Both the position numbers and the translations under genes were made by a program. This document shows positions 1 to 64,000 of a stretch of DNA of 64,000 nucleotides, one piece after another (position 1 is the stretch's first letter; the number at the start of each line of letters is the position of its first letter). Origin of the DNA: Arcobacter sp. FWKO B (GTDB lineage Bacteria > Campylobacterota > Campylobacteria > Campylobacterales > Arcobacteraceae); contig NZ_CP041403.1 in the NCBI RefSeq assembly GCF_014844135.1, positions 558,001 through 622,000 on the forward strand, read 5' to 3'. Below the pieces are notes generated by a model, which ran no database searches, had not been told where the DNA came from, and worked only from the letters and a program-made list of their open reading frames with translations.

Positions 1-373
1 AAAAACCTTGTATGGCTTCTTTTAGTGCATCAATATTGTACCCTTCATAATTACCTAGAACCATTCTCATATCTTCACACTCTTTTGGCAATTTTGTACT
101 TCTTGGATGTACAACTTTTGGTACAGTAGTTTGTTTTGGAGTAATAGTTTTTGAAGATGCTTTATTTGTTGTTAATGACTCTTTATATTTTTCCAATAAA
201 GCATATGCACTATCATCTGTAAGTTTATTTTTTTTAGAATATCCCAAAACTTTTACATACCTTTTTTTATTTAATTGGAACCTTGCTATATACTTAAAAC
301 CAAATACTTGATGTTCCTCATTAGATATAAAAAGTCCAGCATAAGCAGTTTTATTAAATTCATTTAAATTCAT
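1..373 (-). CDS. Partial hypothetical protein (N-terminal 124 residues), coupled to ppk2
   Basis: The open frame runs off the left edge of the window, so only the N-terminal 124 residues are visible. It starts at an ATG one base after the TAA of the polyphosphate kinase gene (TAATATG), with a GAGAGG ribosome site inside the end of that gene, so it is probably translationally coupled. The visible part has a basic, aromatic stretch around residues 27-50 (YIARFQLNKKRYVKVLGY), then a Ser/Thr/Lys/Pro-rich linker, then what looks like the start of a second domain. The basic stretch vaguely resembles arm-type DNA-binding N-termini of recombinases, but I do not recognise the family. Coupling to ppk2 is the only functional clue. 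Confidence 0.75.
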   Translation of the reverse strand, partial: MNLNEFNKTAYAGLFISNEEHQVFGFKYIARFQLNKKRYVKVLGYSKKNKLTDDSAYALLEKYKESLTTNKASSKTITPKQTTVPKVVHPRSTKLPKECEDMRMVLGNYEGYNIDALKEAIQGF

Positions 374-374
374 A

Positions 375-1298
375 TTATGACCTCTCTTCAAATGTTTTTT
401 CATTTTCCATTAGCTGTATTTCTTGGCTTCCTGATAATACAATTTCTGGATCAACAACTATCCTGTGTTTATCTACCCTATTAGGATACTTTATTGCATT
501 TAAGATATATTTTATACAATTTAATCTAGCTCTTTTTTTATCATCACTTCTTACTATAGTCCAAGGTGCATCATCAGTATTTGATGCCATAAGCATAGAA
601 AATTTAGCCACAGTATATTTATCCCATAAATTTTGAGATTGTTGATCTACAGGAGAAAGTTTATATTGTTTTAAAGGATCAACAGATCTTTTTTCAAATC
701 TTTTTGCTTGTTCGTGTTTTGAAACTGAAAAATAAAATTTAAGCAATATAACTCCAGATTTAACCAACATCTCCTCAAACAATGGTACATCTCTTAAAAA
801 CTCATAATGTTCATGTGGTGTACAAAATCCCATTACAGGTTCAACTCCAGCACGATTGTACCAACTTCTGTCAAATAGTACAATTTCACCTGCACTTGGA
901 AGATGTTCTACATATCTTTGAAAATACCACTGAGTTTTTTGCACATCACTTGGCTTTTCTAGTGCTACTACTCTAGCACCCCTAGGATTTAAATGCTCAG
1001 TAATTCTTTTGATTGTACCACCTTTTCCTGCAGCATCTCTTCCTTCAAAGATCATTAATACTTTTAAACCTTTATCTTTTACATGATTTTGAAGCTTAAG
1101 TAGTTCAATTTGGAGTTGCACAAGTTGTTTTTCGTACTCTAATGTACTTTTTTTAACCCAAATTTGAACTTTGCCCTTTTTTTCTTTTAAAGGTTTTGGT
1201 TTTTCTAAACTACAAGCAATATGTTCATCACTATCAGGTGTATTTATCTCTTCCAATTCTTTAAATTCTGTTTCAATTATATTTCTTTTTGTACTCAT
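375..1298 (-). CDS. ppk2: Polyphosphate kinase 2
   Basis: PPK2-family kinase that transfers phosphate between inorganic polyphosphate and nucleotides. The 307-aa protein has the PPK2 Walker A loop GRDAAGKGG at residues 86-94, the lid/Walker B segment FDRSWYNR at 142-149 and a following GVEPVMGFC, all typical of single-domain PPK2. The first ~50 residues are a charged extension. I chose the ATG at 1298 because a perfect AGGAGG (1304-1309) lies 5 nt upstream; the in-frame GTG at 1304 overlaps that ribosome site. The gene begins an operon with the truncated downstream gene. Whether it makes GTP, ATP or polyphosphate cannot be read from the sequence. Confidence 0.95.
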   Translation of the reverse strand: MSTKRNIIETEFKELEEINTPDSDEHIACSLEKPKPLKEKKGKVQIWVKKSTLEYEKQLVQLQIELLKLQNHVKDKGLKVLMIFEGRDAAGKGGTIKRITEHLNPRGARVVALEKPSDVQKTQWYFQRYVEHLPSAGEIVLFDRSWYNRAGVEPVMGFCTPHEHYEFLRDVPLFEEMLVKSGVILLKFYFSVSKHEQAKRFEKRSVDPLKQYKLSPVDQQSQNLWDKYTVAKFSMLMASNTDDAPWTIVRSDDKKRARLNCIKYILNAIKYPNRVDKHRIVVDPEIVLSGSQEIQLMENEKTFEERS

Positions 1299-1303
1299 TA
1301 GCA

Positions 1304-1335
1304 CCTCCTAGTATCACATTTTTGTTTACATTATA
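1304..1335 (-). promoter_or_regulatory. ppk2 promoter -10 box and Shine-Dalgarno
   Basis: On the minus strand a TATAAT -10 hexamer (1330-1335) is followed by a short leader and a perfect AGGAGG (1304-1309) five bases before the ppk2 ATG. No clear -35 hexamer is seen, which is normal for sigma-70 promoters in Campylobacterota. Confidence 0.6.
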
Positions 1336-1366
1336 TCATAAATAATAATAAAAAACTTTAATTTCT

Positions 1367-2485
1367 TTATGAAAGTCTCATTTTATAGTCTTCATATCCA
1401 AAATTCTTCACAACCTCAACACTTCCATCTTTTTTCTTAATTGCTATTGAAGGTAGATTTATACCATTAAAAGTTGTAGTTTTTACCATTGTATAATGTA
1501 TCATATCTTCAAAAATTATTCTATCACCAACTTCAAGTTTCTTATCAAATGAATAATCCCCTATAATATCTCCAGCAAGGCAAGTATTTCCACCTAATCT
1601 ATAGTTATGTTTTTTTTCATCTGTAAGCCCACTATTTCTTACCATAGGACGATAAGGCATAGCAAGAGTATCAGGCATATGAGCTTCAGCTGAAGTATCA
1701 AGTATTGCAATATCTATTTTATTATGTACTATATCTAATACTGTTGCTTCAAGATATCCAGTTTGCCAACCTACTGCTTCACCTGGTTCAAGATATACTT
1801 CAACCATAGGATATTTTGCTTTAAATTCTTTTATTACTTCTATCAATCTATCTACTTCATAATCTACTCTTGTAATGTGATGTCCACCACCAAAATTAAT
1901 CCATTTCATTTTTGGTATAAACTCGCCAAACTTTTCTACAAAAGCATCCAACACTCCCTCTAATGCATCTACATTTTGTTCACAAAGAGCGTGAAAATGT
2001 AATCCTTCTATCCCTTCAAGTAATTCTGGTTTAAATTCACTTCTAGTAATCCCTAGTCTTGAATATGCACCACATGGATTATAAATATCTACCTCTACAC
2101 TTGAATATTCAGGATTAATTCTTAATCCACAACTGTTGTGTGGATTAATTCTTGATTTATACTTTTGCCATTGATTAAAAGAGTTAAATACTATATGATT
2201 TGATATCTTAGCAATTTCAGCAAAATCTTCATCTTTATACCCTGGAGAGTAAGTATGTACCTCTTTACCAAATACTTCGTGTGCTAGTTTTGCTTCATTT
2301 AAACCACTTGCACAGCATCCTTGTAAATACTTTTTTACTAAATCAAATGTGCTCCACATTGCAAAGCCTTTTAAAGCAAGTAAAATTTTTGCACCACTTT
2401 GCTTTTGAACTTTATCCAAAATAAGTAAATTTTTTTCTAATAATTCTTCTTCACATACAAAACAAGGTGAGGGAATATTTGACAT
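1367..2485 (-). CDS. nspC: Carboxynorspermidine decarboxylase
   Basis: PLP-dependent decarboxylase of the alanine-racemase fold, group IV like diaminopimelate decarboxylase. It converts carboxyspermidine/carboxynorspermidine to spermidine/norspermidine in the alternative polyamine route. The predicted PLP lysine is K39 in LLALKGFAMWS; the HFHALCEQN, NFGGGHHI and EPGEAVGW segments follow in the expected order, and the 372-aa length is usual. The partner carboxy(nor)spermidine dehydrogenase is not in the window. The gene stands alone between ppk2 and a divergent periplasmic protein gene. Confidence 0.93.
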   Translation of the reverse strand: MSNIPSPCFVCEEELLEKNLLILDKVQKQSGAKILLALKGFAMWSTFDLVKKYLQGCCASGLNEAKLAHEVFGKEVHTYSPGYKDEDFAEIAKISNHIVFNSFNQWQKYKSRINPHNSCGLRINPEYSSVEVDIYNPCGAYSRLGITRSEFKPELLEGIEGLHFHALCEQNVDALEGVLDAFVEKFGEFIPKMKWINFGGGHHITRVDYEVDRLIEVIKEFKAKYPMVEVYLEPGEAVGWQTGYLEATVLDIVHNKIDIAILDTSAEAHMPDTLAMPYRPMVRNSGLTDEKKHNYRLGGNTCLAGDIIGDYSFDKKLEVGDRIIFEDMIHYTMVKTTTFNGINLPSIAIKKKDGSVEVVKNFGYEDYKMRLS

Positions 2486-2654
2486 TTTTAACCTTTTTTA
2501 AGAATTTTATTTATTGAAGGAGTTTACCTAAATATAAGTTAAAACATAATAAATCGGTAACCACTTTTATTTCAAATATGTAATCTAATGTATTAAGCAA
2601 AACCATAATATATATAGTGTAAAATTGGGCAAAAAAATCTAAAGGGATTAATAT

Positions 2655-3362
2655 ATGAAAATTTTATTAAGTGCTTTTTTACTTCTTTGTACTGTATATG
2701 CTAGTGAATATTATTCAAAACTTGAGCCATATAATACTTTTATAGTAAAATCATCTGTTAGTGGAAAAGTTGAATATACAAATTTATCTTCTGAAGGTAA
2801 AGTGATTAAAAATGGCACTATTATCAAAATTGATGCCCAACTTGATAAAATAGAACTTGCACACACAAAAGAGAAGCTTCAAGCACTAAAAGATATGTAT
2901 AATATTGAAGAAACAAATTATAACAATATCAAAGATTTAACATCAAAATCATTATATGAAAAAGACACACAAAGAACAAAGGTATTGAATCTTAAAGTCC
3001 AAATCGCTGATTTAGAAATAAAAGTTGCTACACTTGAAGATAGGATTGCCAATAAAACACTTAAAGAAACTGATAAATATATTCATCAAATCCATGTTAA
3101 AGTTGGTGAATATGTAAATAGTGGTACACTTTTATATACAGCAATGGACTTTAGTATGGGAAAACTTGAGTTTTTTATCCCAATATCTACGGCTAATGAT
3201 TATCAAGAAAAAAAGATTTATATAGATGGTGAAGAAACAGATTTAAAAATCAATAAAATTTATAGTGTTGCAGATGAAAAACATATATCCTCATACAAAT
3301 GTGAAATTTTAATTCCAAATCCTGAAGAGTTTTCTAGACTATACAAAATAGAGTTTAAATAA
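2655..3362 (+). CDS. Periplasmic HlyD/RND-adaptor-like protein
   Basis: The 235-aa secreted protein has a cleavable signal peptide (residues 1-16, ending VYAS). A lipoyl/barrel-sandwich half motif (residues ~30-55, VKSSVSGKVEY and GKVIKNGTIIKID) is followed by a helical hairpin (~68-135) and a second sandwich half (~142-165, VKVGEYVNSGTLLY). This is the layout of membrane-fusion adaptor proteins, but the protein is short and lacks most of the membrane-proximal domain. No transporter gene is adjacent. It lies 9 bp upstream of a lytic transglycosylase lipoprotein gene and probably shares its transcript, which suggests a cell-envelope role. The substrate is unknown. Confidence 0.75.
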   Translation: MKILLSAFLLLCTVYASEYYSKLEPYNTFIVKSSVSGKVEYTNLSSEGKVIKNGTIIKIDAQLDKIELAHTKEKLQALKDMYNIEETNYNNIKDLTSKSLYEKDTQRTKVLNLKVQIADLEIKVATLEDRIANKTLKETDKYIHQIHVKVGEYVNSGTLLYTAMDFSMGKLEFFIPISTANDYQEKKIYIDGEETDLKINKIYSVADEKHISSYKCEILIPNPEEFSRLYKIEFK

Positions 3363-3371
3363 AATAGATTT

Positions 3372-4508
3372 ATGAAAAAGTTTTTATTTGCATTTAGTGT
3401 TATATTCTTTGCAGGTTGTACAGCTTCAGATATACAAGCCATAACTCAAGCTGCAATGAGCAAAGACCCTATAGGAACAATAGGTCAAATAGCTCAAAGA
3501 AGAGTTATCAACTACACATCAGTAGAACTAGCAAAAATCATAGAAGCTTTTAAAAAAGAGGTAGAAAGAAATTGGGGAAATGAGGCAAAAACTCCTTCTC
3601 CAAAAGAATATGTTAAATATACACAAAATTATAAGTCTATGGCTCATGTAAACTTTGATAAGGGTGAAATACTTGTTCAAACTTTAGATAATAAGAATCC
3701 AACAAACTCCCTAAAAAGTGCTATTATAACTACCCTTTTGACACCTGAAGATCCAAGAGCTGTTGATTTATATTCAGATGCAGAAATCAAACTTAGTGGA
3801 ACTCCATACCTTTATAAAACAGTAATGGATCACACAGGAAATTATATATCATCAAAATCTCGTGCTTCAAATTTTGCAGACTTTTTAATCAAAAATAACT
3901 TACAAACTAAAACAATAAATCATAATGGTAAAAGTGAACTAGTCCATTTTGTCCAAATACAAATGGTAAAAAATCATCTACAAGTAAGAGCACAAAAATA
4001 CAAACCTTTAGTACAAAGATATTCAAAAGAGTACAATTTATCACAAAGTCTAATTTTTGCCATAATGAAAACTGAAAGTGATTTTAATCCATTTGCTATA
4101 AGTAATGCAAATGCTATAGGACTTATGCAAATAGTTCCAACTAGTGCAGGAAGAGATGTAAATAAATTTTTATATAATAAGGATATTACACCTAGTAGAG
4201 ATTTTTTATATGATGCAAAAAATAATATCCAATTTGGAAGTACTTATTTACATATGTTAAATACAAATTATCTATCAAGAGTAAATAATCCAATATCTAG
4301 AGAATATTGTATTATTGCTGGATACAATACTGGTGCTGGAAATGTATTAAAAACTTTTTCTAATGATAGAACTAAAGCATTTGAAATTATTAATTCTATG
4401 AATCCAAATGATGTATATAAAAAACTAAGAAGTTCATTACCTTATAATGAAACTAGACGCTATTTATATAAAGTTATAGAAAGTAAAAAAGAGTTTACAA
4501 ATCTTTAA
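3372..4508 (+). CDS. mltC: Membrane-bound lytic murein transglycosylase (MltC-like lipoprotein)
   Basis: Outer-membrane lipoprotein that cleaves peptidoglycan glycan strands to 1,6-anhydromuropeptides. The lipobox FFAGC puts the lipidated Cys at residue 16. A MltC-type N-terminal domain (~40-190) precedes an SLT domain with catalytic Glu at 235 (KTESDFNP), then AIGLMQIVP and AGYNTGAGN. The 378-aa length matches MltC. It is the second gene of a two-gene unit with the periplasmic adaptor upstream. Confidence 0.88.
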   Translation: MKKFLFAFSVIFFAGCTASDIQAITQAAMSKDPIGTIGQIAQRRVINYTSVELAKIIEAFKKEVERNWGNEAKTPSPKEYVKYTQNYKSMAHVNFDKGEILVQTLDNKNPTNSLKSAIITTLLTPEDPRAVDLYSDAEIKLSGTPYLYKTVMDHTGNYISSKSRASNFADFLIKNNLQTKTINHNGKSELVHFVQIQMVKNHLQVRAQKYKPLVQRYSKEYNLSQSLIFAIMKTESDFNPFAISNANAIGLMQIVPTSAGRDVNKFLYNKDITPSRDFLYDAKNNIQFGSTYLHMLNTNYLSRVNNPISREYCIIAGYNTGAGNVLKTFSNDRTKAFEIINSMNPNDVYKKLRSSLPYNETRRYLYKVIESKKEFTNL

Positions 4509-4732
4509 AATAATATAAAAATAACCCCCTTTAATAACTATTTGATTATTATTAAGTTTTTTTAACAATAAACTAGTACAAAATAACTTAATCTGAATGA
4601 ATTCTATATAAATACTATATAACAATTCAATATACTACTATTTATCATTAATATAATATTAAGTTAAGTTTTGCAACAATTAGGTATGAAGCATTTATGA
4701 ATGGTTATTTACTTTATAATTAGGGGTTTTAT

Positions 4733-4912
4733 ATGAAGGTGATTGCAATGACTGCATTTGTTGCACTATTTTTTACTGGATGTATTAGTGATGATGTTGC
4801 AAGCTGGGATGAGCAAAGGTGTAAAGAAGCTGGTTATAAGTATGAAAAAAAAGAGGTATTAAATCTTAGAACTGGTAAATATGAAATAAAAACTGAGTGT
4901 ATCGAAAGATAA
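4733..4912 (+). CDS. Small lipoprotein, 59 aa
   Basis: Short ORF with a clear lipoprotein signal: MKVIAMTAFVALFFTGC, lipobox FFTGC, lipidated Cys17. The mature part is only 42 residues, charged, with two more cysteines (C30, C56) that could form a disulfide. A TATAAT at 4715-4720 and an AGGGG at 4722-4726 precede the ATG; they cannot both serve as drawn, because the AGGGG would lie at or upstream of the predicted transcript start. The gene is convergent with acpS. The family is not recognised; it resembles small entericidin-like lipoproteins only in size. Confidence 0.7.
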   Translation: MKVIAMTAFVALFFTGCISDDVASWDEQRCKEAGYKYEKKEVLNLRTGKYEIKTECIER

Positions 4913-4920
4913 AAATAATT

Positions 4921-5277
4921 TTATATATCTACTTCAATAATTACTACAGCAATAGCAAAGCCTCCGTCATGTGAAATAGACAAGGAGCTTTGCTTTATTG
5001 AGAATTTCTTTTTAACTTCGTCACAAAATACCAGTAATGGTTTGTTCTTAATACTTTTTTTTATGATAATATCGTGAAATGATAGTTCAGCTCCTATTCC
5101 ACAGCCTAATGCTTTACTAACAGCTTCTTTAGCTGCCCAAAACCCAGCTGCTGTTGTTGTTGTTTTTACCAAAGCAATCTCTTCATCATTTAAAAATCTT
5201 TTATATGCCTTATTACCAAACTTCTCAACCATCTTATCAAATCTAGCTATTACTGTAATATCTGTTCCTACAAACAT
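4921..5277 (-). CDS. acpS: Holo-[acyl-carrier-protein] synthase
   Basis: Transfers 4'-phosphopantetheine from CoA to the serine of acyl carrier protein. The 118-aa AcpS-type phosphopantetheinyl transferase has the N-terminal GTDI motif (residues 4-7) and the metal/CoA-binding WAAKEAVSKALGCG helix (~residues 47-60). A C-terminal SLSISHDGGFAIA strand completes the fold. Its start overlaps the end of ruvX by 10 bp, so it is the last gene of a metF-like/ruvX/acpS operon. Confidence 0.93.
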   Translation of the reverse strand: MFVGTDITVIARFDKMVEKFGNKAYKRFLNDEEIALVKTTTTAAGFWAAKEAVSKALGCGIGAELSFHDIIIKKSIKNKPLLVFCDEVKKKFSIKQSSLSISHDGGFAIAVVIIEVDI

Positions 5278-5648
5278 CCAAGATACCTCTTAAGTATAAT
5301 ACTAGCAGCTATTGAATCTATCTTCCCATCTCTTTTGTGCTTTATTATCCCTTTAGTTTGCTCTTCAGCTTCAATGGAACTCATATCTTCTTCTACAAAA
5401 ATCTTTTCACCACCAAACTTTAAAAGCCCACTAAAATGTCTAATTCTATTTTGCATATCAATACTAGAACTTGGATAGCCAATAATAAGCTTATCTATTT
5501 GATTAAGGGTCAAAAACTTATCCACATCACTAGCTGCTTGGTCTCTATTTTTGCGTAAAATTGGCTCTTGTGGTGTTACAATATCGCCAAAAACAGAAGT
5601 TGCCACCCCTATTCTCTTTAGTCCTACATCTATAGCACAAAGTTTCAC
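5268..5648 (-). CDS. ruvX: Holliday junction resolvase-like / pre-16S rRNA nuclease YqgF
   Basis: YqgF-family RNase H-fold protein involved in 16S rRNA 5'-end processing and proposed as a Holliday-junction resolvase. N-terminal AIDVGLKRIGVA carries the first catalytic Asp, EEDMSS the Glu, and KIDSIAASIIL the last acidic residue. It is 126 aa, slightly shorter than the E. coli protein. It starts with GTG, which overlaps the TGA of the upstream gene in a GTGA arrangement, so it is translationally coupled. Confidence 0.9.
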   Translation of the reverse strand: MKLCAIDVGLKRIGVATSVFGDIVTPQEPILRKNRDQAASDVDKFLTLNQIDKLIIGYPSSSIDMQNRIRHFSGLLKFGGEKIFVEEDMSSIEAEEQTKGIIKHKRDGKIDSIAASIILKRYLGCL

Positions 5649-6559
5649 GATAGTAACTCTTTTGCTACATCAAATCTATTTGCAGTCATAAGATGTACTT
5701 TTGGATGAATCTTTTGTACATCATCAAGAAGTTTTTTACTTAAACTCATACCCACTTTATACTCTTCATCTTCACTTATCTTTGAAGCCTCACTAAGGGC
5801 ATCTATCCAATCATTTGGTACATAAATACCAGGAACATGAGCACTCAAAAACTGAGCAGTCCTAAACTTTGTCACAGGAAAAACTCCCAAAATCAAAGTA
5901 GCTTTTGCTCTATCATCATCAAAACTATTTTTCACCTCATCAAAAAGTTCTAATAGTTTTTTGCCATTTTCAATATCAAAAATAGGTTGAGTAATAATAC
6001 CCAAAGCTCCATATTGGACTTTTTTATGTAGTTTTTTTTGAAGACTTTGCATATTTTTAGCATAAGAATTACTAACAGCAAATGGATATATTGGCTTTGG
6101 CTCACTTTTAAAAGGTTTTCCTGCAAAATCCATAGAGTGATTGAATGATTTTATGATTTGAAGTAGCATATTGCTATTTCCCTCAAAAACACCTTTTGTA
6201 TGAGGTTGATCAGACATTTTGGCTGGATCACCTGTCAAAGCCAAAATAGCTCTGACATCAAAATCATTAGCCCCTAGTAAATCAGACTGCAAAGCTATTT
6301 TGTTTTTATCCCTCATAGTCATCGTAGCAAGACACGGTTTGCCAAAAGTTTGTTGTATTTTTAGTGAAGCAAAAAGTGAGCTATATTTCATCTTTGCTAG
6401 TGGGCTATCAGTTGCACTAAAGCCATCTACATGCTTTTCAAGTTCCAAGACCTTTATTTTTGATATCAAAGAATCAATACTTGGCTCATGAGCTGGAGTA
6501 GTTTCAAGTGTTATATATTTCTCGTTACCTTGAAGTTTTTGGATAAGTGTTTGAAACAT
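5645..6559 (-). CDS. Methylenetetrahydrofolate reductase-family protein
   Basis: TIM-barrel flavoprotein of the MetF family (304 aa). It has the N-terminal ITLETTPAHEP substrate strand, then DGFSATDSPLAKMK, a central ILALTGDP, and the QPIFD strand near residue 185. It probably reduces 5,10-methylene-THF, but it is divergent enough that it could be a paralogue, so I give no gene symbol. I chose the ATG at 6559, with an AAAAGG ribosome site upstream, over the adjacent in-frame TTG at 6562. It is the first gene of the operon leading into ruvX and acpS. Confidence 0.8.
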   Translation of the reverse strand: MFQTLIQKLQGNEKYITLETTPAHEPSIDSLISKIKVLELEKHVDGFSATDSPLAKMKYSSLFASLKIQQTFGKPCLATMTMRDKNKIALQSDLLGANDFDVRAILALTGDPAKMSDQPHTKGVFEGNSNMLLQIIKSFNHSMDFAGKPFKSEPKPIYPFAVSNSYAKNMQSLQKKLHKKVQYGALGIITQPIFDIENGKKLLELFDEVKNSFDDDRAKATLILGVFPVTKFRTAQFLSAHVPGIYVPNDWIDALSEASKISEDEEYKVGMSLSKKLLDDVQKIHPKVHLMTANRFDVAKELLS

Positions 6560-6628
6560 CAATTACCTTTTATTTATCATTTTTTAGGTATTATTATATC
6601 CACAATTTTATAAAAAACGAGAATATAT

Positions 6629-7249
6629 ATGAAACTAGCAGTATTTGATTTTGACTCAACACTTATGGATGGTGAGACTATTGACTTTTTAGCACAAGAG
6701 CTTGGACTCAAAGAACAAGTATCTCATATTACAGAACTTGCAATGAGCGGGCAACTTGATTTTTTTGAATCTTTGACTACAAGAGTATCACTTCTTAAAG
6801 GTTTACAATACCATAAAGTACTAGATATTTGTAGAAACTTACCTCTAATGCCTGGAGCTGAGGAAGTAGTAAAAGGGCTTCAAGATAGAGGATATAAAGT
6901 AGTGTGTTTTAGTGGTGGTTTTAGAGAAGGTACAACTCCAGCGAAACTAAAACTTGGGCTTGATGCTGATTTTGCAAACTTCTTACACCATAAAGATGGG
7001 CTTCTTAGTGGTTATGTAGGTGGAGATATGATGTTTGGCTTTAGCAAAGGTGATATGCTAGTTCGTCTTCAAAAACTTCTTGGAGTTAGTGTAGAAGATA
7101 CTATAGCTGTAGGTGATGGAGCAAATGACAAAAGTATGTTTGAACACGCAAGCAAAAGAGTTGCATTTTGTGCAAAAGAGGTACTCAAAAAAGAGGCAAA
7201 TATTATAATAGATACGAAAGATTTATCACTGATTTTAAATCAAATATAA
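6629..7249 (+). CDS. serB: Phosphoserine phosphatase (HAD-IB)
   Basis: HAD phosphatase for the last step of serine biosynthesis. The 206-aa core has nucleophile motif DFDSTLMDGE (D7, D9), motif II VCFSGGF and motif IV AVGDGANDKSMFEHA. It lacks the N-terminal ACT-like extension of the long SerB type. It is followed after 19 bp by tal and probably heads the serB-tal-kinase operon. A possible -10 TATTAT lies at 6589-6594. Confidence 0.9.
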   Translation: MKLAVFDFDSTLMDGETIDFLAQELGLKEQVSHITELAMSGQLDFFESLTTRVSLLKGLQYHKVLDICRNLPLMPGAEEVVKGLQDRGYKVVCFSGGFREGTTPAKLKLGLDADFANFLHHKDGLLSGYVGGDMMFGFSKGDMLVRLQKLLGVSVEDTIAVGDGANDKSMFEHASKRVAFCAKEVLKKEANIIIDTKDLSLILNQI

Positions 7250-7268
7250 CAGGCTGTAGGAAGAAAAA

Positions 7269-8261
7269 ATGAACTTAAGACAAAACATAAACTACTCAAT
7301 TTGGTGTGATTTTATAGAAAGAGATTTCTTAGAAAACGAATTTAAAACTCTTATATCTGATGGTATTATTCACGGTGCTACAAGTAACCCAGCAATATTT
7401 GAAAACTCTATTACTAACTCACCTGCGTATAAAAATGATATAAGCTCAATGCAACACTTATCACAAAAAGAAATTTATGAGGCACTTGCTATCAAAGATA
7501 TAAAAAGAGCAGCTGAGATTTTACTTCCACTTTACGAAAAAGACTCAAATGATGGATTTATTTCTATAGAAGTTGACCCTACTCTATGTGATGATATGAT
7601 GGGGACTATTGAAGAGGGTGTAAGGCTTTTTAAAACTATTGATATGCCAAATGTGATGATAAAAGTTCCTGCAACAATTGCTGGATATGGTGCTATGAGA
7701 GAGCTTACAAGTATGGGTATCAATGTAAATGCTACACTTATTTTCACTCCAAATCAAGCAATAGAGTGTGCAAAAGCACTTGATATTGGTATCAAAAAAA
7801 GTACTCACAGCCCAAAAGCTGTAATTTCAGTTTTTGTAAGTAGATTTGATAGAGCATGTGATGAATTATGCCAAACTAAAGGGCTAGAAACTGCTAAACT
7901 TGGTATTATCAATGCTACAAAATGTTATCATGAAGTAGAAAAATTTGCAAATTCAAATATAAGAACACTTTTTGCTAGTACTGGCGTAAAGGGTGATGAT
8001 TTACCAAAAAGCTATTATATAGACACTTTAATATACCCAAATAGCATAAATACCGCTCCTCTTGATACAATAAAAGCTTTTATATCAACTGGTAAAAAAC
8101 AAGAAACTAAACTTTTAAGTTTACAAGAGTGTGATACTTATTTAAAACTTTTAAATGACAATGGCATAGATATAGAAGCTGTTAGTCAGCAACTTCTAAG
8201 TGATGGACTAGGTGCATTTAAAGTCTCTTTTGCACAAATGTTAAATAAATTAAAAAACTAA
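7269..8261 (+). CDS. tal: Transaldolase
   Basis: Transfers dihydroxyacetone units between sugar phosphates in the non-oxidative pentose phosphate pathway. The 330-aa protein has the N-terminal GATSNPAIFENSI motif and the Schiff-base lysine K132 in VMIKVPAT. ISVFVSRFDRACD and LFASTGVK follow. The length fits the long (TalC-unlike) subfamily. The next gene starts two bases after its stop. Confidence 0.95.
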   Translation: MNLRQNINYSIWCDFIERDFLENEFKTLISDGIIHGATSNPAIFENSITNSPAYKNDISSMQHLSQKEIYEALAIKDIKRAAEILLPLYEKDSNDGFISIEVDPTLCDDMMGTIEEGVRLFKTIDMPNVMIKVPATIAGYGAMRELTSMGINVNATLIFTPNQAIECAKALDIGIKKSTHSPKAVISVFVSRFDRACDELCQTKGLETAKLGIINATKCYHEVEKFANSNIRTLFASTGVKGDDLPKSYYIDTLIYPNSINTAPLDTIKAFISTGKKQETKLLSLQECDTYLKLLNDNGIDIEAVSQQLLSDGLGAFKVSFAQMLNKLKN

Positions 8262-8262
8262 A

Positions 8263-10251
8263 ATGAAAACATTTACCATAGTCTACAAAAATAAATTTGA
8301 ATTAAGTAGATTTATTGATGAGAATCATATTTCTCATCATCATGGGGAAATTTTAGTACAAGTTTTTACATCTAAAAATCAAAAAAAATTTATCTTAACA
8401 CTTGTAGAATCTATAACATCAAAACTTCCTAATTGTAAAATTATTGGCACAACAACTTGTGGAGAAATATGTGATAGTGGAATGACAGAACACTCAAGTG
8501 TTATTTCATTTTCACTTTTTGACAAAACTTCAATTGAGATTATTTTTAAAAATAACATATCACAACCATACACTACTGGTATAGAAATAGCTAAAAAACT
8601 TATTGAAAAAAAAGATTTAAAATGTGCAATAGCTTTTAGTGATGGATTACATTTTAATGTTGATCAAATAGTAAAAGGGATCAACACAGTAGATGGAAGT
8701 ATAGTTCTTTGTGGTGGTATTGCTGGAGATAATGCAAAGTTTCACCATAGTTTTATATTCACAAATGATCAAATATCAGATAATGCTATTGTAATAGCTG
8801 GACTTTATAGTACTAGTTTATATATTCATACAGATTATAACTTTAATTGGCTCAGTATTGGCAAAACGCATACTATTACATCATCAGATGAAAATAGGGT
8901 TTTTATGATAGATGATATGACTCCAATTGAGTTTTACAAATATTATCTTGGAGAAGATATAGAACAATTTTTACCCAATATTGGGATAGAATTTCCATTA
9001 ATTATACAAAATGATGATATTCCATTAGGAAGAGCTGTTCTTAAAAAACATGATGATGGGACACTAAGTTTTGCAGGAAATCTTAATGTTGGTACACCTA
9101 TTAAATTTGGTTATGGTGATATTGAGATGATTTTAAATCACTCTAAAGATATTGTTAATAAAATAAATAACCATATCCCTATAGAAACAATTTTTATTTA
9201 TTCTTGTATGGCAAGAAAAACCTTACTAAAAAAAGATATTAATCTTGAATTATTACCACTCAATAATTTATCTACAATCAGTGGATTTTTTACATATGGT
9301 GAGTTTTTGAACTATAATAACAAAAACTATGTATTAAATGAAACAATGACTATATTAACCCTTAGTGAAGTTAAAAAAACTGGTATCGTAAACAATAGTG
9401 AAACCAATGATGTGAAAGTTTTACATTCAGATTTTATTAGAAAAAAGGCTTTATCAACATTAATAGCCCAAACTTCAAAAGAGTTAGAGGAGTTACAAAA
9501 CAACCTTGCAAAACAAGTTCAAATTGAACTTGAAAAATCAATAGAAAAAGACAATTTAATAAAAATCAGTTCAAGACAAGCACTTTTGGGTGAAATGATA
9601 GAAATGATACTACATCAATGGAGACAGCCACTAAGTACATTTGCACTTGCAACTTCATCTTTACAGCTTTTCAAAGAAACAGGGCAACTTACAGATACAA
9701 TGTTTGATAAAAATATTGATATAATGATGAATAATGTCCATTTTCTCAATGAAACAATAAATATTTTTAGAGACTTTTATAATACAAAAAAAGAGACTAA
9801 AAAAACAAAACCATCTGTTTTAATCCATAAAGTATCTGTATTATTAACTCCTATGTTTAAAAACTTTGTTAGTATGCTAGAGTTACAAATAATTGATAAT
9901 GAGTGGTTTGAAATTGATGAAAATGAACTTATTCAAGTTTTACTTAATATTATAAAAAATGCAATAGATGAATTTAAGAAAAACAAAATTGAACAACCAA
10001 AAATTAAAATTACTATCAATCAAATCGATTCTAAACTTCACATTAATATTGAAGACAACGGTGGAGGGATAGATGAAATGATACTTGATAAAATATTTGA
10101 CAAAAAATTTACTACCAAAAAAAATCAAGAAGGGACTGGCTTGGGACTTGCAATTAGTAAAGATATTATAGAAAAAAATCTTGGTGGAAAAATTTTTGCC
10201 TTAAATGGAACTTATGGTGCTATTTTTAAAATAAAAGTTCCTATAAAATAA
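8263..10251 (+). CDS. FIST-domain sensor histidine kinase
   Basis: A 662-aa histidine kinase with no predicted membrane segment. An N-terminal FIST_N region (~20-220, with CGGIAGDNAKF) and a FIST_C region (~225-370, with FIYSCMARKT and FFTYGE) precede a coiled coil (~395-435). The kinase core has the phospho-acceptor H451 in HQWRQPL, N-box LLNIIKNAIDEF, DNGGGID and GTGLGLAIS. FIST domains are thought to bind small ligands such as amino acids. It begins two bases after tal, so it is co-transcribed with serB-tal. No response regulator is adjacent, so its partner is unknown. Confidence 0.9.
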   Translation: MKTFTIVYKNKFELSRFIDENHISHHHGEILVQVFTSKNQKKFILTLVESITSKLPNCKIIGTTTCGEICDSGMTEHSSVISFSLFDKTSIEIIFKNNISQPYTTGIEIAKKLIEKKDLKCAIAFSDGLHFNVDQIVKGINTVDGSIVLCGGIAGDNAKFHHSFIFTNDQISDNAIVIAGLYSTSLYIHTDYNFNWLSIGKTHTITSSDENRVFMIDDMTPIEFYKYYLGEDIEQFLPNIGIEFPLIIQNDDIPLGRAVLKKHDDGTLSFAGNLNVGTPIKFGYGDIEMILNHSKDIVNKINNHIPIETIFIYSCMARKTLLKKDINLELLPLNNLSTISGFFTYGEFLNYNNKNYVLNETMTILTLSEVKKTGIVNNSETNDVKVLHSDFIRKKALSTLIAQTSKELEELQNNLAKQVQIELEKSIEKDNLIKISSRQALLGEMIEMILHQWRQPLSTFALATSSLQLFKETGQLTDTMFDKNIDIMMNNVHFLNETINIFRDFYNTKKETKKTKPSVLIHKVSVLLTPMFKNFVSMLELQIIDNEWFEIDENELIQVLLNIIKNAIDEFKKNKIEQPKIKITINQIDSKLHINIEDNGGGIDEMILDKIFDKKFTTKKNQEGTGLGLAISKDIIEKNLGGKIFALNGTYGAIFKIKVPIK

Positions 10252-10263
10252 GTTTTTGTTGGC

Positions 10264-10293
10264 TATAATTTAGCAATTTAAAAATACAAGAGG
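10264..10293 (+). promoter_or_regulatory. Promoter and ribosome site for DAHP synthase gene
   Basis: A GGCTATAATTT sequence gives a TATAAT -10 box at 10264-10269, directly after the kinase stop. An AGAGG ribosome site at 10288-10292 precedes the ATG at 10300. Confidence 0.6.
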
Positions 10294-10299
10294 TAATTT

Positions 10300-11655
10300 A
10301 TGAGTAATTGGAGTCCAAACAGCTGGAGAAATTTTCCAATCAAACAACAACCAACATATAAAGATTTAGAAAAATTAAAAAAAGTTGAAGATGAATTAGC
10401 AAGTTATCCACCACTTATTTTTGCTGGTGAGGCACGAAGTTTAAAGGCAAAGCTTGCTGATGTAGTCGATGGTAAAGCATTTTTACTTCAAGGTGGAGAT
10501 TGTGCTGAAAGTTTTAACGCTTTTAATGCTGCAAATATAAAAGATTTATTTAAAGTTATGATGCAAATGGCTGTAGTTTTAACATTTTCTGGTGGATGTC
10601 CAGTTGTAAAAGTGGGAAGAGTTGCTGGTCAATTTGCAAAACCAAGAAGTGCTGATGATGAAACAATAGATGGTATTACACTTCCTAGCTATAGAGGAGA
10701 TATTATCAACGATATCGATTTTACAGAAAAAGCAAGAAACCCTAAAGCAAAAAAATTATTAAAAGCATATAATCAAAGTGCAGCAACACTAAACCTTTTA
10801 AGAGCATTTGCAAGAGGTGGTATGGCTGATTTACACCAAGTACATAGTTGGAATCTTGATTTTATTAAAGATCATCCACTTGGACTTAAATATGAAGAAA
10901 TAGCTACAAAAATATCTGAAGCTCTTAACTTTATGGAATCTTGTGGAATAACATCAGCAAATACACCACAACTTACACAAACGACTCTTTATACATCACA
11001 TGAAGCATTGCTACTTAACTATGAGCAAGCTTTAACAAGAAGAGATTCTTTGACTGGTGATTGGTATGATTGTAGTGCACATATGTTATGGATAGGTGAC
11101 AGAACAAGAGAACTTGATGGTGCACATATAGAGTTCTTTAGAGGAATCAAAAATCCTATTGGGGTAAAAGTAGGACCATCTATGAAAGCTGATGAATTAC
11201 TAAGACTTATTGATAAACTAAACCCTGAAAATGAAGCTGGAAGATTGAATCTAATAGTAAGAATGGGTGCTGAAAAAATAGGTGATATGTTCCCAAGCCT
11301 ACTAAAAGCTGTTGAGAGTGAGGGTAAAAAAGTGCTTTGGAGTAGTGATCCAATGCATGGTAATACAACAAAAGCAAGTAGTGGATATAAAACAAGAGAC
11401 TTTGAAGCAATTTTATCTGAAGTGAAACAGTTTTTCCAAATACATAATGCCCAAGGGTCATACGCTGGTGGAATTCATCTAGAGATGACTGGACAAAATG
11501 TTACTGAGTGTACAGGAAGCCAAAGTTGCCCTATTTCTCAAGATACACTTGGTGATAGATATCATACACAATGTGATCCAAGACTTAATGCTGACCAAGC
11601 ATTAGAATTAAGTTTTATGATTGCTGAAACACTTAAGCATTCAAGAAAACAATAA
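10300..11655 (+). CDS. Class II 3-deoxy-D-arabino-heptulosonate 7-phosphate synthase
   Basis: Catalyses the first step of the shikimate pathway from phosphoenolpyruvate and erythrose 4-phosphate. The 451-aa plant/microbial class II enzyme shows [42 protein letters not shown] and [15 protein letters not shown]. It is preceded by its own TATAAT promoter and closed by a perfect 13-bp inverted repeat that includes its stop codon, so it is probably monocistronic. Gene symbols for class II enzymes vary, so none is given. Confidence 0.95.
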
Positions 11656-11680
11656 GTAAGGTAAAAGTACCTTACTTATT
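11651..11680. terminator. Bidirectional hairpin between DAHP synthase and the ArsC-like gene
   Basis: A perfect 13-bp inverted repeat (left arm 11651-11663, right arm 11668-11680, loop AAAG) overlaps the TAA of the DAHP synthase gene. It separates two convergent genes. It lacks a long T-run on either strand, so termination efficiency is uncertain. Confidence 0.65.
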
Positions 11681-11701
11681 CAAGTATTAAAAAGGGATAT
11701 A

Positions 11702-12037
11702 CTATAGGTGTTTTTCAAAATTATCAACACCACAACTTATTAAATTAGAAGATACTATTATTGGTCTTTTTAGAAGCATCTGTTCTTTTAAGAGCCATTG
11801 CTTAATCCCATCTTCATCTAAACTCATCTCTTTTAAACCAAGTTTTTTATATGTTGTACCTTGACGATTTAAAAGTTTTTCAAGTGAAATAAATTGAAGC
11901 CACTTATCTAAATCACTTGATAAAATTGTCTCTTTTTTTAAATCTATAAACTCATATGAAATATTATGAATATCAAAAAAATTTAGTGCCTTTTTAACAC
12001 TACCACAACTTTTTATGCCATATATTTTTATACTCAT
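11702..12037 (-). CDS. ArsC/Spx-family thioredoxin-fold protein
   Basis: The 111-aa ArsC-family protein has IYGIKSCGSVKKAL, a single redox Cys (C11) in the CxxxxxK pattern rather than CxxC. It also has LLNRQGTTYKKLGL and a late RPIIVS strand. This matches the YffB/Spx/arsenate reductase-like group. Without the second catalytic Cys or an arsenic operon, arsenate reduction is only one possibility. It follows gatC by 8 bp and probably shares its transcript. Confidence 0.82.
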   Translation of the reverse strand: MSIKIYGIKSCGSVKKALNFFDIHNISYEFIDLKKETILSSDLDKWLQFISLEKLLNRQGTTYKKLGLKEMSLDEDGIKQWLLKEQMLLKRPIIVSSNLISCGVDNFEKHL

Positions 12038-12045
12038 TTTTAAAC

Positions 12046-12336
12046 TTATTCTATAATTTTAGGTACTACAAAATACCCATTCTCACTTTTAGGAGCATTC
12101 TTAAACACAGCCTCAACAAACTCATCATCACTTCTAGCAATATCTTCTCTAAAAGGTGTTCCACCACTTAATGTAGTAAAAGTAGCATCAACATGACTTA
12201 CATCTATAGAATTAAGATTTTCAACAAATGATAATATATTAGCAAGTTCCTCTTTTAAAGATTCTTTTTTATTCTCATCAATTTCTAAACTAGAAAGTTT
12301 AGCTAATTTTTCTATAACTTTATCATCTACTATCAT
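12046..12336 (-). CDS. gatC: Aspartyl/glutamyl-tRNA amidotransferase subunit C
   Basis: Small subunit of GatCAB, which converts Glu-tRNAGln/Asp-tRNAAsn to the amidated forms. The 96-aa protein has the typical KLAKLSSLEIDE opening, an ILSFVENLNSIDV helix and a FREDIARSDD belt. The other subunits are not in this window, which is common in Campylobacterota, where gatA/B/C are scattered. Confidence 0.92.
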   Translation of the reverse strand: MIVDDKVIEKLAKLSSLEIDENKKESLKEELANILSFVENLNSIDVSHVDATFTTLSGGTPFREDIARSDDEFVEAVFKNAPKSENGYFVVPKIIE

Positions 12337-12421
12337 AACTATACCTTACTTATTTTTTGGCTATTTTAGCATATTTTTGATAAATTCTAAGAAATTATTT
12401 GATAATTTTAAATAAATATGC

Positions 12422-12475
12422 TATAATTTTCTTAAGAATAGATTATAGTGTATTAAAAATCTCTAAATATGGAGG
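12422..12475 (+). promoter_or_regulatory. flaG promoter and Shine-Dalgarno
   Basis: GCTATAATTT gives a TATAAT -10 box at 12422-12427, and a strong GGAGG at 12471-12475 lies seven bases before the ATG. No sigma-28 or sigma-54 consensus is evident here. Confidence 0.55.
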
Positions 12476-12481
12476 TATACC

Positions 12482-12790
12482 ATGGAACTTGGTAGAATTG
12501 CTCAAATGGACAGCTATAGAGATAATGTTGTCCAAGCTTCACAAAAAGTGGAACCAGTAAAAGAATCTTTATTAAAAGTAAAAAACGATTTAGAGGGTGA
12601 TCAAAAATCAACATCTGATAAAATAAAAGAGATGAATGAAGTTGTACTAAACAGTGCTAGATTTGGTTTTAACGATAAGAGTGGAGATTTTTATGTTAAA
12701 ATCATGAAAGAAGATAAGATCATAGCCCAATACCCTTCAGAGCAAGTTATGAAGCTTAGATCATACGCAAAAGAGTTACAAGGTAGCTGA
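12482..12790 (+). CDS. flaG: FlaG-family flagellar protein
   Basis: The 102-aa protein has a low-complexity N-terminus and a FlaG-like C-terminal half (ARFGFNDKSGDFYVKI, IAQYPSEQVMKLR). FlaG-family proteins influence filament length and are usually encoded next to fliD/fliS, which are absent here. This stand-alone location makes the assignment likely but not certain. The gene has its own promoter and a downstream hairpin. Confidence 0.75.
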   Translation: MELGRIAQMDSYRDNVVQASQKVEPVKESLLKVKNDLEGDQKSTSDKIKEMNEVVLNSARFGFNDKSGDFYVKIMKEDKIIAQYPSEQVMKLRSYAKELQGS

Positions 12791-12809
12791 ATCTAAATGA
12801 TTCAACTAC
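12783..12809. terminator. Hairpin between flaG and pheA
   Basis: Arms 12783-12793 and 12799-12809 pair with one mismatch around a 5-nt loop, followed by CTCTTTTA. It lies between the convergent flaG and pheA genes and overlaps both gene ends slightly. Confidence 0.55.
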
Positions 12810-13864
12810 TCTTTTACATAACTTCCGAGTATTTTTATTTCATTGCTGTGTTTTGAGATTATTTTTTGTATATTCTCATCTTTAAAATGACCGTTGAATG
12901 CGATGTAAAATGCTAGTTCACCTTTTATAATATGTGATTCTATCTTTTCTAAATTTATATTTTCTACTTTAAAGTCTTCTAAAAATTCCACTAAAGAACC
13001 ACTTCTTTGAGGTATTTTAGCTAATATTGCTGTATTGTCATTACCACTTTGAGCATTATCAAAATTACTTATTATTACAAAGCTTGTATTATTATCAGCA
13101 TTATCTTCAATATTTTCAAACAAAATAGGTAGATTATTTAATTTTGCTGCTATTTTTGGACAAATTGCAGCACTATTTGGTTCAGTTAAAGCAAGTTTAG
13201 CTGCTTTTGCTGTTGATTCTACAGGTATCTTTTCTACATTTTCTAATGCATACTCTTTTAGAAAATTATTACACTGTCCAAATGCCACATCTTTTGAATA
13301 TATAGTCTTTATTTGAGAAATACTGTCACAATTTGTTGCAAAAGAATGATGTATAGGGATACTAAAATGTGCAATTATTTTTAGGTTATATTCATTAAAT
13401 GATCTTAGAGTATCGTACACCATACCACTTGTACTATTTTCAATAGGGATTACTCCATATTTTGCTCTACCAGTTTTTACTGCTTCAAAAACCCCACCAA
13501 TACTACCAACACTCAAGTATTCACTCATAGCACCAAATCTCATCTCACTTGCTTGATGAGTAAATGTGCCAACTGGACCTAAAAAAGCAACACGCTCTGG
13601 AAGCTCTAGATTTCTACTTACTGCAAAAATTTCTAAGAATATAGCTTCAATGGCTGATTCATTTAAAAGTCCTTTGCTTTGTCCACTCAACCTTTTTATA
13701 ATCTCTCTTTCTCTTTCAGGTCTATATATAGCTCCACCACTTTTATGTTTAAGCTCACCAACAAGCTTTACTATTTCCATCCTTTTATTTAATAGATGTA
13801 ATACTTCATCATCTATACTATCTAGTTGATTTCTTAAAACTTTTAGTTGTGCTTCATTTTCCAA
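12806..13864 (-). CDS. pheA: Chorismate mutase / prephenate dehydratase
   Basis: Bifunctional enzyme of phenylalanine synthesis (352 aa). The AroQ-type chorismate mutase helix bundle spans residues 1-85 (LRNQLDSIDDEVLHLL). The prephenate dehydratase domain spans ~92-270 (FLGPVGTFTHQA, IPIENSTSGMV, ATNCDSI). An ACT regulatory domain follows (~275-352, with RSGSLVEFLEDF and ESHIIKGE). The ESRP-type motif of feedback-regulated PheA is here IESHI. Its start overlaps the end of the HAD gene by 22 bp, giving the lysA-HAD-pheA operon. Confidence 0.93.
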   Translation of the reverse strand: MENEAQLKVLRNQLDSIDDEVLHLLNKRMEIVKLVGELKHKSGGAIYRPEREREIIKRLSGQSKGLLNESAIEAIFLEIFAVSRNLELPERVAFLGPVGTFTHQASEMRFGAMSEYLSVGSIGGVFEAVKTGRAKYGVIPIENSTSGMVYDTLRSFNEYNLKIIAHFSIPIHHSFATNCDSISQIKTIYSKDVAFGQCNNFLKEYALENVEKIPVESTAKAAKLALTEPNSAAICPKIAAKLNNLPILFENIEDNADNNTSFVIISNFDNAQSGNDNTAILAKIPQRSGSLVEFLEDFKVENINLEKIESHIIKGELAFYIAFNGHFKDENIQKIISKHSNEIKILGSYVKE

Positions 13865-14613
13865 TAGTACTCTCCAATATTATTATAAACTTCTTTTGGC
13901 TGTTGTGTTGCTTCTAGCGTAGGCAAAACCTCATTTGCATCTTTGATTTTACCACTTAGCACAAATACCCCTTTTATACCTAGTTTTTGTGCACCAATAA
14001 TATCACCAATCATATCATCACTAATAATAGTAATATCCTCAAATTCACATCCAAGCATTTGCTTTGCTTTTGTATAAAAATCAACACTTGGCTTTCCAAC
14101 TACTGTATAATTTCTATTTGTAGCAAAAGATACAAGTTGTAAGATTGCTCCAACTCCTGGGTATTTTTTTCCATCTTTAGCATATATTGAAGTTTCATGC
14201 ATACCAATAATATCAATACCTTTTAGTGCATATTCTATCATATTTGCATAATCTTCATTTGTATAGTCTTTTGAGATACTTATAACCAAAGCTTGTGGGT
14301 TTTTAGTATCTAATGTATATCCAAGAGATTGTAATACTTCTAAAAAGCTTATCTGCCCAAATGCTACAATATTTTTTGCTGTTAAAGATTTTGTAAGCAT
14401 AGAAAATGGATCAAGATAGTTTGTTGCTGGAATATTAAAACCTATTGAGTTTAAATATTTTAAAAACTCTTCACTGGTATGCTTTGTGTTGTTTGTTATT
14501 ACCACATAAGGTGTTTTTGTAGTATTTAAATAATCAATAAACTCAATAGCACCCTCTATTGGCAATCTTGTATCATCACTAATAAGTGTCCCTTGAACAT
14601 CAATAAAATACAT
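13843..14613 (-). CDS. HAD-IIA (NagD-like) family hydrolase with altered motif I
   Basis: A 256-aa HAD-superfamily protein of the NagD/PgpA cap class. Motif I reads FIDVQGTL: D5 is the nucleophile, but the usual D+2 acid/base is glutamine (Q7). VVITNNTK (motif II), VGKPSVDFY (motif III Lys) and IISDDMIGDI (motif IV) are intact. The substrate is unknown. It abuts lysA (TAATG-type junction) and overlaps pheA, placing it in an amino-acid operon. With Q at D+2 it may be a slow phosphatase or a binding protein. Confidence 0.85.
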   Translation of the reverse strand: MYFIDVQGTLISDDTRLPIEGAIEFIDYLNTTKTPYVVITNNTKHTSEEFLKYLNSIGFNIPATNYLDPFSMLTKSLTAKNIVAFGQISFLEVLQSLGYTLDTKNPQALVISISKDYTNEDYANMIEYALKGIDIIGMHETSIYAKDGKKYPGVGAILQLVSFATNRNYTVVGKPSVDFYTKAKQMLGCEFEDITIISDDMIGDIIGAQKLGIKGVFVLSGKIKDANEVLPTLEATQQPKEVYNNIGEYYWKMKHN

Positions 14614-15830
14614 TAGTTTAAAAATTCCACTTCATTTGCAATTTGGTCTTCAAATGTATCTCTTTTTCTAATAACTCTTACACTACTATTTTCAAGCGCA
14701 AGTTCACATACTTTATTTCTTGTATTATAGTTACTACTCATTGTAAAGCCATAAGCTCCTGCACTATATATTACCATCAAATCATCATGTTCTGTCATAG
14801 GAAGTTCAATATTTTTTGCAAAAAAATCTCCACTTTCACAAATAGGACCTACCACATTGCAATTTAGCTTTTCTTTATCCATCTTGTTCAAGACTTCAAT
14901 TTTGTGATAAGCATTATAAAGGCTTGGTCTGATAAGGTCATTCATAGCACCATCTACTACTACAAATCTTTTGCCACCGTTGTTTTTCTCATACAATACT
15001 TTTGTGACAAACTCCCCAGTATTTCCTACTATATATCTCCCAGGTTCACAAACTACTGTCACATCAAGTCCAAATAAAGTTTCAAGTATGGCTTGTACAT
15101 ACTCATTTGGATCTATTAGCGTTTCATCTTTGTATTGTATCCCCAAACCTCCACCAATATCAAAAAACTTAATCTCTACACCTATAACCTTAAGTGTTCT
15201 TACTAAATCTGCTACAATTACCGATGATTCTTTGATAGGGTTTAGCTCTGTAAGCTGAGAACCTATATGAAAATGAATCCCAACTGGATCTAAAAAGTCG
15301 CTATTTTTTGCTTTGATATACATTCTTTTTGCAGTATCTATATCTACACCAAATTTGTTTTCATGAAGCCCTGTTGATATATAAGGGTGAGTTTTAGGGT
15401 CAATATTTGGATTTACTCTTATTGAAATTCTAGCTTTTTTATCAAGTTCTTTTGCTTGAATTTCCACTCTGAAAAGTTCAGCTTCACTTTCTACATTAAT
15501 CATCAATATATCAAGTTCTAGTGCTTGTTTTATCTCTTCATCACTTTTGCCAACACCACTAAAGATGATTTTATAGTTAGGTACTCCAGCTTTTAAAGCT
15601 CTCTTTACCTCACCAATACTCACACAATCCGCCCCACTACCCTCGTTTGCCAATGTTTTGATAACCGACAAATTAGAGTTTGCCTTCACCGCATAACAAA
15701 CAAGTGACTTTCTAGCTTTAAAAGCATCTTTTATCGCATGATAGTTTACTTTTATACTATCAAAATCATACACATAATATGGAGTCCCATACTTCTTTGC
15801 CAATTCTTTATAATTTACATTCATATTCAA
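14613..15830 (-). CDS. lysA: Diaminopimelate decarboxylase
   Basis: PLP enzyme making lysine from meso-diaminopimelate. The 405-aa protein has the PLP lysine K49 in VCYAVKANSN, SVGEVKRA, GIHFHIGSQLTE, FDIGGGLGIQY, EPGRYIVGN and CESGDFFAK. The second ATG (codon 3) is an equally possible start. It is the first gene of the lysA-HAD-pheA operon. A TTTTAGA heptad tract lies just upstream, after fabI. Confidence 0.94.
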   Translation of the reverse strand: MNMNVNYKELAKKYGTPYYVYDFDSIKVNYHAIKDAFKARKSLVCYAVKANSNLSVIKTLANEGSGADCVSIGEVKRALKAGVPNYKIIFSGVGKSDEEIKQALELDILMINVESEAELFRVEIQAKELDKKARISIRVNPNIDPKTHPYISTGLHENKFGVDIDTAKRMYIKAKNSDFLDPVGIHFHIGSQLTELNPIKESSVIVADLVRTLKVIGVEIKFFDIGGGLGIQYKDETLIDPNEYVQAILETLFGLDVTVVCEPGRYIVGNTGEFVTKVLYEKNNGGKRFVVVDGAMNDLIRPSLYNAYHKIEVLNKMDKEKLNCNVVGPICESGDFFAKNIELPMTEHDDLMVIYSAGAYGFTMSSNYNTRNKVCELALENSSVRVIRKRDTFEDQIANEVEFLN

Positions 15831-15839
15831 ATTCTTACT

Positions 15840-15858
15840 TTTTAGATTTTAGATTTTA
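15840..15858 (-). repeat. Heptad tract 3' of fabI
   Basis: Two full TTTTAGA units (15840-15846, 15847-15853) plus TTTTA, with a 7-bp period. On the fabI sense strand this reads ATCTAAA repeats beginning a few bases after the fabI stop. Confidence 0.8.
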
Positions 15859-15865
15859 TCTAATA

Positions 15866-17405
<1,540 letters not shown>

Positions 17406-17406
<1 letters not shown>

Positions 17407-18602
17407 TACTCTATCACCAAAGCTTTCACACCTGGTAAAATTTTACCTTCGATAAGCTCTAGTGATGCTCCACCGCCAGTACTTATAAAAGTCATAGACT
17501 CTTCATCACCAGTCATTCTAACAAGGTCAGCTGTATCTCCACCACCTACAACAGTCGTTGCATAACTTGCAGCAATTGCATGAGATATTTTAAAACTTCC
17601 TTTTGCGAATTTATCCATTTCATACACACCCATTGGTCCATTCCAAAGTATTGTATGAGCATCAGCTAAAGCCTCTTCAAAAAGTGTACAACTTGCAGGT
17701 CCAATATCTAATCCCATCCATCCAGTTGGTATCTCTTTTGTTGTAACAACTTTTGCAAATGCTTCAGAATTAAATGCTTCTGCAGCAACTACATCAACTG
17801 GAAGATATAATTTAACCCCAAGTTCTTTGGCTTGTGCCATTATTTTTAAAGCTTCTGGTATCAAATCATCTTCAACCAAAGAATTTCCAACCTCTTCACC
17901 TAAAGCTTTAAGGAATGTAAATGCCATCCCTCCTCCAATAAGAATTTTATCAACCTTTGGTACAAGATTATATAATGCTTCTAGTTTACCACTTACTTTA
18001 CTTCCACCAACAACCGATACAAACGGTCTTTGAGGATTATGTACTATATGATGAAAAAACTCTATCTCTTTAGCAAGTAAAAATCCAGCAGCTTTGTGCT
18101 CTATATCAAAATGTTTTGCAATACCTTCAACTGAAGAGTGTGCTCTATGGCTTACACCAAAAGCGTCATTTACATATATCTCTGCCATTGAAGCAAGTTT
18201 AGCACTTAGTGCTTCATCATTTTTTGTTTCACCTTTTTCAAATCTTAGATTTTCCAAAAGCATAATTTCGCCACTTTTTAGCTCTTTTGCCATAGATAAA
18301 GTTTCATCATCTACTATTCCACTTGCCATCTTGATATCAATTTTCAATAGTGTATGAAGTCTTTTTGCGATAGGTTTTAGTGAGTATTTTTCTTCAAATT
18401 CTCCACCTTTTGGTCTTCCAAAATGACTTGCTAATATAACAGCACAATCATTATCTATACAATATCTTATAGTATTAAGAGCTGACCTTATTCTTCTATC
18501 ATCTGTAATATTTTGAAAATCATCAACTGGTACATTAAAATCACATCTAATGAATACTTTTTTACCTGCAACATCAATATTTTTTATTTCTTGAAGCTTC
18601 AT
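17406..18602 (-). CDS. pgk: Phosphoglycerate kinase
   Basis: ATP-generating glycolytic kinase. The 398-aa protein has [11 protein letters not shown], the [10 protein letters not shown] substrate loop, [32 protein letters not shown] and [15 protein letters not shown]. It sits between gap and tpiA in the operon with near-overlapping junctions. Confidence 0.96.
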
Positions 18603-18621
18603 GCTTTCCCTTTATCTTTAC

Positions 18622-18640
18622 TTTTAGATTTTAGATTTTA
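18622..18640 (-). repeat. Heptad tract 3' of gap
   Basis: TTTTAGA x2 (18622-18635) plus TTTTA, touching the gap stop codon. On the gap sense strand it reads TAA followed by ATCTAAA repeats, in the same orientation as behind fabI, dnaB and pssA. Confidence 0.8.
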
Positions 18641-19636
18641 CTTATTAGATATATAAACTGCCATATCAACAAGTCTTGTAGAATATCCCCACTCATTATC
18701 ATACCAAGCCATAACTTTTATCATGTTTCCTGCTACAACTTGTGTCAAATCAAGTGCTACAATAGAGCTACTATTATCCCCTTGAAAATCTTGTGATACT
18801 TTCATATCATCATCTACAGCTAAGATACCTTTTAATGGACCATTAGCCATCTCTATAAACTTAGCATTTATCTCTTCTTTTGTAGTATTTTTAGAAACTA
18901 CCACATTAAGGTCAACCATAGAAACATTTGGAGTTGGTACCCTTACACTTTGACCATGAAGTTTTCCATCAAGCTGAGGCATTACAAGCTTCATAGCTTT
19001 TGCTGCACCTGTTGTAGTAGGTATCATATTCACAGCTGCTGCTCTTGCTCTTCTTTTATCTTTATTGTGTTTTACATCAAGTATATTTTGATCATTTGTA
19101 TATGAGTGGATTGTAGTCATTAGCCCTTTTTCTATGCCAAAACAATCATCAATTATTTTTGCAACTGGTCCTAAACAATTTGTAGTACAGCTAGCATTTG
19201 AAATAATTGCTTCACCTTTGTATTCGTGTGCATTAACACCTAAAACATAAGTAGGTGTATCATCTTTTGCTGGTGCAGAAAATATAACTTTTTTACAACC
19301 ATTATCAATATGAGCTTGTGCTTTGTCACGACTCAAAAACACACCAGTACATTCTAATACTATATCAGCACCACAACCTGCAAAGTCAATATTTTTAGGA
19401 TCTCTATCATTAAATACTTTTGCTTTTATTTTTCCCATATGTAAATAACCATCTACATATTTTACTTCTTTATTAAAAGTGCCATGAACAGAATCATATT
19501 TTGTAAGATATTCTAAAACTTCTGGAGTTGCTGTGTCATTAATTGCAACAAGTTCTATATCATCTCTTGATTCAATAATTCTTGCTACACTTCTTCCAAT
19601 TCTTCCAAAACCATTAATTGCTACTTTTACTGCCAT
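18638..19636 (-). CDS. gap: Glyceraldehyde-3-phosphate dehydrogenase, type I
   Basis: NAD-dependent GAPDH (332 aa). It has INGFGRIGRSVAR at the N-terminus, catalytic C150 in SNASCTTNCL and a substrate-binding HSYTNDQNILD. WYDNEWGYSTR lies near the C-terminus. It is the first gene of the gap-pgk-tpiA-fabI operon and is divergent from nadD, with only 66 bp between the two starts. Confidence 0.96.
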   Translation of the reverse strand: MAVKVAINGFGRIGRSVARIIESRDDIELVAINDTATPEVLEYLTKYDSVHGTFNKEVKYVDGYLHMGKIKAKVFNDRDPKNIDFAGCGADIVLECTGVFLSRDKAQAHIDNGCKKVIFSAPAKDDTPTYVLGVNAHEYKGEAIISNASCTTNCLGPVAKIIDDCFGIEKGLMTTIHSYTNDQNILDVKHNKDKRRARAAAVNMIPTTTGAAKAMKLVMPQLDGKLHGQSVRVPTPNVSMVDLNVVVSKNTTKEEINAKFIEMANGPLKGILAVDDDMKVSQDFQGDNSSSIVALDLTQVVAGNMIKVMAWYDNEWGYSTRLVDMAVYISNK

Positions 19637-19688
19637 ATATAACCTTTCTATACTTTTAAGAGTTTGTGATATTTTATCTAATTTTTGC

Positions 19689-19694
19689 TATAAT
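19689..19694 (+). promoter_or_regulatory. nadD -10 box very close to the start codon
   Basis: TTGCTATAATACACTTTAATG: the TATAAT ends only 8 nt before the nadD ATG. A normal -10 to +1 distance puts transcription start within about two bases of the A of the ATG, predicting a leaderless or near-leaderless mRNA. No Shine-Dalgarno is present in between. Confidence 0.6.
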
Positions 19695-19702
19695 ACACTT
19701 TA

Positions 19703-20242
19703 ATGGGAAAAATAAACATAGCAATTTTTGGCGGGAGCTTTGATCCTCCACATATCGGACATGAAAAAATAGTACAATTAATACTAGAAAAGTTGGATGT
19801 TGATATTTTATTTGTGGTTCCTACTTTTTTGAACCCTTTTAAAAAAAGCTCTTTACTTAGTCCAGTGCAGAGATTTAATCTTGTTAAAACTATTTTTAAC
19901 GATTATCAAAAAGTAGAAGTTCTTGATTATGAAATAAATCAAAACTCTCCAGTTCCTACAATAAAAACTGTTAAGTATCTATCTAATTTATATGATATCA
20001 ATAAACTTTATGTTATCATAGGAGATGATCACTTAGCAAGTTTACACTTATGGGATTCATTTGATGAACTAGAAAGATTGGTAGAGTTTGTTGTAATTAA
20101 TAGATATGGTAGTTCTACTTCTTACGAAAGCATACCGCTAAAAATAGATATAAGTTCGTCTAAGCTCAGAGAAAACATGGATTTGGTATACATACCAGAC
20201 AAAATTAAAAATGAGGTAAAAAAACTTTGGAAAATAGAATAA
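19703..20242 (+). CDS. nadD: Nicotinate-nucleotide adenylyltransferase
   Basis: Adenylates nicotinate mononucleotide in NAD synthesis. The 179-aa nucleotidyltransferase has FGGSFDPPHIGHEK (HxGH-type motif), VVPTFLNPFKK, IIGDDHLASLHLW and the ISSSKLRENM (SxxxxR-like) motif. It overlaps the start of rsfS by 16 bp, a conserved nadD-rsfS coupling. Confidence 0.94.
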   Translation: MGKINIAIFGGSFDPPHIGHEKIVQLILEKLDVDILFVVPTFLNPFKKSSLLSPVQRFNLVKTIFNDYQKVEVLDYEINQNSPVPTIKTVKYLSNLYDINKLYVIIGDDHLASLHLWDSFDELERLVEFVVINRYGSSTSYESIPLKIDISSSKLRENMDLVYIPDKIKNEVKKLWKIE

Positions 20243-20553
20243 ACAATATAGTAAAGATACTAGATGAAAAAAAAGGTGAAAACATAGAGGTTTTTGATGT
20301 TAGAGACAAAAACTATATGGTTGATTTTGTTGTAGTGGCAACTACACTAAACTCTAAACATGCATTTTCATTACAAGATGAGTTAAAAATACAACTAAAA
20401 CCACTTGGTGAAGAGTTCTTAAGAGTGGATGAAGATGATAATTGGACGGTTGTAGACTTAGGTGATATAATGGTACATCTAATAAGTGAAAACTACAGAG
20501 AAAAATACCATTTAGATGATTTCTTAGCTGAAATAGCAAAAGGAAGACAATAA
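20227..20553 (+). CDS. rsfS: Ribosomal silencing factor RsfS
   Basis: Iojap-family protein that binds ribosomal protein uL14 and blocks subunit joining under starvation. The 108-aa protein has VFDVRDKNYMVDFVVVAT, LRVDEDDNWTVVDLGDIMVHL and YREKYHLDDFL. It starts with TTG inside the nadD 3' end. A hairpin follows the stop. Confidence 0.93.
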   Translation: MENRINNIVKILDEKKGENIEVFDVRDKNYMVDFVVVATTLNSKHAFSLQDELKIQLKPLGEEFLRVDEDDNWTVVDLGDIMVHLISENYREKYHLDDFLAEIAKGRQ

Positions 20554-20561
20554 ATATAACT

Positions 20562-20585
20562 TAGGCTAAGTGTTACCTTAGCCTA
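20562..20585. terminator. Hairpin terminator between rsfS and the argS-linked gene
   Basis: TAGGCTAAG (20562-20570), a 6-nt loop, CTTAGCCTA (20577-20585). The two flanking genes are convergent, so this symmetric hairpin could end both transcripts. No strong T-run follows. Confidence 0.6.
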
Positions 20586-20610
20586 GTTAGTAGTTTTGAA
20601 TATTGCCTTA

Positions 20611-20733
20611 TCAACCGCCACGCATTAATGTATTATAATTAGCTGCTGCATCTTTTGCTCCACCAGTATACCCAGTGTACCATAGTAACCCAACAATACC
20701 AGCAATTACAAGCATCCAAAACCAGAATTTCAC
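20611..20733 (-). CDS. 40-aa single-span membrane peptide coupled to argS
   Basis: Small ORF with a GTG start overlapping the argS TAG by one base (TAGTG), and an AAGGAG ribosome site inside the last argS codons. The 40-residue product begins MKFWFWMLVIAGIVG, a single hydrophobic span (~residues 3-20), then a Gly/Ala-rich tail ending LMRGG. Three aromatic residues cluster at the N-terminal membrane face. The family is not recognised. The precise coupling and intact frame make it a credible gene despite its size. Confidence 0.7.
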   Translation of the reverse strand: MKFWFWMLVIAGIVGLLWYTGYTGGAKDAAANYNTLMRGG

Positions 20734-22325
20734 TACATCTTCTCCTTAGCATTTATTCCAAGTAGTTTTAAGCCTATTCTTATTGATAAGGCACACATAG
20801 CTAGAACTTTTAAATAACTATTTTGATGAATATCTTCAACTATCTTTTGAGAGTTATAGAACTTATGTATTGACGATGAAAGATTATACAAATAATCTGT
20901 GATTTTTTGGAAATCTCTTTTATTAAAAGATTCATTTAATATATCAGGCAATAATAAAGCTTCATATAATAAATCTTTTGCTTCTTGAGATATTTCATCA
21001 CTCAGTATAAAGTCTTTTATTTGTTCTGTTGATAAATTTGCTTTTCCAAATAATTGATTTATTCTTGCATGAGCATAATTTATATAAAAAATAGGATTTG
21101 ATGAATCTTGATTTTTTAACATATTTATATCAAACTCTAAGTGTGTGTCACTTTTTCTTGTAAGAAATATAAATCTTAGTGCATCACTTCCAATTTCTTC
21201 TGTTATATCACTCATAAGTATAACATTTCCAGCTCTTTTACTCATTTTATAAGGCTCACCATCTTTTAAAAGTGATACCATTTGAGAAAGTAATACTTCA
21301 AGTTTTGATGAATCATAGCCCAAAAAGCTTACAGCTGCTTTTACCCTTGGAATATACCCATGGTGGTCAGCACCCCAAATATTGATATAGTGTTCAAATC
21401 CTCTGTCAAATTTATCTTTGTGATATATTATATCTCCTGCAAGATATGTTGGAACTCCATTTTCTCTTACAACTACTCTATCTTTTTCATCACCTAATTC
21501 ACTTGAGCGAAGCCAAATTCTACTGTCTTGTTCATACAAAGAGTTATTTTTTTCTAAAACTTCTTTTGTTGATTCCCATTTATTATATAAGGATTTTTCA
21601 CTAACAAAATTATCAAATGTAATACCAATATCAGCTAAGTCTTTTTTGATTAATTCGATTACTTTATTTTTTGAAAACTCAACTAGTTCATCAAGTTTTG
21701 TAGCATCATTGAAAACTTCTTTACCATATATTTCACAAGCTTCATTTGCAAGTTCTATAAGATACTCACCCCTATAATAAGCCTCTGGATATACGACATC
21801 TTCATGCAAGATATACTCTTTTGCCGCAAGATAAAGTGAAAGTCCAAGTAAATCAATCTGAGCACCTGCATCATTAATGTAGTACTCACTTGTTATATCA
21901 TACCCAAGATATCTTCCAACTTTCAATAAAGCATCTCCAAAAATAGCACCTCTTGCATGTCCTATATGTAATGGTCCCGTTGGGTTTGCACTTACAAACT
22001 CAAGCAATATTGTGCCATCTTTCTTCTCACCTTTAGCATAAGTTGACTCATCACCCAAAGCATCTGTTGTCAACTTTTCTAAAAAATCAAGTGAAAGTTT
22101 AAAGTTTATAAAACCATTTACAGCTGTAACACTTTCAAACTCGCTACTATTGTCAAATAGTGATGCCAATTCAGAAGCTATTATATTTGGAGCTTTTTTA
22201 TACTCTTTTGCTAAAGAAAAAGCAACAGGAGTTGCAAAGTGACCAAGTTTTATATCTTTTGGTTTTTCTAAAACTATACTTTTGCCAATTTTTTCTTCAA
22301 TTAAACTTTTAATTATCTCTTGCAA
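20733..22325 (-). CDS. argS: Arginyl-tRNA synthetase
   Basis: Charges tRNA-Arg. The 530-aa class I synthetase has the HIGH-type signature in ANPTGPLHIGHARG, a KMSKRAGN loop (KMSKS equivalent) and the YINYAHARI helix at the start of the anticodon-binding domain. The 3' end provides the ribosome site for the 40-aa peptide. tatA lies 12 bp upstream, giving a tatA-argS-peptide transcript. Confidence 0.96.
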   Translation of the reverse strand: MQEIIKSLIEEKIGKSIVLEKPKDIKLGHFATPVAFSLAKEYKKAPNIIASELASLFDNSSEFESVTAVNGFINFKLSLDFLEKLTTDALGDESTYAKGEKKDGTILLEFVSANPTGPLHIGHARGAIFGDALLKVGRYLGYDITSEYYINDAGAQIDLLGLSLYLAAKEYILHEDVVYPEAYYRGEYLIELANEACEIYGKEVFNDATKLDELVEFSKNKVIELIKKDLADIGITFDNFVSEKSLYNKWESTKEVLEKNNSLYEQDSRIWLRSSELGDEKDRVVVRENGVPTYLAGDIIYHKDKFDRGFEHYINIWGADHHGYIPRVKAAVSFLGYDSSKLEVLLSQMVSLLKDGEPYKMSKRAGNVILMSDITEEIGSDALRFIFLTRKSDTHLEFDINMLKNQDSSNPIFYINYAHARINQLFGKANLSTEQIKDFILSDEISQEAKDLLYEALLLPDILNESFNKRDFQKITDYLYNLSSSIHKFYNSQKIVEDIHQNSYLKVLAMCALSIRIGLKLLGINAKEKM

Positions 22326-22337
22326 TACTATCCCTAA

Positions 22338-22577
22338 TTAACTATTTTTTGTTTCAGTGTTTGCTGGTTCTTCTTTTTTTACTTCAGCAGTTGTAGTAGT
22401 ATTTTCAATATTTTGTGCTGGTTTATTCTCTACAACCTCATCTTCTTTTACTGCATTTTTAAAGTTTTTAATACCCGCACCTAAACCCTTAGCAAGTTCT
22501 GGTATTTTTTTACCACCAAAAAGTAATAGCACTATAACTGCTATTATTATCCATTCCATCCCGCCAGGCATACCCAT
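22338..22577 (-). CDS. tatA: Sec-independent translocase protein TatA
   Basis: Pore-forming subunit of the twin-arginine translocase. The 79-aa protein has an N-terminal membrane helix (residues 8-21, [15 protein letters not shown]), the [14 protein letters not shown] amphipathic hinge and an acidic/Thr-rich tail. TatB/TatC genes are not in the window. A likely client encoded here is the Rieske protein PetA, with its NRRDFLG signal. Confidence 0.93.
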
Positions 22578-22621
22578 AGTAATCTCCTAATAAATTGATT
22601 TTCACTATTCTACCATAAACA

Positions 22622-22714
22622 ATCTAAAATCTAAAATCTAAAATCTAAAAAATACTTATAATATACTACTCTTCTAACTTAAAACTTTTTAGATTTTAGA
22701 TTTTACCTTTTACC
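22622..22714. repeat. Pair of oppositely oriented heptad tracts between tatA and dnaB
   Basis: Four ATCTAAA units (22622-22649) and, 37 bp away, TTTTAGA x2 plus TTTTACC x2 (22687-22714). The tracts are mutually complementary over about 20 bp and could form a hairpin. The right tract reaches the dnaB stop codon. Confidence 0.8.
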
Positions 22715-24192
22715 TAAAGAATGTCTGGCATATCTATTTTTGTATCGTGTGAACTATCCATAGTTTCAAAAACTGTCTCTATGGGTACACTATCTCTTGA
22801 TGTTGCATTAACAAATCGCGTATAATTTTTTTGAAATATTAACTTAACTGTCCCTATTGGTCCATTTCTTTGTTTACCTATAATAATCTCTGCTTCTTCT
22901 TCTGGCTTATTGACAAATGCACTTTTATATTCTACACCTTTGTCTTTTGCCTCTTTTTCTTTTTTTGCTTCTTCTCTTTCCCTATAAACATCATCACGAT
23001 AAACAAACATAATAATATCAGCATCTTGCTCAATTGCTCCAGATTCTCTCAAATCACTAAGCATTGGTCTTTTATCAGGACGGTTTTCTAGCCCTCTATT
23101 TAGCTGTGATAGTGCTATAACTGGTATTTTCAACTCCCTTGCTAACATCTTAAGTCCACGACTTATCTCACTCACTTCCAAGTGTCTATCTTTTCCAGCA
23201 CCACTTCCAGTCATTAGCTGAAGATAATCTATTATAACCATAGAAATTTTATTATCTGGATTACTTGCTAGCTTTCTTACCCTTGCACGAAGTTGATTAA
23301 TATTTACACTTCCTCCATCATCTACAAAAAGTTTTTTTGTTCTTAACTCTTCCAATGCTGATGTAAGTCTGCTCCATTGGATATCATCTAAATCCCCTTT
23401 TCTGAGATTTTGTAAAGGTATAGATGTTTTTGCACTAAGAAGCCTAAGCATAAGCTGTTCACTTGGCATCTCCAAAGAAAATATAATCACACCTTTGCCA
23501 TTTTCAACATTTTTTAAAGCCATATTTAATGTAAATGCAGTTTTTCCCATAGCTGGACGAGCAGCAACTATTACCAAGTCACCCCCATTAAACCCTGTTG
23601 TTCTTCTATCTAAGTCATCAAAGCCTGTAGTTTCACCAGTTAGGTACTTATTACCCATTTCTTTCATTTTTTTAATATAGTTAATAGTTTCACTTGCAAT
23701 TTCTTGCATATTTTTCAATTCACTATTTGCTGAATTTACACTGATTTTATAAAGTTCATTTTGAACAAAATCAAGTGCTTCACTTGAAGGCAATTCATCT
23801 TCTATGGCTACTTTTTTAATATTGTTTGCTAAAGTAGCTAGTTCTCTTTTAACTGCACTATCTTTAATTTGTTCTATATAAGCAGCTGTATTTGAAATAG
23901 GATTTGCTGAAAGAATTTCAATTAAAATAGACTCATCAAAATTAGAAGAATTTCCTCGAAATTCTTTATCCATAGAACTTTTTGATTGTTTTATTTTAGT
24001 ACGAATAAATTCTTCATCAATAGGTAAATCTTCATTATGAAGAATTTGCATAACACTAAATATTTTTTGGTGAGCAGGAAGATAAAAATCACTTGGCTTT
24101 AAAACACCAAGAACATCCTCTATTATCTCTGGACTAAAAAGTATTGAACTTAAAACTGCTCTTTCTATATTTATATTGTAAACTGTATCCAA
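22714..24192 (-). CDS. dnaB: Replicative DNA helicase
   Basis: Hexameric fork helicase (492 aa). The N-terminal DnaB domain (~1-105) is followed by a RecA-like motor with Walker A RPAMGKTAF, VIFSLEMPSEQL, VIIDYLQLM and ALSQLNRGLENR. A Glu/Lys-rich insertion near residue 400 lies before EIIIGKQRNGP. No intein is seen. It is transcribed toward tatA, with heptad repeats directly after the stop. Confidence 0.96.
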   Translation of the reverse strand: MDTVYNINIERAVLSSILFSPEIIEDVLGVLKPSDFYLPAHQKIFSVMQILHNEDLPIDEEFIRTKIKQSKSSMDKEFRGNSSNFDESILIEILSANPISNTAAYIEQIKDSAVKRELATLANNIKKVAIEDELPSSEALDFVQNELYKISVNSANSELKNMQEIASETINYIKKMKEMGNKYLTGETTGFDDLDRRTTGFNGGDLVIVAARPAMGKTAFTLNMALKNVENGKGVIIFSLEMPSEQLMLRLLSAKTSIPLQNLRKGDLDDIQWSRLTSALEELRTKKLFVDDGGSVNINQLRARVRKLASNPDNKISMVIIDYLQLMTGSGAGKDRHLEVSEISRGLKMLARELKIPVIALSQLNRGLENRPDKRPMLSDLRESGAIEQDADIIMFVYRDDVYREREEAKKEKEAKDKGVEYKSAFVNKPEEEAEIIIGKQRNGPIGTVKLIFQKNYTRFVNATSRDSVPIETVFETMDSSHDTKIDMPDIL

Positions 24193-24239
24193 AAACTACC
24201 CTAATATTTTAAATTTTTAAAAGATATTTTATCATCTTC

Positions 24240-26177
24240 TTACTTATAGTATAACTTATTAACATTATCAAACACTGGTATAACAAAGAATGTTAATACT
24301 AAAACTATAACACCAATACTAGAATTAAAAAAGAAAATAGCCACTAAACTTGTTACTAAACTACAATAAAGTAAAAATTTGTATCTAAAAATTAAAAATA
24401 AAATTCCTGATATTAAAGCAATTAAACCTAAATATTGATTATATACCATATATCCAAGTATTGTTCTAATATTACATACTAGCTTATTTGGGTTATTTTC
24501 ACATATTAGAATATACTCAGAATTTATAAATATATTCTGTCTTATAAAATATATAACTACTCCAATTAAAAAAACAAATATAATATATGGATAAAATATT
24601 TTTAAAGAACCCTCTTTAGTAGTTATGTAGACTACAAATGAGAATACAAACGAAGTAGCTACCCAGATAATAGCTTGCCAATTTTCTATACCTTCAATAT
24701 ATAAAATCCCTAAACCACTAATTATTATAAGAATAACAGATAGTTTTTCAAAACTAACAAAATTCATATTCAATAAATTTTTATGAAAATACAATACACA
24801 AAATGATATTGTGCTAAATATTATTGCATAATTTTGAAAACTTCTATATCTCCCATCTAAAAATAGATACAATGACTCAACTACTACTAAAACTATTATA
24901 CTAGGTCTTACAAACTCAAATAGTTTTTTCTTGTCTAATGTTTTTACAAAACTTTCAATAACTCCAAAATAAAGCAATATCAAAAATAGAGCAAACACTA
25001 TGCTTCTTGTATAATCAATAATATCTTTAGATGTAATCATATATTGATTGAATTGCTGTGTTATTAGTATAGCTCCTACAAATGAAAACATTATTGCCTT
25101 TAATATCAATAAAATATCATTACTTTTTACTTTATAAATAAATACAAGTGAAGATAAAAAAATAATTACACAGACTGTAAAAAGCCAATAGTAATTTGTA
25201 AATTCACTTACTTCCCCCCAAATAACATTTTTATCAGTAGAATTTGTATCAAATATCCCCCAATATCCTCCAACAGCACCCTCACTAGCCCTTTTCCATG
25301 GTTGATCAAATGCTTCAATTATGTTGTAGTTCCAGTTATTTTCATCTGCAATTTTTAAAAAGCCTCTTATAAACTCAGCTTGTGCTACAGGACTTGGAAT
25401 AGATGCACCCCTCATCCTCCCCTCACTTGGCCATCCTGTCTCACCTATTAAAATTTTTTTCTCTTTTAAAGTATTTGAAACTTCCATATGTGTTGTTTGT
25501 ATATGCTCAAGTGCAACATCTATTGAGACTGGATTATCTTCCCAATATGGAAGAATATGAATAGTTACAAAATCAACTAAAGGTGCTAAATTTTGATTTT
25601 TTAGCCAAAATTCCCAAACATCAGCATAAGTAACTGGAATATCAGATACATTTTCTTTAACCCACTTGATATATGAACCTAGCTTATCACCGCTCATTTC
25701 TCGACGAAGTAATACTTCATTACCAACAACAACTGCACTAATTACATCTGGATACTCTTTTGTAAGTTTTAACATAGTTTGAAGTTCTTGTTTTGTCATT
25801 TCTTCATCAGCACAAACCCAAACTCCAAGTAATACTTTTAATCCATGTTTTTTTGCATACTTTGGTACAGATTCAAGTCCAGATACTGAATAGATTCTAA
25901 TTGCTTGAAAATGTTTTGATAAAAGTTCCAAATCCTTATCAATTCTATCTTCAGGAATAACAAACCCTTTAGCAAAATCCATAGGACTTTCACTATTTTT
26001 AAAAGGTGCATACGAAACACTTTGTAATTTTTGAGTAAATTTATAAGTATTATCAATACTTACACTTCGTCCTAACAATGAATAAAACAAAAATAAAAAT
26101 ACTATAGCAATAAAATAAAGCCATGCTATAAAAGCTTTTGAACTTGGATCAATCCTCTTTATTTGCTTCAATCTCAA
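24240..26177 (-). CDS. Membrane-anchored GH17-like glycosidase/transglycosylase
   Basis: The 645-aa protein has one N-terminal membrane helix (~17-35), an extracytoplasmic GH17-like barrel (~50-320) and 10 or so hydrophobic spans in the C-terminal half. The barrel has acid/base E154 in VVGNEVLLR and nucleophile E246 in [11 protein letters not shown], plus FDQPWK; these are the beta-1,3-glucanase/glucanosyltransferase signatures. The closest functional idea is remodelling of a beta-glucan, like GH17 domains attached to NdvB-type synthases, but no synthase is adjacent. The start overlaps the ispG 3' end by 29 bp. Confidence 0.82.
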
Positions 26178-27210
26178 CTTCTTCTAAAAATCTTTTTAAA
26201 AGTTTACTTTCAGGTAGTTTTGCAATAACTTCACCTTTTTTAATAATAAGCCCACTTCCTTTACCATAAGCAATAGCTACATCTGCACTTTTTGCTTCAC
26301 CAATTGCATTTACAACACAGCCCATGACAGATATATTTAATGGTTTTTTAATATGCTTTGTTGCTTTTTCAACTTCTGCAACTGCACTTACTAAATCGGC
26401 TTCTATCCTACCACATGTTGGACAAGATATTATATTTAGACCATCTTTTATAACTCCAGAGTTTTTTAAAATGGCTCGTCCCACTTCTATCTCTCGTTCT
26501 AGCTCACCAGTAATAGAAACCCTTAATGTATCACCTATACCATCAAGAAGTAAACTACCAAGTGCAATAGAAGATTTTATAGTAGAATGAAATAATGTAC
26601 CAGCTTCTGTAACACCAAGATGAAAAGGATAGTTGTTTTTTGGACGAAGAAGTCTATAAGCTTCAACAGTTCTTTGTACATCACTTGCTTTTAAAGATAT
26701 CTTTATATCATCAAATCCTAAATCTTCTAAAAATTTAATATTATACTCAGCACTTGCAACCATCCCAATAGCACTTTGTCCATATTTATTTTCAAACTGC
26801 TCTTCTAGTGAACCACAATTTACCCCTATTCTTATAGGGATATTTCTTTGTTGACAAGCTTTCACCACCTCTGCTACTCTTTGTTTTGATCCAATATTGC
26901 CAGGATTTATCCTTATACAATCAACCACTTCAGAAGCTACTAATGCTAATTTATGGTTGAAATGAATATCAGCTACAAGAGGAAGCTTTACTTGCTTTTT
27001 TATCTCTTTTAAAGCATTAGCAGCTTCAATATCAGGAACAGCAACTCTTGCTATATCAGCTCCTGCAAAATGGAGTCGATTAATCTGCTCAACAGTAGCT
27101 TTTACATCCTCAGTTTTACTATAAGTCATAGACTGAACCGATATTGGAGCATCTCCACCAATGGCAACATTACCAACAAAAATCTTTTTAGTTTTATATC
27201 TATTTATCAT
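26149..27210 (-). CDS. ispG: 4-hydroxy-3-methylbut-2-en-1-yl diphosphate synthase
   Basis: 4Fe-4S enzyme of the MEP isoprenoid pathway. The 353-aa bacterial form has [12 protein letters not shown], the [11 protein letters not shown] and RINPGNIG barrel segments, and cluster ligands in ISCPTCGR and [10 protein letters not shown]. It is the first gene before the GH17 gene, with overlapping ends. It is divergent from cvpA. Confidence 0.95.
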
Positions 27211-27299
27211 ATTAACATTGTATCAAAAATTTCTTTAAAGTAATTTATGATAAAATACACACAATTTTTAATCAAAATTATCTAACCGTGGTTATAAAG

Positions 27300-27327
27300 T
27301 AGTACAAATAGTAGCTAATTTGTGCTA
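27300..27327. promoter_or_regulatory. Inverted repeat upstream of cvpA-fur operon
   Basis: TAGTACAAAT (27300-27309) and ATTTGTGCTA (27318-27327) pair with one mismatch around an 8-bp centre, about 45 bp before the cvpA start. It could be an operator or a leader hairpin. It does not match a canonical Fur box. Confidence 0.45.
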
Positions 27328-27373
27328 ATATATGGTTTGCGATTATATAATTGAGGTTTATTGAAGGTACTTA

Positions 27374-27964
27374 TTGGAAAATTTGAATATATTTGATACT
27401 GTTACATTGATACTAATAATTCTTTTAGGGCTTAAGGGGCTTTTTAGAGGTTTTTTAAAAGAGTTTTTTGCACTTATTGGTATTGTTGGTGGGGTCTTTG
27501 TTGCATCAAGGATAGCAAAAGATGTTGGATTTGCTATTGATAGCTTTTTAAAAATAGATAATGAATCAACTATTTTACTTGTAGGCTTTATAGTTTCTGT
27601 TCTAGTATTTTGGGCTTTAGCCTACTCTCTTGGAATATTACTAAGTAAAATATTTAGCCTAAGCGGTTTGGGAATTTTTGATAGAGTTCTAGGTGTAATT
27701 TTTGGAGCTGGTAAAATATTTCTGATTTTTGCAATTATTTTTTATTCTTTATCTAAAGTAGAAGCAATAAAAGATAAAATGGTAGAAAAAGTTGGAGATT
27801 CATTTATGTACCCTCTTTTTGTGGAAGTTGGTTCAACAATACTTAAAATAGAAGCTTCTACTGTTGTAAAGAAAATTGAAAATGGCATAGAAAATACAGC
27901 TAATACTATTAAAAATACAATTGTAGATACTATTCAAGAAACTCCAAATCAAATAAAGGATTGA
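27374..27964 (+). CDS. CvpA family membrane protein
   Basis: A 196-aa protein with four predicted membrane helices (~5-25, 30-48, 62-85, 100-122) and the CvpA features GLKGLFRGFLKEFFALIGIVGG and FDRVLGVIFGAGK. A helical cytoplasmic tail follows. The CvpA family is linked to colicin V production and envelope stress in other bacteria. The start is TTG with a GAAGG ribosome site. It heads the cvpA-fur-lysS-glyA operon with a 1-bp gap to fur. Confidence 0.85.
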   Translation: MENLNIFDTVTLILIILLGLKGLFRGFLKEFFALIGIVGGVFVASRIAKDVGFAIDSFLKIDNESTILLVGFIVSVLVFWALAYSLGILLSKIFSLSGLGIFDRVLGVIFGAGKIFLIFAIIFYSLSKVEAIKDKMVEKVGDSFMYPLFVEVGSTILKIEASTVVKKIENGIENTANTIKNTIVDTIQETPNQIKD

Positions 27965-27965
27965 T

Positions 27966-28409
27966 ATGCAAAACGAAGACAAATTGTTAGAGGATTTCAA
28001 AGAATTACTAAAAAAGAAGGGAATGAAGTTTACAGAACAAAGAGCTATAATTTTACAAATTCTTTTTAGTAGTGATGGTCATTTGAATGCTGAAGAAGTT
28101 CATGATGTTGTAAAAAGAGATTATCCTGATTCAAATATTGGAATTGCAACAGTTTATAGAACTTTAAGTTTTCTAGAAGAAGCTAACTTAATTACTTCGA
28201 TTTCATTTGGAACAGATGGTAAAAAATATGAAGGTAATAAGAAAAAACACCATGATCACTTAATCTGTACGAAATGTGGGAAAATTGTGGAGTTTGTAGA
28301 TAATGAAATAGAAAAAAAACAAGAATTGATTGCAAAACAAAATGGTTTTGAAATCTCATCACATAATATGCAAATTTTTGGAATTTGTAAAGATTGTAAA
28401 AGTAAATAA
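27966..28409 (+). CDS. fur: Ferric uptake regulator family protein
   Basis: Metal-dependent repressor (147 aa). The winged helix spans ~15-85 (FTEQRAIILQILF, NIGIATVYRTLSFL). The dimerisation domain has the HHDHLICTKCGKIVEF metal site and a C-terminal CKDCKS pair giving the structural zinc site. PerR is an alternative; location in cvpA-fur-lysS-glyA favours Fur, as in related Campylobacterota. Confidence 0.9.
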   Translation: MQNEDKLLEDFKELLKKKGMKFTEQRAIILQILFSSDGHLNAEEVHDVVKRDYPDSNIGIATVYRTLSFLEEANLITSISFGTDGKKYEGNKKKHHDHLICTKCGKIVEFVDNEIEKKQELIAKQNGFEISSHNMQIFGICKDCKSK

Positions 28410-28419
28410 TTAAGGAGTT

Positions 28420-29937
28420 ATGTTGTTTGAAAATATATATGTTCAACAAAGAATAGAAAAAGCCAATCATTTAAGAGAAGTAGGGGTAAATCCATACTCA
28501 AACGAATCAAATAGAAATACAACAATTAAAAAATTTAAAAATGTAAACAGTGATATTGAACATTTAGAAAATAAAAGAGATGAAAATAGAGTTTATACAG
28601 TTGCAGGAAGAATAAAATTCTACAGACTTATGGGAAAAGCTGCATTTTTAAAAATAGAAGATGAATATGATATGCTTCAAATTTATGTAGCAAGAGACAA
28701 TCTAGCTGAAGGTTTTTTTAATGATGTATTTAAAAAAGACTTTGAGGTTGGTGATATAATAGAAGTTAGTGGTTATCCTTTTGTTACTGGACAAGGTGAG
28801 TTATCACTTCATGTTGATGGTATTAAAATGCTTACAAAAGCTGTAGCACCACTTCCAGAAAAGTTTCATGGAATTACAGATAAAGAGATGAGATATAGAC
28901 AAAGATATCTTGACCTTATAATGAACTCTGAAGTTAGAAAAACTTTCCATTTAAGAAGTAAAATAGTTTCTCTTATTAGAAGATTTTTTGAAGATAAAGG
29001 ATTCTTAGAGGTTGAAACACCTATGATGCACCCTATTGCTGGTGGTGCAAATGCAAGACCATTTGTTACACATCATAATGCATTAGGAATAGATAGATTT
29101 CTTAGAATTGCACCAGAACTTTACCTAAAAAGATTAATAGTAGGTGGATTTGAAGCTGTATTTGAAATAAATAGAAACTTTAGAAATGAAGGGATGGACG
29201 CTACACATAATCCTGAATTTACCTCAATTGAGTTTTATTGGGCATATAAAACATACAAAGATTTAATAGAGATAACAAAAGAATTATTTGACTATCTTTT
29301 TGATCATCTTGATTTACCAAAAGTATTACCTTATGGTGATATGAAAATCAATTTCTCAAATATAAAAGAGATTAGACTAATCGACTCATTAGTACAAGTT
29401 GGTGGAGTTCCAGCTGAGATAATTGGAGATAAGTCAAAAATATTAGATTTCTTAAAAGCTAATAAACTTGAAGCTAATGATAAATTAAATGTTGGACAGC
29501 TTTATGGTGTTCTTTTTGATGAATTTGTTGAAGATAAACTAATAGACCCAACATTTATTACTCATTATCCAGTTGAACTTTCTCCACTTGCAAGAAGAAA
29601 TGATGCTGAACCTGAGCTAACAGATAGATTTGAGTTGTTTATAGGTGGTAAAGAGATTGCAAATGCCTTTAGTGAGCTTAATGACCCTATTGATCAGTAT
29701 GATAGATTTAATGATCAACTCAAAGCAAAAGAGTGTGGTGATGATGAAGCACATGAAATGGATGAAGATTTTGTTGAAGCACTTAAATATGGTATGGCTC
29801 CAACTGCTGGTGAAGGAATAGGTATTGATAGACTTGTTATGATGCTTACAAATAACCACTCTATTAGGGATGTGTTATTATTTCCAGCTATGAAACCAAT
29901 TAGAAAACAAGAACAATTAGAAAACGAAGAAGAATAA
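28420..29937 (+). CDS. lysS: Lysyl-tRNA synthetase, class II
   Basis: Charges tRNA-Lys. The 505-aa protein has an N-terminal OB fold (~55-150) and class II motifs: motif 2 [21 protein letters not shown] and motif 3 [13 protein letters not shown]. Its ATG is 10 bp after fur with an AAGGAG site. Confidence 0.96.
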
Positions 29938-29957
29938 ATTTTAAAAAAGGATAAGAA

Positions 29958-31220
29958 ATGGCTTTTATTGAAGAAAAAAGTTTAAAAGATGCAGACCCAT
30001 TAGTTTGGGATATGATTGAGGGTGAATTAAATAGACAAACTACACATTTAGAGATGATTGCTAGTGAAAACTTTACTAGTCCAGCTGTTATGCAAGCAAT
30101 GGGAAGTGTTTTTACAAACAAATATGCTGAAGGTTACCCATATAAAAGATATTACGGTGGGTGTGAGTTTGCTGACCAAGTAGAACAACTTGCTATTGAT
30201 AGAGCTTGTGAAATATTTGGATGTAAATATGCAAATGTTCAGCCTCATGCAGGAAGTCAGGCAAATGTTGCGGTATATGCTGCACTTCTTCAAGCAGGAG
30301 ATAAACTTCTTGGTATGGATTTAAGCCACGGTGGACACTTAACACATGGTTCAAAACCAAGCTTTAGCGGTAAAAACTATCACTCATTTACTTATGGAGT
30401 AGAACTTGACGGTAGAATGAACTATGATAAAATTATGGAAATAGCTAAAGTTGTACAACCAAAAATCATAGTTTGTGGTGCAAGTGCTTATGCTAGAGAG
30501 ATAGATTTCAAAAAATTTAGAGAAATTGCTGATGCAGTTGGAGCGATTTTATTTGCTGATATTGCTCATATAGCTGGACTTGTTGCAGCAGGTGAACATA
30601 TGAGTCCATTTCCATATGCAGATGTTGTAACTTCAACAACACACAAAACTCTAAGAGGACCAAGAGGTGGACTTATACTAACAAATGATGAAGAGATAGC
30701 AAAAAAAATCAATAGTGCTATTTTCCCTGGGACTCAAGGTGGACCTCTTGTACATGTAATAGCTGCAAAAGCGGTAGCATTTGGTGAAGTTCTTAAACCT
30801 GAGTGGAAAACTTATGCTAAACAAGTAAAAGCTAATGCAAAAGTTCTTGGTGAAGTATTGGTAAAAAGAGGATTTGAGCTTGTAAGTGGTGGAACTGATA
30901 ATCACCTTGTATTACTATCTTTTGTAAACAGAGACTTTAGCGGTAAAGAAGCTGATGCTGCATTAGGTAATGCAGGGATTACTGTAAATAAAAACACAGT
31001 TCCTGGAGAAACTAGAAGCCCATTTGTAACAAGTGGTATAAGAATAGGAAGCCCAGCACTAACTGCTAGAGGTATGAAAGAAGCTGAATTTGAATTTATT
31101 GCAAACAAAATAGCTGATATACTAAGTGATATAAACAACACAGAACTTCAAGCAAAAGTTAAAAAAGAACTTGAAGAGTTGGCAAGTAAATTTGTAATTT
31201 ACAATCAATCAACATATTAA
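29958..31220 (+). CDS. glyA: Serine hydroxymethyltransferase
   Basis: PLP enzyme converting serine to glycine and supplying C1 units. The 420-aa protein has [40 protein letters not shown] and the PLP lysine in [14 protein letters not shown]. It is the last gene of the cvpA-fur-lysS-glyA group. A heptad hairpin begins two bases after its stop. Confidence 0.97.
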
Positions 31221-31222
31221 AA

Positions 31223-31289
31223 AGGTTGAAGGTTAAAGGTTAAAGGGGATACAAAACTCCTTAATCCTTCGTCCTTCATCCTTCAACCT
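31223..31289. repeat. Heptad inverted repeat 3' of glyA
   Basis: Left arm: AGGTTGA, AGGTTAA, AGGTTAA, AGGGGAT (31223-31250). Right arm 31257-31289 consists of five heptads of the ATCCTTC type ending AACCT. The arms are imperfectly complementary over roughly 28 bp and could form a long hairpin between glyA and the SPOR gene. Confidence 0.8.
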
Positions 31290-31307
31290 AACAAAAAAGG
31301 AGAAGAG

Positions 31308-32207
31308 ATGGAATTTAAGAGTGAAGATTTTTTAAAAAAAGTTGAACAAGCATCACAAAATAAAAATATCAAAAACGATGATTTAGATCAAAGTGATATT
31401 TTCAGTATAAATAGTAAAAGAGGAAACACTAATCCGTATGAAAGCTCTGGTGATCCTTCTAATAGTGAACTTGAAGATATACTATTATCTTCCAACTCTT
31501 CTTCTAAAGATAAGAAAAAATATCTTGTGCTTGGCGCATCACTTGTAGTTTTATTTTTAATTATACTAATTTTGATAAAAGTTTTCTCAGGCTCAAGCGG
31601 TGATGAAAACTTATCTGCTTCAAAACCTGAATCTATTAAACAAGAACAAGCTTTAGAAGGTCAAAGTATTGAACAAGAGTATCAAAGAATTATAAATGAA
31701 AGACTTAAAAAACTTCAAGAGCAAAAAGAGCAAGAGATACAACAGCCACAAGCACAAGAAGTTGCTCCAACACCACTTGTAAGTGAAAGTATAGAAGAGG
31801 AAGTTGTACAACCAGTACAAAATGTTGTTGCTACACAACCTGTTGCAGTTCAACAAACTACACCTGTTAAATCTGAGCCTGTAGTTAAACAAACTACTAC
31901 TGTTGTAAAACAAGAACCAGTTAAAACTGTTCAACAACCAAAACAAACGACATCAGTATCACCTTCAACGAACTTGAAAGGCTTTTATGTACAAGTTGGT
32001 GCTTTTACAAGAGAACCAAATCAGCCATTTATTACTAAAATACAACAACTTGGATATAAATATAGTATTTTTCAAGATACTGTAAATGGTGTTACATACA
32101 ATAAAGTTTTAGTAGGACCTTATAGTACAAGAAATGATGCAAGTGCACATATTGAGAATATCAAAAAAGATTTAAATCTAAATAGTGCTTTTATTTTAGG
32201 TTTTTAA
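31308..32207 (+). CDS. SPOR-domain membrane protein
   Basis: A 299-aa bitopic protein: cytoplasmic N-terminus (1-65), one membrane helix (~67-89), a long Gln/Val/Pro/Thr-rich periplasmic linker (~105-220) and a C-terminal SPOR domain (~223-299, FYVQVGAFTREPNQ, KVLVGPYSTRNDA). SPOR domains bind denuded glycan at division septa, so a cell-division or peptidoglycan role is likely (FtsN/DedD-like topology). It is one base before trpE. Confidence 0.9.
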   Translation: MEFKSEDFLKKVEQASQNKNIKNDDLDQSDIFSINSKRGNTNPYESSGDPSNSELEDILLSSNSSSKDKKKYLVLGASLVVLFLIILILIKVFSGSSGDENLSASKPESIKQEQALEGQSIEQEYQRIINERLKKLQEQKEQEIQQPQAQEVAPTPLVSESIEEEVVQPVQNVVATQPVAVQQTTPVKSEPVVKQTTTVVKQEPVKTVQQPKQTTSVSPSTNLKGFYVQVGAFTREPNQPFITKIQQLGYKYSIFQDTVNGVTYNKVLVGPYSTRNDASAHIENIKKDLNLNSAFILGF

Positions 32208-32208
32208 T

Positions 32209-33618
32209 ATGTTTTATAGCAGAACTATATTTTTAGATCAGTTCACACCTGTGTCAATTTATGCCAAAATAAAGGAGTTATTTCCAAATGAAATAACTTT
32301 TTTATTTGAAAGTAGTATTAATGATTCTACAAATGGTAACTTTAGTTATATTATTGTTGGGGCAAGAGAAAGAGTATGGCACAAACATGGGCTAAGTTTT
32401 TTTACTAATGAATTAAATGAAACAACTCAAATTGAATCAAATCCATTTGTATTTTTGAAAAAATATTATGCTCAAATAGACAAAGATATCTACAAAGATC
32501 AAGCAATGAAACTTGGAATTGGTTTGATTGACGGTTTTATTGGTAACATTGGTTATGATATGGTTTGTGAGTTTGAGCCAAAACTAAAAAAATCTATGTC
32601 AAATCTAAAAGATGAAATTGAAATTGCTGATTTTGATTTGATTAGACCAAAAATAATCTTAGGATATTCTCATAAATCATCTAAATTAGTTATCGTTACA
32701 TCATTAAGTGCGTATGAAAACAAACTAGAAGAGATTGAAAATGAACTAAAAAAAGGTTACGAATATATTCCTCTAAAAAAAGCAACTTTACTTGATGAGG
32801 GAAGTTTTGCTTTTTCTAAAGAAGAATTCTTTGAAATGGTTGCAAAAAGCAAAGAGATGATAAAAAGTGGTGATGTATTTCAAATTCTTATGGCAAATAG
32901 ATTTACACAAAGAGCAATAGTTGATCATTTTAGTTTTTATAGATCACTTCGTTCTAAAAATCATAGCCCATACCTTTTTTTACTTCAATATGAAGATTTT
33001 TCTATTGCTGGAAGTAGCCCTGAGGTGATGGTAAGACTAACAGATGGGCAAATTTTACTCCGTCCAATAGCAGGTACTAGAAAAAGAGGAACTACGCTCC
33101 TTAAAGATCTTGAAATGGAAAATGAACTTATAAATGACCCTAAAGAAAGAGCTGAGCATATAATGCTTATAGATTTAGGAAGAAATGATGTTGGAAGAGT
33201 TGCAAAAAGTGGAACTGTCAAGGTAACAGATCTTATGAGGGTTGAAAGATACTCTCATGTAATGCATATTGTAAGTGATGTTGAAGCAACAATTGATGAT
33301 AAATACGATATGTTTGATCTTTTTTCTGCTACTTTTACAGCTGGAACCATGACAGGAGCACCTAAAATAAGAGCTATGGAGCTTATAGCGGAATTTGAAG
33401 GTATCAAAAGAGGATTTTATAGTGGCAGTATCGCATATTTTGGATTTGATGGAAATATGGATAGTGCAATTACCATTAGAACAACACTTTTAAAAGACTC
33501 TGTAGTTTATTTTCAAGCAGGTGCAGGTGTAGTAGCTGATAGTAAACCAGAACTTGAATATCTTGAAGTTACAAATAAACTTGCAGCAAATATAGCAACA
33601 TTAAAAGACTTAGTATAA
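32209..33618 (+). CDS. trpE: Anthranilate synthase component I
   Basis: Chorismate-utilising enzyme (469 aa). It has the N-terminal TrpE domain and a catalytic core with IAGSSPEVMVRL, LRPIAGTRKRG, the DLGRNDVGRVAK segment, RYSHVMHIVSDV, FTAGTMTGAPK and FQAGAGVVADS. The core plus the DLGRNDVGR motif fits TrpE; a PabB role cannot be excluded because no trpG/trpD is adjacent. Confidence 0.88.
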   Translation: MFYSRTIFLDQFTPVSIYAKIKELFPNEITFLFESSINDSTNGNFSYIIVGARERVWHKHGLSFFTNELNETTQIESNPFVFLKKYYAQIDKDIYKDQAMKLGIGLIDGFIGNIGYDMVCEFEPKLKKSMSNLKDEIEIADFDLIRPKIILGYSHKSSKLVIVTSLSAYENKLEEIENELKKGYEYIPLKKATLLDEGSFAFSKEEFFEMVAKSKEMIKSGDVFQILMANRFTQRAIVDHFSFYRSLRSKNHSPYLFLLQYEDFSIAGSSPEVMVRLTDGQILLRPIAGTRKRGTTLLKDLEMENELINDPKERAEHIMLIDLGRNDVGRVAKSGTVKVTDLMRVERYSHVMHIVSDVEATIDDKYDMFDLFSATFTAGTMTGAPKIRAMELIAEFEGIKRGFYSGSIAYFGFDGNMDSAITIRTTLLKDSVVYFQAGAGVVADSKPELEYLEVTNKLAANIATLKDLV

Positions 33619-33628
33619 AGGGTAATTT

Positions 33629-34075
33629 TTGAATACTTTTATGCAAACAGCTGTTAAAGAAGCACACAAAGCTATCACCAAAAACCACGGCGGACCTTTT
33701 GGTGCAGTTGTTGTCAAAGATGGAAAAATTATCTCAAAAGCACATAATTGTGTAATAAAAACAAATGATCCAACATCACATGCGGAAGTCAATGCTATAA
33801 AAAAAGCTAGTAAAATTTTAAATACATTTGATTTAAGCGGATGTGAACTTTATACTAATTGTATGCCTTGTCCAATGTGTCTTGGTGCTATTAAATGGTC
33901 AAATATAAAGAAAATATACTATGGTGCTACTTCACAAGATGCCTCTGATATTGGATTTAGAGATTTGATTTTTTATGAAAAAAATAACCAATATGAGCTT
34001 ATCAATCTAAATAGAACAGAATGTTTAGAACCCTTTAAAATCTGGCAAAATAAAGAAGATAAAATCCAATACTAA
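33629..34075 (+). CDS. Nucleoside/guanine deaminase family protein
   Basis: Zinc-dependent cytidine-deaminase-fold protein (148 aa) with HAEVNAIKKAS (zinc His and catalytic Glu) and CMPCPMCLGAIKW (PCxxC zinc ligands). The sequence is closer to guanine deaminase than to TadA. It starts at TTG after an AAAGGG site, 10 bp after trpE. The next in-frame ATG would remove four residues. Confidence 0.85.
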   Translation: MNTFMQTAVKEAHKAITKNHGGPFGAVVVKDGKIISKAHNCVIKTNDPTSHAEVNAIKKASKILNTFDLSGCELYTNCMPCPMCLGAIKWSNIKKIYYGATSQDASDIGFRDLIFYEKNNQYELINLNRTECLEPFKIWQNKEDKIQY

Positions 34076-34079
34076 ACTA

Positions 34080-34097
34080 CGGAACACTAATTGTATG
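34080..34097 (+). promoter_or_regulatory. Sigma-54-like promoter upstream of cowN
   Basis: The sequence GGAACACTAATTGTA (34081-34095) fits the Campylobacterota sigma-54 pattern GGAAC-N6-TTGC, with GG at -24 and T instead of C at the -12 dinucleotide (GG-N10-GT). Predicted transcription start is about 34106. This suits a nitrogen-fixation-linked gene. No enhancer site was identified. Confidence 0.5.
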
Positions 34098-34099
34098 TA

Positions 34100-34128
34100 T
34101 ATACCCTATAAACTTCTTATAGGATATA
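34100..34128. promoter_or_regulatory. Inverted repeat overlapping the cowN start region
   Basis: TATACCCTATAA (34100-34111) and TTATAGGATATA (34117-34128) pair at 11 of 12 positions around ACTTC. The right arm contains the AGGA ribosome site of cowN, so the element could be an operator or could mask translation. Confidence 0.5.
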
Positions 34129-34132
34129 GAAT

Positions 34133-34435
34133 ATGAATACAAATAGAGATAGATATATTACATTTAGCAACATAGATTGTTATCAAAATGCTATTGAAGT
34201 GCTTGATTGTATGTTTGAGTTATTCAATCTTTATCCCGAGGCAAAAAACGATTTTTGGATAAGATTTGAGAATCAACTTCCAAATAACTATAAATCAAAT
34301 TACTGTAAAGAAGGGTGTTTAGATATTTTATATCTAGTTTGTTCAAATGTTTTTTATATTTCAGATTTATTTGATGAATATGATTTTGAAAAAGGGATAG
34401 ATATTTTGCAAAAAGCAGAACTTGAGTGTTGCTAA
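34133..34435 (+). CDS. cowN: CowN-like protein (CO protection of nitrogenase)
   Basis: A 100-aa soluble protein. Its N-terminal NRDRYITFSNIDCYQNAIEV matches the CowN family signature (DRYxSFxGIDCxxNA), followed by the NDFWIRFENQLP segment expected around residues 41-52. CowN sustains N2-dependent growth in the presence of carbon monoxide by protecting nitrogenase. The four extra cysteines in the C-terminal half are unlike the short family members I know. The sigma-54-like promoter upstream supports the assignment. No nif structural genes are in the window. Confidence 0.75.
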   Translation: MNTNRDRYITFSNIDCYQNAIEVLDCMFELFNLYPEAKNDFWIRFENQLPNNYKSNYCKEGCLDILYLVCSNVFYISDLFDEYDFEKGIDILQKAELECC

Positions 34436-35269
34436 TTACTCATTATCAGAAATTTTTCTCCATAATTTGTCATTGAGTTTTGTAGATAATACTCTTTTTG
34501 CATAAGCTAAAATATAAGATGCTTTTGTGATATAGTATCTTGGTTTAGGATTATTTTCATTTAATATCTCATAAACTACTTTTGCGACACTTGATGAAGG
34601 AAGGGTAAAACTACTTTTTTTCCGTTTTTCTATTTTTTCTTGATATATATCTTTAAAAATAGATTTACTACTATCCACATTTTCATAAAACTTTTTTATT
34701 GCATTTGCTCGAAAATTACTCTCAACTGGACCAGTATTTAATACACTCACACTAATACCACTACCATTTAATTCCAACCTTAGGGTATCACTATACCCTT
34801 CAAGTGCATATTTACTTGCTTGATATGCTCCACGAAATCTTAAACTAACAAGACCCAAAATTGAGCTATGTTGAATAATCTTACCATAACCTTGACTTCT
34901 CATAATAGGTAAAACTTTTTTTAATACTCTATGTGTACCAAATAAGTTTGTTTCAAACTGTTCTTTCAAAATTTCTGTACTTAAATCTTCTAAAGCCCCT
35001 ATTTGTCCATAACCAGCATTATTAAAAACTGCATATAACTTACTATGAGTTAATAAAAAGATTTTTTTAAAAGCCTTATCTATACTTTTTTGATCATTTA
35101 CATCTAATCTAAAAGATATAAACCCATCTTCTTTAAGCTTTTTGACATCCTCTTTTTTTCTTGCAGTTGCAATTACGATATACCCTTTATTTTGTAAGAA
35201 TCTAGCACTTTCATACCCTATTCCACCATAAGAACAACCAGTAATCAAAACATATTTTTTATCTTCCAT
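34436..35269 (-). CDS. Short-chain dehydrogenase/reductase family oxidoreductase
   Basis: A 277-aa classical SDR with the TGCSYGGIGYESA cofactor loop, FNNAGYGQIGAL (NNAG), SSILGLVSLR and the catalytic YQASKYALEG (YxxxK). The sequence type is like bacterial retinol-dehydrogenase-like SDRs acting on lipophilic substrates. The substrate is unknown. It is the third gene of a kinase-regulator-SDR unit. Confidence 0.88.
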   Translation of the reverse strand: MEDKKYVLITGCSYGGIGYESARFLQNKGYIVIATARKKEDVKKLKEDGFISFRLDVNDQKSIDKAFKKIFLLTHSKLYAVFNNAGYGQIGALEDLSTEILKEQFETNLFGTHRVLKKVLPIMRSQGYGKIIQHSSILGLVSLRFRGAYQASKYALEGYSDTLRLELNGSGISVSVLNTGPVESNFRANAIKKFYENVDSSKSIFKDIYQEKIEKRKKSSFTLPSSSVAKVVYEILNENNPKPRYYITKASYILAYAKRVLSTKLNDKLWRKISDNE

Positions 35270-35284
35270 TAAGCCTCTATAAAT

Positions 35285-35947
35285 CTATGAATAGTACTTC
35301 TCAATCTTATACCCAAGACCTCTAACATTTTTTATAAAATCCTCTTTTAGAGATTTATTAAGTCTACTAATTTCTGCTCTTATTGTAGGATTATCTATTA
35401 GTTCACCATCCCACACATCCATTCTAAATCTTTCAAAATCTACTATCATATTGATATTTAATGCAAGAATATGGATAATATCTAACTGTTTTTTTGTTAA
35501 ATCTTGAGGTTCACCTTGATAATAAAGAGTTCTATCAAGTTTTGAATAACTATAATTTTTTGAGAACATTATGTGATTTACATGAGTTGCTTGTTCTCTT
35601 CTTATAATCTGATTTATTTTAATACCAAGTTCTTCAAGATGAAATGGTTTTTTCATATACTCAACAGCACCCAATTCATACCCCTTTGCAATATCTTCCA
35701 TATCAACAAGAGCGGAAGTATAAATTACTGGTATTGTCATTTTTTTATCATTTAGTTTTTCTAATAATTCAAATCCATCTATAGAAGGTACATTAATATC
35801 AAATATTAATAAATCATAGCTATCATCTATTGCATTATAAGCATCTTTCCCATCACTAAAACCATATACGATATGCCCTAGATTAGATAAATACTCACAA
35901 ATTGAGTTATTTAGCATTATCTCATCTTCAAGTAATAATATTTTCAT
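35285..35947 (-). CDS. OmpR-family response regulator
   Basis: A 220-aa regulator. The receiver domain (1-115) has acidic pocket EDE (7-9), phospho-acceptor D50 in LIFDINVP, and the Lys of MKKPF. The C-terminal winged helix (~130-220) has LTKKQLDIIHIL and VRGLGYKIE. It overlaps the upstream kinase gene by 20 bp, forming a two-component pair. Confidence 0.92.
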   Translation of the reverse strand: MKILLLEDEIMLNNSICEYLSNLGHIVYGFSDGKDAYNAIDDSYDLLIFDINVPSIDGFELLEKLNDKKMTIPVIYTSALVDMEDIAKGYELGAVEYMKKPFHLEELGIKINQIIRREQATHVNHIMFSKNYSYSKLDRTLYYQGEPQDLTKKQLDIIHILALNINMIVDFERFRMDVWDGELIDNPTIRAEISRLNKSLKEDFIKNVRGLGYKIEKYYS

Positions 35948-37106
35948 TTTTAAACCTATAAGTAAATTTAGTTTCTTTTATAGAAGATTCTATCGACATT
36001 ATAACACCATTTTTATCACAAATATCTTTGACGATTTTTAACCCTAATCCAAATCCGCCTTTTACAGTATCTTCCCTATAAAAATCATCACAAATTTTAT
36101 CTATATTTTTTATAGGTTTTGATATAGTTGTTATACTAAAATCTGCATACTCAAAATCTGCCATATCAAGCCTTATAAAAATAGCTTGATTAGGATAACT
36201 GTATTTAATGGCATTTGAAAGATTGTTATCAATAATTCTTTGCAACTCAACATCATTAAAATTTACATTAATATCTTGTTTAATATTTAATACAAAATCT
36301 AAATTATTAGATTTTGCAATTTCATCAAAAAAATCTACTCTATCAAACAAAAATTTTGAAAAATGAATTATTTGCTTTGGATATTCTATTCTATCTTTTT
36401 TGATCATATAGCTCAGGTCATTGTAAATATTATGTATTACTTTTGAACCTGATTCTATATTTCTAATATATTTATTTGTGATATTTTGCATTTTAAGTAA
36501 ATCAATATTTGTTAATATTATGCTCAATGGAGTATTTATTTCATGAATAGATTTTTTAATAAACTCATCTTGAGCTTTAATAGTAACTTGCAATTTTTTA
36601 GTTTTTTCTTTAACCTTATCTTCAAGATGTAAATTCAAATCTCGTAGTTCTTTTTCCCTATCAATAATCTCTTGAACAAGGCTATTTGCACCATCTACCA
36701 TATCTTTTGTTTCTTCAAAGTTAAACTTATTTTTCTCAATTTTTGTATGATTTATTGAAGAGTTAGCAAACTCGTCTATAAAAGTTTTGAATTCATTATC
36801 AATTAAAAATGCAACTAACCTTAATATACCAAATACAGTAAAAAACATAAAAAGTGTTACACCACCTATACCAATTACATATCTCATAATTGTTATCTTA
36901 TGCTCAGTGGTTTTCTCTTCTTTAAGTTTTTCAGCAAATTCGTTGTTTGTATACTCAATTTCAATTTTTTGCATCTCTTTTTCATATCTTTTATATTCTT
37001 CATTTACAATAATCATTGCAAACAAAAAAATCATAAAACCAATAAGATATGAACTAAGGAGTCCTATTTTTTTTATAGAAAGGTTTGTAAATAGTTTTTC
37101 AATCAT
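35928..37106 (-). CDS. Sensor histidine kinase
   Basis: A 392-aa membrane kinase with TM1 ~15-34, a short (~40-residue) periplasmic loop, and TM2 ~75-101. A HAMP/coiled-coil stretch ~105-180 leads to phospho-acceptor H188 in SIHEINTPLS, N-box NNLSNAIKYSYPN and GGFGLGLKIVKD. The small sensor loop suggests membrane or redox sensing rather than a large ligand. It is first in the kinase-regulator-SDR operon, divergent from the next gene. Confidence 0.92.
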   Translation of the reverse strand: MIEKLFTNLSIKKIGLLSSYLIGFMIFLFAMIIVNEEYKRYEKEMQKIEIEYTNNEFAEKLKEEKTTEHKITIMRYVIGIGGVTLFMFFTVFGILRLVAFLIDNEFKTFIDEFANSSINHTKIEKNKFNFEETKDMVDGANSLVQEIIDREKELRDLNLHLEDKVKEKTKKLQVTIKAQDEFIKKSIHEINTPLSIILTNIDLLKMQNITNKYIRNIESGSKVIHNIYNDLSYMIKKDRIEYPKQIIHFSKFLFDRVDFFDEIAKSNNLDFVLNIKQDINVNFNDVELQRIIDNNLSNAIKYSYPNQAIFIRLDMADFEYADFSITTISKPIKNIDKICDDFYREDTVKGGFGLGLKIVKDICDKNGVIMSIESSIKETKFTYRFKNENIIT

Positions 37107-37180
37107 TGCATATTTTACTATATTTTCAATAAGTTTTTGATATTATTACTTCCAATTATAAAAAAATTTAAAGGATTACG

Positions 37181-37519
37181 ATGCATATAGAAATTACACC
37201 TGAAGTTTTAGCAACTCAACTTGGATACAGTATAAATGATGCTACTTTATCACAAGCAAAAAGTATAATTGAAAATACTAAGAATTTTGATAAGTTTTCA
37301 AAACATTTATTATCACTACATGACTCATTAGCTCATATAAGCTCATATGTTGCTATGTCAAATACAAATAACTATCTTAAAATAAAATGTGATGAGTCAA
37401 ATTCAGCTGAATTTGTCAAAGAGTTTGATGAAATTGTTGAACACTTTTCAAATAAATATAATGTAGAAGTACAAAAAGTAGCAAATAAGAATGTTTACTA
37501 TATAATAGGTACTAAATAA
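37181..37519 (+). CDS. Conserved-looking hypothetical protein, 112 aa
   Basis: A soluble protein without signal peptide or membrane segment. It is mixed alpha-beta with HLLSLHDSLAHISSYVAMS in the middle and a C-terminal strand-rich part (VEVQKVANKNVYYIIG). The family is not recognised. It heads an operon with a YqeY protein (16 bp gap) and a diguanylate cyclase. Confidence 0.8.
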   Translation: MHIEITPEVLATQLGYSINDATLSQAKSIIENTKNFDKFSKHLLSLHDSLAHISSYVAMSNTNNYLKIKCDESNSAEFVKEFDEIVEHFSNKYNVEVQKVANKNVYYIIGTK

Positions 37520-37535
37520 ATTTAGAAGGGATAAA

Positions 37536-37979
37536 ATGTCATTACAAGAAAAGCTAAAAGAAGATATGAAAATTGCAATGAGAGATAAAAATATTATTGC
37601 TAGAGATACAATAAGATTTTTAAACTCTGCAATTAAACAAATTGAAGTTGATGAGCGAAGAGTTTTAGATGATAATGATGTAATAAAACTTATTCAAAAA
37701 GCCATTAAACAAAGAAATGAATCAATAGAACAATTTAAAGCTGCATCTAGAGATGACTTAGTAGAAAATGAAAGTGCACAACTTGCTGTTTTAGAACAGT
37801 ATCTACCAAAACAACTAAGTGATGATGAACTTGAATTAAAAATTAAAGATATTATTACAAAAACTGGTGCAACTACTATTAAAGATATGGGCAAAATAAT
37901 GGGAGTAGCATCTAAAGACTTAGCTGGTATTGCTGATGGCAAAAGGATTAATGAGACTGTCAAAAAACTTTTAGGATAA
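37536..37979 (+). CDS. GatB/YqeY-domain protein
   Basis: A 147-aa YqeY family protein: N-terminal helical DMKIAMRDKNIIARDTIRFL, then a GatB C-terminal-like tail with LEQYLPKQLS and MGKIMGVASKDLAGIADGK. The family binds tRNA-like surfaces in GatB, but the role of stand-alone YqeY is not established. It is the middle gene of a three-gene operon. Confidence 0.9.
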   Translation: MSLQEKLKEDMKIAMRDKNIIARDTIRFLNSAIKQIEVDERRVLDDNDVIKLIQKAIKQRNESIEQFKAASRDDLVENESAQLAVLEQYLPKQLSDDELELKIKDIITKTGATTIKDMGKIMGVASKDLAGIADGKRINETVKKLLG

Positions 37980-37984
37980 TATTT

Positions 37985-39226
37985 ATGAAAAATGCAACTA
38001 AAATAGCAAATGAAGTATTAAATAATCTTCAAACTAGTGGTATTGAACCTACTCCTAAAGAGTATAATAAAGAATTTTGTAAACTTGCTACAAGTGTAAA
38101 ACTATCTATCAAAGAGTGTGAAGAGTTTAAAGAACTTATTTTAAAATTGAGTAAAGAAGAACAAAATTTGATAGAACAAAATAATATCTCTACTGCTGAG
38201 GATTTAGTACATATTTTACTAAAAAGAGTTGCAACTAGTAATGTGACAAATTTAGCTAACTTATTAAAAGATTCTTTACTACCTTCAATTAGCCTTGAAA
38301 TTGATGAGAAACTGGCTAGATTTTGCATAAAGATAGGTGATTCGCCATCACTTATCTTTGAAGAAGATATTCAAAAAGAAATAGAGTCTTTTATTGCAAA
38401 AAGGTTTGAAGCTGATAAAAAAATTGTTCAACAAAAAACATCAGATATTGCAAAACTTATTACTCTTATGAGTAAACATCTCAATGATGCCATAGCAAGT
38501 AGTGCAAATGGTGCAAAAAATGTATCAAATATTAAAACAAGTATTGAAAGCATTGATATAAACAAAGTTGAACATGCAAAGCTTATTGAACTTCAAGGAA
38601 AACTTGTAAGTGCAGCAAAAAATATTGAAGATGAAATGAGTCAAGCTAGCCAAAATTTATCATATGGTAAATCACAAGTTGATACATTAAATGAAAAAAT
38701 AAAGACATTAGAAATTGAACTGGCTCTTACTAAACAAAAATCAAAAATAGATTCACTGACAAACCTTTTTAACAGAGGTGCTTTTGATGAGGAAACAAAT
38801 AAGTTTGAAAATAGATTTACTAGAGAAAAGAAAAATTATGCTATAGTATTTTTCGATTTAGACCATTTCAAAAACTTAAATGATACCTATGGGCATGATG
38901 CTGGTGACTCAGTTTTAAAAACTTTTGCAGTTATCTTAAAAAAAGAGACAAGAGTAGCAGATGTAGTTGCAAGATACGGTGGTGAAGAGTTTGTTGCATT
39001 AATTAATTTCAACACTAAACCAGATTTACAAAAATATCTTGATAGAATTCAAAAAATTGTAAGAGGCAGTAAATTTAAATATAAAGATCATAAAATAAAA
39101 GTTACCTTTAGTGCTGGTGTTAGTATAAGAAGTAATCACAAATCATTTGCAGATACAATAAATAGTGCTGATAAGTTACTTTATAATGCAAAAAATAGTG
39201 GTAGAGACACAATAGTCTTAGAATAA
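37985..39226 (+). CDS. Diguanylate cyclase (GGDEF domain)
   Basis: A 413-aa cytoplasmic protein with an all-helical N-terminal region of ~240 residues ending in a coiled coil. The GGDEF domain (~252-413) has DSLTNLFNRGAFDEE, FFDLDHFKNLND and an intact YGGEEF active site (G332-F336). It should make cyclic di-GMP. No RxxD inhibitory site is seen before GGEEF. The N-terminal helical domain is probably the sensor. Confidence 0.92.
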   Translation: MKNATKIANEVLNNLQTSGIEPTPKEYNKEFCKLATSVKLSIKECEEFKELILKLSKEEQNLIEQNNISTAEDLVHILLKRVATSNVTNLANLLKDSLLPSISLEIDEKLARFCIKIGDSPSLIFEEDIQKEIESFIAKRFEADKKIVQQKTSDIAKLITLMSKHLNDAIASSANGAKNVSNIKTSIESIDINKVEHAKLIELQGKLVSAAKNIEDEMSQASQNLSYGKSQVDTLNEKIKTLEIELALTKQKSKIDSLTNLFNRGAFDEETNKFENRFTREKKNYAIVFFDLDHFKNLNDTYGHDAGDSVLKTFAVILKKETRVADVVARYGGEEFVALINFNTKPDLQKYLDRIQKIVRGSKFKYKDHKIKVTFSAGVSIRSNHKSFADTINSADKLLYNAKNSGRDTIVLE

Positions 39227-39280
39227 TTAGGTAATTTTCGTAAGTCGTGATTACTATTTAAAAACAGGAGATACAATTTA

Positions 39281-39841
39281 ATGGGTTTTTTATTTAATAA
39301 AAACAATCATTTCAATTTAGCAAATCTTGCTACATTTATGAATATAACAGCGGGTCTTATGGCTATATATTTCTTAAGCCATGGTGAGTTTTTGGGTGCT
39401 ATTTTATTTGCATGGATTGGTGGTGCATTTGATATAATTGATGGGAAAATTGCTAGAAAATATAATTTATCAACACCTTTTGGGGTACAAATTGATTCAT
39501 TTGCTGATTTTTTGTCCTTTGTATTAGTACCTGTTATGTTTATATTTTTTGCTATTTTTGATGGGAAAGAAGAGTTTATAAACTTTTTTGTTGTTGCTGC
39601 TGTATTTATATATTATGTGATAAGTGGGCTTAGGAGACTAGTTCATTTTAATCTTACAAATGATGCAGGAAGTGTAACAAAATATTTCACTGGAGTTCCA
39701 ACTCCACTAGGTGCCATATTAATGATGTTCGTCTATTTTGGTTGGGAGGCAGGAATACTGTTTAATGAATATATTGTACTTGCTTTTGTAGTAGTTATTG
39801 GATATTTACTTAACTCAAAAGTTAAGATTCCACACCCATAA
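39281..39841 (+). CDS. pssA: CDP-diacylglycerol-serine O-phosphatidyltransferase
   Basis: Membrane enzyme making phosphatidylserine, the precursor of phosphatidylethanolamine. The 186-aa protein has the CDP-alcohol phosphotransferase motif DG-x2-AR-x8-G-x3-D-x3-D, starting at D54 and ending D72/D76 (DGKIARK...GVQIDSFAD), and about six membrane spans. Phosphatidylglycerophosphate synthase shares the motif, but the FNLANLATFMN opening fits PssA. Heptad repeats start 4 bp after its stop. Confidence 0.88.
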   Translation: MGFLFNKNNHFNLANLATFMNITAGLMAIYFLSHGEFLGAILFAWIGGAFDIIDGKIARKYNLSTPFGVQIDSFADFLSFVLVPVMFIFFAIFDGKEEFINFFVVAAVFIYYVISGLRRLVHFNLTNDAGSVTKYFTGVPTPLGAILMMFVYFGWEAGILFNEYIVLAFVVVIGYLLNSKVKIPHP

Positions 39842-39845
39842 TTTT

Positions 39846-39880
39846 ATCTAAAATCTAAAAGGTAAAATCTAAAAAGTTAA
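39846..39880 (+). repeat. Heptad tract 3' of pssA
   Basis: Five consecutive heptads: ATCTAAA, ATCTAAA, AGGTAAA, ATCTAAA, AAGTTAA. They begin 4 bp after the pssA stop, with the ATCTAAA sense orientation also seen behind gap, fabI and dnaB. Confidence 0.8.
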
Positions 39881-39891
39881 TAAGACAAAAT

Positions 39892-39913
39892 GGAACGCCA
39901 GATTCATCTGGTG
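39892..39913 (+). repeat. GGAACGCCAG hairpin module (single copy)
   Basis: GGAACGCCAGATTCATCTGGTG contains a CCAGAT-TC-ATCTGG stem-loop. It is the minimal copy of the dispersed modular repeat seen near 56.7 kb, 59.6 kb and 61.9 kb, and lies 11 bp after a heptad tract. Confidence 0.75.
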
Positions 39914-39932
39914 ATTAATAGGTAGTGAATAA

Positions 39933-40832
39933 ATGCAAGATTATATAGTTTCTATGGATTTGGGGTCAAACTCTTTTAGGGTTTTGAAGTATGATTGTAT
40001 CAATAATCAAGAACTTGGTGAGTATGAAAAGGTTGTTGCTACAGCCGATGGTCTTAGCCAAAGTGGAAATATATCTGATGAAGCTATACAAAGAATAACA
40101 TCAGCTATACAAGAATCAATCCAAAAACTTGAATTTGATCCAACAAAAGCGATTTGCATCACAACAGCAGCTATGAGAAAAGCAAATAATTCTCAAGATG
40201 TTTTAAATATAATAGAAAAAGAAACTGGTGCAAAATTCAAAATCATAGATGGTGATAAAGAAGCAGAACTTACACTTTTAGCTATAAAAGAGGCTATTAA
40301 AAGACACGGATTTGATAATAAAAAGTTTTTATTTGTAGATATTGGTGGAGCTTCAAGTGAGCTTGTAATTGTTCAAAATGATAAAGTTTTTAAAAAAAGT
40401 TTTGACTTTGGGATAGTTACAATGAGCCAATCACTCAATCCTGATATTTCTTTGGAAAATGCCAAAAATGACATATTGAACTTTATACAAGGTATTGACT
40501 TAAAAGATTTTGGATTTTATGCAACAGCTGGAACTCCAACAACATTAGCAGCCATCAAACAAGGTCTAAATTACCACACTTATGATAAACATAAAATCAA
40601 CGGCACACTAATATCAAGGGAAGATTTAAAATATTATCTAGAACTTTTTTGTACATTATCACAAGAAGATGCTTCTACTCTAGTAGGTAGTAGAAAAATA
40701 GAATTTGTAATAATGGGTGTAAAAATCTTTGATGTTTTTTATGACACTTTAGGATTTGAAAATAGTGTAGTTTTTGATGATGGACTCAAAGAGGGGATTG
40801 TGTTGGATGCCTTGTTAATGGTTAATGGTTAA
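39933..40832 (+). CDS. Ppx/GppA phosphatase family protein
   Basis: A 299-aa actin-fold phosphatase for polyphosphate or pppGpp. The phosphate-binding loop is MDLGSNSFRVL; ITTAAMRKA, FVDIGGASSELV and TAGTPTTLAA follow. It has only the two N-terminal ASKHA domains, lacking the C-terminal HD part of long Ppx/GppA. The last four residues MVNG and the TAA stop are encoded by the GTTAATG heptad repeat. Confidence 0.9.
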   Translation: MQDYIVSMDLGSNSFRVLKYDCINNQELGEYEKVVATADGLSQSGNISDEAIQRITSAIQESIQKLEFDPTKAICITTAAMRKANNSQDVLNIIEKETGAKFKIIDGDKEAELTLLAIKEAIKRHGFDNKKFLFVDIGGASSELVIVQNDKVFKKSFDFGIVTMSQSLNPDISLENAKNDILNFIQGIDLKDFGFYATAGTPTTLAAIKQGLNYHTYDKHKINGTLISREDLKYYLELFCTLSQEDASTLVGSRKIEFVIMGVKIFDVFYDTLGFENSVVFDDGLKEGIVLDALLMVNG

Positions 40833-40868
40833 TGGTTAATGGTTAATGGTTAATGGTAAGGGGGGGGG
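40814..40868 (+). repeat. GTTAATG heptad array entering ppx, followed by a G9 tract
   Basis: Six perfect GTTAATG units (40814-40855), of which the first two to three encode the ppx C-terminus and stop. They are followed by GTAA and a run of nine G (40860-40868). The region lies between the convergent ppx and alaS genes. Confidence 0.9.
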
Positions 40869-40913
40869 TAAGGAGTTCAGAAAACACCTAATACCCTATG
40901 CCACCTCTAAATA

Positions 40914-43466
40914 CTAAAGCCTTCCTTTAATAAACTCCAAGGCAGCTTTTTGTGCATCTTCTATTTTAGATACATCTTTTCCACCAGCTTGTGCAAAGTC
41001 AGCTCTTCCGCCTCCTCCACCACCTACTATTGGAGCGATAGCTTTTATCCACTCACCAGCATTTGCATCAATTCCTTTGATACCACTAGCTAGCATTACT
41101 TTATCATCTTTTGGTTGAAGCAAGAAAATAGCTACTTTTTCATAACCATTTTTATAATCATCTATAATTGACTTAATATCACCATTTTGTACAATATCAA
41201 CTATCACTTTTATCCCATTGATTTCTTGTACGGCTACTTCTTGTTTTGTTTGGCTTTGTGTATTTATAAGTTCAGTTTTTAACTGTTTTATTTGCTCTTT
41301 GAGTTTTTTTACACCATTGACTAAATCACTATTTTTCAACTCACTTTGCAATTCATTTTGTGTATCTAACAATGATTTAACATAGTTAATTGCACTCATA
41401 CCACAAACAGCCTCTATCCTTCTTACTCCTGCACTTACACCACTTTCTTTTGTAATATAAAAACTACCAATTTGTGCAGTATTATTTACATGGGTTCCAC
41501 CACAAAACTCGATACTTGTATTTGCAAAATCAACAACTCTTACAATATCTCCATACTTTTCTCCAAACATAGCAACAGCACCAAGTTTTTTTGCCTCTTC
41601 AATTGGAAGTTCTTTTACAGCCCCATCTATTCCTCTTGCTATCATTGAATTAACCAAATCTTGAACTTCATCAATTTGCTCTTTACTCATCGCTTTTGGA
41701 TAAGTAAAGTCAAATCTTAATCTATTTGCATCATTGCTACTACCTGCTTGAGATACTGTATCTCCTAGTACCATTTTTAAAGCTGATTGAAGTAAATGTG
41801 TTGCAGAGTGATGTTTTGCTATTTCTCCACGACTTGCGACAACAGCAAATATATCATCACCAACTTTAATACTACTTTGGACATTGATTTTTGATAAATT
41901 CAAATCAAAAAACTTTTTAGTATCTTCTACCATTGCAATATTTCTATCTTTTTCAAGTGCACCTATATCACCTTTTTGTCCACCTGATTCAGCATAAAAT
42001 GGTGTATTATCAAGCATTACCCAACCACTTTGCCCGCTTGTTAACTCTTCTACTATATTAAATTCATCATCTAATAGTGAAAGTACTTTTGAATTATATG
42101 TTAAATTTGTGTATCCTACAAAGTTATTTTTACCAAATTTTTGTAACAACTCTTTAAAATCACCCTCTTTTGATGCATCACCACTCCCTTTCCAAGAAGC
42201 TTTTGCTTTTGTTCTTTGTTCATTCATAAGTGTATCAAATTCAGCTATATCAACTGATATATTATGAGCTTTTAACATATCTTCAGTTAAATCAAGAGGA
42301 AATCCGAATGTATCATATAGTTTAAATGCTATTTCTCCACTAAATATGTCTTTAGATTTTTTTAATTCGTCTTCAAAAATAGCCATTCCGCTATCAATAG
42401 TTTTGAAAAATCTCTCTTCTTCATAAGTAATTTGTTCTTTTGCAAACTCTCTTTTTTCATCCAAAAATTCATAATGACCCCCCATAGAATCAGCTAAGGA
42501 GTCTATTAATTCACCCATAAATGGAGTACGAAGTCCTAAAAGATATCCATGTCTTATAGCTCTTCTTAAAATTCTTCTAAGAACATACCCTCTTCCCTCT
42601 TTATCAAATAAAATACCACTTGCAACCATAAATCCAACTGCTCTTGTATGATCAGCAATTACTCTAAAGCTTGCAATATTTTCTGCAGTTGGTTTAAATC
42701 CTACTATTTTAGACAATTTTTCTATAATAGATTTAAAAATTGAAGAATCAAAATTATTATAAACACCCTCTTTAATAGCTGTAATTCTCTCAAGTCCCAT
42801 TCCAGTGTCAATTGAAGGCTTTGGAAGAGGTTTTAACTCACCATCTTTTGTTCTTTCATACTGCATAAATACAAGATTCCAAATTTCCAAAAATCTATCA
42901 CCATCTCCACCCATGTAGTCTTCTTCACCATTAAAGTGTTCACTGCCTTGGTCATAAAAAATCTCACTACAAGGTCCACATGCTCCAGTATCACCCATAG
43001 CCCAGAAGTTATCTTTATCACCCATTTTGTAAATTCTTTCTTTACTAATATGAGCCTGCCATAGTTCATATGCTTCATCATCATTTTCATGAACAGTTAC
43101 ATAAAGTCTATCTTTTGGTAATTTAACTATTTGTGTAATAAATTCCCATGCAAAAGCAATAGCTTCTTCTTTAAAATAATCACCAAAAGAAAAATTTCCC
43201 AGCATTTCAAAAAGTGTATGATGTCTACTTGTGTAACCAACATTTTCCAAATCATTATGCTTACCACCAGCTCTTATACAAAGCTGACAACTAGCAGCTT
43301 TTGGATTTACTGGAGTTGGAACAGCCCCAGTAAATACATCTTTAAACTGAACCATACCAGCATTTGTAAACAACAAAGTTGGATCATCTGGCACTAGGTG
43401 CATACTACTATATATGTCGTGATGTTTTTTTGCAAAAAAATCTAAAAACTCTTTTCTTATGTCCAT
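40914..43466 (-). CDS. alaS: Alanyl-tRNA synthetase
   Basis: Charges tRNA-Ala and edits mischarged Ser/Gly. The 850-aa protein has the class II core at the N-terminus ([44 protein letters not shown]), editing-site HSATHLLQ and CGGTHV, and a C-terminal DHHA1 region with [15 protein letters not shown]. Confidence 0.97.
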
Positions 43467-43536
43467 TTATAATTTCCATTTTTTGTAAATTTTAATTTTA
43501 ATATTTTATCTAAAAAAGTTTTAAAGTTTAAGAGGG

Positions 43537-43542
43537 TATAAT
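43537..43542 (+). promoter_or_regulatory. trxA -10 box
   Basis: GGGTATAATTTT: TATAAT at 43537-43542, followed by a ~23-nt leader with AAGGA before the trxA ATG at 43572. Confidence 0.6.
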
Positions 43543-43571
43543 TTTCCAAACCAAAAAATAAGGAATAAAAA

Positions 43572-43889
43572 ATGGGAAAATATATAGAATTAACAAGTTC
43601 AAACTTTGAAGCTACTGTAAATAATGGTGTTTCATTAGTAGATTTTTGGGCTCCATGGTGTGGACCTTGTAGGATGATAGCTCCAGTTATTGATGATTTA
43701 GCTGTAGAATTTGAAGGAAAAGCTAATATTTGTAAAGTAAATACTGATGAAGAGCAAGATTTAGCTGTAAAATTTGGTGTTAGATCAATCCCTACAATTT
43801 TATTTATGAAAGATGGTAAAGTTGTAGATCAAATGATTGGTGCTGCAAGCAAACAAGCTTTTGCTGATAAATTAAACTCTTTACTATAA
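43572..43889 (+). CDS. trxA: Thioredoxin
   Basis: A 105-aa cytoplasmic disulfide reductase with active site WCGPC (C30, C33) in VDFWAPWCGPCRM, the cis-Pro loop IPTILF and the expected length. It has its own promoter and downstream hairpin. Its reductase trxB is the next gene. Confidence 0.96.
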   Translation: MGKYIELTSSNFEATVNNGVSLVDFWAPWCGPCRMIAPVIDDLAVEFEGKANICKVNTDEEQDLAVKFGVRSIPTILFMKDGKVVDQMIGAASKQAFADKLNSLL

Positions 43890-43902
43890 TCAAAAATTAA
43901 AC

Positions 43903-43926
43903 CTGAGGGATTGTTTAATCCCTCAG
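43903..43926 (+). terminator. Hairpin after trxA
   Basis: Perfect 10-bp stem CTGAGGGATT (43903-43912) / AATCCCTCAG (43917-43926) with loop GTTT, 14 bp after the trxA stop. No immediate T-run follows, so efficiency is uncertain. A separate -10-like TATTAT at 43969-43974 could start trxB. Confidence 0.65.
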
Positions 43927-44017
43927 ACTTACTTATTACATCTTTTATAAATTTAATCTAAATTATTGTATTATAGCGCTATTAAAAAAGAATTCAATTC
44001 TAAAAGGAATATTAATT

Positions 44018-44947
44018 ATGTTAGATTTAGCTATTATTGGTGGTGGACCTGCTGGGCTTACTGCTGGATTATATGCCACAAGAGGTGGATTGAAAAATGT
44101 AACTATGTATGAAATGGGCATGCCAGGTGGTCAAATAACTCAAAGTAGTGAAATAGAAAATTACCCTGGACAACTTGAGATTGTAACTGGTATGGAATTA
44201 ATGCAACAATGGCCAGAACAATGCCAAAGATTTGGATTAAAACATGAAATGGCTCAAGTTCAAACAGTTATTAAAAATGGTGATATTTTTCAACTTACAC
44301 TAGGTGATGGAAACATTGTAGAAGCAAAATCTGTAATCATAGCAACTGGAAGTGTTCCTAAAAAAGCTGGATTTAAAGGTGAGAATGAATTTTTTGGAAG
44401 AGGTGTAAGTACTTGTGCAACTTGTGATGGTTTCTTTTATAAAAATAAAGAAGTAGTTGTTCTAGGTGGTGGAGATACTGCTTTAGAAGAAGCTGTATAT
44501 CTATCAAAAATCTGTTCAAAAGTATACTTAGTACATAGAAGAGATACTTTTAGAGCAGCACCAAATACTATTGAACATGTAAAACACACTGAGAATATTG
44601 AGCTTATCTTAAATAGTGAAATAGATGAAGTTTATGGCGATGCTATGGGTGTAAATGGAGTTAAAGTAAAAAATAGAAATGATGGAACAATTAGAGATTT
44701 AGCAGTTCCTGGGATTTTTGTTTTTGTAGGAAGAGATGTATTAAATAGTACACTAAAACAACCTGATGGGAGTTACTTATGTGATCTTAATCAAAATGGT
44801 GAAGTTATAGTTGATTTATCTATGAAAACATCAACTGCTGGACTTTTTGCAGCTGGTGATATAAGAATTGAAGCTCCAAAACAAGTTGTATGTGCAGCAA
44901 GTGATGGTGCGATTGCAGCTTTAAGTGTAATTAGTTATTTAGAATAA
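44018..44947 (+). CDS. trxB: Thioredoxin-disulfide reductase
   Basis: NADPH flavoenzyme recycling thioredoxin. The 309-aa protein has FAD-binding [15 protein letters not shown], redox CATC (C133, C136), NADPH-binding [12 protein letters not shown] and FAAGDIR near the C-terminus. It lies after trxA and 13 bp before dapB. Confidence 0.95.
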
Positions 44948-44960
44948 ATAGAGGCAAAAT

Positions 44961-45734
44961 ATGATTAAAATAGGAATTTTAGGCAGTACAGGAAGAGTTG
45001 GAAGTCTACTAATTGATGATTTAAGTGACAATCCTAATGCAACCCTTGGAGCAGTACATGTTTTTGATGAAATAAAAAAACAATTACCAAAAGATACAGT
45101 TGTTACAAACAATATAAAAACTCTTTTAGAGTCATGTGATGTTGTGATAGATTTTTCTGCACCAGAAGCAACTCAGTCACTTCTTGAATGTGTAATTGAA
45201 AATGACATAAAAAAACCTCTTGTGATTGCTACAACTGGATTTAATAAACATCAACAAAATCTTCTTTTAGAAGCAAGTAAAAAAACTCCACTACTTTATG
45301 CGTCAAATATGAGTTTAGGTGTTGCAGTGTTAAATAAACTAGTTTCTTTAGCATCAAAAGCATTGAGGGATTTTGATATAGAAATAGTTGAGCAACATCA
45401 TAGATATAAAGTGGACTCACCAAGTGGAACTGCACTAACACTAGCACATAGTGCTGCTAATGCAAGAGAACTTGATCTTGACAAAGTAAGAATTAGTGGC
45501 AGAGATGGCAATATTGGTGCTAGAACTAAAGATGAAATAGCAGTTATGGCACTTCGTGGTGGTGATATTGTTGGTCGTCATACAGTAGGATTATATAATG
45601 ATGGTGAGTTTATCGAACTAAATCACACAGCAACTGCAAGAAATACATTTTCAAAAGGTGCATTAAAAGCTGCCCTTTGGCTAGTAGAGCAAGAAAATGG
45701 TTTATACTCTATCAACGACTGCTTAGGATTATAA
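44961..45734 (+). CDS. dapB: 4-hydroxy-tetrahydrodipicolinate reductase
   Basis: NAD(P)H-dependent step of lysine/diaminopimelate synthesis. The 257-aa protein has GILGSTGRVGSLL, VIDFSAPEAT, ATTGFNKHQ, the catalytic EQHHRYKVDSPSGTA, and GRHTVGLYNDGE. A heptad array follows 14 bp after the stop, before purF. Confidence 0.95.
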   Translation: MIKIGILGSTGRVGSLLIDDLSDNPNATLGAVHVFDEIKKQLPKDTVVTNNIKTLLESCDVVIDFSAPEATQSLLECVIENDIKKPLVIATTGFNKHQQNLLLEASKKTPLLYASNMSLGVAVLNKLVSLASKALRDFDIEIVEQHHRYKVDSPSGTALTLAHSAANARELDLDKVRISGRDGNIGARTKDEIAVMALRGGDIVGRHTVGLYNDGEFIELNHTATARNTFSKGALKAALWLVEQENGLYSINDCLGL

Positions 45735-45748
45735 TAATGATACAAAAC

Positions 45749-45783
45749 TTAACTATTAACTATCAACTATTAACTATTAACTT
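45749..45783 (+). repeat. TTAACTA heptad array 3' of dapB
   Basis: Five contiguous heptads (TTAACTA, TTAACTA, TCAACTA, TTAACTA, TTAACTT). They lie between the dapB stop and the purF ribosome site (GGAGA at 45785-45789), so they would sit in a dapB-purF mRNA. Confidence 0.88.
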
Positions 45784-45795
45784 TGGAGAAAAAAA

Positions 45796-47139
45796 ATGTG
45801 TGCAATAGTTGGAATATATGGAAATGAAAATGCCGCAAAACTTGCATCAGTTGCTCTTTTTGCTATGCAACACCGTGGGCATGAAGCAAGTGGAATAAGT
45901 AGTGGATACAATAATAAAATATATACTATCAAAGATAGAGGTTATGTAAAAGATGTTTTCAACGAAAAATCTTTTGAAGTACTAAAAGGTGATATGGCAA
46001 TAGGTCATAATAGATACTCTACTGCTGGCAGTGATTCAATCTTAGACGCTCAGCCTATTCATGCAAGATATAAACTTGGTGAAATTTCTATAGTTCATAA
46101 CGGTAACCTTGTAAACAAATATGAAGTAAGAAACAAGCTTATTGAAGAAGGGGCAATATTTCAAACTGGAATGGATACTGAAAATATTATCCATCTAATT
46201 GCTAGATCAACACAAAACAAACTTCAAGATAGAATTGTTGAAGCATTAGAACATGCTGTTGGTGCTTATAATTTTATTATCCAAAGTAGAAGTAAACTTT
46301 TTGTAATAAGAGATAAGCATGGTATAAGACCACTTAGTCTTGGAAAATTAAAAAGTGGTGGATGGATAGTTGCCAGTGAAACTTGTGCTTTTGATATTGT
46401 TGATGCAGAGTTTGTAAGAGATGTAAGACCTGGTGAAATGCTAGTATTTAGAAAAAATTCTGAACCTGAATCAATACAACTATATGAAGCAGACTTTAGA
46501 CCTTGTGCATTTGAATATATATATTTTGCTAGACCTGATAGCGATATAGATGGCAAAAATGTCTATAAAATAAGACAAAATATGGGGAAATCTTTAGCAG
46601 CTTATGATGTAAATAAAGGATTAAAAGCTGATATGGTTATACCTGTACCTGATAGTGGTGTACCAGCTGCTTTAGGATATGCAAAAGAAAGTGGTCTACC
46701 ATTTGAATATGGAATTATTAGAAATCACTATGTGGGAAGAACCTTTATTGAACCAACACAAGAAATGCGTGAACTAAAAGTAAAAATGAAATTAAGTCCA
46801 ATGCCAAGCCTCATAAAAGATAAAGTAATTATAGTAATAGATGATTCTATTGTTAGAGGTACTACAAGTAAGAAAATTGTAAAAATGCTTAAAAATGCTG
46901 GTGCAAAAGAGGTACATTTCAGATCAGCTAGTCCAATGATAAAATATCCTTGTTTTTATGGAATTGATACTCCTACAAAAGAGGAATTGATAAATGCTCA
47001 AATGTCTAAAGAAGAAGTTAGACAATTTATAGAAGCTGATTCATTAGAGTATTTAACACTAGAAGATTTATTTGATAGCATCGGCAGAGATAGAAACTAT
47101 TCAATTCCTAGTTTTAACGGCGATTATTTTATAAAATAA
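45796..47139 (+). CDS. purF: Amidophosphoribosyltransferase
   Basis: First committed step of purine synthesis. The 447-aa Ntn-hydrolase has catalytic Cys2 exposed after Met removal (MCAIVGIYG), HNRYSTAG and SIVHNGNLVN in the glutaminase domain. The PRPP-binding VIVIDDSIVRGTT is in the C-terminal half. The radical SAM gene follows 7 bp later. Confidence 0.96.
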   Translation: MCAIVGIYGNENAAKLASVALFAMQHRGHEASGISSGYNNKIYTIKDRGYVKDVFNEKSFEVLKGDMAIGHNRYSTAGSDSILDAQPIHARYKLGEISIVHNGNLVNKYEVRNKLIEEGAIFQTGMDTENIIHLIARSTQNKLQDRIVEALEHAVGAYNFIIQSRSKLFVIRDKHGIRPLSLGKLKSGGWIVASETCAFDIVDAEFVRDVRPGEMLVFRKNSEPESIQLYEADFRPCAFEYIYFARPDSDIDGKNVYKIRQNMGKSLAAYDVNKGLKADMVIPVPDSGVPAALGYAKESGLPFEYGIIRNHYVGRTFIEPTQEMRELKVKMKLSPMPSLIKDKVIIVIDDSIVRGTTSKKIVKMLKNAGAKEVHFRSASPMIKYPCFYGIDTPTKEELINAQMSKEEVRQFIEADSLEYLTLEDLFDSIGRDRNYSIPSFNGDYFIK

Positions 47140-47146
47140 AGTACTT

Positions 47147-48136
47147 ATGTCAGAAAAATTAAAACCACTTAATACAATAGGTAGATACTTTAGAAAAAAG
47201 TTTGGACAAAGTGTATACAAAATACCAATTAGTATAAGTGGTTTTACTTGCCCAAATATTGATGGAACTGTAGCAAAAGGTGGCTGTACTTTTTGTGAAA
47301 ATGACTCTTTTTCGCCCAATTTAGCAAAAAATAGTAAAAAATTCAAGCTACACCCTACAATGAATGAAAATCCCTACCTAACCCAACAAATTCAACAGCT
47401 TAAAATGCAGTATTATGCAACAAAAACACGACTTGAAAAAAAGTTTGGTGCAAAACAATTTATTGTGTATTTCCAATCTTTTACTAATACATATGCACCT
47501 ATAAATACTCTAAAAACACTATATAGTGAAGCTTTACTACTTGATGATGTAGTAGGACTTAGTGTTGGAACAAGAAGTGATTGTGTTAATGAAGAAATTT
47601 TAGAATATCTACAACAATTATCACATCAAACTAATCCAAACTCAAATCAAGCAAATGAAATATGGGTTGAGTATGGAATACAAACAATATATGACACAAC
47701 TTTAGAAAAGATAAATAGAGGGCATGACTACCAAAATGTAAAAGAATGGATTAAAAAAACCAAAGAATATGGACTTTTAGTATGTGGTCATATTATATTT
47801 GGTTTACCTGATGAAACAAAAGAGATGATGTTAAATACAATTAAAGAAACCATCAAATTAAATATAGATTCAATTAAAATACATCCATTGTATGTTACCA
47901 ACAATACATTACTTGCATTAGAATACAAAAACGGTGAATTTGACCCTATAAACGAAGAAGATTATATCGAGTTACTTATCGAAACACTTAAAATTCTTCC
48001 TAAAAATATTACTATTCAAAGATTAACAGCTGGTATAAATAATGCTTCACTTGTGGCTCCACAATGGTGCAATGATAAGCATACACAAATGGCAAATATT
48101 AAAAAAGCACTACAAAAAGCTAATATTTCTTACTAA
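47147..48136 (+). CDS. TIGR01212-family radical SAM protein (YhcC-like)
   Basis: A 329-aa radical SAM protein. The cluster motif is spread as TCPNIDGTVAKGGCTFC, the spacing typical of the YhcC/TIGR01212 group rather than CxxxCxxC. YFQSFTNTYAP, VGLSVGTRSDC, WVEYGIQT and HPLYVTNNT follow. The reaction is unknown. It is co-directional with purF. Confidence 0.9.
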   Translation: MSEKLKPLNTIGRYFRKKFGQSVYKIPISISGFTCPNIDGTVAKGGCTFCENDSFSPNLAKNSKKFKLHPTMNENPYLTQQIQQLKMQYYATKTRLEKKFGAKQFIVYFQSFTNTYAPINTLKTLYSEALLLDDVVGLSVGTRSDCVNEEILEYLQQLSHQTNPNSNQANEIWVEYGIQTIYDTTLEKINRGHDYQNVKEWIKKTKEYGLLVCGHIIFGLPDETKEMMLNTIKETIKLNIDSIKIHPLYVTNNTLLALEYKNGEFDPINEEDYIELLIETLKILPKNITIQRLTAGINNASLVAPQWCNDKHTQMANIKKALQKANISY

Positions 48137-48215
48137 AAGATAATTTTTTTCTTCAAATTTGTAAATTTCTTTCAATTTTTTGATATAAGTCAATTAATTT
48201 TAAGTTAAAAAAAAA

Positions 48216-48221
48216 TATAAT
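48216..48221 (+). promoter_or_regulatory. petABC operon -10 box
   Basis: TATAAT at 48216-48221 predicts transcription start near 48228. This lies downstream of the in-frame ATG at 48222 and therefore favours the ATG at 48255, which also has a GAAGGAAGAG ribosome site. Confidence 0.6.
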
Positions 48222-48254
48222 ATGCAGTTTAAAATTAACAATGAAGGAAGAGAA

Positions 48255-48746
48255 ATGTCTGAAAATACAAATCGTAGAGACTTTCTTGGTTACTCATTTG
48301 CAGCAGTTGCGACTGTAGGTGGGGTTGCTTCACTTGTAGCTATGAAACAAACTTGGGATCCGCTTCCAAGTGTTTTAGCTGCTGGTTTTACTGAAGTAGA
48401 CCTTGCAAATGCAAGACCAGGAGTACCAAGTACTGTAACTTGGAGGGGTAAACCAATATTTATCCTAAAAAAAACTGATGCTATGGCTCAAAGTGGTAGA
48501 GATTTAGTTATAGGTAGTGATAGATATACTATTGCTATAGGTTTATGTACACATCTAGGTTGTATTCCAGCTTGGAAAGACAATATGTGGAAATGTGCAT
48601 GTCATGGTGGAGAATTTGATGCTAGTGGTGTAAATACTTTTGGACCACCACCAAGACCACTTGATATACCACCATTTGCTGTAAAAGGTTCTGTGATCGT
48701 TCTTGGAGAAGAAGGTCCTGAATACAAACAAATGGCACAGGCTTAA
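48255..48746 (+). CDS. petA: Ubiquinol-cytochrome c reductase, Rieske iron-sulfur subunit
   Basis: 2Fe-2S subunit of the bc1 complex, passing electrons from quinol to cytochrome c1. The 163-aa protein has a Tat-type N-terminus NRRDFLG (residues 6-12) with an uncleaved membrane anchor ~13-30. The cluster boxes are CTHLGC (98-103) and CACHGG (114-119), with a GPPPRPLD loop after. The start at 48255 was chosen from the promoter and ribosome-site positions. It is first in petA-petB-petC-cytochrome. Confidence 0.95.
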   Translation: MSENTNRRDFLGYSFAAVATVGGVASLVAMKQTWDPLPSVLAAGFTEVDLANARPGVPSTVTWRGKPIFILKKTDAMAQSGRDLVIGSDRYTIAIGLCTHLGCIPAWKDNMWKCACHGGEFDASGVNTFGPPPRPLDIPPFAVKGSVIVLGEEGPEYKQMAQA

Positions 48747-48757
48747 GGAGATAAAAT

Positions 48758-50008
48758 ATGGCTCATATTACAAAAGCTAATTCAGTTGGTGAGTGGTTAG
48801 ATCAAAGACTTGCTACTACTAAATTTATGAAAGTTATGATGACTGAATATTGGATTCCAAAAGATGTAAACTTCTTATGGGCAATGGGTGTTGTTCTAGC
48901 AGTAACATTCAAAATCCTTATCATTTCAGGAATCTTTTTAATGATGTATTACAAACCAGATGTAAATCTTGCGTTTGATAGTGTAAACTACACAATTATG
49001 CAAGAAGTTGCGTATGGTTGGTTGTTTAGACATATGCATGGTGTTGCAGCTTCTGCTGTATTTTTGATTATCTATATTCATATGTTAACTGGTATCTATT
49101 ATGGTTCTTACAAAAAAGGTAGAGAGATGATCTGGATTAGTGGTATGTTGTTATTCGTAACATTCTCTGCTGCTGGTTTTTCTGGTTATATGCTTCCTTG
49201 GGGACAAATGAGTTACTGGGCTGCTATGGTTATTACTAATCTTTTTGGTGGTGTACCATTTATCGGGGATGCTCTTGTTGTATGGATTAGAGGTGACTTC
49301 AATGTTGCTGATGCTACACTTACAAGATTCTTTATGCTACATGTATTCTTATTACCAATAGTTATCATCGGTATTATTGCATTACACTTTTATTCTTTAA
49401 GAGTACCACATGTAAATAACCAAGAAGGTGAAGAGATAGATTTTGACGCAGAAGCTGAAAAATATCTTGCAGGAAATAAAAAAGAATCTAAAGTTATCCC
49501 ATTTTGGCCAGTATTTTTAAGTAAAGACTTTGCTGTACTTGGTGTATTTTTAATTTTCTACTTTTACCTAGTATTCTTCCATTTTAGTTTTGCAATGGAT
49601 CCAGTTAACTTTGATCCAGCAGATGCAATGGTTACTCCTGCACATATTTACCCAGAGTGGTATTTCTTATGGAGTTACGAAGTATTAAGAGGTTTCTTCT
49701 TTGATATAGCTGGTATTAGTGCATTTGATTTAGGTCTTATTGCTTTTGGTATTGCGAATGTAATTTTCTTCTTATTACCATTTATTGATAGAGATCCTGA
49801 AGTTTTACCAGCACATAAAAGACCAAGATTTAATATTTGGTTCTGGTTATTATTAATAGATATGATAGTATTAACTGTTTATGGTAAATTACCTCCAACA
49901 GGTTTAAATGCATGGATTGGTTTCTTTTCATCAATCGTATTTTTAGCATTATTTATAGCATTACCTTTTGTTACGAAAGCTGATGCAAAAGCAAGGGGTG
50001 CATTATGA
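48758..50008 (+). CDS. petB: Ubiquinol-cytochrome c reductase, cytochrome b subunit
   Basis: Membrane core of the bc1 complex (416 aa, eight or nine spans). It has haem-ligand helices with WLFRHMHGVAAS and IYIHMLTGIYYGSY, LLPIVIIGIIALHFYSLR with the second His pair, and the Qo-site PEWY motif (HIYPEWYFLWSYEVLRG). A charged loop of ~40 residues (EGEEIDFDAEAEKY) precedes helix E. It ends in a 4-bp ATGA overlap with petC. Confidence 0.96.
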   Translation: MAHITKANSVGEWLDQRLATTKFMKVMMTEYWIPKDVNFLWAMGVVLAVTFKILIISGIFLMMYYKPDVNLAFDSVNYTIMQEVAYGWLFRHMHGVAASAVFLIIYIHMLTGIYYGSYKKGREMIWISGMLLFVTFSAAGFSGYMLPWGQMSYWAAMVITNLFGGVPFIGDALVVWIRGDFNVADATLTRFFMLHVFLLPIVIIGIIALHFYSLRVPHVNNQEGEEIDFDAEAEKYLAGNKKESKVIPFWPVFLSKDFAVLGVFLIFYFYLVFFHFSFAMDPVNFDPADAMVTPAHIYPEWYFLWSYEVLRGFFFDIAGISAFDLGLIAFGIANVIFFLLPFIDRDPEVLPAHKRPRFNIWFWLLLIDMIVLTVYGKLPPTGLNAWIGFFSSIVFLALFIALPFVTKADAKARGAL

Positions 50009-50877
50009 GAGAATTGAAGATATTTGGTGTAGTGGTAGCATTTACACTTATAACTTACTGGGGTGTTGAGCCTTTAGCACACTCAGTATTTCATCCACCA
50101 GTTGCTCCTGCAGACTATACTTATAGCGATGTAGATGGATTAAATGGTAAATCTGGTGATGCAACAAATGGTGCAGAACTAGTTCAAAGTAATTGTACAG
50201 CTTGCCACTCTATAGAGTCTCAAGGTTTTCCAATGCTTATGGATAACGCAAGTGCAGCTGCAAGCTATGGTGTAGTACCACCAGATTTGAGTACTGCTGG
50301 TAAAATTTATGATGCAAACTTTTTGGCTGCATTTATAAAAGATCCAGTTAAAGCTTCTAAATTAGAACATGTATTTGATGACAGCAAAGCTCACCCAATG
50401 CCTGGATATGCTTGGATGGATGAGCAAGATATAGCTGATATGGTTGCTTATTTACAATCAATTGCACCATCAGATATGACAAACAAAGAAGTATTTACTG
50501 ATGCATGTTTAAGATGTCATGGTATTAAATATGGAGATTTCTACGGTGGTTCAATGAACGCACAAACACCAAAAGCTGAAATAATGGCTTATATGGGTAA
50601 ATTACCACCTGATTTATCTCAATACATTGTAAGTCGTGGAGAAAGTTATCTTCATACATTTATTAATGATCCTCAAAAACATCTTGAAGGTACTGCTATG
50701 CCAAGAGTTGGTTTAACTCAAGAAGCAGAAGCTCAAGTAATCACTTATATGAGTGAAGTTGGCCAAAGTAAAAAAGCTGAAAGAGAATCTTTAGGCGTTA
50801 AAGTTCTTGCGTATCTTGTAATTTTTGCAATCTTTGCATGGTTATGGAAAGCAAAAATCTGGCGTGAAGTTCACTAA
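50005..50877 (+). CDS. petC: Cytochrome c1 subunit, di-haem type
   Basis: A 290-aa membrane-anchored c-type cytochrome with two CxxCH haem sites: CTACH (64-68) and CLRCH (168-172). It has an N-terminal membrane/signal segment (~5-22) and a C-terminal anchor (~268-283). The di-haem form is characteristic of Campylobacterota bc1 complexes and could pass electrons directly to the oxidase without a soluble carrier. It overlaps petB. Confidence 0.94.
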   Translation: MRELKIFGVVVAFTLITYWGVEPLAHSVFHPPVAPADYTYSDVDGLNGKSGDATNGAELVQSNCTACHSIESQGFPMLMDNASAAASYGVVPPDLSTAGKIYDANFLAAFIKDPVKASKLEHVFDDSKAHPMPGYAWMDEQDIADMVAYLQSIAPSDMTNKEVFTDACLRCHGIKYGDFYGGSMNAQTPKAEIMAYMGKLPPDLSQYIVSRGESYLHTFINDPQKHLEGTAMPRVGLTQEAEAQVITYMSEVGQSKKAERESLGVKVLAYLVIFAIFAWLWKAKIWREVH

Positions 50878-50898
50878 TTAAGTATAAGGAGAGGTGAA

Positions 50899-51294
50899 AT
50901 GAAGTTGACTAAAATAGTTTTAGCTGGAATCTTAAGTGTTTCTATTGCTAGTGCAAATGATGTAATGAAAAAATCAATGGATATGATGGAAAAAGGTATG
51001 ACTAATATCCAAATTGGTTTTATGCATAATAACGAAGCTTTAATCAGAGATGGTTTAAAGCTAGTTAAAGAAGGTAATGCAATGTTTTCTGATAAGAAAG
51101 TAATTGCTAATTATCTACCTGAGAAGAAAAAACATATGGTTAATGTTGCTGAAACTCAAGCAAAAAGAATAGCTCTTGATGCTAATGTTTTAGAAGTTAA
51201 TCTAGATCAAAAATCTTATATGGATGCTGCAAATGCATACTCTGATATCTTAAACGCTTGTTCAAGATGTCATGCAATAGTTAGAGAATGGTAA
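50899..51294 (+). CDS. Small periplasmic c-type cytochrome-like protein
   Basis: A 131-aa protein with a cleavable signal peptide (1-19, ending SIASA), a helical body rich in Met and Lys, and a single CSRCH haem motif (121-125) close to the C-terminus. This is the four-helix layout of class II cytochromes (cytochrome c'/c556 type), where CxxCH is C-terminal. It lies 21 bp after petC and before the operon terminator, so it may serve or receive electrons from the bc1 complex. Confidence 0.85.
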   Translation: MKLTKIVLAGILSVSIASANDVMKKSMDMMEKGMTNIQIGFMHNNEALIRDGLKLVKEGNAMFSDKKVIANYLPEKKKHMVNVAETQAKRIALDANVLEVNLDQKSYMDAANAYSDILNACSRCHAIVREW

Positions 51295-51318
51295 GATTTT
51301 AAGAATTTAATTCAAAAA

Positions 51319-51352
51319 GGGGTGGGAAGTTAAACTCCCACCCCTTTTTTTT
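51319..51352 (+). terminator. Rho-independent terminator of the petABC operon
   Basis: Perfect 9-bp G/C-rich stem GGGGTGGGA / TCCCACCCC (51319-51327, 51336-51344) with an 8-nt loop and an eight-T run. It is the clearest intrinsic terminator in the window, ending the bc1 operon before the oppositely oriented regulator gene. Confidence 0.92.
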
Positions 51353-51369
51353 ATTTGTGATTAATAGAT

Positions 51370-52056
51370 TCAAACTTTTAGCAGATAACCAAAGTCTTTT
51401 ACTGTTACTATAATATCTTCTCCAATTTTTTTTCGTAAACGATATACCATATTTCTCATAGTATTTGTATCAACAGATTCAAAAAAAACTCTATCTTCAA
51501 TTAGCTCTTTTGAAATAAGTGTATTCTTTTTTGCAATTAAAAGTTCAAAAAATAGTGATTCTTGTTTACTTAGTTGGATTATATTATTTTTATTAACAAT
51601 AATCTTATTAATAAAATTATATTTTATATTGTCAGTCAAAATAATTTCTAATCTATTATTATCTTCAAGACTTTCAATAGCATTATTTAGTGCTAACAAT
51701 ACTTTATCATAAGATAAAGGCTTCTCAATATATGTAATAAGATTTAACTCTATTGCTTTAAGTAGCTTTTCCTTATCAGTATGACCACTTAACATTATTA
51801 TAGGTATTGCTTTATCTATTTTTCTTATCTTTTTTGCTACTTCATATCCATCCATAAGTGGCATCACATAATCTAAGATTATAATATGAACAACCTCAGT
51901 ATTAAAAATATTTATTGCTTCAACTCCATTTTTTGCAAAAAAAACATCATTGCACATCATTGATAATGTTTTTCCTACATATTCCCTTATTGTTATATCA
52001 TCTTCAGCATAAAGAATATTCAATTTTTTTAATATATCTAACTTTTTTATTTCCAT
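51370..52056 (-). CDS. Response regulator, OmpR-like, orphan
   Basis: A 228-aa protein with receiver domain ~10-125 (AEDD pocket, phospho-acceptor D62 in IIILDYVMP, Lys in IEKPLSYD) and a C-terminal winged helix (~140-228, LSKQESLFFELL and TVKDFGYLLKV). No kinase gene is adjacent. It is divergent from tpsA, so it could regulate that gene, but this is inference from position only. Confidence 0.9.
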   Translation of the reverse strand: MEIKKLDILKKLNILYAEDDITIREYVGKTLSMMCNDVFFAKNGVEAINIFNTEVVHIIILDYVMPLMDGYEVAKKIRKIDKAIPIIMLSGHTDKEKLLKAIELNLITYIEKPLSYDKVLLALNNAIESLEDNNRLEIILTDNIKYNFINKIIVNKNNIIQLSKQESLFFELLIAKKNTLISKELIEDRVFFESVDTNTMRNMVYRLRKKIGEDIIVTVKDFGYLLKV

Positions 52057-52178
52057 GCGTGATTTTATTATAATATAAATTAAAGTTTTATTATAGATAT
52101 TGAATTATAATGATTAAAAAATTTTTCTAAAATCATTATATTTTATTCACTTGTGATATTAAAATGATATTGCTTTGT

Positions 52179-52184
52179 TATAAT
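52179..52184 (+). promoter_or_regulatory. tpsA -10 box
   Basis: TTGTTATAATTC gives TATAAT at 52179-52184, followed by an AAAGGAATAA ribosome region before the ATG at 52220. Confidence 0.55.
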
Positions 52185-52219
52185 TCTAAAAAATATTTTT
52201 AATACAAAAGGAATAAGTC

Positions 52220-54940
52220 ATGACAAGATTTAAATGTGACTTTGGTTCAAGATTTAGGATTCTAAAGGGTGGTAAAATATCTTTAGTAGTATCTGCACTT
52301 CTTGGCAGTACTTCTTTATCTTTTGCTGCACCAACTGGTGGAGTAGTTACAAGTGGTAATGCGACTATATCTCAAAATGGAAATACTACAAATATCGTCC
52401 AAACTACAAATAAAGCCACTATTAACTGGAATAGCTTTTCTATCGCACCAAACGAAACAGTAAATTTCAATCAACCAAGTATTAACTCTATAACTTTAAA
52501 TAGAATAGTAGGAAATGAAAAAAGTATTATTGATGGTGCTCTTAATGCTAATGGTCAAGTTTGGATACTAAACTCAAACGGAATACTTTTTAATAGTAAT
52601 GCAAAAATCAATACAGCAGGACTTCTAGCTACTACAAAAAATATCACTGATACAGACTTTAATGCAGGTAATTATAAATTTAGTGGCAATAGTACAGAGT
52701 CTGTTATAAATATGGGAACTATTGATATAAGTGATAGCGGATATGTAGCTTTATTAGCAAATACAGTACAAAATGATGGAACAATAAAAGCTCATAAAGG
52801 CACAGTTCATCTTACAGGTGCAAGTGAAGCAACTATAAATCTAAATGGTAACTCAATAGTAAACTTAACAGTAGATAAAGGTATCTTAGATGCTTTAGTA
52901 GAAAATCAAGGTGCTATACTAGCTGATGGAGGGAAAATATATCTTACTACAAACGCAGTTGATGAACTCCTTAAAGGTGTGGTAAATAACACAGGTATTA
53001 TAGAAGCAAAAAGCCTAGATGATATAAGTAGTGAAGTGATACTTTTTGCTCATGGTGGAACAGCAAAGATAGGTGGAACTATACACTCTAAAGATGGCTT
53101 TGTAGAGACAAGTGGAAGATACTTTGACTTTTTGGGAGCAGACATAAAAGCTGGTGAATGGTTGATAGATCCAGTTAATATAACTATTGACAGTACTTTG
53201 GCTACTGCTATTGAAAATGGATTAGCAAGTGGTAATGTAAAAATTACGACTGATACAACAGATGGTACTCGCTTAGATACGACAACAGGAGAAAGTGATA
53301 CTGAAGATGAGGGAAATATAAATGTCAATTCAGCAATTAGTTGGTCATCTAATCACACTCTAACTCTTTCAGCTTACAATGATATTAATGTGAATGAAAA
53401 TATTACACACACAGGAACATCGGCTGGAGGAGTAATTTTTCTATATGGTCAAGGAACAGCTAACGGTGGAACAAGTGCCTATAATCTAGCTTCAGGTAAA
53501 ACAGTTGTGTCTCCGTCAATTCAATGGAGAAAAGGTAGTGATTTAAACTCATATAGATACGCTATTGTTAATAATGATTTATTTATAGGTAATAAATATA
53601 TTGAATTAGGTATAAGTTACTCTAATGGAGGTAAATTTGGCTCAAGTTATACTCCTAGTTTATTTTTTGGACGACAAACTCCTAGTGGTATAGGTATGGT
53701 AGGTGATGCAGATGGTTTTGGTGAAGGAAATGATTTAAGAATTGATTACTTCTTACCAGGAAGTCCAGCAGAACAATTTACAGCAGGATACGGTGATTAT
53801 ACAACTGCAGCTAAAAATTTTGCTTCAGATATAAATGGATATGAATTATTAGGATTAAATGATAATAATCAACTAGAAATGAAACTTACTTCTACTGTTG
53901 GTGATATGAAAGTAGAACAGACATTTACTTTAGGTTTGAGTGATAAATATTTTAACAATAGTGTAACTTTAACAAATAATGGAAGTAGTACCATTACGAA
54001 TCCAACATTTATAAGAAGTTTTGATCCAGATAATACTGTAGATATGGGTGGAAATTATAGTACAATTCAGAAAATAGAAAGCACTATAGTAAGTGACGGA
54101 GCAGCAGCTGTAAGTGCTACTAGTATAGCTGGTGATACATACGAGACAACATCAGGAAGTCAATCAAAGATAATATATTATTCAACAGATAAAAAAGCAA
54201 CTGTTGGTTATGGAAGTGTATTTTTTAGTGGAAATAGTAATGCGATTTCAACAATGATAACAACTGCTAATAGTTTATCAAAAAATGATACTGCTACTGG
54301 AGATATTGGTATTGGTATTATTTTTCAACCTGATTCGTTAGTTGCTAGTTCTTCAACAACTTTTAATTATTTAACATCATTAGATAATAGGGATATGTCA
54401 ACCATTCTGTCTGAATTAAATGAAGTAGCAATAGATAGTAGTACCCCTCAGACATCAACTCCTCAACAAATAACAAACAACAATGATAATTCGATACAAA
54501 AAGTTATCACGACTATAATCAACTCTCAACAAATTAAAGTTGATACACCAAAAATAATACAACCTGTATTCACACCTACACAAACTCCTTTTATAAGTGT
54601 AATACAAATTCCTGTTTCTACTTTATCAACTGGAGTAGTAAGTACTCCTTTAGCAAATATTGCTCTTAAACTAGGAGTAAGTCAAGGTGACAATGTATCA
54701 GTAGTATCTGCACCAGAAACTGGTAAACAAGCGGAAAAGATAACACTTGCTGAAATTGCTCAAATCAAAACAAATGGCAATAAAGAAAATACTCAAAGCT
54801 CAAATATCGAAGTACAAGAGACAAGAGTAGCACTTGGTGGTGGTTCACTTGTAGAGCTTGTAAACGGTGGAGTAAGCTTACCTGAAGGTGTTGATCAAGA
54901 ATTTTATGTGGTAAAAAGTAGTCTAAGAGGAAGAAATTAA
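52220..54940 (+). CDS. Two-partner secretion exoprotein (TpsA), filamentous haemagglutinin N-terminal domain
   Basis: A 906-aa secreted protein. The extended signal peptide (residues 1-36, ending SLSFAA) is followed by a TPS domain (~37-300) with TINWNSFSIAPNE and LNSNGILF (N118-G121, in place of the usual NPNGI). Short filamentous beta-helix repeats continue to ~430. Residues ~440-740 differ: strand-rich, with YFLPGSPAEQFTAGYGDY, TLTNNGSSTITNP and RSFDPD; I do not recognise this domain. The tail (~745-906) is Thr/Ile/Gln-rich. The protein is short for a TpsA. Its stop overlaps the tpsB start (TAATG). Confidence 0.88.
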   Translation: MTRFKCDFGSRFRILKGGKISLVVSALLGSTSLSFAAPTGGVVTSGNATISQNGNTTNIVQTTNKATINWNSFSIAPNETVNFNQPSINSITLNRIVGNEKSIIDGALNANGQVWILNSNGILFNSNAKINTAGLLATTKNITDTDFNAGNYKFSGNSTESVINMGTIDISDSGYVALLANTVQNDGTIKAHKGTVHLTGASEATINLNGNSIVNLTVDKGILDALVENQGAILADGGKIYLTTNAVDELLKGVVNNTGIIEAKSLDDISSEVILFAHGGTAKIGGTIHSKDGFVETSGRYFDFLGADIKAGEWLIDPVNITIDSTLATAIENGLASGNVKITTDTTDGTRLDTTTGESDTEDEGNINVNSAISWSSNHTLTLSAYNDINVNENITHTGTSAGGVIFLYGQGTANGGTSAYNLASGKTVVSPSIQWRKGSDLNSYRYAIVNNDLFIGNKYIELGISYSNGGKFGSSYTPSLFFGRQTPSGIGMVGDADGFGEGNDLRIDYFLPGSPAEQFTAGYGDYTTAAKNFASDINGYELLGLNDNNQLEMKLTSTVGDMKVEQTFTLGLSDKYFNNSVTLTNNGSSTITNPTFIRSFDPDNTVDMGGNYSTIQKIESTIVSDGAAAVSATSIAGDTYETTSGSQSKIIYYSTDKKATVGYGSVFFSGNSNAISTMITTANSLSKNDTATGDIGIGIIFQPDSLVASSSTTFNYLTSLDNRDMSTILSELNEVAIDSSTPQTSTPQQITNNNDNSIQKVITTIINSQQIKVDTPKIIQPVFTPTQTPFISVIQIPVSTLSTGVVSTPLANIALKLGVSQGDNVSVVSAPETGKQAEKITLAEIAQIKTNGNKENTQSSNIEVQETRVALGGGSLVELVNGGVSLPEGVDQEFYVVKSSLRGRN

Positions 54941-56625
54941 TGAAAAAACTAATAACTCTATCATTTATAACAGCTAGTAGCTTACTAGCACAACCAACTA
55001 TTACAGATATAGAGAAATCTATATCTACTCCAAAAGAAGTAGAAACTAAAGCTCCCTCTTTAGTAGAAGTAGGTGGTAAAGAAAAATATGCTCCCGTAAT
55101 GGCTGATGATGAAAGCGGTAAGACTATCGAGGTAAAGGATTTTTCTATAGAGGGTAATACTCAAATCAAGGATGATGTACTAAAAAAGCTCCTAAGTGAA
55201 TATGTAGGAAAACCTCTTACATTTTCACAACTTCAAGAAACAGCGTCACTTATCACAAAATATTATAGAGAAAAAGGTTACTTTGTTGCAAGAGCTTATA
55301 TACCTATACAAGATATTAAATCTAGTAACGGTATAGTAAAAATTGCTGTCATAGAAGGTAATTATGGAGAATTTAAACTAACAAATAACTCTAAAGTAAA
55401 AGATAGTATCGTTCAAGCCATGTTTGATGATGCAAAAACAAGAGGTAATATAGTAAGTACGAATACACTAGAAAGGTCTATGCTTATTATCAATGATACT
55501 CCAGGTGTTATGGTTACTCAAGCAGATGTAAGACCAGGGAAGGAAGTAGGTACAAGTGATTTTATAGTAACTACAGAGCCTTCTGCTCCTTATAGTGGAT
55601 ATATTGTGGCAGATAACTATGGAAGTAAATATACAAGTGTATATAGAACTATGGCAGGGGGAAGTATCAATAACCCTTTTAAAATCGGTGATAAACTAAC
55701 TCTTAGTGGACTATATGGAATGAACTCAAACCTTGATAACTATAAAGCTTCGTATTCATTTCCAATACTCCCAAATGGACTAAGGGGAGAAATAGCATAT
55801 TCTGAGACAAACTATAAGTTAGAAAAAAAATATGTAACCAATCAAGATATAAAAGGTGATTCTCAAACACTTGAAGCAACTTTATCTTATCCAATTATAA
55901 GAACAAGAGTACAAAGTCTTTATACAACTTTTACATATACTTCAAAAGATATGAAAGATACAAATGATGGAGTACAAACAAACAAAAAAACACTAGAATC
56001 TTTTAACTTAGGATTAAACTATACAAAAAGTGCATTACTAGCAAATCTTGATACACAATATAACGCTAGCATAAACCTAATAAGTGGTAAGCTGAATATC
56101 AAAGATGCCACAGCAAAAACTCAAGATACAAGTGGAGCAAAAACAAATGGCTCTTATGAAAAACTAGCTCTAACACTAGCTAATACAACTATACTACACC
56201 CAAAAATATCACTAGAAACATCTCTAACATATCAACAAGCTCTAAACAATAAAAACCTAGATGGTAGTGAAGATATGAGTATAGGTGGAAGTAATGGTGT
56301 AAGAGTATACCCTGATAGTGAAGAAAGTGCAGAAAATGGATATATTATAAGAGCTGAAAGCTTTTATACACTTCCATCTTACAAAGGGCTAGACCATAAA
56401 GTATCACTATTTGTAGATACAGCAAAAGTAAAACAAGAAAATAATACTACAAATGAAAAAGCAAGACAATTGTCAGATATTGGTATAGGATATCACACAT
56501 CATATAAAAACTTCTTTGCAAAAGCACATATAGCAACTATAATAGGTAACTCTAAAGTAACATCTGAAGCAGATAATAAACAATACAAAACTAAGTTCTT
56601 AGTTCAAGCTGGGATGGTGTTTTAG
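54940..56625 (+). CDS. Two-partner secretion outer-membrane transporter (TpsB, ShlB/FhaC family)
   Basis: A 561-aa Omp85-superfamily transporter for the upstream TpsA. It has a signal peptide (1-17) and POTRA domains ~63-141 (IEVKDFSIEGNTQI, YYREKGYFVARAY) and ~143-216. A 16-strand barrel follows, with a terminal Phe (AGMVF), the usual outer-membrane assembly signal. It is coupled to tpsA. The G of its TAG stop is the first base of the modular intergenic repeat. Confidence 0.92.
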   Translation: MKKLITLSFITASSLLAQPTITDIEKSISTPKEVETKAPSLVEVGGKEKYAPVMADDESGKTIEVKDFSIEGNTQIKDDVLKKLLSEYVGKPLTFSQLQETASLITKYYREKGYFVARAYIPIQDIKSSNGIVKIAVIEGNYGEFKLTNNSKVKDSIVQAMFDDAKTRGNIVSTNTLERSMLIINDTPGVMVTQADVRPGKEVGTSDFIVTTEPSAPYSGYIVADNYGSKYTSVYRTMAGGSINNPFKIGDKLTLSGLYGMNSNLDNYKASYSFPILPNGLRGEIAYSETNYKLEKKYVTNQDIKGDSQTLEATLSYPIIRTRVQSLYTTFTYTSKDMKDTNDGVQTNKKTLESFNLGLNYTKSALLANLDTQYNASINLISGKLNIKDATAKTQDTSGAKTNGSYEKLALTLANTTILHPKISLETSLTYQQALNNKNLDGSEDMSIGGSNGVRVYPDSEESAENGYIIRAESFYTLPSYKGLDHKVSLFVDTAKVKQENNTTNEKARQLSDIGIGYHTSYKNFFAKAHIATIIGNSKVTSEADNKQYKTKFLVQAGMVF

Positions 56626-56906
56626 GAACCCCTGTTTCTGACTGGGCTTGTCTTCGATTTTTTTCACCAGTCCAAGACTGGCGTTCCAAAAATGTAACTC
56701 TTACGGAACGCCAGATTTATCTGGTGAAAACCTACCAGTCTTGTGCTTACACTCTCTGTGAGAAAGACTTGCGTTCCAAAAGAAATCAAGAAGAAACCAG
56801 ATAAATCTGGCGTTCCACTTGGAACCCCAGTCTCCGACTGGGCTTGTCCTAGCTTTTTTTCACCAGTTCTTGAGCTTTGCACTCTCTGTGAGAAAAACTG
56901 GCGTTC
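56625..56906. repeat. Cluster of four GGAAC/GTTCC modular inverted-repeat units
   Basis: Units at 56625-56687, 56705-56777, 56797-56816 and 56821-56906. Each carries GGAAC(C/G)CC and/or its complement GGCGTTCC at the ends, with internal stems CCAGAT..ATCTGG or CCAGTC..GACTGG. Shared modules are GGGCTTGTC and CTCTCTGTGAG. It fills the whole gap between convergent tpsB and clpB. Short ORFs across it are artefacts. Confidence 0.88.
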
Positions 56907-56919
56907 TATAAACAGTGTT

Positions 56920-59496
56920 TTATGAAATAGTAGCTTCTATTTCCCCATCTTTCACATCAAAAGCGACTTTGTTTCCTGCTTTTACTTTATCTTCTAAGAT
57001 AAGCTCAGCTAGTTTATCCTCAACTATATCATACAAAGCTCTTTTTAGCGGTCTTGCACCATACACAGGGTCAAACCCAGCTTCAGCTATATATTTGATA
57101 GCACTATCACTCAAAGTGATTTCTATTTCTCTTTCACTCACTTTTTTCTTGATATTATCAAACATTAACGATACGATATTTTCAATAGCACCTAGACCTA
57201 GCTGTTCAAATATCACAATATCATCAAGTCTATTTAGAAACTCTGGTCTAAAATACCCTTTTAAGTCTTTCATAACAGCGTCTCTTCTAGCCTCTTTATC
57301 GCTTATCTCTATAATCTTGCTACTTCCTATATTTGATGTAAGGATAATAATAGTATTTTTAAAATCCACCGTAACACCTTTGTTATCGGTTAGCCTTCCA
57401 TCATCAAGCACTTGCAAAAGGACATTAAACACATCAGTGTGTGCTTTTTCTATCTCATCAAAAAGGATTACACTATATGGTTTTCTTCGCACCGCTTCTG
57501 TGAGCTGACCACCTTCTTCATACCCCACATATCCTGGAGCTGAACCTATAAGCCTACTAACTGAGTGTTTTTCCATATATTCACTCATATCAAATCTTAT
57601 CAAACTTTTCGCATCATCAAACAAAAATTTAGCCAAAGTCTTCGCACTCTCTGTTTTTCCCACACCTGTAGGTCCAAGGAACAAAAAGCTTCCAATAGGG
57701 CGATTTGCCTCACTAAGCCCTGCTTTATTTCTCTTAATAGCTCTTGCAATTGCTCTTATCGCCTCATCTTGCCCTACTACATCTTTTTTCAAGACTTCTT
57801 CGACTTTTAAGATTCTCTCTTTTTCGCTAGTTAGCATTTTATTTACAGGTATTCCAGTCCATCTACTTACTATAGATGCTATTGCTTCCTCATCTACAGA
57901 ATTTCGCAGTAATGTCCCTTCACTTTGCATAGTAGCCCATTTAGCTTCCACTTGCTCTATCTCTTTTTGAATTGCAGGGATTTCACCATATTCTATCTTT
58001 GCAGCATCTTCGTATTTGGACTCTCTTTTTGCTCTTTCAGCTTTTCCTTTTAGATCTTCAATTTTTGCTTTGAGTGTGGAAGTTGCTTCAAAGGTCTTTT
58101 TCTCATTATCAAACCTTTGCTCTAGCCCTCTTTGTTCTTCTTTTTTGTTTGCAAGTTCTTTTTCTATCTCAGTAATTCTTGTTTCATTTTTAGATGATTT
58201 TTCCATCAAAAGTGCTGATTTTTCTACACTTAGTGTCTCTATCTCTCTTTTTACTTTGCTTAGTGCCAAAGGCTCTGATTCTATTTGCATTTTAAGCTCA
58301 GCCGCAGCCTCATCTATCAAATCTATCGCTTTATCAGGCAAAAATCTATTGGTTATATATCTATCGCTTAGCTTCGCAGCTGCCACCAAAGCCGAATCAT
58401 TGATAGTGACATTGTGGTGCGTTTCTAATCTTTCTTTGATACCTCTAAGAATTTGCAATGCTTCATTAACAGAAGGCTCATCCACATTTATAGGCTGAAA
58501 CCTTCTTTGCATCGCCGCATCTTTTTCAAAATATTTTCTATACTCTTTTAGTGTAGTAGCACCTATAGTATGAAGCTCACCACGAGCAAGGCTTGGTTTT
58601 AGGATATTTGCTGCATCCATAGACCCTTCACTTGCTCCTGCACCTATGATAGTATGTATCTCATCTATAAAAAGGATGATGTTCCCAGCTTTTTTGACCT
58701 CATCAATTACAGATTTTAGTCTATCTTCAAACTCTCCTCTATATTTTGCACCTGCTATCATAGAACTCATATCAAGACTTACAACTCTTTTGTTTTGTAA
58801 GCTCAACGGAACATCTTTTTTTACTATTTTTTGAGCCAATCCTTCAGCAATAGCAGTTTTTCCAGTCCCTGGCTCACCAAGAAGTATAGGGTTGTTTTTT
58901 GTTTTTCTTATCAGAATTTGCATCATTCTTTGTATTTGCTCATCCCTACCTATCACAGGGTCAAGCTCACCGTTTAATGCCTTTTGATTCAAATCAATAC
59001 CATATTTACTCAAAGCTTCAAGATTTTCATCAGCACTTTGTGATTCTATTTTTGCTCCACCTCTGATACTTTCTAATGTCTTAGCAAGTTCACTCATATC
59101 AAGGTATTTTGCAAATACATTTTTAAATACATCTGATTTGATATTTGCTAGTATCCAAGTATCCACAGCTATAAATTTATCTCCGCTACTAGCCATCAAC
59201 CCTTCAGCATTAGCCAATGAATCTGCAAGATTTCTTGATAGTTTTATATTTTCTTTGGTTACACTTGAAACAGAAGGAAGTTTACCCGCTATACTTTTTG
59301 CTTCAAGCTCAATCGCTACCTTATCCACATTCATTTTATTTAAAGATTGATTTAGTACTGAGCTCGTATTTGTAAGCATAGCCCAAATAATATGTATAAT
59401 ATCTACTTCTTGATTTTTATTGTGTAGTGCCAAGGCAATAGCAGAATCTATCGTCTCAGCCATTTGGTTTGTTAGTTTCTCAAATATTTTATTCAT
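56920..59496 (-). CDS. clpB: ATP-dependent disaggregase ClpB
   Basis: Hsp104-type hexameric disaggregase (858 aa). The N-domain (~1-145) is followed by AAA-1 with Walker [10 protein letters not shown], a coiled-coil middle domain (~395-515), and AAA-2 with GPTGVGKTE and [11 protein letters not shown] short C-terminal domain ends the protein. The middle domain separates it from ClpA/ClpC. It appears monocistronic, with no recognised HrcA/CIRCE element upstream. Confidence 0.96.
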
Positions 59497-59567
59497 TTAG
59501 CACTCCTTATATTTAACTGCCAATGACATTATATCAAGTTGAGTGTATATTTGTCAAGTCTTTTCAA

Positions 59568-59598
59568 GGAACCCCAGATTCATCTGGGCTTGTCTTAG
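59568..59598 (-). repeat. GGAACCCCAG modular repeat upstream of clpB
   Basis: GGAACCCC, a CCAGATTCATCTGG stem, then GGCTTGTCTTAG: a partial copy of the modular intergenic repeat, within 100 bp upstream of clpB and beside a heptad tract. Confidence 0.78.
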
Positions 59599-59615
59599 TT
59601 ATTAAGTCGTGCCAA

Positions 59616-59690
59616 GGTTCAGAATTCAGGGTTCAGTATTCAGAGTCCAGAAAAAACAATCCGCCCTACATTTTACCTACAACCTAAAAA
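59616..59690. repeat. TTCAG heptad array and second heptad tract at the argH 3' end
   Basis: Five contiguous heptads sharing a TTCAG core (GGTTCAG, AATTCAG, GGTTCAG, TATTCAG, AGTCCAG; 59616-59650). Closer to argH, on its sense strand, TTTTAGT, TTTTAGG and TTGTAGG occur in 7-bp register, with the argH TAG stop inside them. Confidence 0.75.
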
Positions 59691-61069
59691 CTAAAACACC
59701 ACTCCCTAAACACTTCAATAATCTCAAGCGTAGATTGTGTAGAAGTCCCACCATAAGATTTTCTTGAATTCATAGAATTTCTCAAATCAAGATATGTCAA
59801 TACCTCTTCATCTATATTTTTAAGCTCATCACAACTACTTCTTAGTTCTTCAATACTCAGCTCACTTATATCTTTGCCTAGTTCATTTGCTTTTGCAACT
59901 GCTTGCTTTGTGATATAATAAGCTTCACGAAATGGGAGATTAAGATTTGTTACCATATAATCAGCCAAATCAGTAGCACTCAAATGCCCTACTTTACAAG
60001 CTTTTAGCATATTTTCTGGGTGGATTACAAGAGTTCTCATCACATCAGTCAAAATCTCTAGTGAAATATCCAAAGTCTTAACACTATCAAAAACACCCTC
60101 TTTATCTTCTTGTGTATCTTTATTATATGCTAGTGGCAACCCTTTCATAACAGTAAGCAACCCTATCAAATTCCCATATACTCTACCTGTTTTTCCTCTT
60201 AAAAGCTCTGGAACATCAGGATTTTTCTTTTGTGGCATTATAGAGCTTGTTGTAGCGTATTCATCACTCATACTTACAAACTTAAACTCATAACTAGACC
60301 ACAAAATCAACTCTTCAGAAAGTCTGCTTATATGCATCATGGCTATACTTATATTGTATAGCAAATCAAGTGCAAAATCTCTATCACTAACACTATCTTG
60401 AGCATTTAGTGTTGGTGCATAAAAGCCAAGTAAGTCACTTGTTGTATATCTATCTATATTATGTGGAGTTCCAGCAAGTGCTGCACTTCCTAGTGGACAG
60501 TAGTTGTTTCTTTTAAATGCATCTTCAAATCTATCAAAATCTCTTTTAAACATAGCACAATATGAGAGCATATGATACCCAAAATTGATTGGTTGTGCGT
60601 GTTGGAGGTGTGTCATACCTGGCATCAAAGTATCGCTATGTTTTGAAGCAATATCCACCAAAACCGATACCAAAACTTTTAGTTTATCTCGAAGGAGTAT
60701 AGTATGCTCTTGCACATAAAGCCTAAAATCTGTGGCAACTTGATCATTTCTACTTCTTGCAGTATGTACCTTTTTACCCACATCTCCAATAAGCTCTATC
60801 AGCTTAGACTCTATTGCCATATGTATATCTTCACTAGATATATCAAAAACAAAGTTACCTTCATCAATCATTTGCTTGATTGTATTAAGACCTACTTCAA
60901 TTTGACTTTGTTCTTCAGCAGTTATAATACCTTGAAGAGCTAACATTTTACTATGAGCTATTGAGCCTTTTATATCTTGTGCATAAAGATTTTTATCAAA
61001 CATAATAGATGCATTGAATTCATCTAAAATTTTTGCATTTGTATTTTTTAATATTTGATTATTTGTCAT
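59684..61069 (-). CDS. argH: Argininosuccinate lyase
   Basis: Last step of arginine synthesis (461 aa). It has [15 protein letters not shown], the [14 protein letters not shown] segment and the signature [22 protein letters not shown]. Length is normal. Its ATG directly follows the TAA of the small upstream gene. Its final residues and TAG lie in heptad-like sequence. Confidence 0.96.
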
Positions 61070-61258
61070 TTAATTATCTTCTCTTTCAATTTCTTCTAAA
61101 GCATCTTTGAAGATATTAATAATCTTCTTTTTTGCTTGTGGTTCATCATTTTCTGGAACATCCCAACCAACTATACTCATATACTTATCAACTAAGCTTT
61201 TTATCTCATCTACCATTGTATCATGTAGTTGTGCTAGTTCTTTATCTTGTGCAGTCAT
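61070..61258 (-). CDS. Small hypothetical protein upstream of argH, 62 aa
   Basis: Soluble acidic protein starting MTAQDKELAQLHD, mostly helical, with GWDVPENDEPQAKKK in the middle. I chose the ATG at 61258 because a GGAGG lies 7 bases before it; an in-frame upstream ATG at 61291 would place the ribosome site inside the gene. Its stop is immediately followed by the argH ATG (TAAATG), so it is coupled. The family is not recognised. Confidence 0.75.
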   Translation of the reverse strand: MTAQDKELAQLHDTMVDEIKSLVDKYMSIVGWDVPENDEPQAKKKIINIFKDALEEIEREDN

Positions 61259-61379
61259 TGTAAATCCTCCAAAAATTAAATTCAACTCCAATTTTATCTA
61301 AAACTTGATAATTATAAAATAAATTGATTCTTAATAATCTTTTCAGATACAATTTAACTATCAAAACTTAGGAGTGAAA

Positions 61380-61817
61380 ATGTTAGAAGAATTTAAAAAG
61401 TTTTTAATCAAAGGTAATATGGTAGATATGGCTGTTGGTTTTATTTTTGGAGCTGCTTTTGCAACACTTGTACAATCACTTGTCAAAAATGTGATTATGC
61501 CACCAATTGGTATGCTTCTTGGGAAAGTTGATTTTTCAAATCTTTTTATTGCTCTTGATGGCAAAGATTATGCTTCTATTGCTGCACTTGATGCTGCTGG
61601 AGCACCTGCTATAAAACTTGGTATGTTTATAAATGATAGTATTTCATTTTTGATTTTGGGTACAGTGATGTTTATGATTGTAAAAAGCTATAACAAATTA
61701 AGAACTCAAGAAGAAGAAAAAGTTGTTATTCCTACAGAAAAAACATGTAGTGAATGTGCTATGAGTATACCAATAGCTGCCAAAAAATGCGGATATTGCG
61801 GTAATACCCACCTATAA
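61380..61817 (+). CDS. mscL: Large-conductance mechanosensitive channel with C-terminal zinc ribbon
   Basis: Pentameric osmotic-shock valve (145 aa). It has an N-terminal helix MLEEFKKFLIKGN, TM1 (~15-45, MAVGFIFGAAFATLV), TM2 (~75-97) and the usual cytoplasmic helix. Four cysteines are arranged as two CxxC pairs near the C-terminus (CSEC, CGYC), a small zinc-ribbon-like tail known in some MscL proteins. I used the ATG at 61380, five bases after AGGAG; the in-frame GTG at 61374 overlaps that ribosome site. Confidence 0.92.
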   Translation: MLEEFKKFLIKGNMVDMAVGFIFGAAFATLVQSLVKNVIMPPIGMLLGKVDFSNLFIALDGKDYASIAALDAAGAPAIKLGMFINDSISFLILGTVMFMIVKSYNKLRTQEEEKVVIPTEKTCSECAMSIPIAAKKCGYCGNTHL

Positions 61818-61820
61818 CAT

Positions 61821-62010
61821 GGAACGCCATATTTATCTAGTTTCTTATGGAACACCAGTCTTTCTCACAGAGAGTGCAAGCACAAGACTGGTGAACGAAA
61901 TCAAAGACAAGCCCAGTCACAGACTGGGGTTCCAAATTAAACGCCAGATTTATATGGTTTATTCTGGAATGCCAGTCTATCTCACAGAGAGTGTAAGCAC
62001 AAGACTGGTG
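61821..62010. repeat. Cluster of three GGAAC/GTTCC modular repeat units between mscL and nifU
   Basis: A degenerate first unit from 61821, a full unit 61849-61933 (GGAACACCAGTC ... GACTGGGGTTCC) and a third 61940-62010. All use the CTCACAGAGAG, AAGCACAAGACTGGTG and AAGACAAGCCC modules of the cluster near 56.7 kb, mostly in opposite orientation. The apparent 82-codon frame here is repeat-derived. Confidence 0.85.
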
Positions 62011-62022
62011 AAAAACCCATTT

Positions 62023-63006
62023 TTATATAGGAAGAATTCTTATATTCTCATCTACTTTTTGTCTTAGAACTGATTCTATTGCATAAAGTGTACCTGTACT
62101 TCCACTAGCACATGAGCTACAAGCACCAAGGTATCTTATATAAATATCAAAATGTGGTAAGTTTTCTTTTATATCGATTACTTCCATATTTCCACCATCC
62201 ATTACAAGCATAGGTCTTATATACTCATCAAGTGTAGCTTCAACTTTTTTGATTTTTTGAACCATAGTCATATCAACAAACGCCATATCAACACCACTAG
62301 AACCTTGCTCTATTGCAACTTTTAGCTTTTCCTCTTCCATCTCTCTTCTAACATCAGCTAGTACATCAACCAAATAAATATCTTTTTTCTCATGACCACC
62401 TGGTTTGATACATGACTTACAAAATGCACCAGCTTTTGTATAATCTGTAATTTGTTCTACAGTAGTAAGGTCATTTATTCTTATAACTTCTCTCAAAGTC
62501 TCCAAACTCACCCTTGCACACTCACAAACTATATATTCAGTTTCAAAACTTTCGCTATCAACCCCTTTATACATACCTGCAGCTTTTTTGATAACATCAT
62601 ATGCCATTACCGAACAGTGCATTTTTTGAGGAGGAACTGCTGGAGTATTCTCATCATCTCTAAGAGCTTTTTCCACATCTATATTTGTTATTTTCACCGC
62701 TTCATCTACTGTTTTATTAAGAGTTAGCTCCGTCATAACATCACTTGAAGCAATAGCAGTACCACAACCAAAAGATTTAAACTTAGCAGCAACTATTTTA
62801 TTTGTAGTCTCATCTACAACCCAATAAAGTCTTACCGCATCACCGCAACTCTCAGCACCAAAATCAGCAACTATCAGCTTTCCACCAATTCTAGCTGCAT
62901 CAGCTTCTGTAAGCTCACCCATATGTGATGGATTATTCATTCTTCTTTGTACTTCTTTAGAATACTCATCCCAAATTGAACCTGTTATTAAATCACCTTT
63001 TGCCAT
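62023..63006 (-). CDS. nifU: Iron-sulfur cluster scaffold protein NifU
   Basis: Full-length NifU (327 aa). The IscU-like N-domain (~1-130) has cluster cysteines in GAESCGDAVRLY, KSFGCGTAIASS and KMHCSVM. The central [2Fe-2S] BFD-like domain has CECARVS and FCKSCIKPGG. The C-terminal Nfu domain has CSSCASG. In Campylobacterota this serves general Fe-S assembly with NifS, regardless of nitrogen fixation. It follows nifS on the minus strand. Confidence 0.95.
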   Translation of the reverse strand: MAKGDLITGSIWDEYSKEVQRRMNNPSHMGELTEADAARIGGKLIVADFGAESCGDAVRLYWVVDETTNKIVAAKFKSFGCGTAIASSDVMTELTLNKTVDEAVKITNIDVEKALRDDENTPAVPPQKMHCSVMAYDVIKKAAGMYKGVDSESFETEYIVCECARVSLETLREVIRINDLTTVEQITDYTKAGAFCKSCIKPGGHEKKDIYLVDVLADVRREMEEEKLKVAIEQGSSGVDMAFVDMTMVQKIKKVEATLDEYIRPMLVMDGGNMEVIDIKENLPHFDIYIRYLGACSSCASGSTGTLYAIESVLRQKVDENIRILPI

Positions 63007-63022
63007 TTTTTATCCTTTGTTT

Positions 63023-63104
63023 GGAGGATGGAGGGTGAAGGGTGAGGGATAAAGGGATAATTCTAAATTCTCCTTCGTGTCCTTCAACCTTCATCCTTCA
63101 ACCT
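63023..63104. repeat. Heptad inverted repeat between nifS and nifU
   Basis: Left arm: five heptads GGAGGAT, GGAGGGT, GAAGGGT, GAGGGAT, AAAGGGA (63023-63057). Right arm: GTCCTTC, AACCTTC, ATCCTTC, AACCT (63079-63104). On the nifS sense strand it opens AGGTTGAAGG just after the stop, identical in sequence and orientation to the tract behind glyA. Confidence 0.82.
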
Positions 63105-63107
63105 ATA

Positions 63108-64000
<893 letters not shown>

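Follow-up and report, generated by a model that had tools for sequence, protein, structure and literature searches.

The cowN gene of Arcobacter sp. FWKO B is preceded by a predicted sigma-54 promoter of the nif type and by an inverted repeat that covers its ribosome site. We propose, with a probability of a little under 60%, that this repeat acts as a read-through mask, and that a similar device stands at the genus's other nif promoters lying behind co-directional non-nif genes. RNA entering from the co-directional deaminase gene upstream would carry both arms of the repeat, fold, and hide the cowN ribosome site. Transcription from the sigma-54 promoter would yield RNA that begins inside or past the 5′ arm, has a freer ribosome site and is translated. 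Since read-through RNA would be masked and promoter-born RNA translated under this proposal, CowN would be made only when the nif program is on.

The window is the whole stretch of DNA analyzed, 64,000 nucleotides at positions 558001-622000 of a single-contig genome (G000; 2,243,170 bases, 99.99% complete). It was compared with a sample of 104 genomes of the family.

The cowN gene in a nitrogen-fixing genome

The cowN coding sequence occupies positions 34133-34435 of the plus strand, starts with ATG, and encodes 100 amino acids that include RDRYITFSNIDC. A sequence-only reading had named the gene a CowN homologue, and both available models agree: PF20543 matched with 83.5 bits over profile positions 3-94 of 94 (Pfam cut-off 27) and the equivalog model NF033689 with 66.3 bits (NCBIfam cut-off 48). 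This is the only CowN match in G000. The same reading saw a hint of a diazotrophic member of the Campylobacterota, which the genome search bore out. Genes of the nifH, nifD, nifK, nifE and nifN types, a NifA-like activator and rpoN are present in G000, all between 78 and 127 kb, and the nearest promoter of this nif region is about 460 kb from cowN. These results show that the window codes for CowN, and that the genome also has nif structural genes, a NifA-like activator and RpoN. The gene is an ordinary CowN gene of a diazotroph, with an unusual leader. Between nifH and nifD lies a 121-aa open reading frame (L049:9795-10160, plus strand) with no Pfam or NCBIfam match.

CowN of Gluconacetobacter is described as keeping nitrogenase turning over under CO (PMC8047169), and by analogy the CowN encoded in the window would keep nitrogenase working under CO. 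The proteins of the two organisms belong to the same family over curated cut-offs, and expression linked to nif would be expected in both. In Gluconacetobacter diazotrophicus, cowN is described with upstream sites for NifA and CooA and adjoins cooA (PMC8047169), whereas the cowN in the window has no TGT-N10-ACA within 300 nt and has a deaminase gene upstream instead.

CowN was found in 28 genomes of the family sample, and nifD exceeded its cut-off in 31. The two go together: cowN is present in 27 of the 31 genomes with nifD, compared to one of the 73 without it (Fisher p 1e-19, kinship not removed). Four genomes (G001, G019, G044 and G076) have nifD without cowN. The one cowN genome without nifD is G103 (L035 / L106; 86% complete), a member of the same genus, in which cowN is broken while its promoter and hairpin are seemingly intact; nitrogen fixation was perhaps recently lost there. 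The two cowN matches of G086 are fragments of a single broken gene (L268, G086:C1:285800-302400), interrupted by about 14 kb resembling a transposon. Judged by eye, this insert includes genes for a transposase-like protein of 1001 aa and a resolvase-like protein, along with genes of the metal-efflux type. In a second CowN lineage, of the IRVDESYVSFKNIDCFENA type, cowN and a conserved gene for an AraC-type regulator with Arabinose_bd and HTH_18 domains point away from each other in five loci (L011, L012, L013, L017 and L020). This regulator is a candidate for controlling cowN in that lineage, and perhaps a CO response.

A nif-type sigma-54 promoter

Directly upstream of cowN, the sequence GGAACACTAATTGTAT at 34081-34096 (plus strand) matches a nif-type sigma-54 promoter, with GG at -25/-24 and GT at -13/-12. 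The sequence-only reading had placed a GGAAC-N6-TTG promoter match here; the site stands, while the spacing is GGAAC-N5-TTG (GG-N10-GT). Sigma-54 transcripts start about 12 nt past the -12 base, which would put the cowN start at 34106, give or take 2 nt, on the plus strand, as judged from the promoter class. The GG of the -24 element is present, and the -12 dinucleotide is GT rather than GC. The same GT is found at cowN of G101 and G103, the two genus relatives that hold the gene, and at a SIR2-like gene of G000.

The pattern of this promoter class occurs once in the window compared to 0.52 occurrences expected by chance, and therefore the match alone proves nothing. The cowN promoter and its inverted repeat become convincing only when set beside those of relatives and beside further promoters of G000. 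The cowN promoter resembles the nifH promoter of the same genome, GGAACACCATTTGCAA. GGAAC opens the nifH promoters in all 30 family genomes compared, eight of which share GGAACACTAA. The cowN promoter is kept in both genus relatives, as GGAACAAAATTTGTAT in G101 and GGAATAAAACTTGTAT in G103. With a narrower pattern built from its own promoters, G000 gave 31 matches, compared to 10 for the reversed control, and the matches that precede a gene outside long frames mostly belong to nif genes. A site matching at nine or more of 11 positions lies no farther than 130 nt from the start at 10 of 26 named CowN loci, and several of the loci without such a site directly follow a nif-type gene.

Alternatively, cowN may simply be co-transcribed with the deaminase gene, and the promoter match may be meaningless. 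That gene (33629-34075, plus strand; PF00383, 96.1 bits) ends 5 nt before the promoter. This short gap, the T instead of C at the -12 base and the ease with which pattern-class matches arise by chance would all be consistent with co-transcription. However, the same core is kept before cowN in G101 and G103 although the upstream gene is another one (a chemotaxis-type gene in G101), and TTGTAT is also found at the nif-region SIR2-like gene of G000. We consider co-transcription alone highly improbable. A nif-type sigma-54 promoter for cowN is well supported by these comparisons, and the control by RpoN put forward in the sequence-only reading is consistent with the likeness to the genome's own nifH promoter and with conservation in the genus.

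A hairpin over the cowN ribosome site

The inverted repeat consists of a 5′ arm at 34100-34111 and a 3′ arm at 34117-34128 (plus strand), separated by a 5-nt loop. Eleven of 12 positions pair, as the sequence-only reading had stated, and the mismatch is C34104 against A34124. The arms fold as a stem. The 5′ arm spans -6 to +6 relative to the predicted start, and the 3′ arm covers the ribosome site AGGA at 34121-34124 (plus strand), 8 nt before the ATG. The RNA from 34092 to 34135 has a predicted fold of -9.6 kcal/mol in which AGGA is paired (z -2.14; seven of 200 shuffles were as good). The repeat is real, but modest when taken alone. An Rfam search of the window gave no matches.

The position of the start decides what the native RNA would contain. 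At the cowN of the window, the 5′ arm includes the predicted start, and a leader beginning there is still predicted to fold with -4.4 of the -9.6 kcal/mol. This remaining 6-bp stem is consistent with a hairpin that is part of the working mRNA and tunes its translation or stability, for example as a temperature-responsive element or a 5′ stabilizing stem. In the predicted folds, it vanishes if the start lies 1-2 nt later. The working-mRNA explanation is harder to reconcile with cowN of G101 and G103, where the predicted start is past the 5′ arm, and with the SIR2-like gene, nifN and nifH, where the arm likewise lies almost wholly before it. It also leaves the link to neighbor orientation, described below, unexplained, and we regard it as unlikely. 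Under the read-through mask, native RNA would lack the 5′ arm at most of these promoters, where the arm lies before or at the predicted start.

Pairing between promoter and leader at nif promoters

A similar layout was found at nifV, nifH, nifN, the SIR2-like gene and cowN of G000: the stretch after the -12 element pairs with the ribosome site of the leader. The SIR2-like protein (L050:10169-10963, minus strand; PF13289) is encoded in the nif region, and its gene has the cleanest promoter-nested hairpin of all, with 11 bp and a 13-nt leader.

This pairing was expressed as ddG, the fold energy of the segment from -14 to -1 joined to the leader minus that of the leader alone. G000 had 25 pattern matches, of which nine promoters entered a swap test between segments and leaders. 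Matches inside long reading frames were left out, as were orf127, whose start was missed by rule, and L176, L178 and L179, which lie outside long frames and have a start that is absent by rule or at 29 nt (ddG 0.0 at L179). In G101, eight of 16 pattern matches were used, the others lying inside long frames; G103 contributed cowN alone. The native ddG sum in G000 was -47.0, compared to a swapped mean of -19.6 (sd 6.3), with one of 20,000 swaps as good. In G101, it was -52.1, compared to -23.1 (sd 7.6), with 19 of 20,000 swaps as good. For 18 promoters together, the sum was -112.9 with the segment in its native place and -23 to -48 at 14 positions farther upstream. When swaps were confined to co-directional promoters, the native arrangement ranked first among 720 in G000 (six promoters) and among 24 in G101 (four promoters). 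The effect survived when the assumed start was shifted by -2 to +4.

Pairing by chance, helped by promoter ends rich in T and ribosome sites rich in A and G, has some points in its favor. The repeat in the window reaches only a modest z by itself, other genera lack the signal, and among 128 ordinary genes, 12.5% attain -6.9 at the best of 11 placements (6.1% of 1,408 single placements). Roughly ten control genes in every hundred also pair well by chance. However, the swap and slide controls preserve composition and still fall short of the native arrangement, which makes chance improbable as the explanation for the set.

The repeat could also serve as an operator in the DNA, bound by a repressor or a CO sensor. 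Its position across the predicted start is a usual one for a repressor, and cowN is described as being under CooA control elsewhere (PMC8047169). Against this, the sequence of the arms varies from promoter to promoter and from one orthologue to another, yet the pairing is kept. The operator was rejected as the main reading on this ground, and we see very little chance that it is correct. The hairpin at cowN looks like one of a set of similar hairpins at the nif sigma-54 promoters of the genus, which goes beyond what the sequence-only reading had proposed.

Association with the orientation of the upstream gene

The proposed read-through mask would concern promoters that lie behind a co-directional non-nif gene. 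In G000, ddG at such promoters was -6.9 (nifV), -8.1 (nifH), -12.2 (SIR2-like), -13.1 (nifN), -5.2 (cowN) and 0.0 (nifT). In G101, the values were -17.7 (nifV), -8.6 (nifH), -8.4 (orf127) and -13.0 (cowN), and cowN of G103 gave -13.8. Divergent or nif-internal promoters gave -1.5 (nifX-like) and 0 (orf114 and nifB) in G000, and -4.4 (nifN) and 0 (nifX-like, orf114 and nifB) in G101. With a threshold of -5, 10 of the 11 promoters that follow a co-directional non-nif gene paired strongly, compared to none of the seven others (Fisher 2.5e-4), with both the threshold and the orientation classes chosen after viewing the data. Orthologues are not independent, and collapsing them gave six of seven compared to none of four (p 0.015).

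A natural experiment is provided by nifN, which is co-directional and strong in G000 and divergent and weak in G101. A counterexample is nifT of G000, which is co-directional and has no hairpin. The upstream gaps in G000 are 5 nt at cowN, 12 at nifV, 17 at the SIR2-like gene, 74 at nifH and 90 at nifN; that of nifV in G101 is 183 nt. Because the gap is only 5 nt, a terminator has no room between the deaminase gene and the cowN promoter. The gap at nifH of G000 contains a terminator-like repeat, and the hairpin is present despite it.

Pairing outside the genus

No general pairing signal was found at nifH of 30 family genomes, where 984 of 5,000 permutations were as good, nor at 15 promoters of five further genomes reached through their CowN loci (368 of 5,000 as good; 117 pattern matches, 74 sites read, 18 with a start, 15 kept). 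The same was true for nifV in the other genera among 30 genomes, 28 of which have a site, for cowN of other genera, and for nif promoters on nine plasmid records, a set too small and with several sites too uncertain for a count. Strong single cases occurred on the plasmid records (Rahnella nifE -11.1 and nifH -5.7; Neorhizobium nifH -15.1) and in other genera (G104 cowN -8.5, G108 nifH -7.7, G057 nifV -9.3). Two of these, G108 nifH and Rahnella nifE, break the orientation rule. The rule is only weakly tested in other genera because their nifH mostly has a divergent or distant neighbor and their nifV often lies behind nif-type genes. As far as tested, the hairpin set is confined to this genus.

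A NifA without a DNA-binding domain

The NifA-like activator of G000 has GAF, sigma-54 interaction and AAA lid domains and scored 486 with the NCBIfam nifA model, below its cut-off of 528.85. A strong nifA match was found in 31 family genomes. The open frame measures 507-537 aa in 29 of them, compared to 459 in G000 and 456 in G101, which are both of the nif-bearing genomes of the genus. The protein (L050:11941-13299, minus strand, in G000; G101:C77:45296-46582, minus strand) ends about 70 residues early, before the C-terminal DNA-binding domain, and the next gene starts at the nifA stop in both genomes. The Pfam and NCBIfam profile search found no helix-turn-helix in NifA of G000. The NifA site TGT-N10-ACA, missing near cowN, is absent at nine of 10 nif promoters of G000. 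We infer that the short NifA needs no upstream sites to work. FlgR and CtcC are described as sigma-54 activators that have no DNA-binding domain (PMC3162934). The NifA of G000 and G101 likewise lacks this domain, and differs from FlgR and CtcC in its NifA-type GAF domain and its nif setting.

Known parallels and implications

Masking of this kind is described for phage T4, where gene e is silent in early read-through RNA (PMC3014915). In the leaders of T4 genes e, soc, 49 and I-TevI, a helix in the long RNA is described as hiding the ribosome site, and transcripts from the nearby promoter are made without the 5′ strand of that helix and are translated (PMC3014915). By the predicted fold, the ribosome site of the cowN in the window also lies inside a helix of the long RNA. 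The T4 examples are phage late genes, while the present case would be a chromosomal nitrogen-fixation regulon with sigma-54 promoters, and is predicted only. At the transposase leaders of IS10 and IS50, RNA from outside is said to form a ribosome-site hairpin, and the native RNA starts within the hairpin. Those are ends of mobile elements, whereas nif is a metabolic regulon. No paper on masking of nif read-through RNA was found by title or abstract start, in a search that covered subscription journals thinly.

A broader form of the proposal, to which we give about even odds, is that a chromosomal nif regulon is insulated at translation. In promoters behind a co-directional foreign gene, the interval from the -12 box to the start would contain a strand complementary to the ribosome site of the promoter's own leader, so that only RNA born there would be translated, in a genus whose NifA has no DNA-binding domain.

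Terminators are often missing between genes in compact bacterial genomes, and it is rarely asked how nitrogen fixation and other costly programs are kept from leaky expression. Promoter-nested ribosome-site masks are already known in phage late genes. If the proposal is true, a regulon-wide set that follows neighbor orientation would be a general means of gene insulation that can be found from sequence, and it would be useful for rebuilding nif genes in new hosts.

Follow-up and report, generated by a model that had tools for sequence, protein, structure and literature searches.

The gene pair tpsA-tpsB, at positions 52220-56625 of the window (the whole 64,000-nucleotide stretch of Arcobacter sp. 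FWKO B DNA that was analysed), probably encodes a two-partner-secreted surface adhesin. A predicted beta-supersandwich in the middle of TpsA would serve as an exchangeable, non-catalytic binding head, possibly for a glycan, and the protein would be anchored by its C-terminal tail via TpsB. TpsA itself is of the ordinary two-partner type, and it is the payload module that was previously unclassified. By computation, the two genes form a pair, and TpsA contains a TPS domain and a conserved tail; a fold class is predicted for the core of the module, which recurs in other surface proteins and is exchanged for other payloads.

Gene Pair and Architecture of TpsA

The gene tpsA (52220..54940, forward strand) encodes a secreted two-partner (type Vb) exoprotein of 906 aa, as indicated by its open reading frame, the Pfam TPS family, and PDB matches. 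Its stop codon and the start of tpsB share the sequence TAATG. The gene tpsB (54940..56625, forward strand) encodes a 561-aa Omp85-type outer-membrane transporter with POTRA domains (Pfam ShlB PF03865, E 3.2e-26; POTRA_2 PF08479, E 2.2e-18), so that the cognate partner with POTRA and an Omp85-type barrel lies alongside. Both reading frames are exactly those given in the original prediction. A tpsB homologue also adjoins the 3′ end of tpsA in all other module-bearing TpsA loci examined. Past tpsB comes clpB, which is encoded on the opposite strand, and the ORF list of the window contains no small ORF of at least 80 aa between the two. In an empty-site comparison, the gene order downstream of the bc1 genes is not kept in relatives, and thus the insertion of the tpsAB pair is not datable. 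TpsA had been described as small, and it is indeed compact as compared to the two other TpsAs of the same genome. The latter are CdiA-like, with open frames of 1756 and 1863 aa.

TpsA begins with an extended signal peptide read directly from the sequence (residues 1-36, SRFRILKGGKISLVVSALL..., 52220..52327, forward strand), which is conserved in the Campylobacterota TpsAs L002-L004 and L035-L040. It is followed by the normal TPS secretion domain that had been recognized earlier (residues 36-267, 52325..53020, forward strand), a right-handed beta-helix identified as PF05860 (E 2.4e-34) and modelled in the full-length protein with pLDDT mostly 75-96; no other Pfam family is found in TpsA. The secretion domains of EtpA, HMW1, and HxuA in the PDB (8cpk, 2odl, 4i84) match TpsA both by sequence, EtpA at E 2e-44, and by fold. 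The end of the beta-helix and a transition segment occupy residues 268-453 (53021..53578, forward strand), as delimited by alignment A4 and the full-length model. The motifs ETSG, WLIDP, and QWRKGSD of this segment are common to betaproteobacterial TpsAs. Its pLDDT is about 75-87 up to residue ~340 and lower beyond, and both residues 320-453 and the C-terminal tail are modelled at low confidence.

Past the payload lies a low-complexity linker rich in Ser, Thr, Gln, Asn, and Pro (residues ~739-865, 54434..54814, forward strand), whose pLDDT is mostly <50 and which is poorly conserved among TpsAs. The protein ends in a conserved tail of 36 aa (54815..54919, forward strand), with the consensus R-V-x-L-...-L-V-N-G-G-V-x-L-P-x-G-V-x-Q-E-F-Y-V-V in alignment A6. 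TpsA has a single cysteine, at position 6 of the signal peptide, and the mature protein, tail included, is cysteine-free.

Payload Module and Its Predicted Fold

The original prediction placed a folded beta-rich module at residues ~440-740. The module is retained, with a supersandwich now predicted, whereas its boundaries move to about 454-738 (53579..54433, forward strand) according to a 19-protein alignment, the AF2 core, and the fold matches. The start is set at ~454 and not at ~440 because homology to the non-TPS adhesin L007 begins at FLGGNYIELGI. Its motifs are GDADGFGxGxDLRIDYFLPGSPAExF and RSFDPDNTVD; the strings YFLPGSPAEQF, TLTNNGSSTITNP, and RSFDPD, to which attention had been drawn, are present and all fall within conserved family stretches. 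Seven module sequences are aligned with 44-67% identity and >60 invariant columns, and TpsA modules reach E-values of 1e-158 to 1e-129 in single-genome profile searches. Residues ~440-740 fall outside all Pfam and NCBIfam families, and no usable match for the module was obtained among Pfam, NCBIfam, and PDB sequences. The GH94 N-terminal domain profile of Pfam gave no match to any of the seven modules up to an E-value of 10 (weak matches filtered).

An AlphaFold2 model of the module was built from five sequences and has a mean pLDDT of 62.6. The first 87 model residues (428-514), including the most conserved motif GDADGFG, have a pLDDT <50; the core comprises residues 515-739. The best Foldseek match of the core model has E 1.4e-7 and probability 1.00. 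By VIA, the N-terminal domain of GH94 phosphorylases (3s4c, 2cqs) is aligned with the core at Z 14.1 and rmsd 3.1-3.3 Å over 215-218 residues. Further matches by Foldseek and VIA-align are GH116, GH52, and cyclic glucan synthase, and supersandwiches are found in YidC and mutarotases as well. At moderate model confidence, the core thus resembles the galactose-mutarotase-like/GH94-N class, and the module is predicted to be a beta-supersandwich. Sharing such a fold does not by itself reveal a function. In the full-length model, the TPS beta-helix, a predicted stalk, is followed by a separate supersandwich domain; the stalk matches the EtpA, HMW1, and HxuA structures, and the module matches GH116 and GH94. 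A folded payload rather than filament, as had been proposed, is what the models depict.

Recurrence and Exchange of the Payload

The suggested search for the module in other secreted proteins was positive, and sequence comparison indicates a recurrence beyond chance. Further TpsAs, from Campylobacterota as well as Betaproteobacteria, contain the module at 34-67% identity. Outside TPS proteins, it occurs in the adhesin L007, together with DUF4347, cadherin, and He_PIG, and in the giant adhesins L030 and L032, which have FecR and weak LapA-retention/BapA-like N-termini and cadherin-like repeats. In the LapA/BapA-type proteins L030-L033, it lies toward the C-terminal end, after these repeats. Remote copies are found in stand-alone PEP-CTERM proteins (L028, L034) and in secreted proteins. 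No relative was detected in the viral contigs, phages, or plasmids searched, and hence there is no sign that such elements carry the module.

The C-terminal tail is found on TpsAs with differing payloads in 19 of 298 Campylobacterota genomes. The tail, the TPS domain, and tpsB are common to TpsAs whose payload is GLUG, MBG/YDG, beta-helix, or a second, divergent supersandwich-like domain. In two genomes of one genus (G040 and G050), the first 280 aa are 93.6% identical, the last 93 columns 89%, and the TpsBs 94.3%, while the middle parts score 72, within the range of shuffled sequences (mean 60, maximum 91). On the TpsB tree, the module label requires 6 changes, at least 4 of them forced by well-supported branches, and a single clade is rejected (p-AU 1.4e-38). 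The payload slot is therefore exchangeable. The fold, the modular swapping, and the conserved tail are additions beyond the original prediction.

A broader reading, which we put a little below an even chance, is that Campylobacterota use a constant TpsA chassis (the TPS domain, and the new cysteine-free tail with tpsB) as a display platform. The whole central payload would be recombined among unrelated folds, namely, two supersandwich types, GLUG, MBG/YDG, and beta-helix; adhesin heads of the supersandwich type would form a new class, and the tail would be a new kind of TpsB-linked anchor.

Function of the Module

The payload had been proposed to be an adhesin, an enzyme, or a toxin-like domain. 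Binding by an adhesin is favoured among these, given the missing barrel and histidine and the recurrence in LapA-like and cadherin-type proteins, although the adhesin class is suggested by architecture only.

It is unlikely, but the best of the alternatives, that the module is a secreted sugar enzyme (epimerase/mutarotase, lyase, or hydrolase) and that TpsA is not an adhesin but an exported enzyme. Nearly all its fold relatives are carbohydrate-active enzymes, and the highly conserved Asp/Asn/Arg motifs (GDADGF, DPDN) resemble a functional site. However, the GH94 and GH116 matches concern the N-terminal, non-catalytic domain, and the (alpha/alpha)6 barrel of these enzymes is absent from TpsA by Pfam and the full-length model, because only ~166 aa of linker and tail, mostly of low confidence, follow the module. 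Galactose mutarotase (aldose 1-epimerase) requires His residues, whereas residues 454-738 contain no histidine. Moreover, remote copies in the 19-protein alignment retain just a few of the motif residues. Without the GH94/GH116 catalytic barrel and without histidine, the module is more likely to bind than to catalyse.

Slightly less probable still is that the acidic motifs are Ca2+ sites and that the module, having no specific ligand, serves chiefly as a structural spacer or beta-helix cap. D-x-D-G and D-P-D-N are similar to Ca2+-binding loops, and D496, G514, D602, and D604 are the most invariant residues over all 19 modules. A glycoside-hydrolase supersandwich has calcium loops of the form Dx[DN]xDG (PMC3123361), but GDADGFG differs in spacing from this canonical loop, which was rejected for the module. 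A cap would also hardly need the 285 aa of a domain that is conserved across phyla in unrelated surface proteins, and in LapA-like proteins the module comes after cadherin-like repeats and not after a beta-helix. The strongly conserved acidic and DPDN motifs would equally suit a metal site, or an active site that has escaped recognition.

A CdiA-like contact-dependent system with the module as toxin is very improbable. TPS export, polymorphic payloads, and the presence of CdiA-like TpsAs in this genome would fit it, and CdiA/BcpA are likewise a TpsA class with exchangeable modules. In these, however, the variable part is a toxin at the C-terminus, paired with an immunity gene, whereas that of the present TpsA is central and is followed by a constant 36-aa tail, then tpsB and clpB. 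The earlier argument against a toxin from the missing downstream immunity gene is upheld, as no toxin/immunity signature was found, and the module occurs also in the stand-alone PEP-CTERM and cadherin-type proteins. Equally improbable is an irregular continuation of the beta-helix: TpsAs are mostly beta-helices and the segment ahead of residue 515 is partly poorly modelled, but supersandwiches dominate the fold matches, no beta-helix protein is among the best 50, and the module is found in proteins without a TPS beta-helix. In the full-length model, the continuous beta-helix named beforehand as refutation did not appear.

According to the favoured adhesin reading, TpsB would recognise the N-terminal TPS domain and thread TpsA outward. 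The exported protein would fold into a short beta-helix stalk with the globular supersandwich head (~454-738) at its tip. The head would bind an extracellular ligand, for which a carbohydrate is only inferred, and catalysis is not expected. After the head and the disordered linker, the tail would stay with TpsB and keep the head at the cell surface. Recombination would put one of several payloads between the TPS domain and the tail with tpsB, and lineages may thereby alter binding with the export machinery unchanged.

Comparison with Known Systems

Some LapA/BapA-type retained adhesins of Pseudomonadota share the supersandwich module; unlike TpsA, they have no TPS domain and depend on type I secretion. 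The type Vb adhesins HMW1A/HMW2A of Haemophilus influenzae have in common with TpsA the TPS export, a beta-helix stalk, a variable central part, and more conserved ends. In HMW1A, the variable binding region (residues 555-914) is exchanged by recombination (PMC4849778); divergent alleles are exchanged in HMW, whereas entire unrelated payloads are exchanged in the present family. The anchor of HMW TpsAs is a C-terminal disulfide (PMC5422565, PMC4873976), but TpsA lacks this cysteine pair, having no cysteine past residue 6, and carries another conserved tail. HxuA and EtpA, TpsAs of solved structure, have the same N-terminal secretion domain. Apart from inserted loops, HxuA consists of beta-helix over its whole length (PMC4873976), whereas in TpsA the stalk is predicted to be followed by a separate globular domain. 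The GH94 N-terminal beta-sandwich, as in GH116, GH52, and cyclic glucan synthase, has the same fold as the module core (Z about 14, 215-220 residues); in GH94, this domain also helps to build the partner subunit's sugar pocket (PMC5309861). The module differs from it in having 10-14% identity, no sequence-family match, no (alpha/alpha)6 barrel, and secretion as an adhesin payload. The literature contained nothing relevant on TPS proteins of Arcobacter or Sulfurimonas, nor anything tying filamentous haemagglutinin to mutarotase folds.

Biological Significance

A fold is now predicted for a domain that Pfam lacks and that occurs, in two phyla, in surface proteins of the TPS, LapA-like, and PEP-CTERM types. 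Payload exchange is seen in the middle of TpsA, outside toxin systems, and most likely changes what the cell surface sticks to. The conserved tail gives a testable prediction for the cell retention of cysteine-free TpsAs. Should glycans be the ligand of the head, an enzyme-type fold would here be used in the manner of a lectin.

Gene Pair and Domain Assignment

The tpsA gene (52220-54940; 906 aa) is followed by tpsB (54940-56625; 561 aa), with the stop codon of the former overlapping the start codon of the latter; both frames lie where the original prediction had placed them. Pfam assigns ShlB and POTRA domains to TpsB and a TPS domain to residues 36-267 of TpsA. No other domain was detected in TpsA by Pfam, the NCBIfam scan agrees in returning nothing beyond TPS, and sequence matches in the PDB are limited to the secretion domains of EtpA, HxuA, and HMW1, all of which stop near residue 290. 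Residues ~440-740, described at the outset as unassigned, are therefore truly without an assigned family.

Immediately upstream of tpsA, on the opposite (minus) strand at 51370-52056, lies the gene of a response regulator whose C-terminal region is DNA-binding-like. Its homologue at the matching place in G001, a genome of the same genus, is 51% identical. At the G001 locus the cytochrome bc1 and response-regulator genes are likewise present, with type I secretion-like genes and the start of a protein with the LEPR-XLL-like N-terminus LEPRILFDGA in the place of tpsAB. The intergenic stretch 3′ of tpsB (56625-56911) contains a 47-nt direct repeat (87% identical), a four-copy 18-nt family, and a perfect 21-nt inverted repeat, which together look like a dispersed intergenic element.

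Predicted Fold of the Payload

An AlphaFold2 model of residues 428-739, built from five sequences, has a mean pLDDT of 62.6 and a pTM of 0.70; the core (515-739) lies mostly at 65-93 and the first 87 residues are below 50. By Foldseek and VIA-align, the module (residues ~454-738; 53579-54433) is closest to the N-terminal β-supersandwich of GH94 phosphorylases (Z 14.1, rmsd 3.1-3.3 Å over 215-218 residues). GH116, GH52, and cyclic glucan synthase are also matched, and YidC and an aldose epimerase homologue more weakly. In the full-length model, the stalk matches EtpA, HMW1, and HxuA and the module matches GH116/GH94. The predicted models thus give a supersandwich instead of a continuous β-helix, in agreement with the proposal of a folded payload and not a filament.

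Distribution of the Module

Whole-genome searches with residues ~454-738 found close relatives in 2 of 99 related genomes, the window's own genome not counted. The module occurs in 7/397 Campylobacterota genomes (own genome and one remote copy counted), in 3/399 genomes of the order of carrier L005, and in 7/398 of its phylum, Pseudomonadota, L005 counted in both. Among GTDB contigs, L004 to L007 belong to a Campylobacterales bacterium, Paucibacter, Azonexus, and Oryzomicrobium, respectively. Alignment of seven sequences shows more than 60 invariant columns and the signatures FxGxxYIExG, GxGMxGDADGF..GxDLRxDYFLPGxPxExF, and RSxDPDNTxD; D496 (GDADGF), G514 (LPGxP), and D602 and D604 (DPDN) are unchanged in all 19 members.

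Occurrence of the module is not tied to TPS. In the 2516-aa adhesin L007 it is flanked by a DUF4347 domain and cadherin/He_PIG repeats; the N-terminus of this protein is similar to the LEPRILFDGA one of G001. It lies near the C-terminal end of four proteins of 1693-2182 aa (L030-L033). Scans of L030 and L032 show cadherin-like repeats and, at the N-terminus, a FecR domain in both; L032 also gives a sub-threshold LapA-retention match. Remote copies (E 1e-7 to 1e-12) occur in stand-alone secreted proteins with PEP-CTERM-type C-termini, L034 (337 aa; Pfam match just under the cut-off) and L028 (314 aa), and in the secreted protein L038 (526 aa). The module was thus found, as had been suggested for checking, in other secreted proteins, and every context is a secreted or surface protein.

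Binding, Catalysis, or Toxicity

In GH94, two helices of the N-terminal domain (approximately residues 1-270) contribute to the sugar pocket adjoining the catalytic barrel (PMC5309861). The GH94/GH116 barrel is missing from TpsA, where 166 residues, mostly of low confidence in the model, remain after the module. A mutarotase-type mechanism is disfavoured because the module contains no histidine. Elsewhere the module is accompanied by cadherin-like and retention modules of adhesins. We infer that the module binds rather than catalyses.

Regarding a toxin, the noted lack of a downstream immunity gene holds; beyond tpsB lies clpB, on the opposite strand. The genome encodes two additional TpsAs (L044, genome positions 1841000-1853000; L045, 1390000-1402000), with frames of 1756 and 1863 aa, a CdiA look, and C-terminal fragments recurring downstream that resemble orphan toxin cassettes. 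The 906-aa TpsA contrasts clearly with both.

Constant Tail and Exchangeable Payload

Near its C-terminal end TpsA has a 36-aa motif, VxL...LVNGGVxLPxGVxQxFYV, whose profile finds 24 loci in 19/298 Campylobacterota genomes; the C-terminus of betaproteobacterial carriers bears a related but shorter motif, V-[NA]-G-G-[LI]-x-L-P. Tail-bearing frames span 781-5602 aa, one frameshifted copy excepted. Besides the four module carriers, 20 loci were fetched; wherever readable, their TPS domain is of the same kind, and tpsB usually lies downstream where the contig allows. By simple motif count, 14 of the 20 contain GLUG repeats, some also MBG/YDG, and four have other β-helix or repeat types as payload. 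The TpsAs of L086 and L087, each about 5600 aa long, combine this tail with more than 40 GLUG-like repeats. L075 and L084 carry a second payload domain of ~330 aa (motifs LQPWYY, RLWVGTRDDWV, WYYAA) with no Pfam family; since HHalign matches it to the module (probability 93.8%, 293 columns, 16% identity), it is probably a divergent supersandwich.

A C-terminal disulfide keeps HMW-type TpsAs in TpsB (PMC5422565, PMC4873976), whereas the 906-aa TpsA has no cysteine after residue 6. Its tail may serve as the anchor instead. Because the tail is constant over differing payloads and shares a conserved block with tpsB, a function shared with TpsB, for example anchoring or a stop to translocation, would fit.

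Payloads differ within one genus, with the module in G040 and a β-helix-like region in G050. The two are 93.6% identical over the first 280 aa, 89% over the last 93 columns, and 94.3% in TpsB, and their DNA flanks are 80-93% identical on both sides, whereas the middle is no more similar than shuffled sequence. In genome G014 the orthologous tpsA frame (L073) is broken in two places; the G050 copy is intact. In a tree built from the TpsBs of 26 loci, carriage of the module needs six state changes, at least four forced by well-supported branches. A single group of carriers is rejected (p-AU 1.4e-38), the deep Betaproteobacteria/Campylobacterota split supplying part of this signal; mixed pairs persist inside families (L040 with L074, L077 with L082). 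These state-change counts would fit repeated loss of an old module as well as gain, but the G040/G050 pair shows replacement. Exchange is thus recent in places.

TPS adhesins carrying functional domains beyond the helix (PMC5422565) and variable central binding regions, as in HMW1/HMW2 (PMC4849778), are already established, and therefore this kind of protein is known. What is new is the domain family, its predicted fold, and its spread across two phyla and several secretion types, together with the swapping of whole folds between the constant ends of TpsA.
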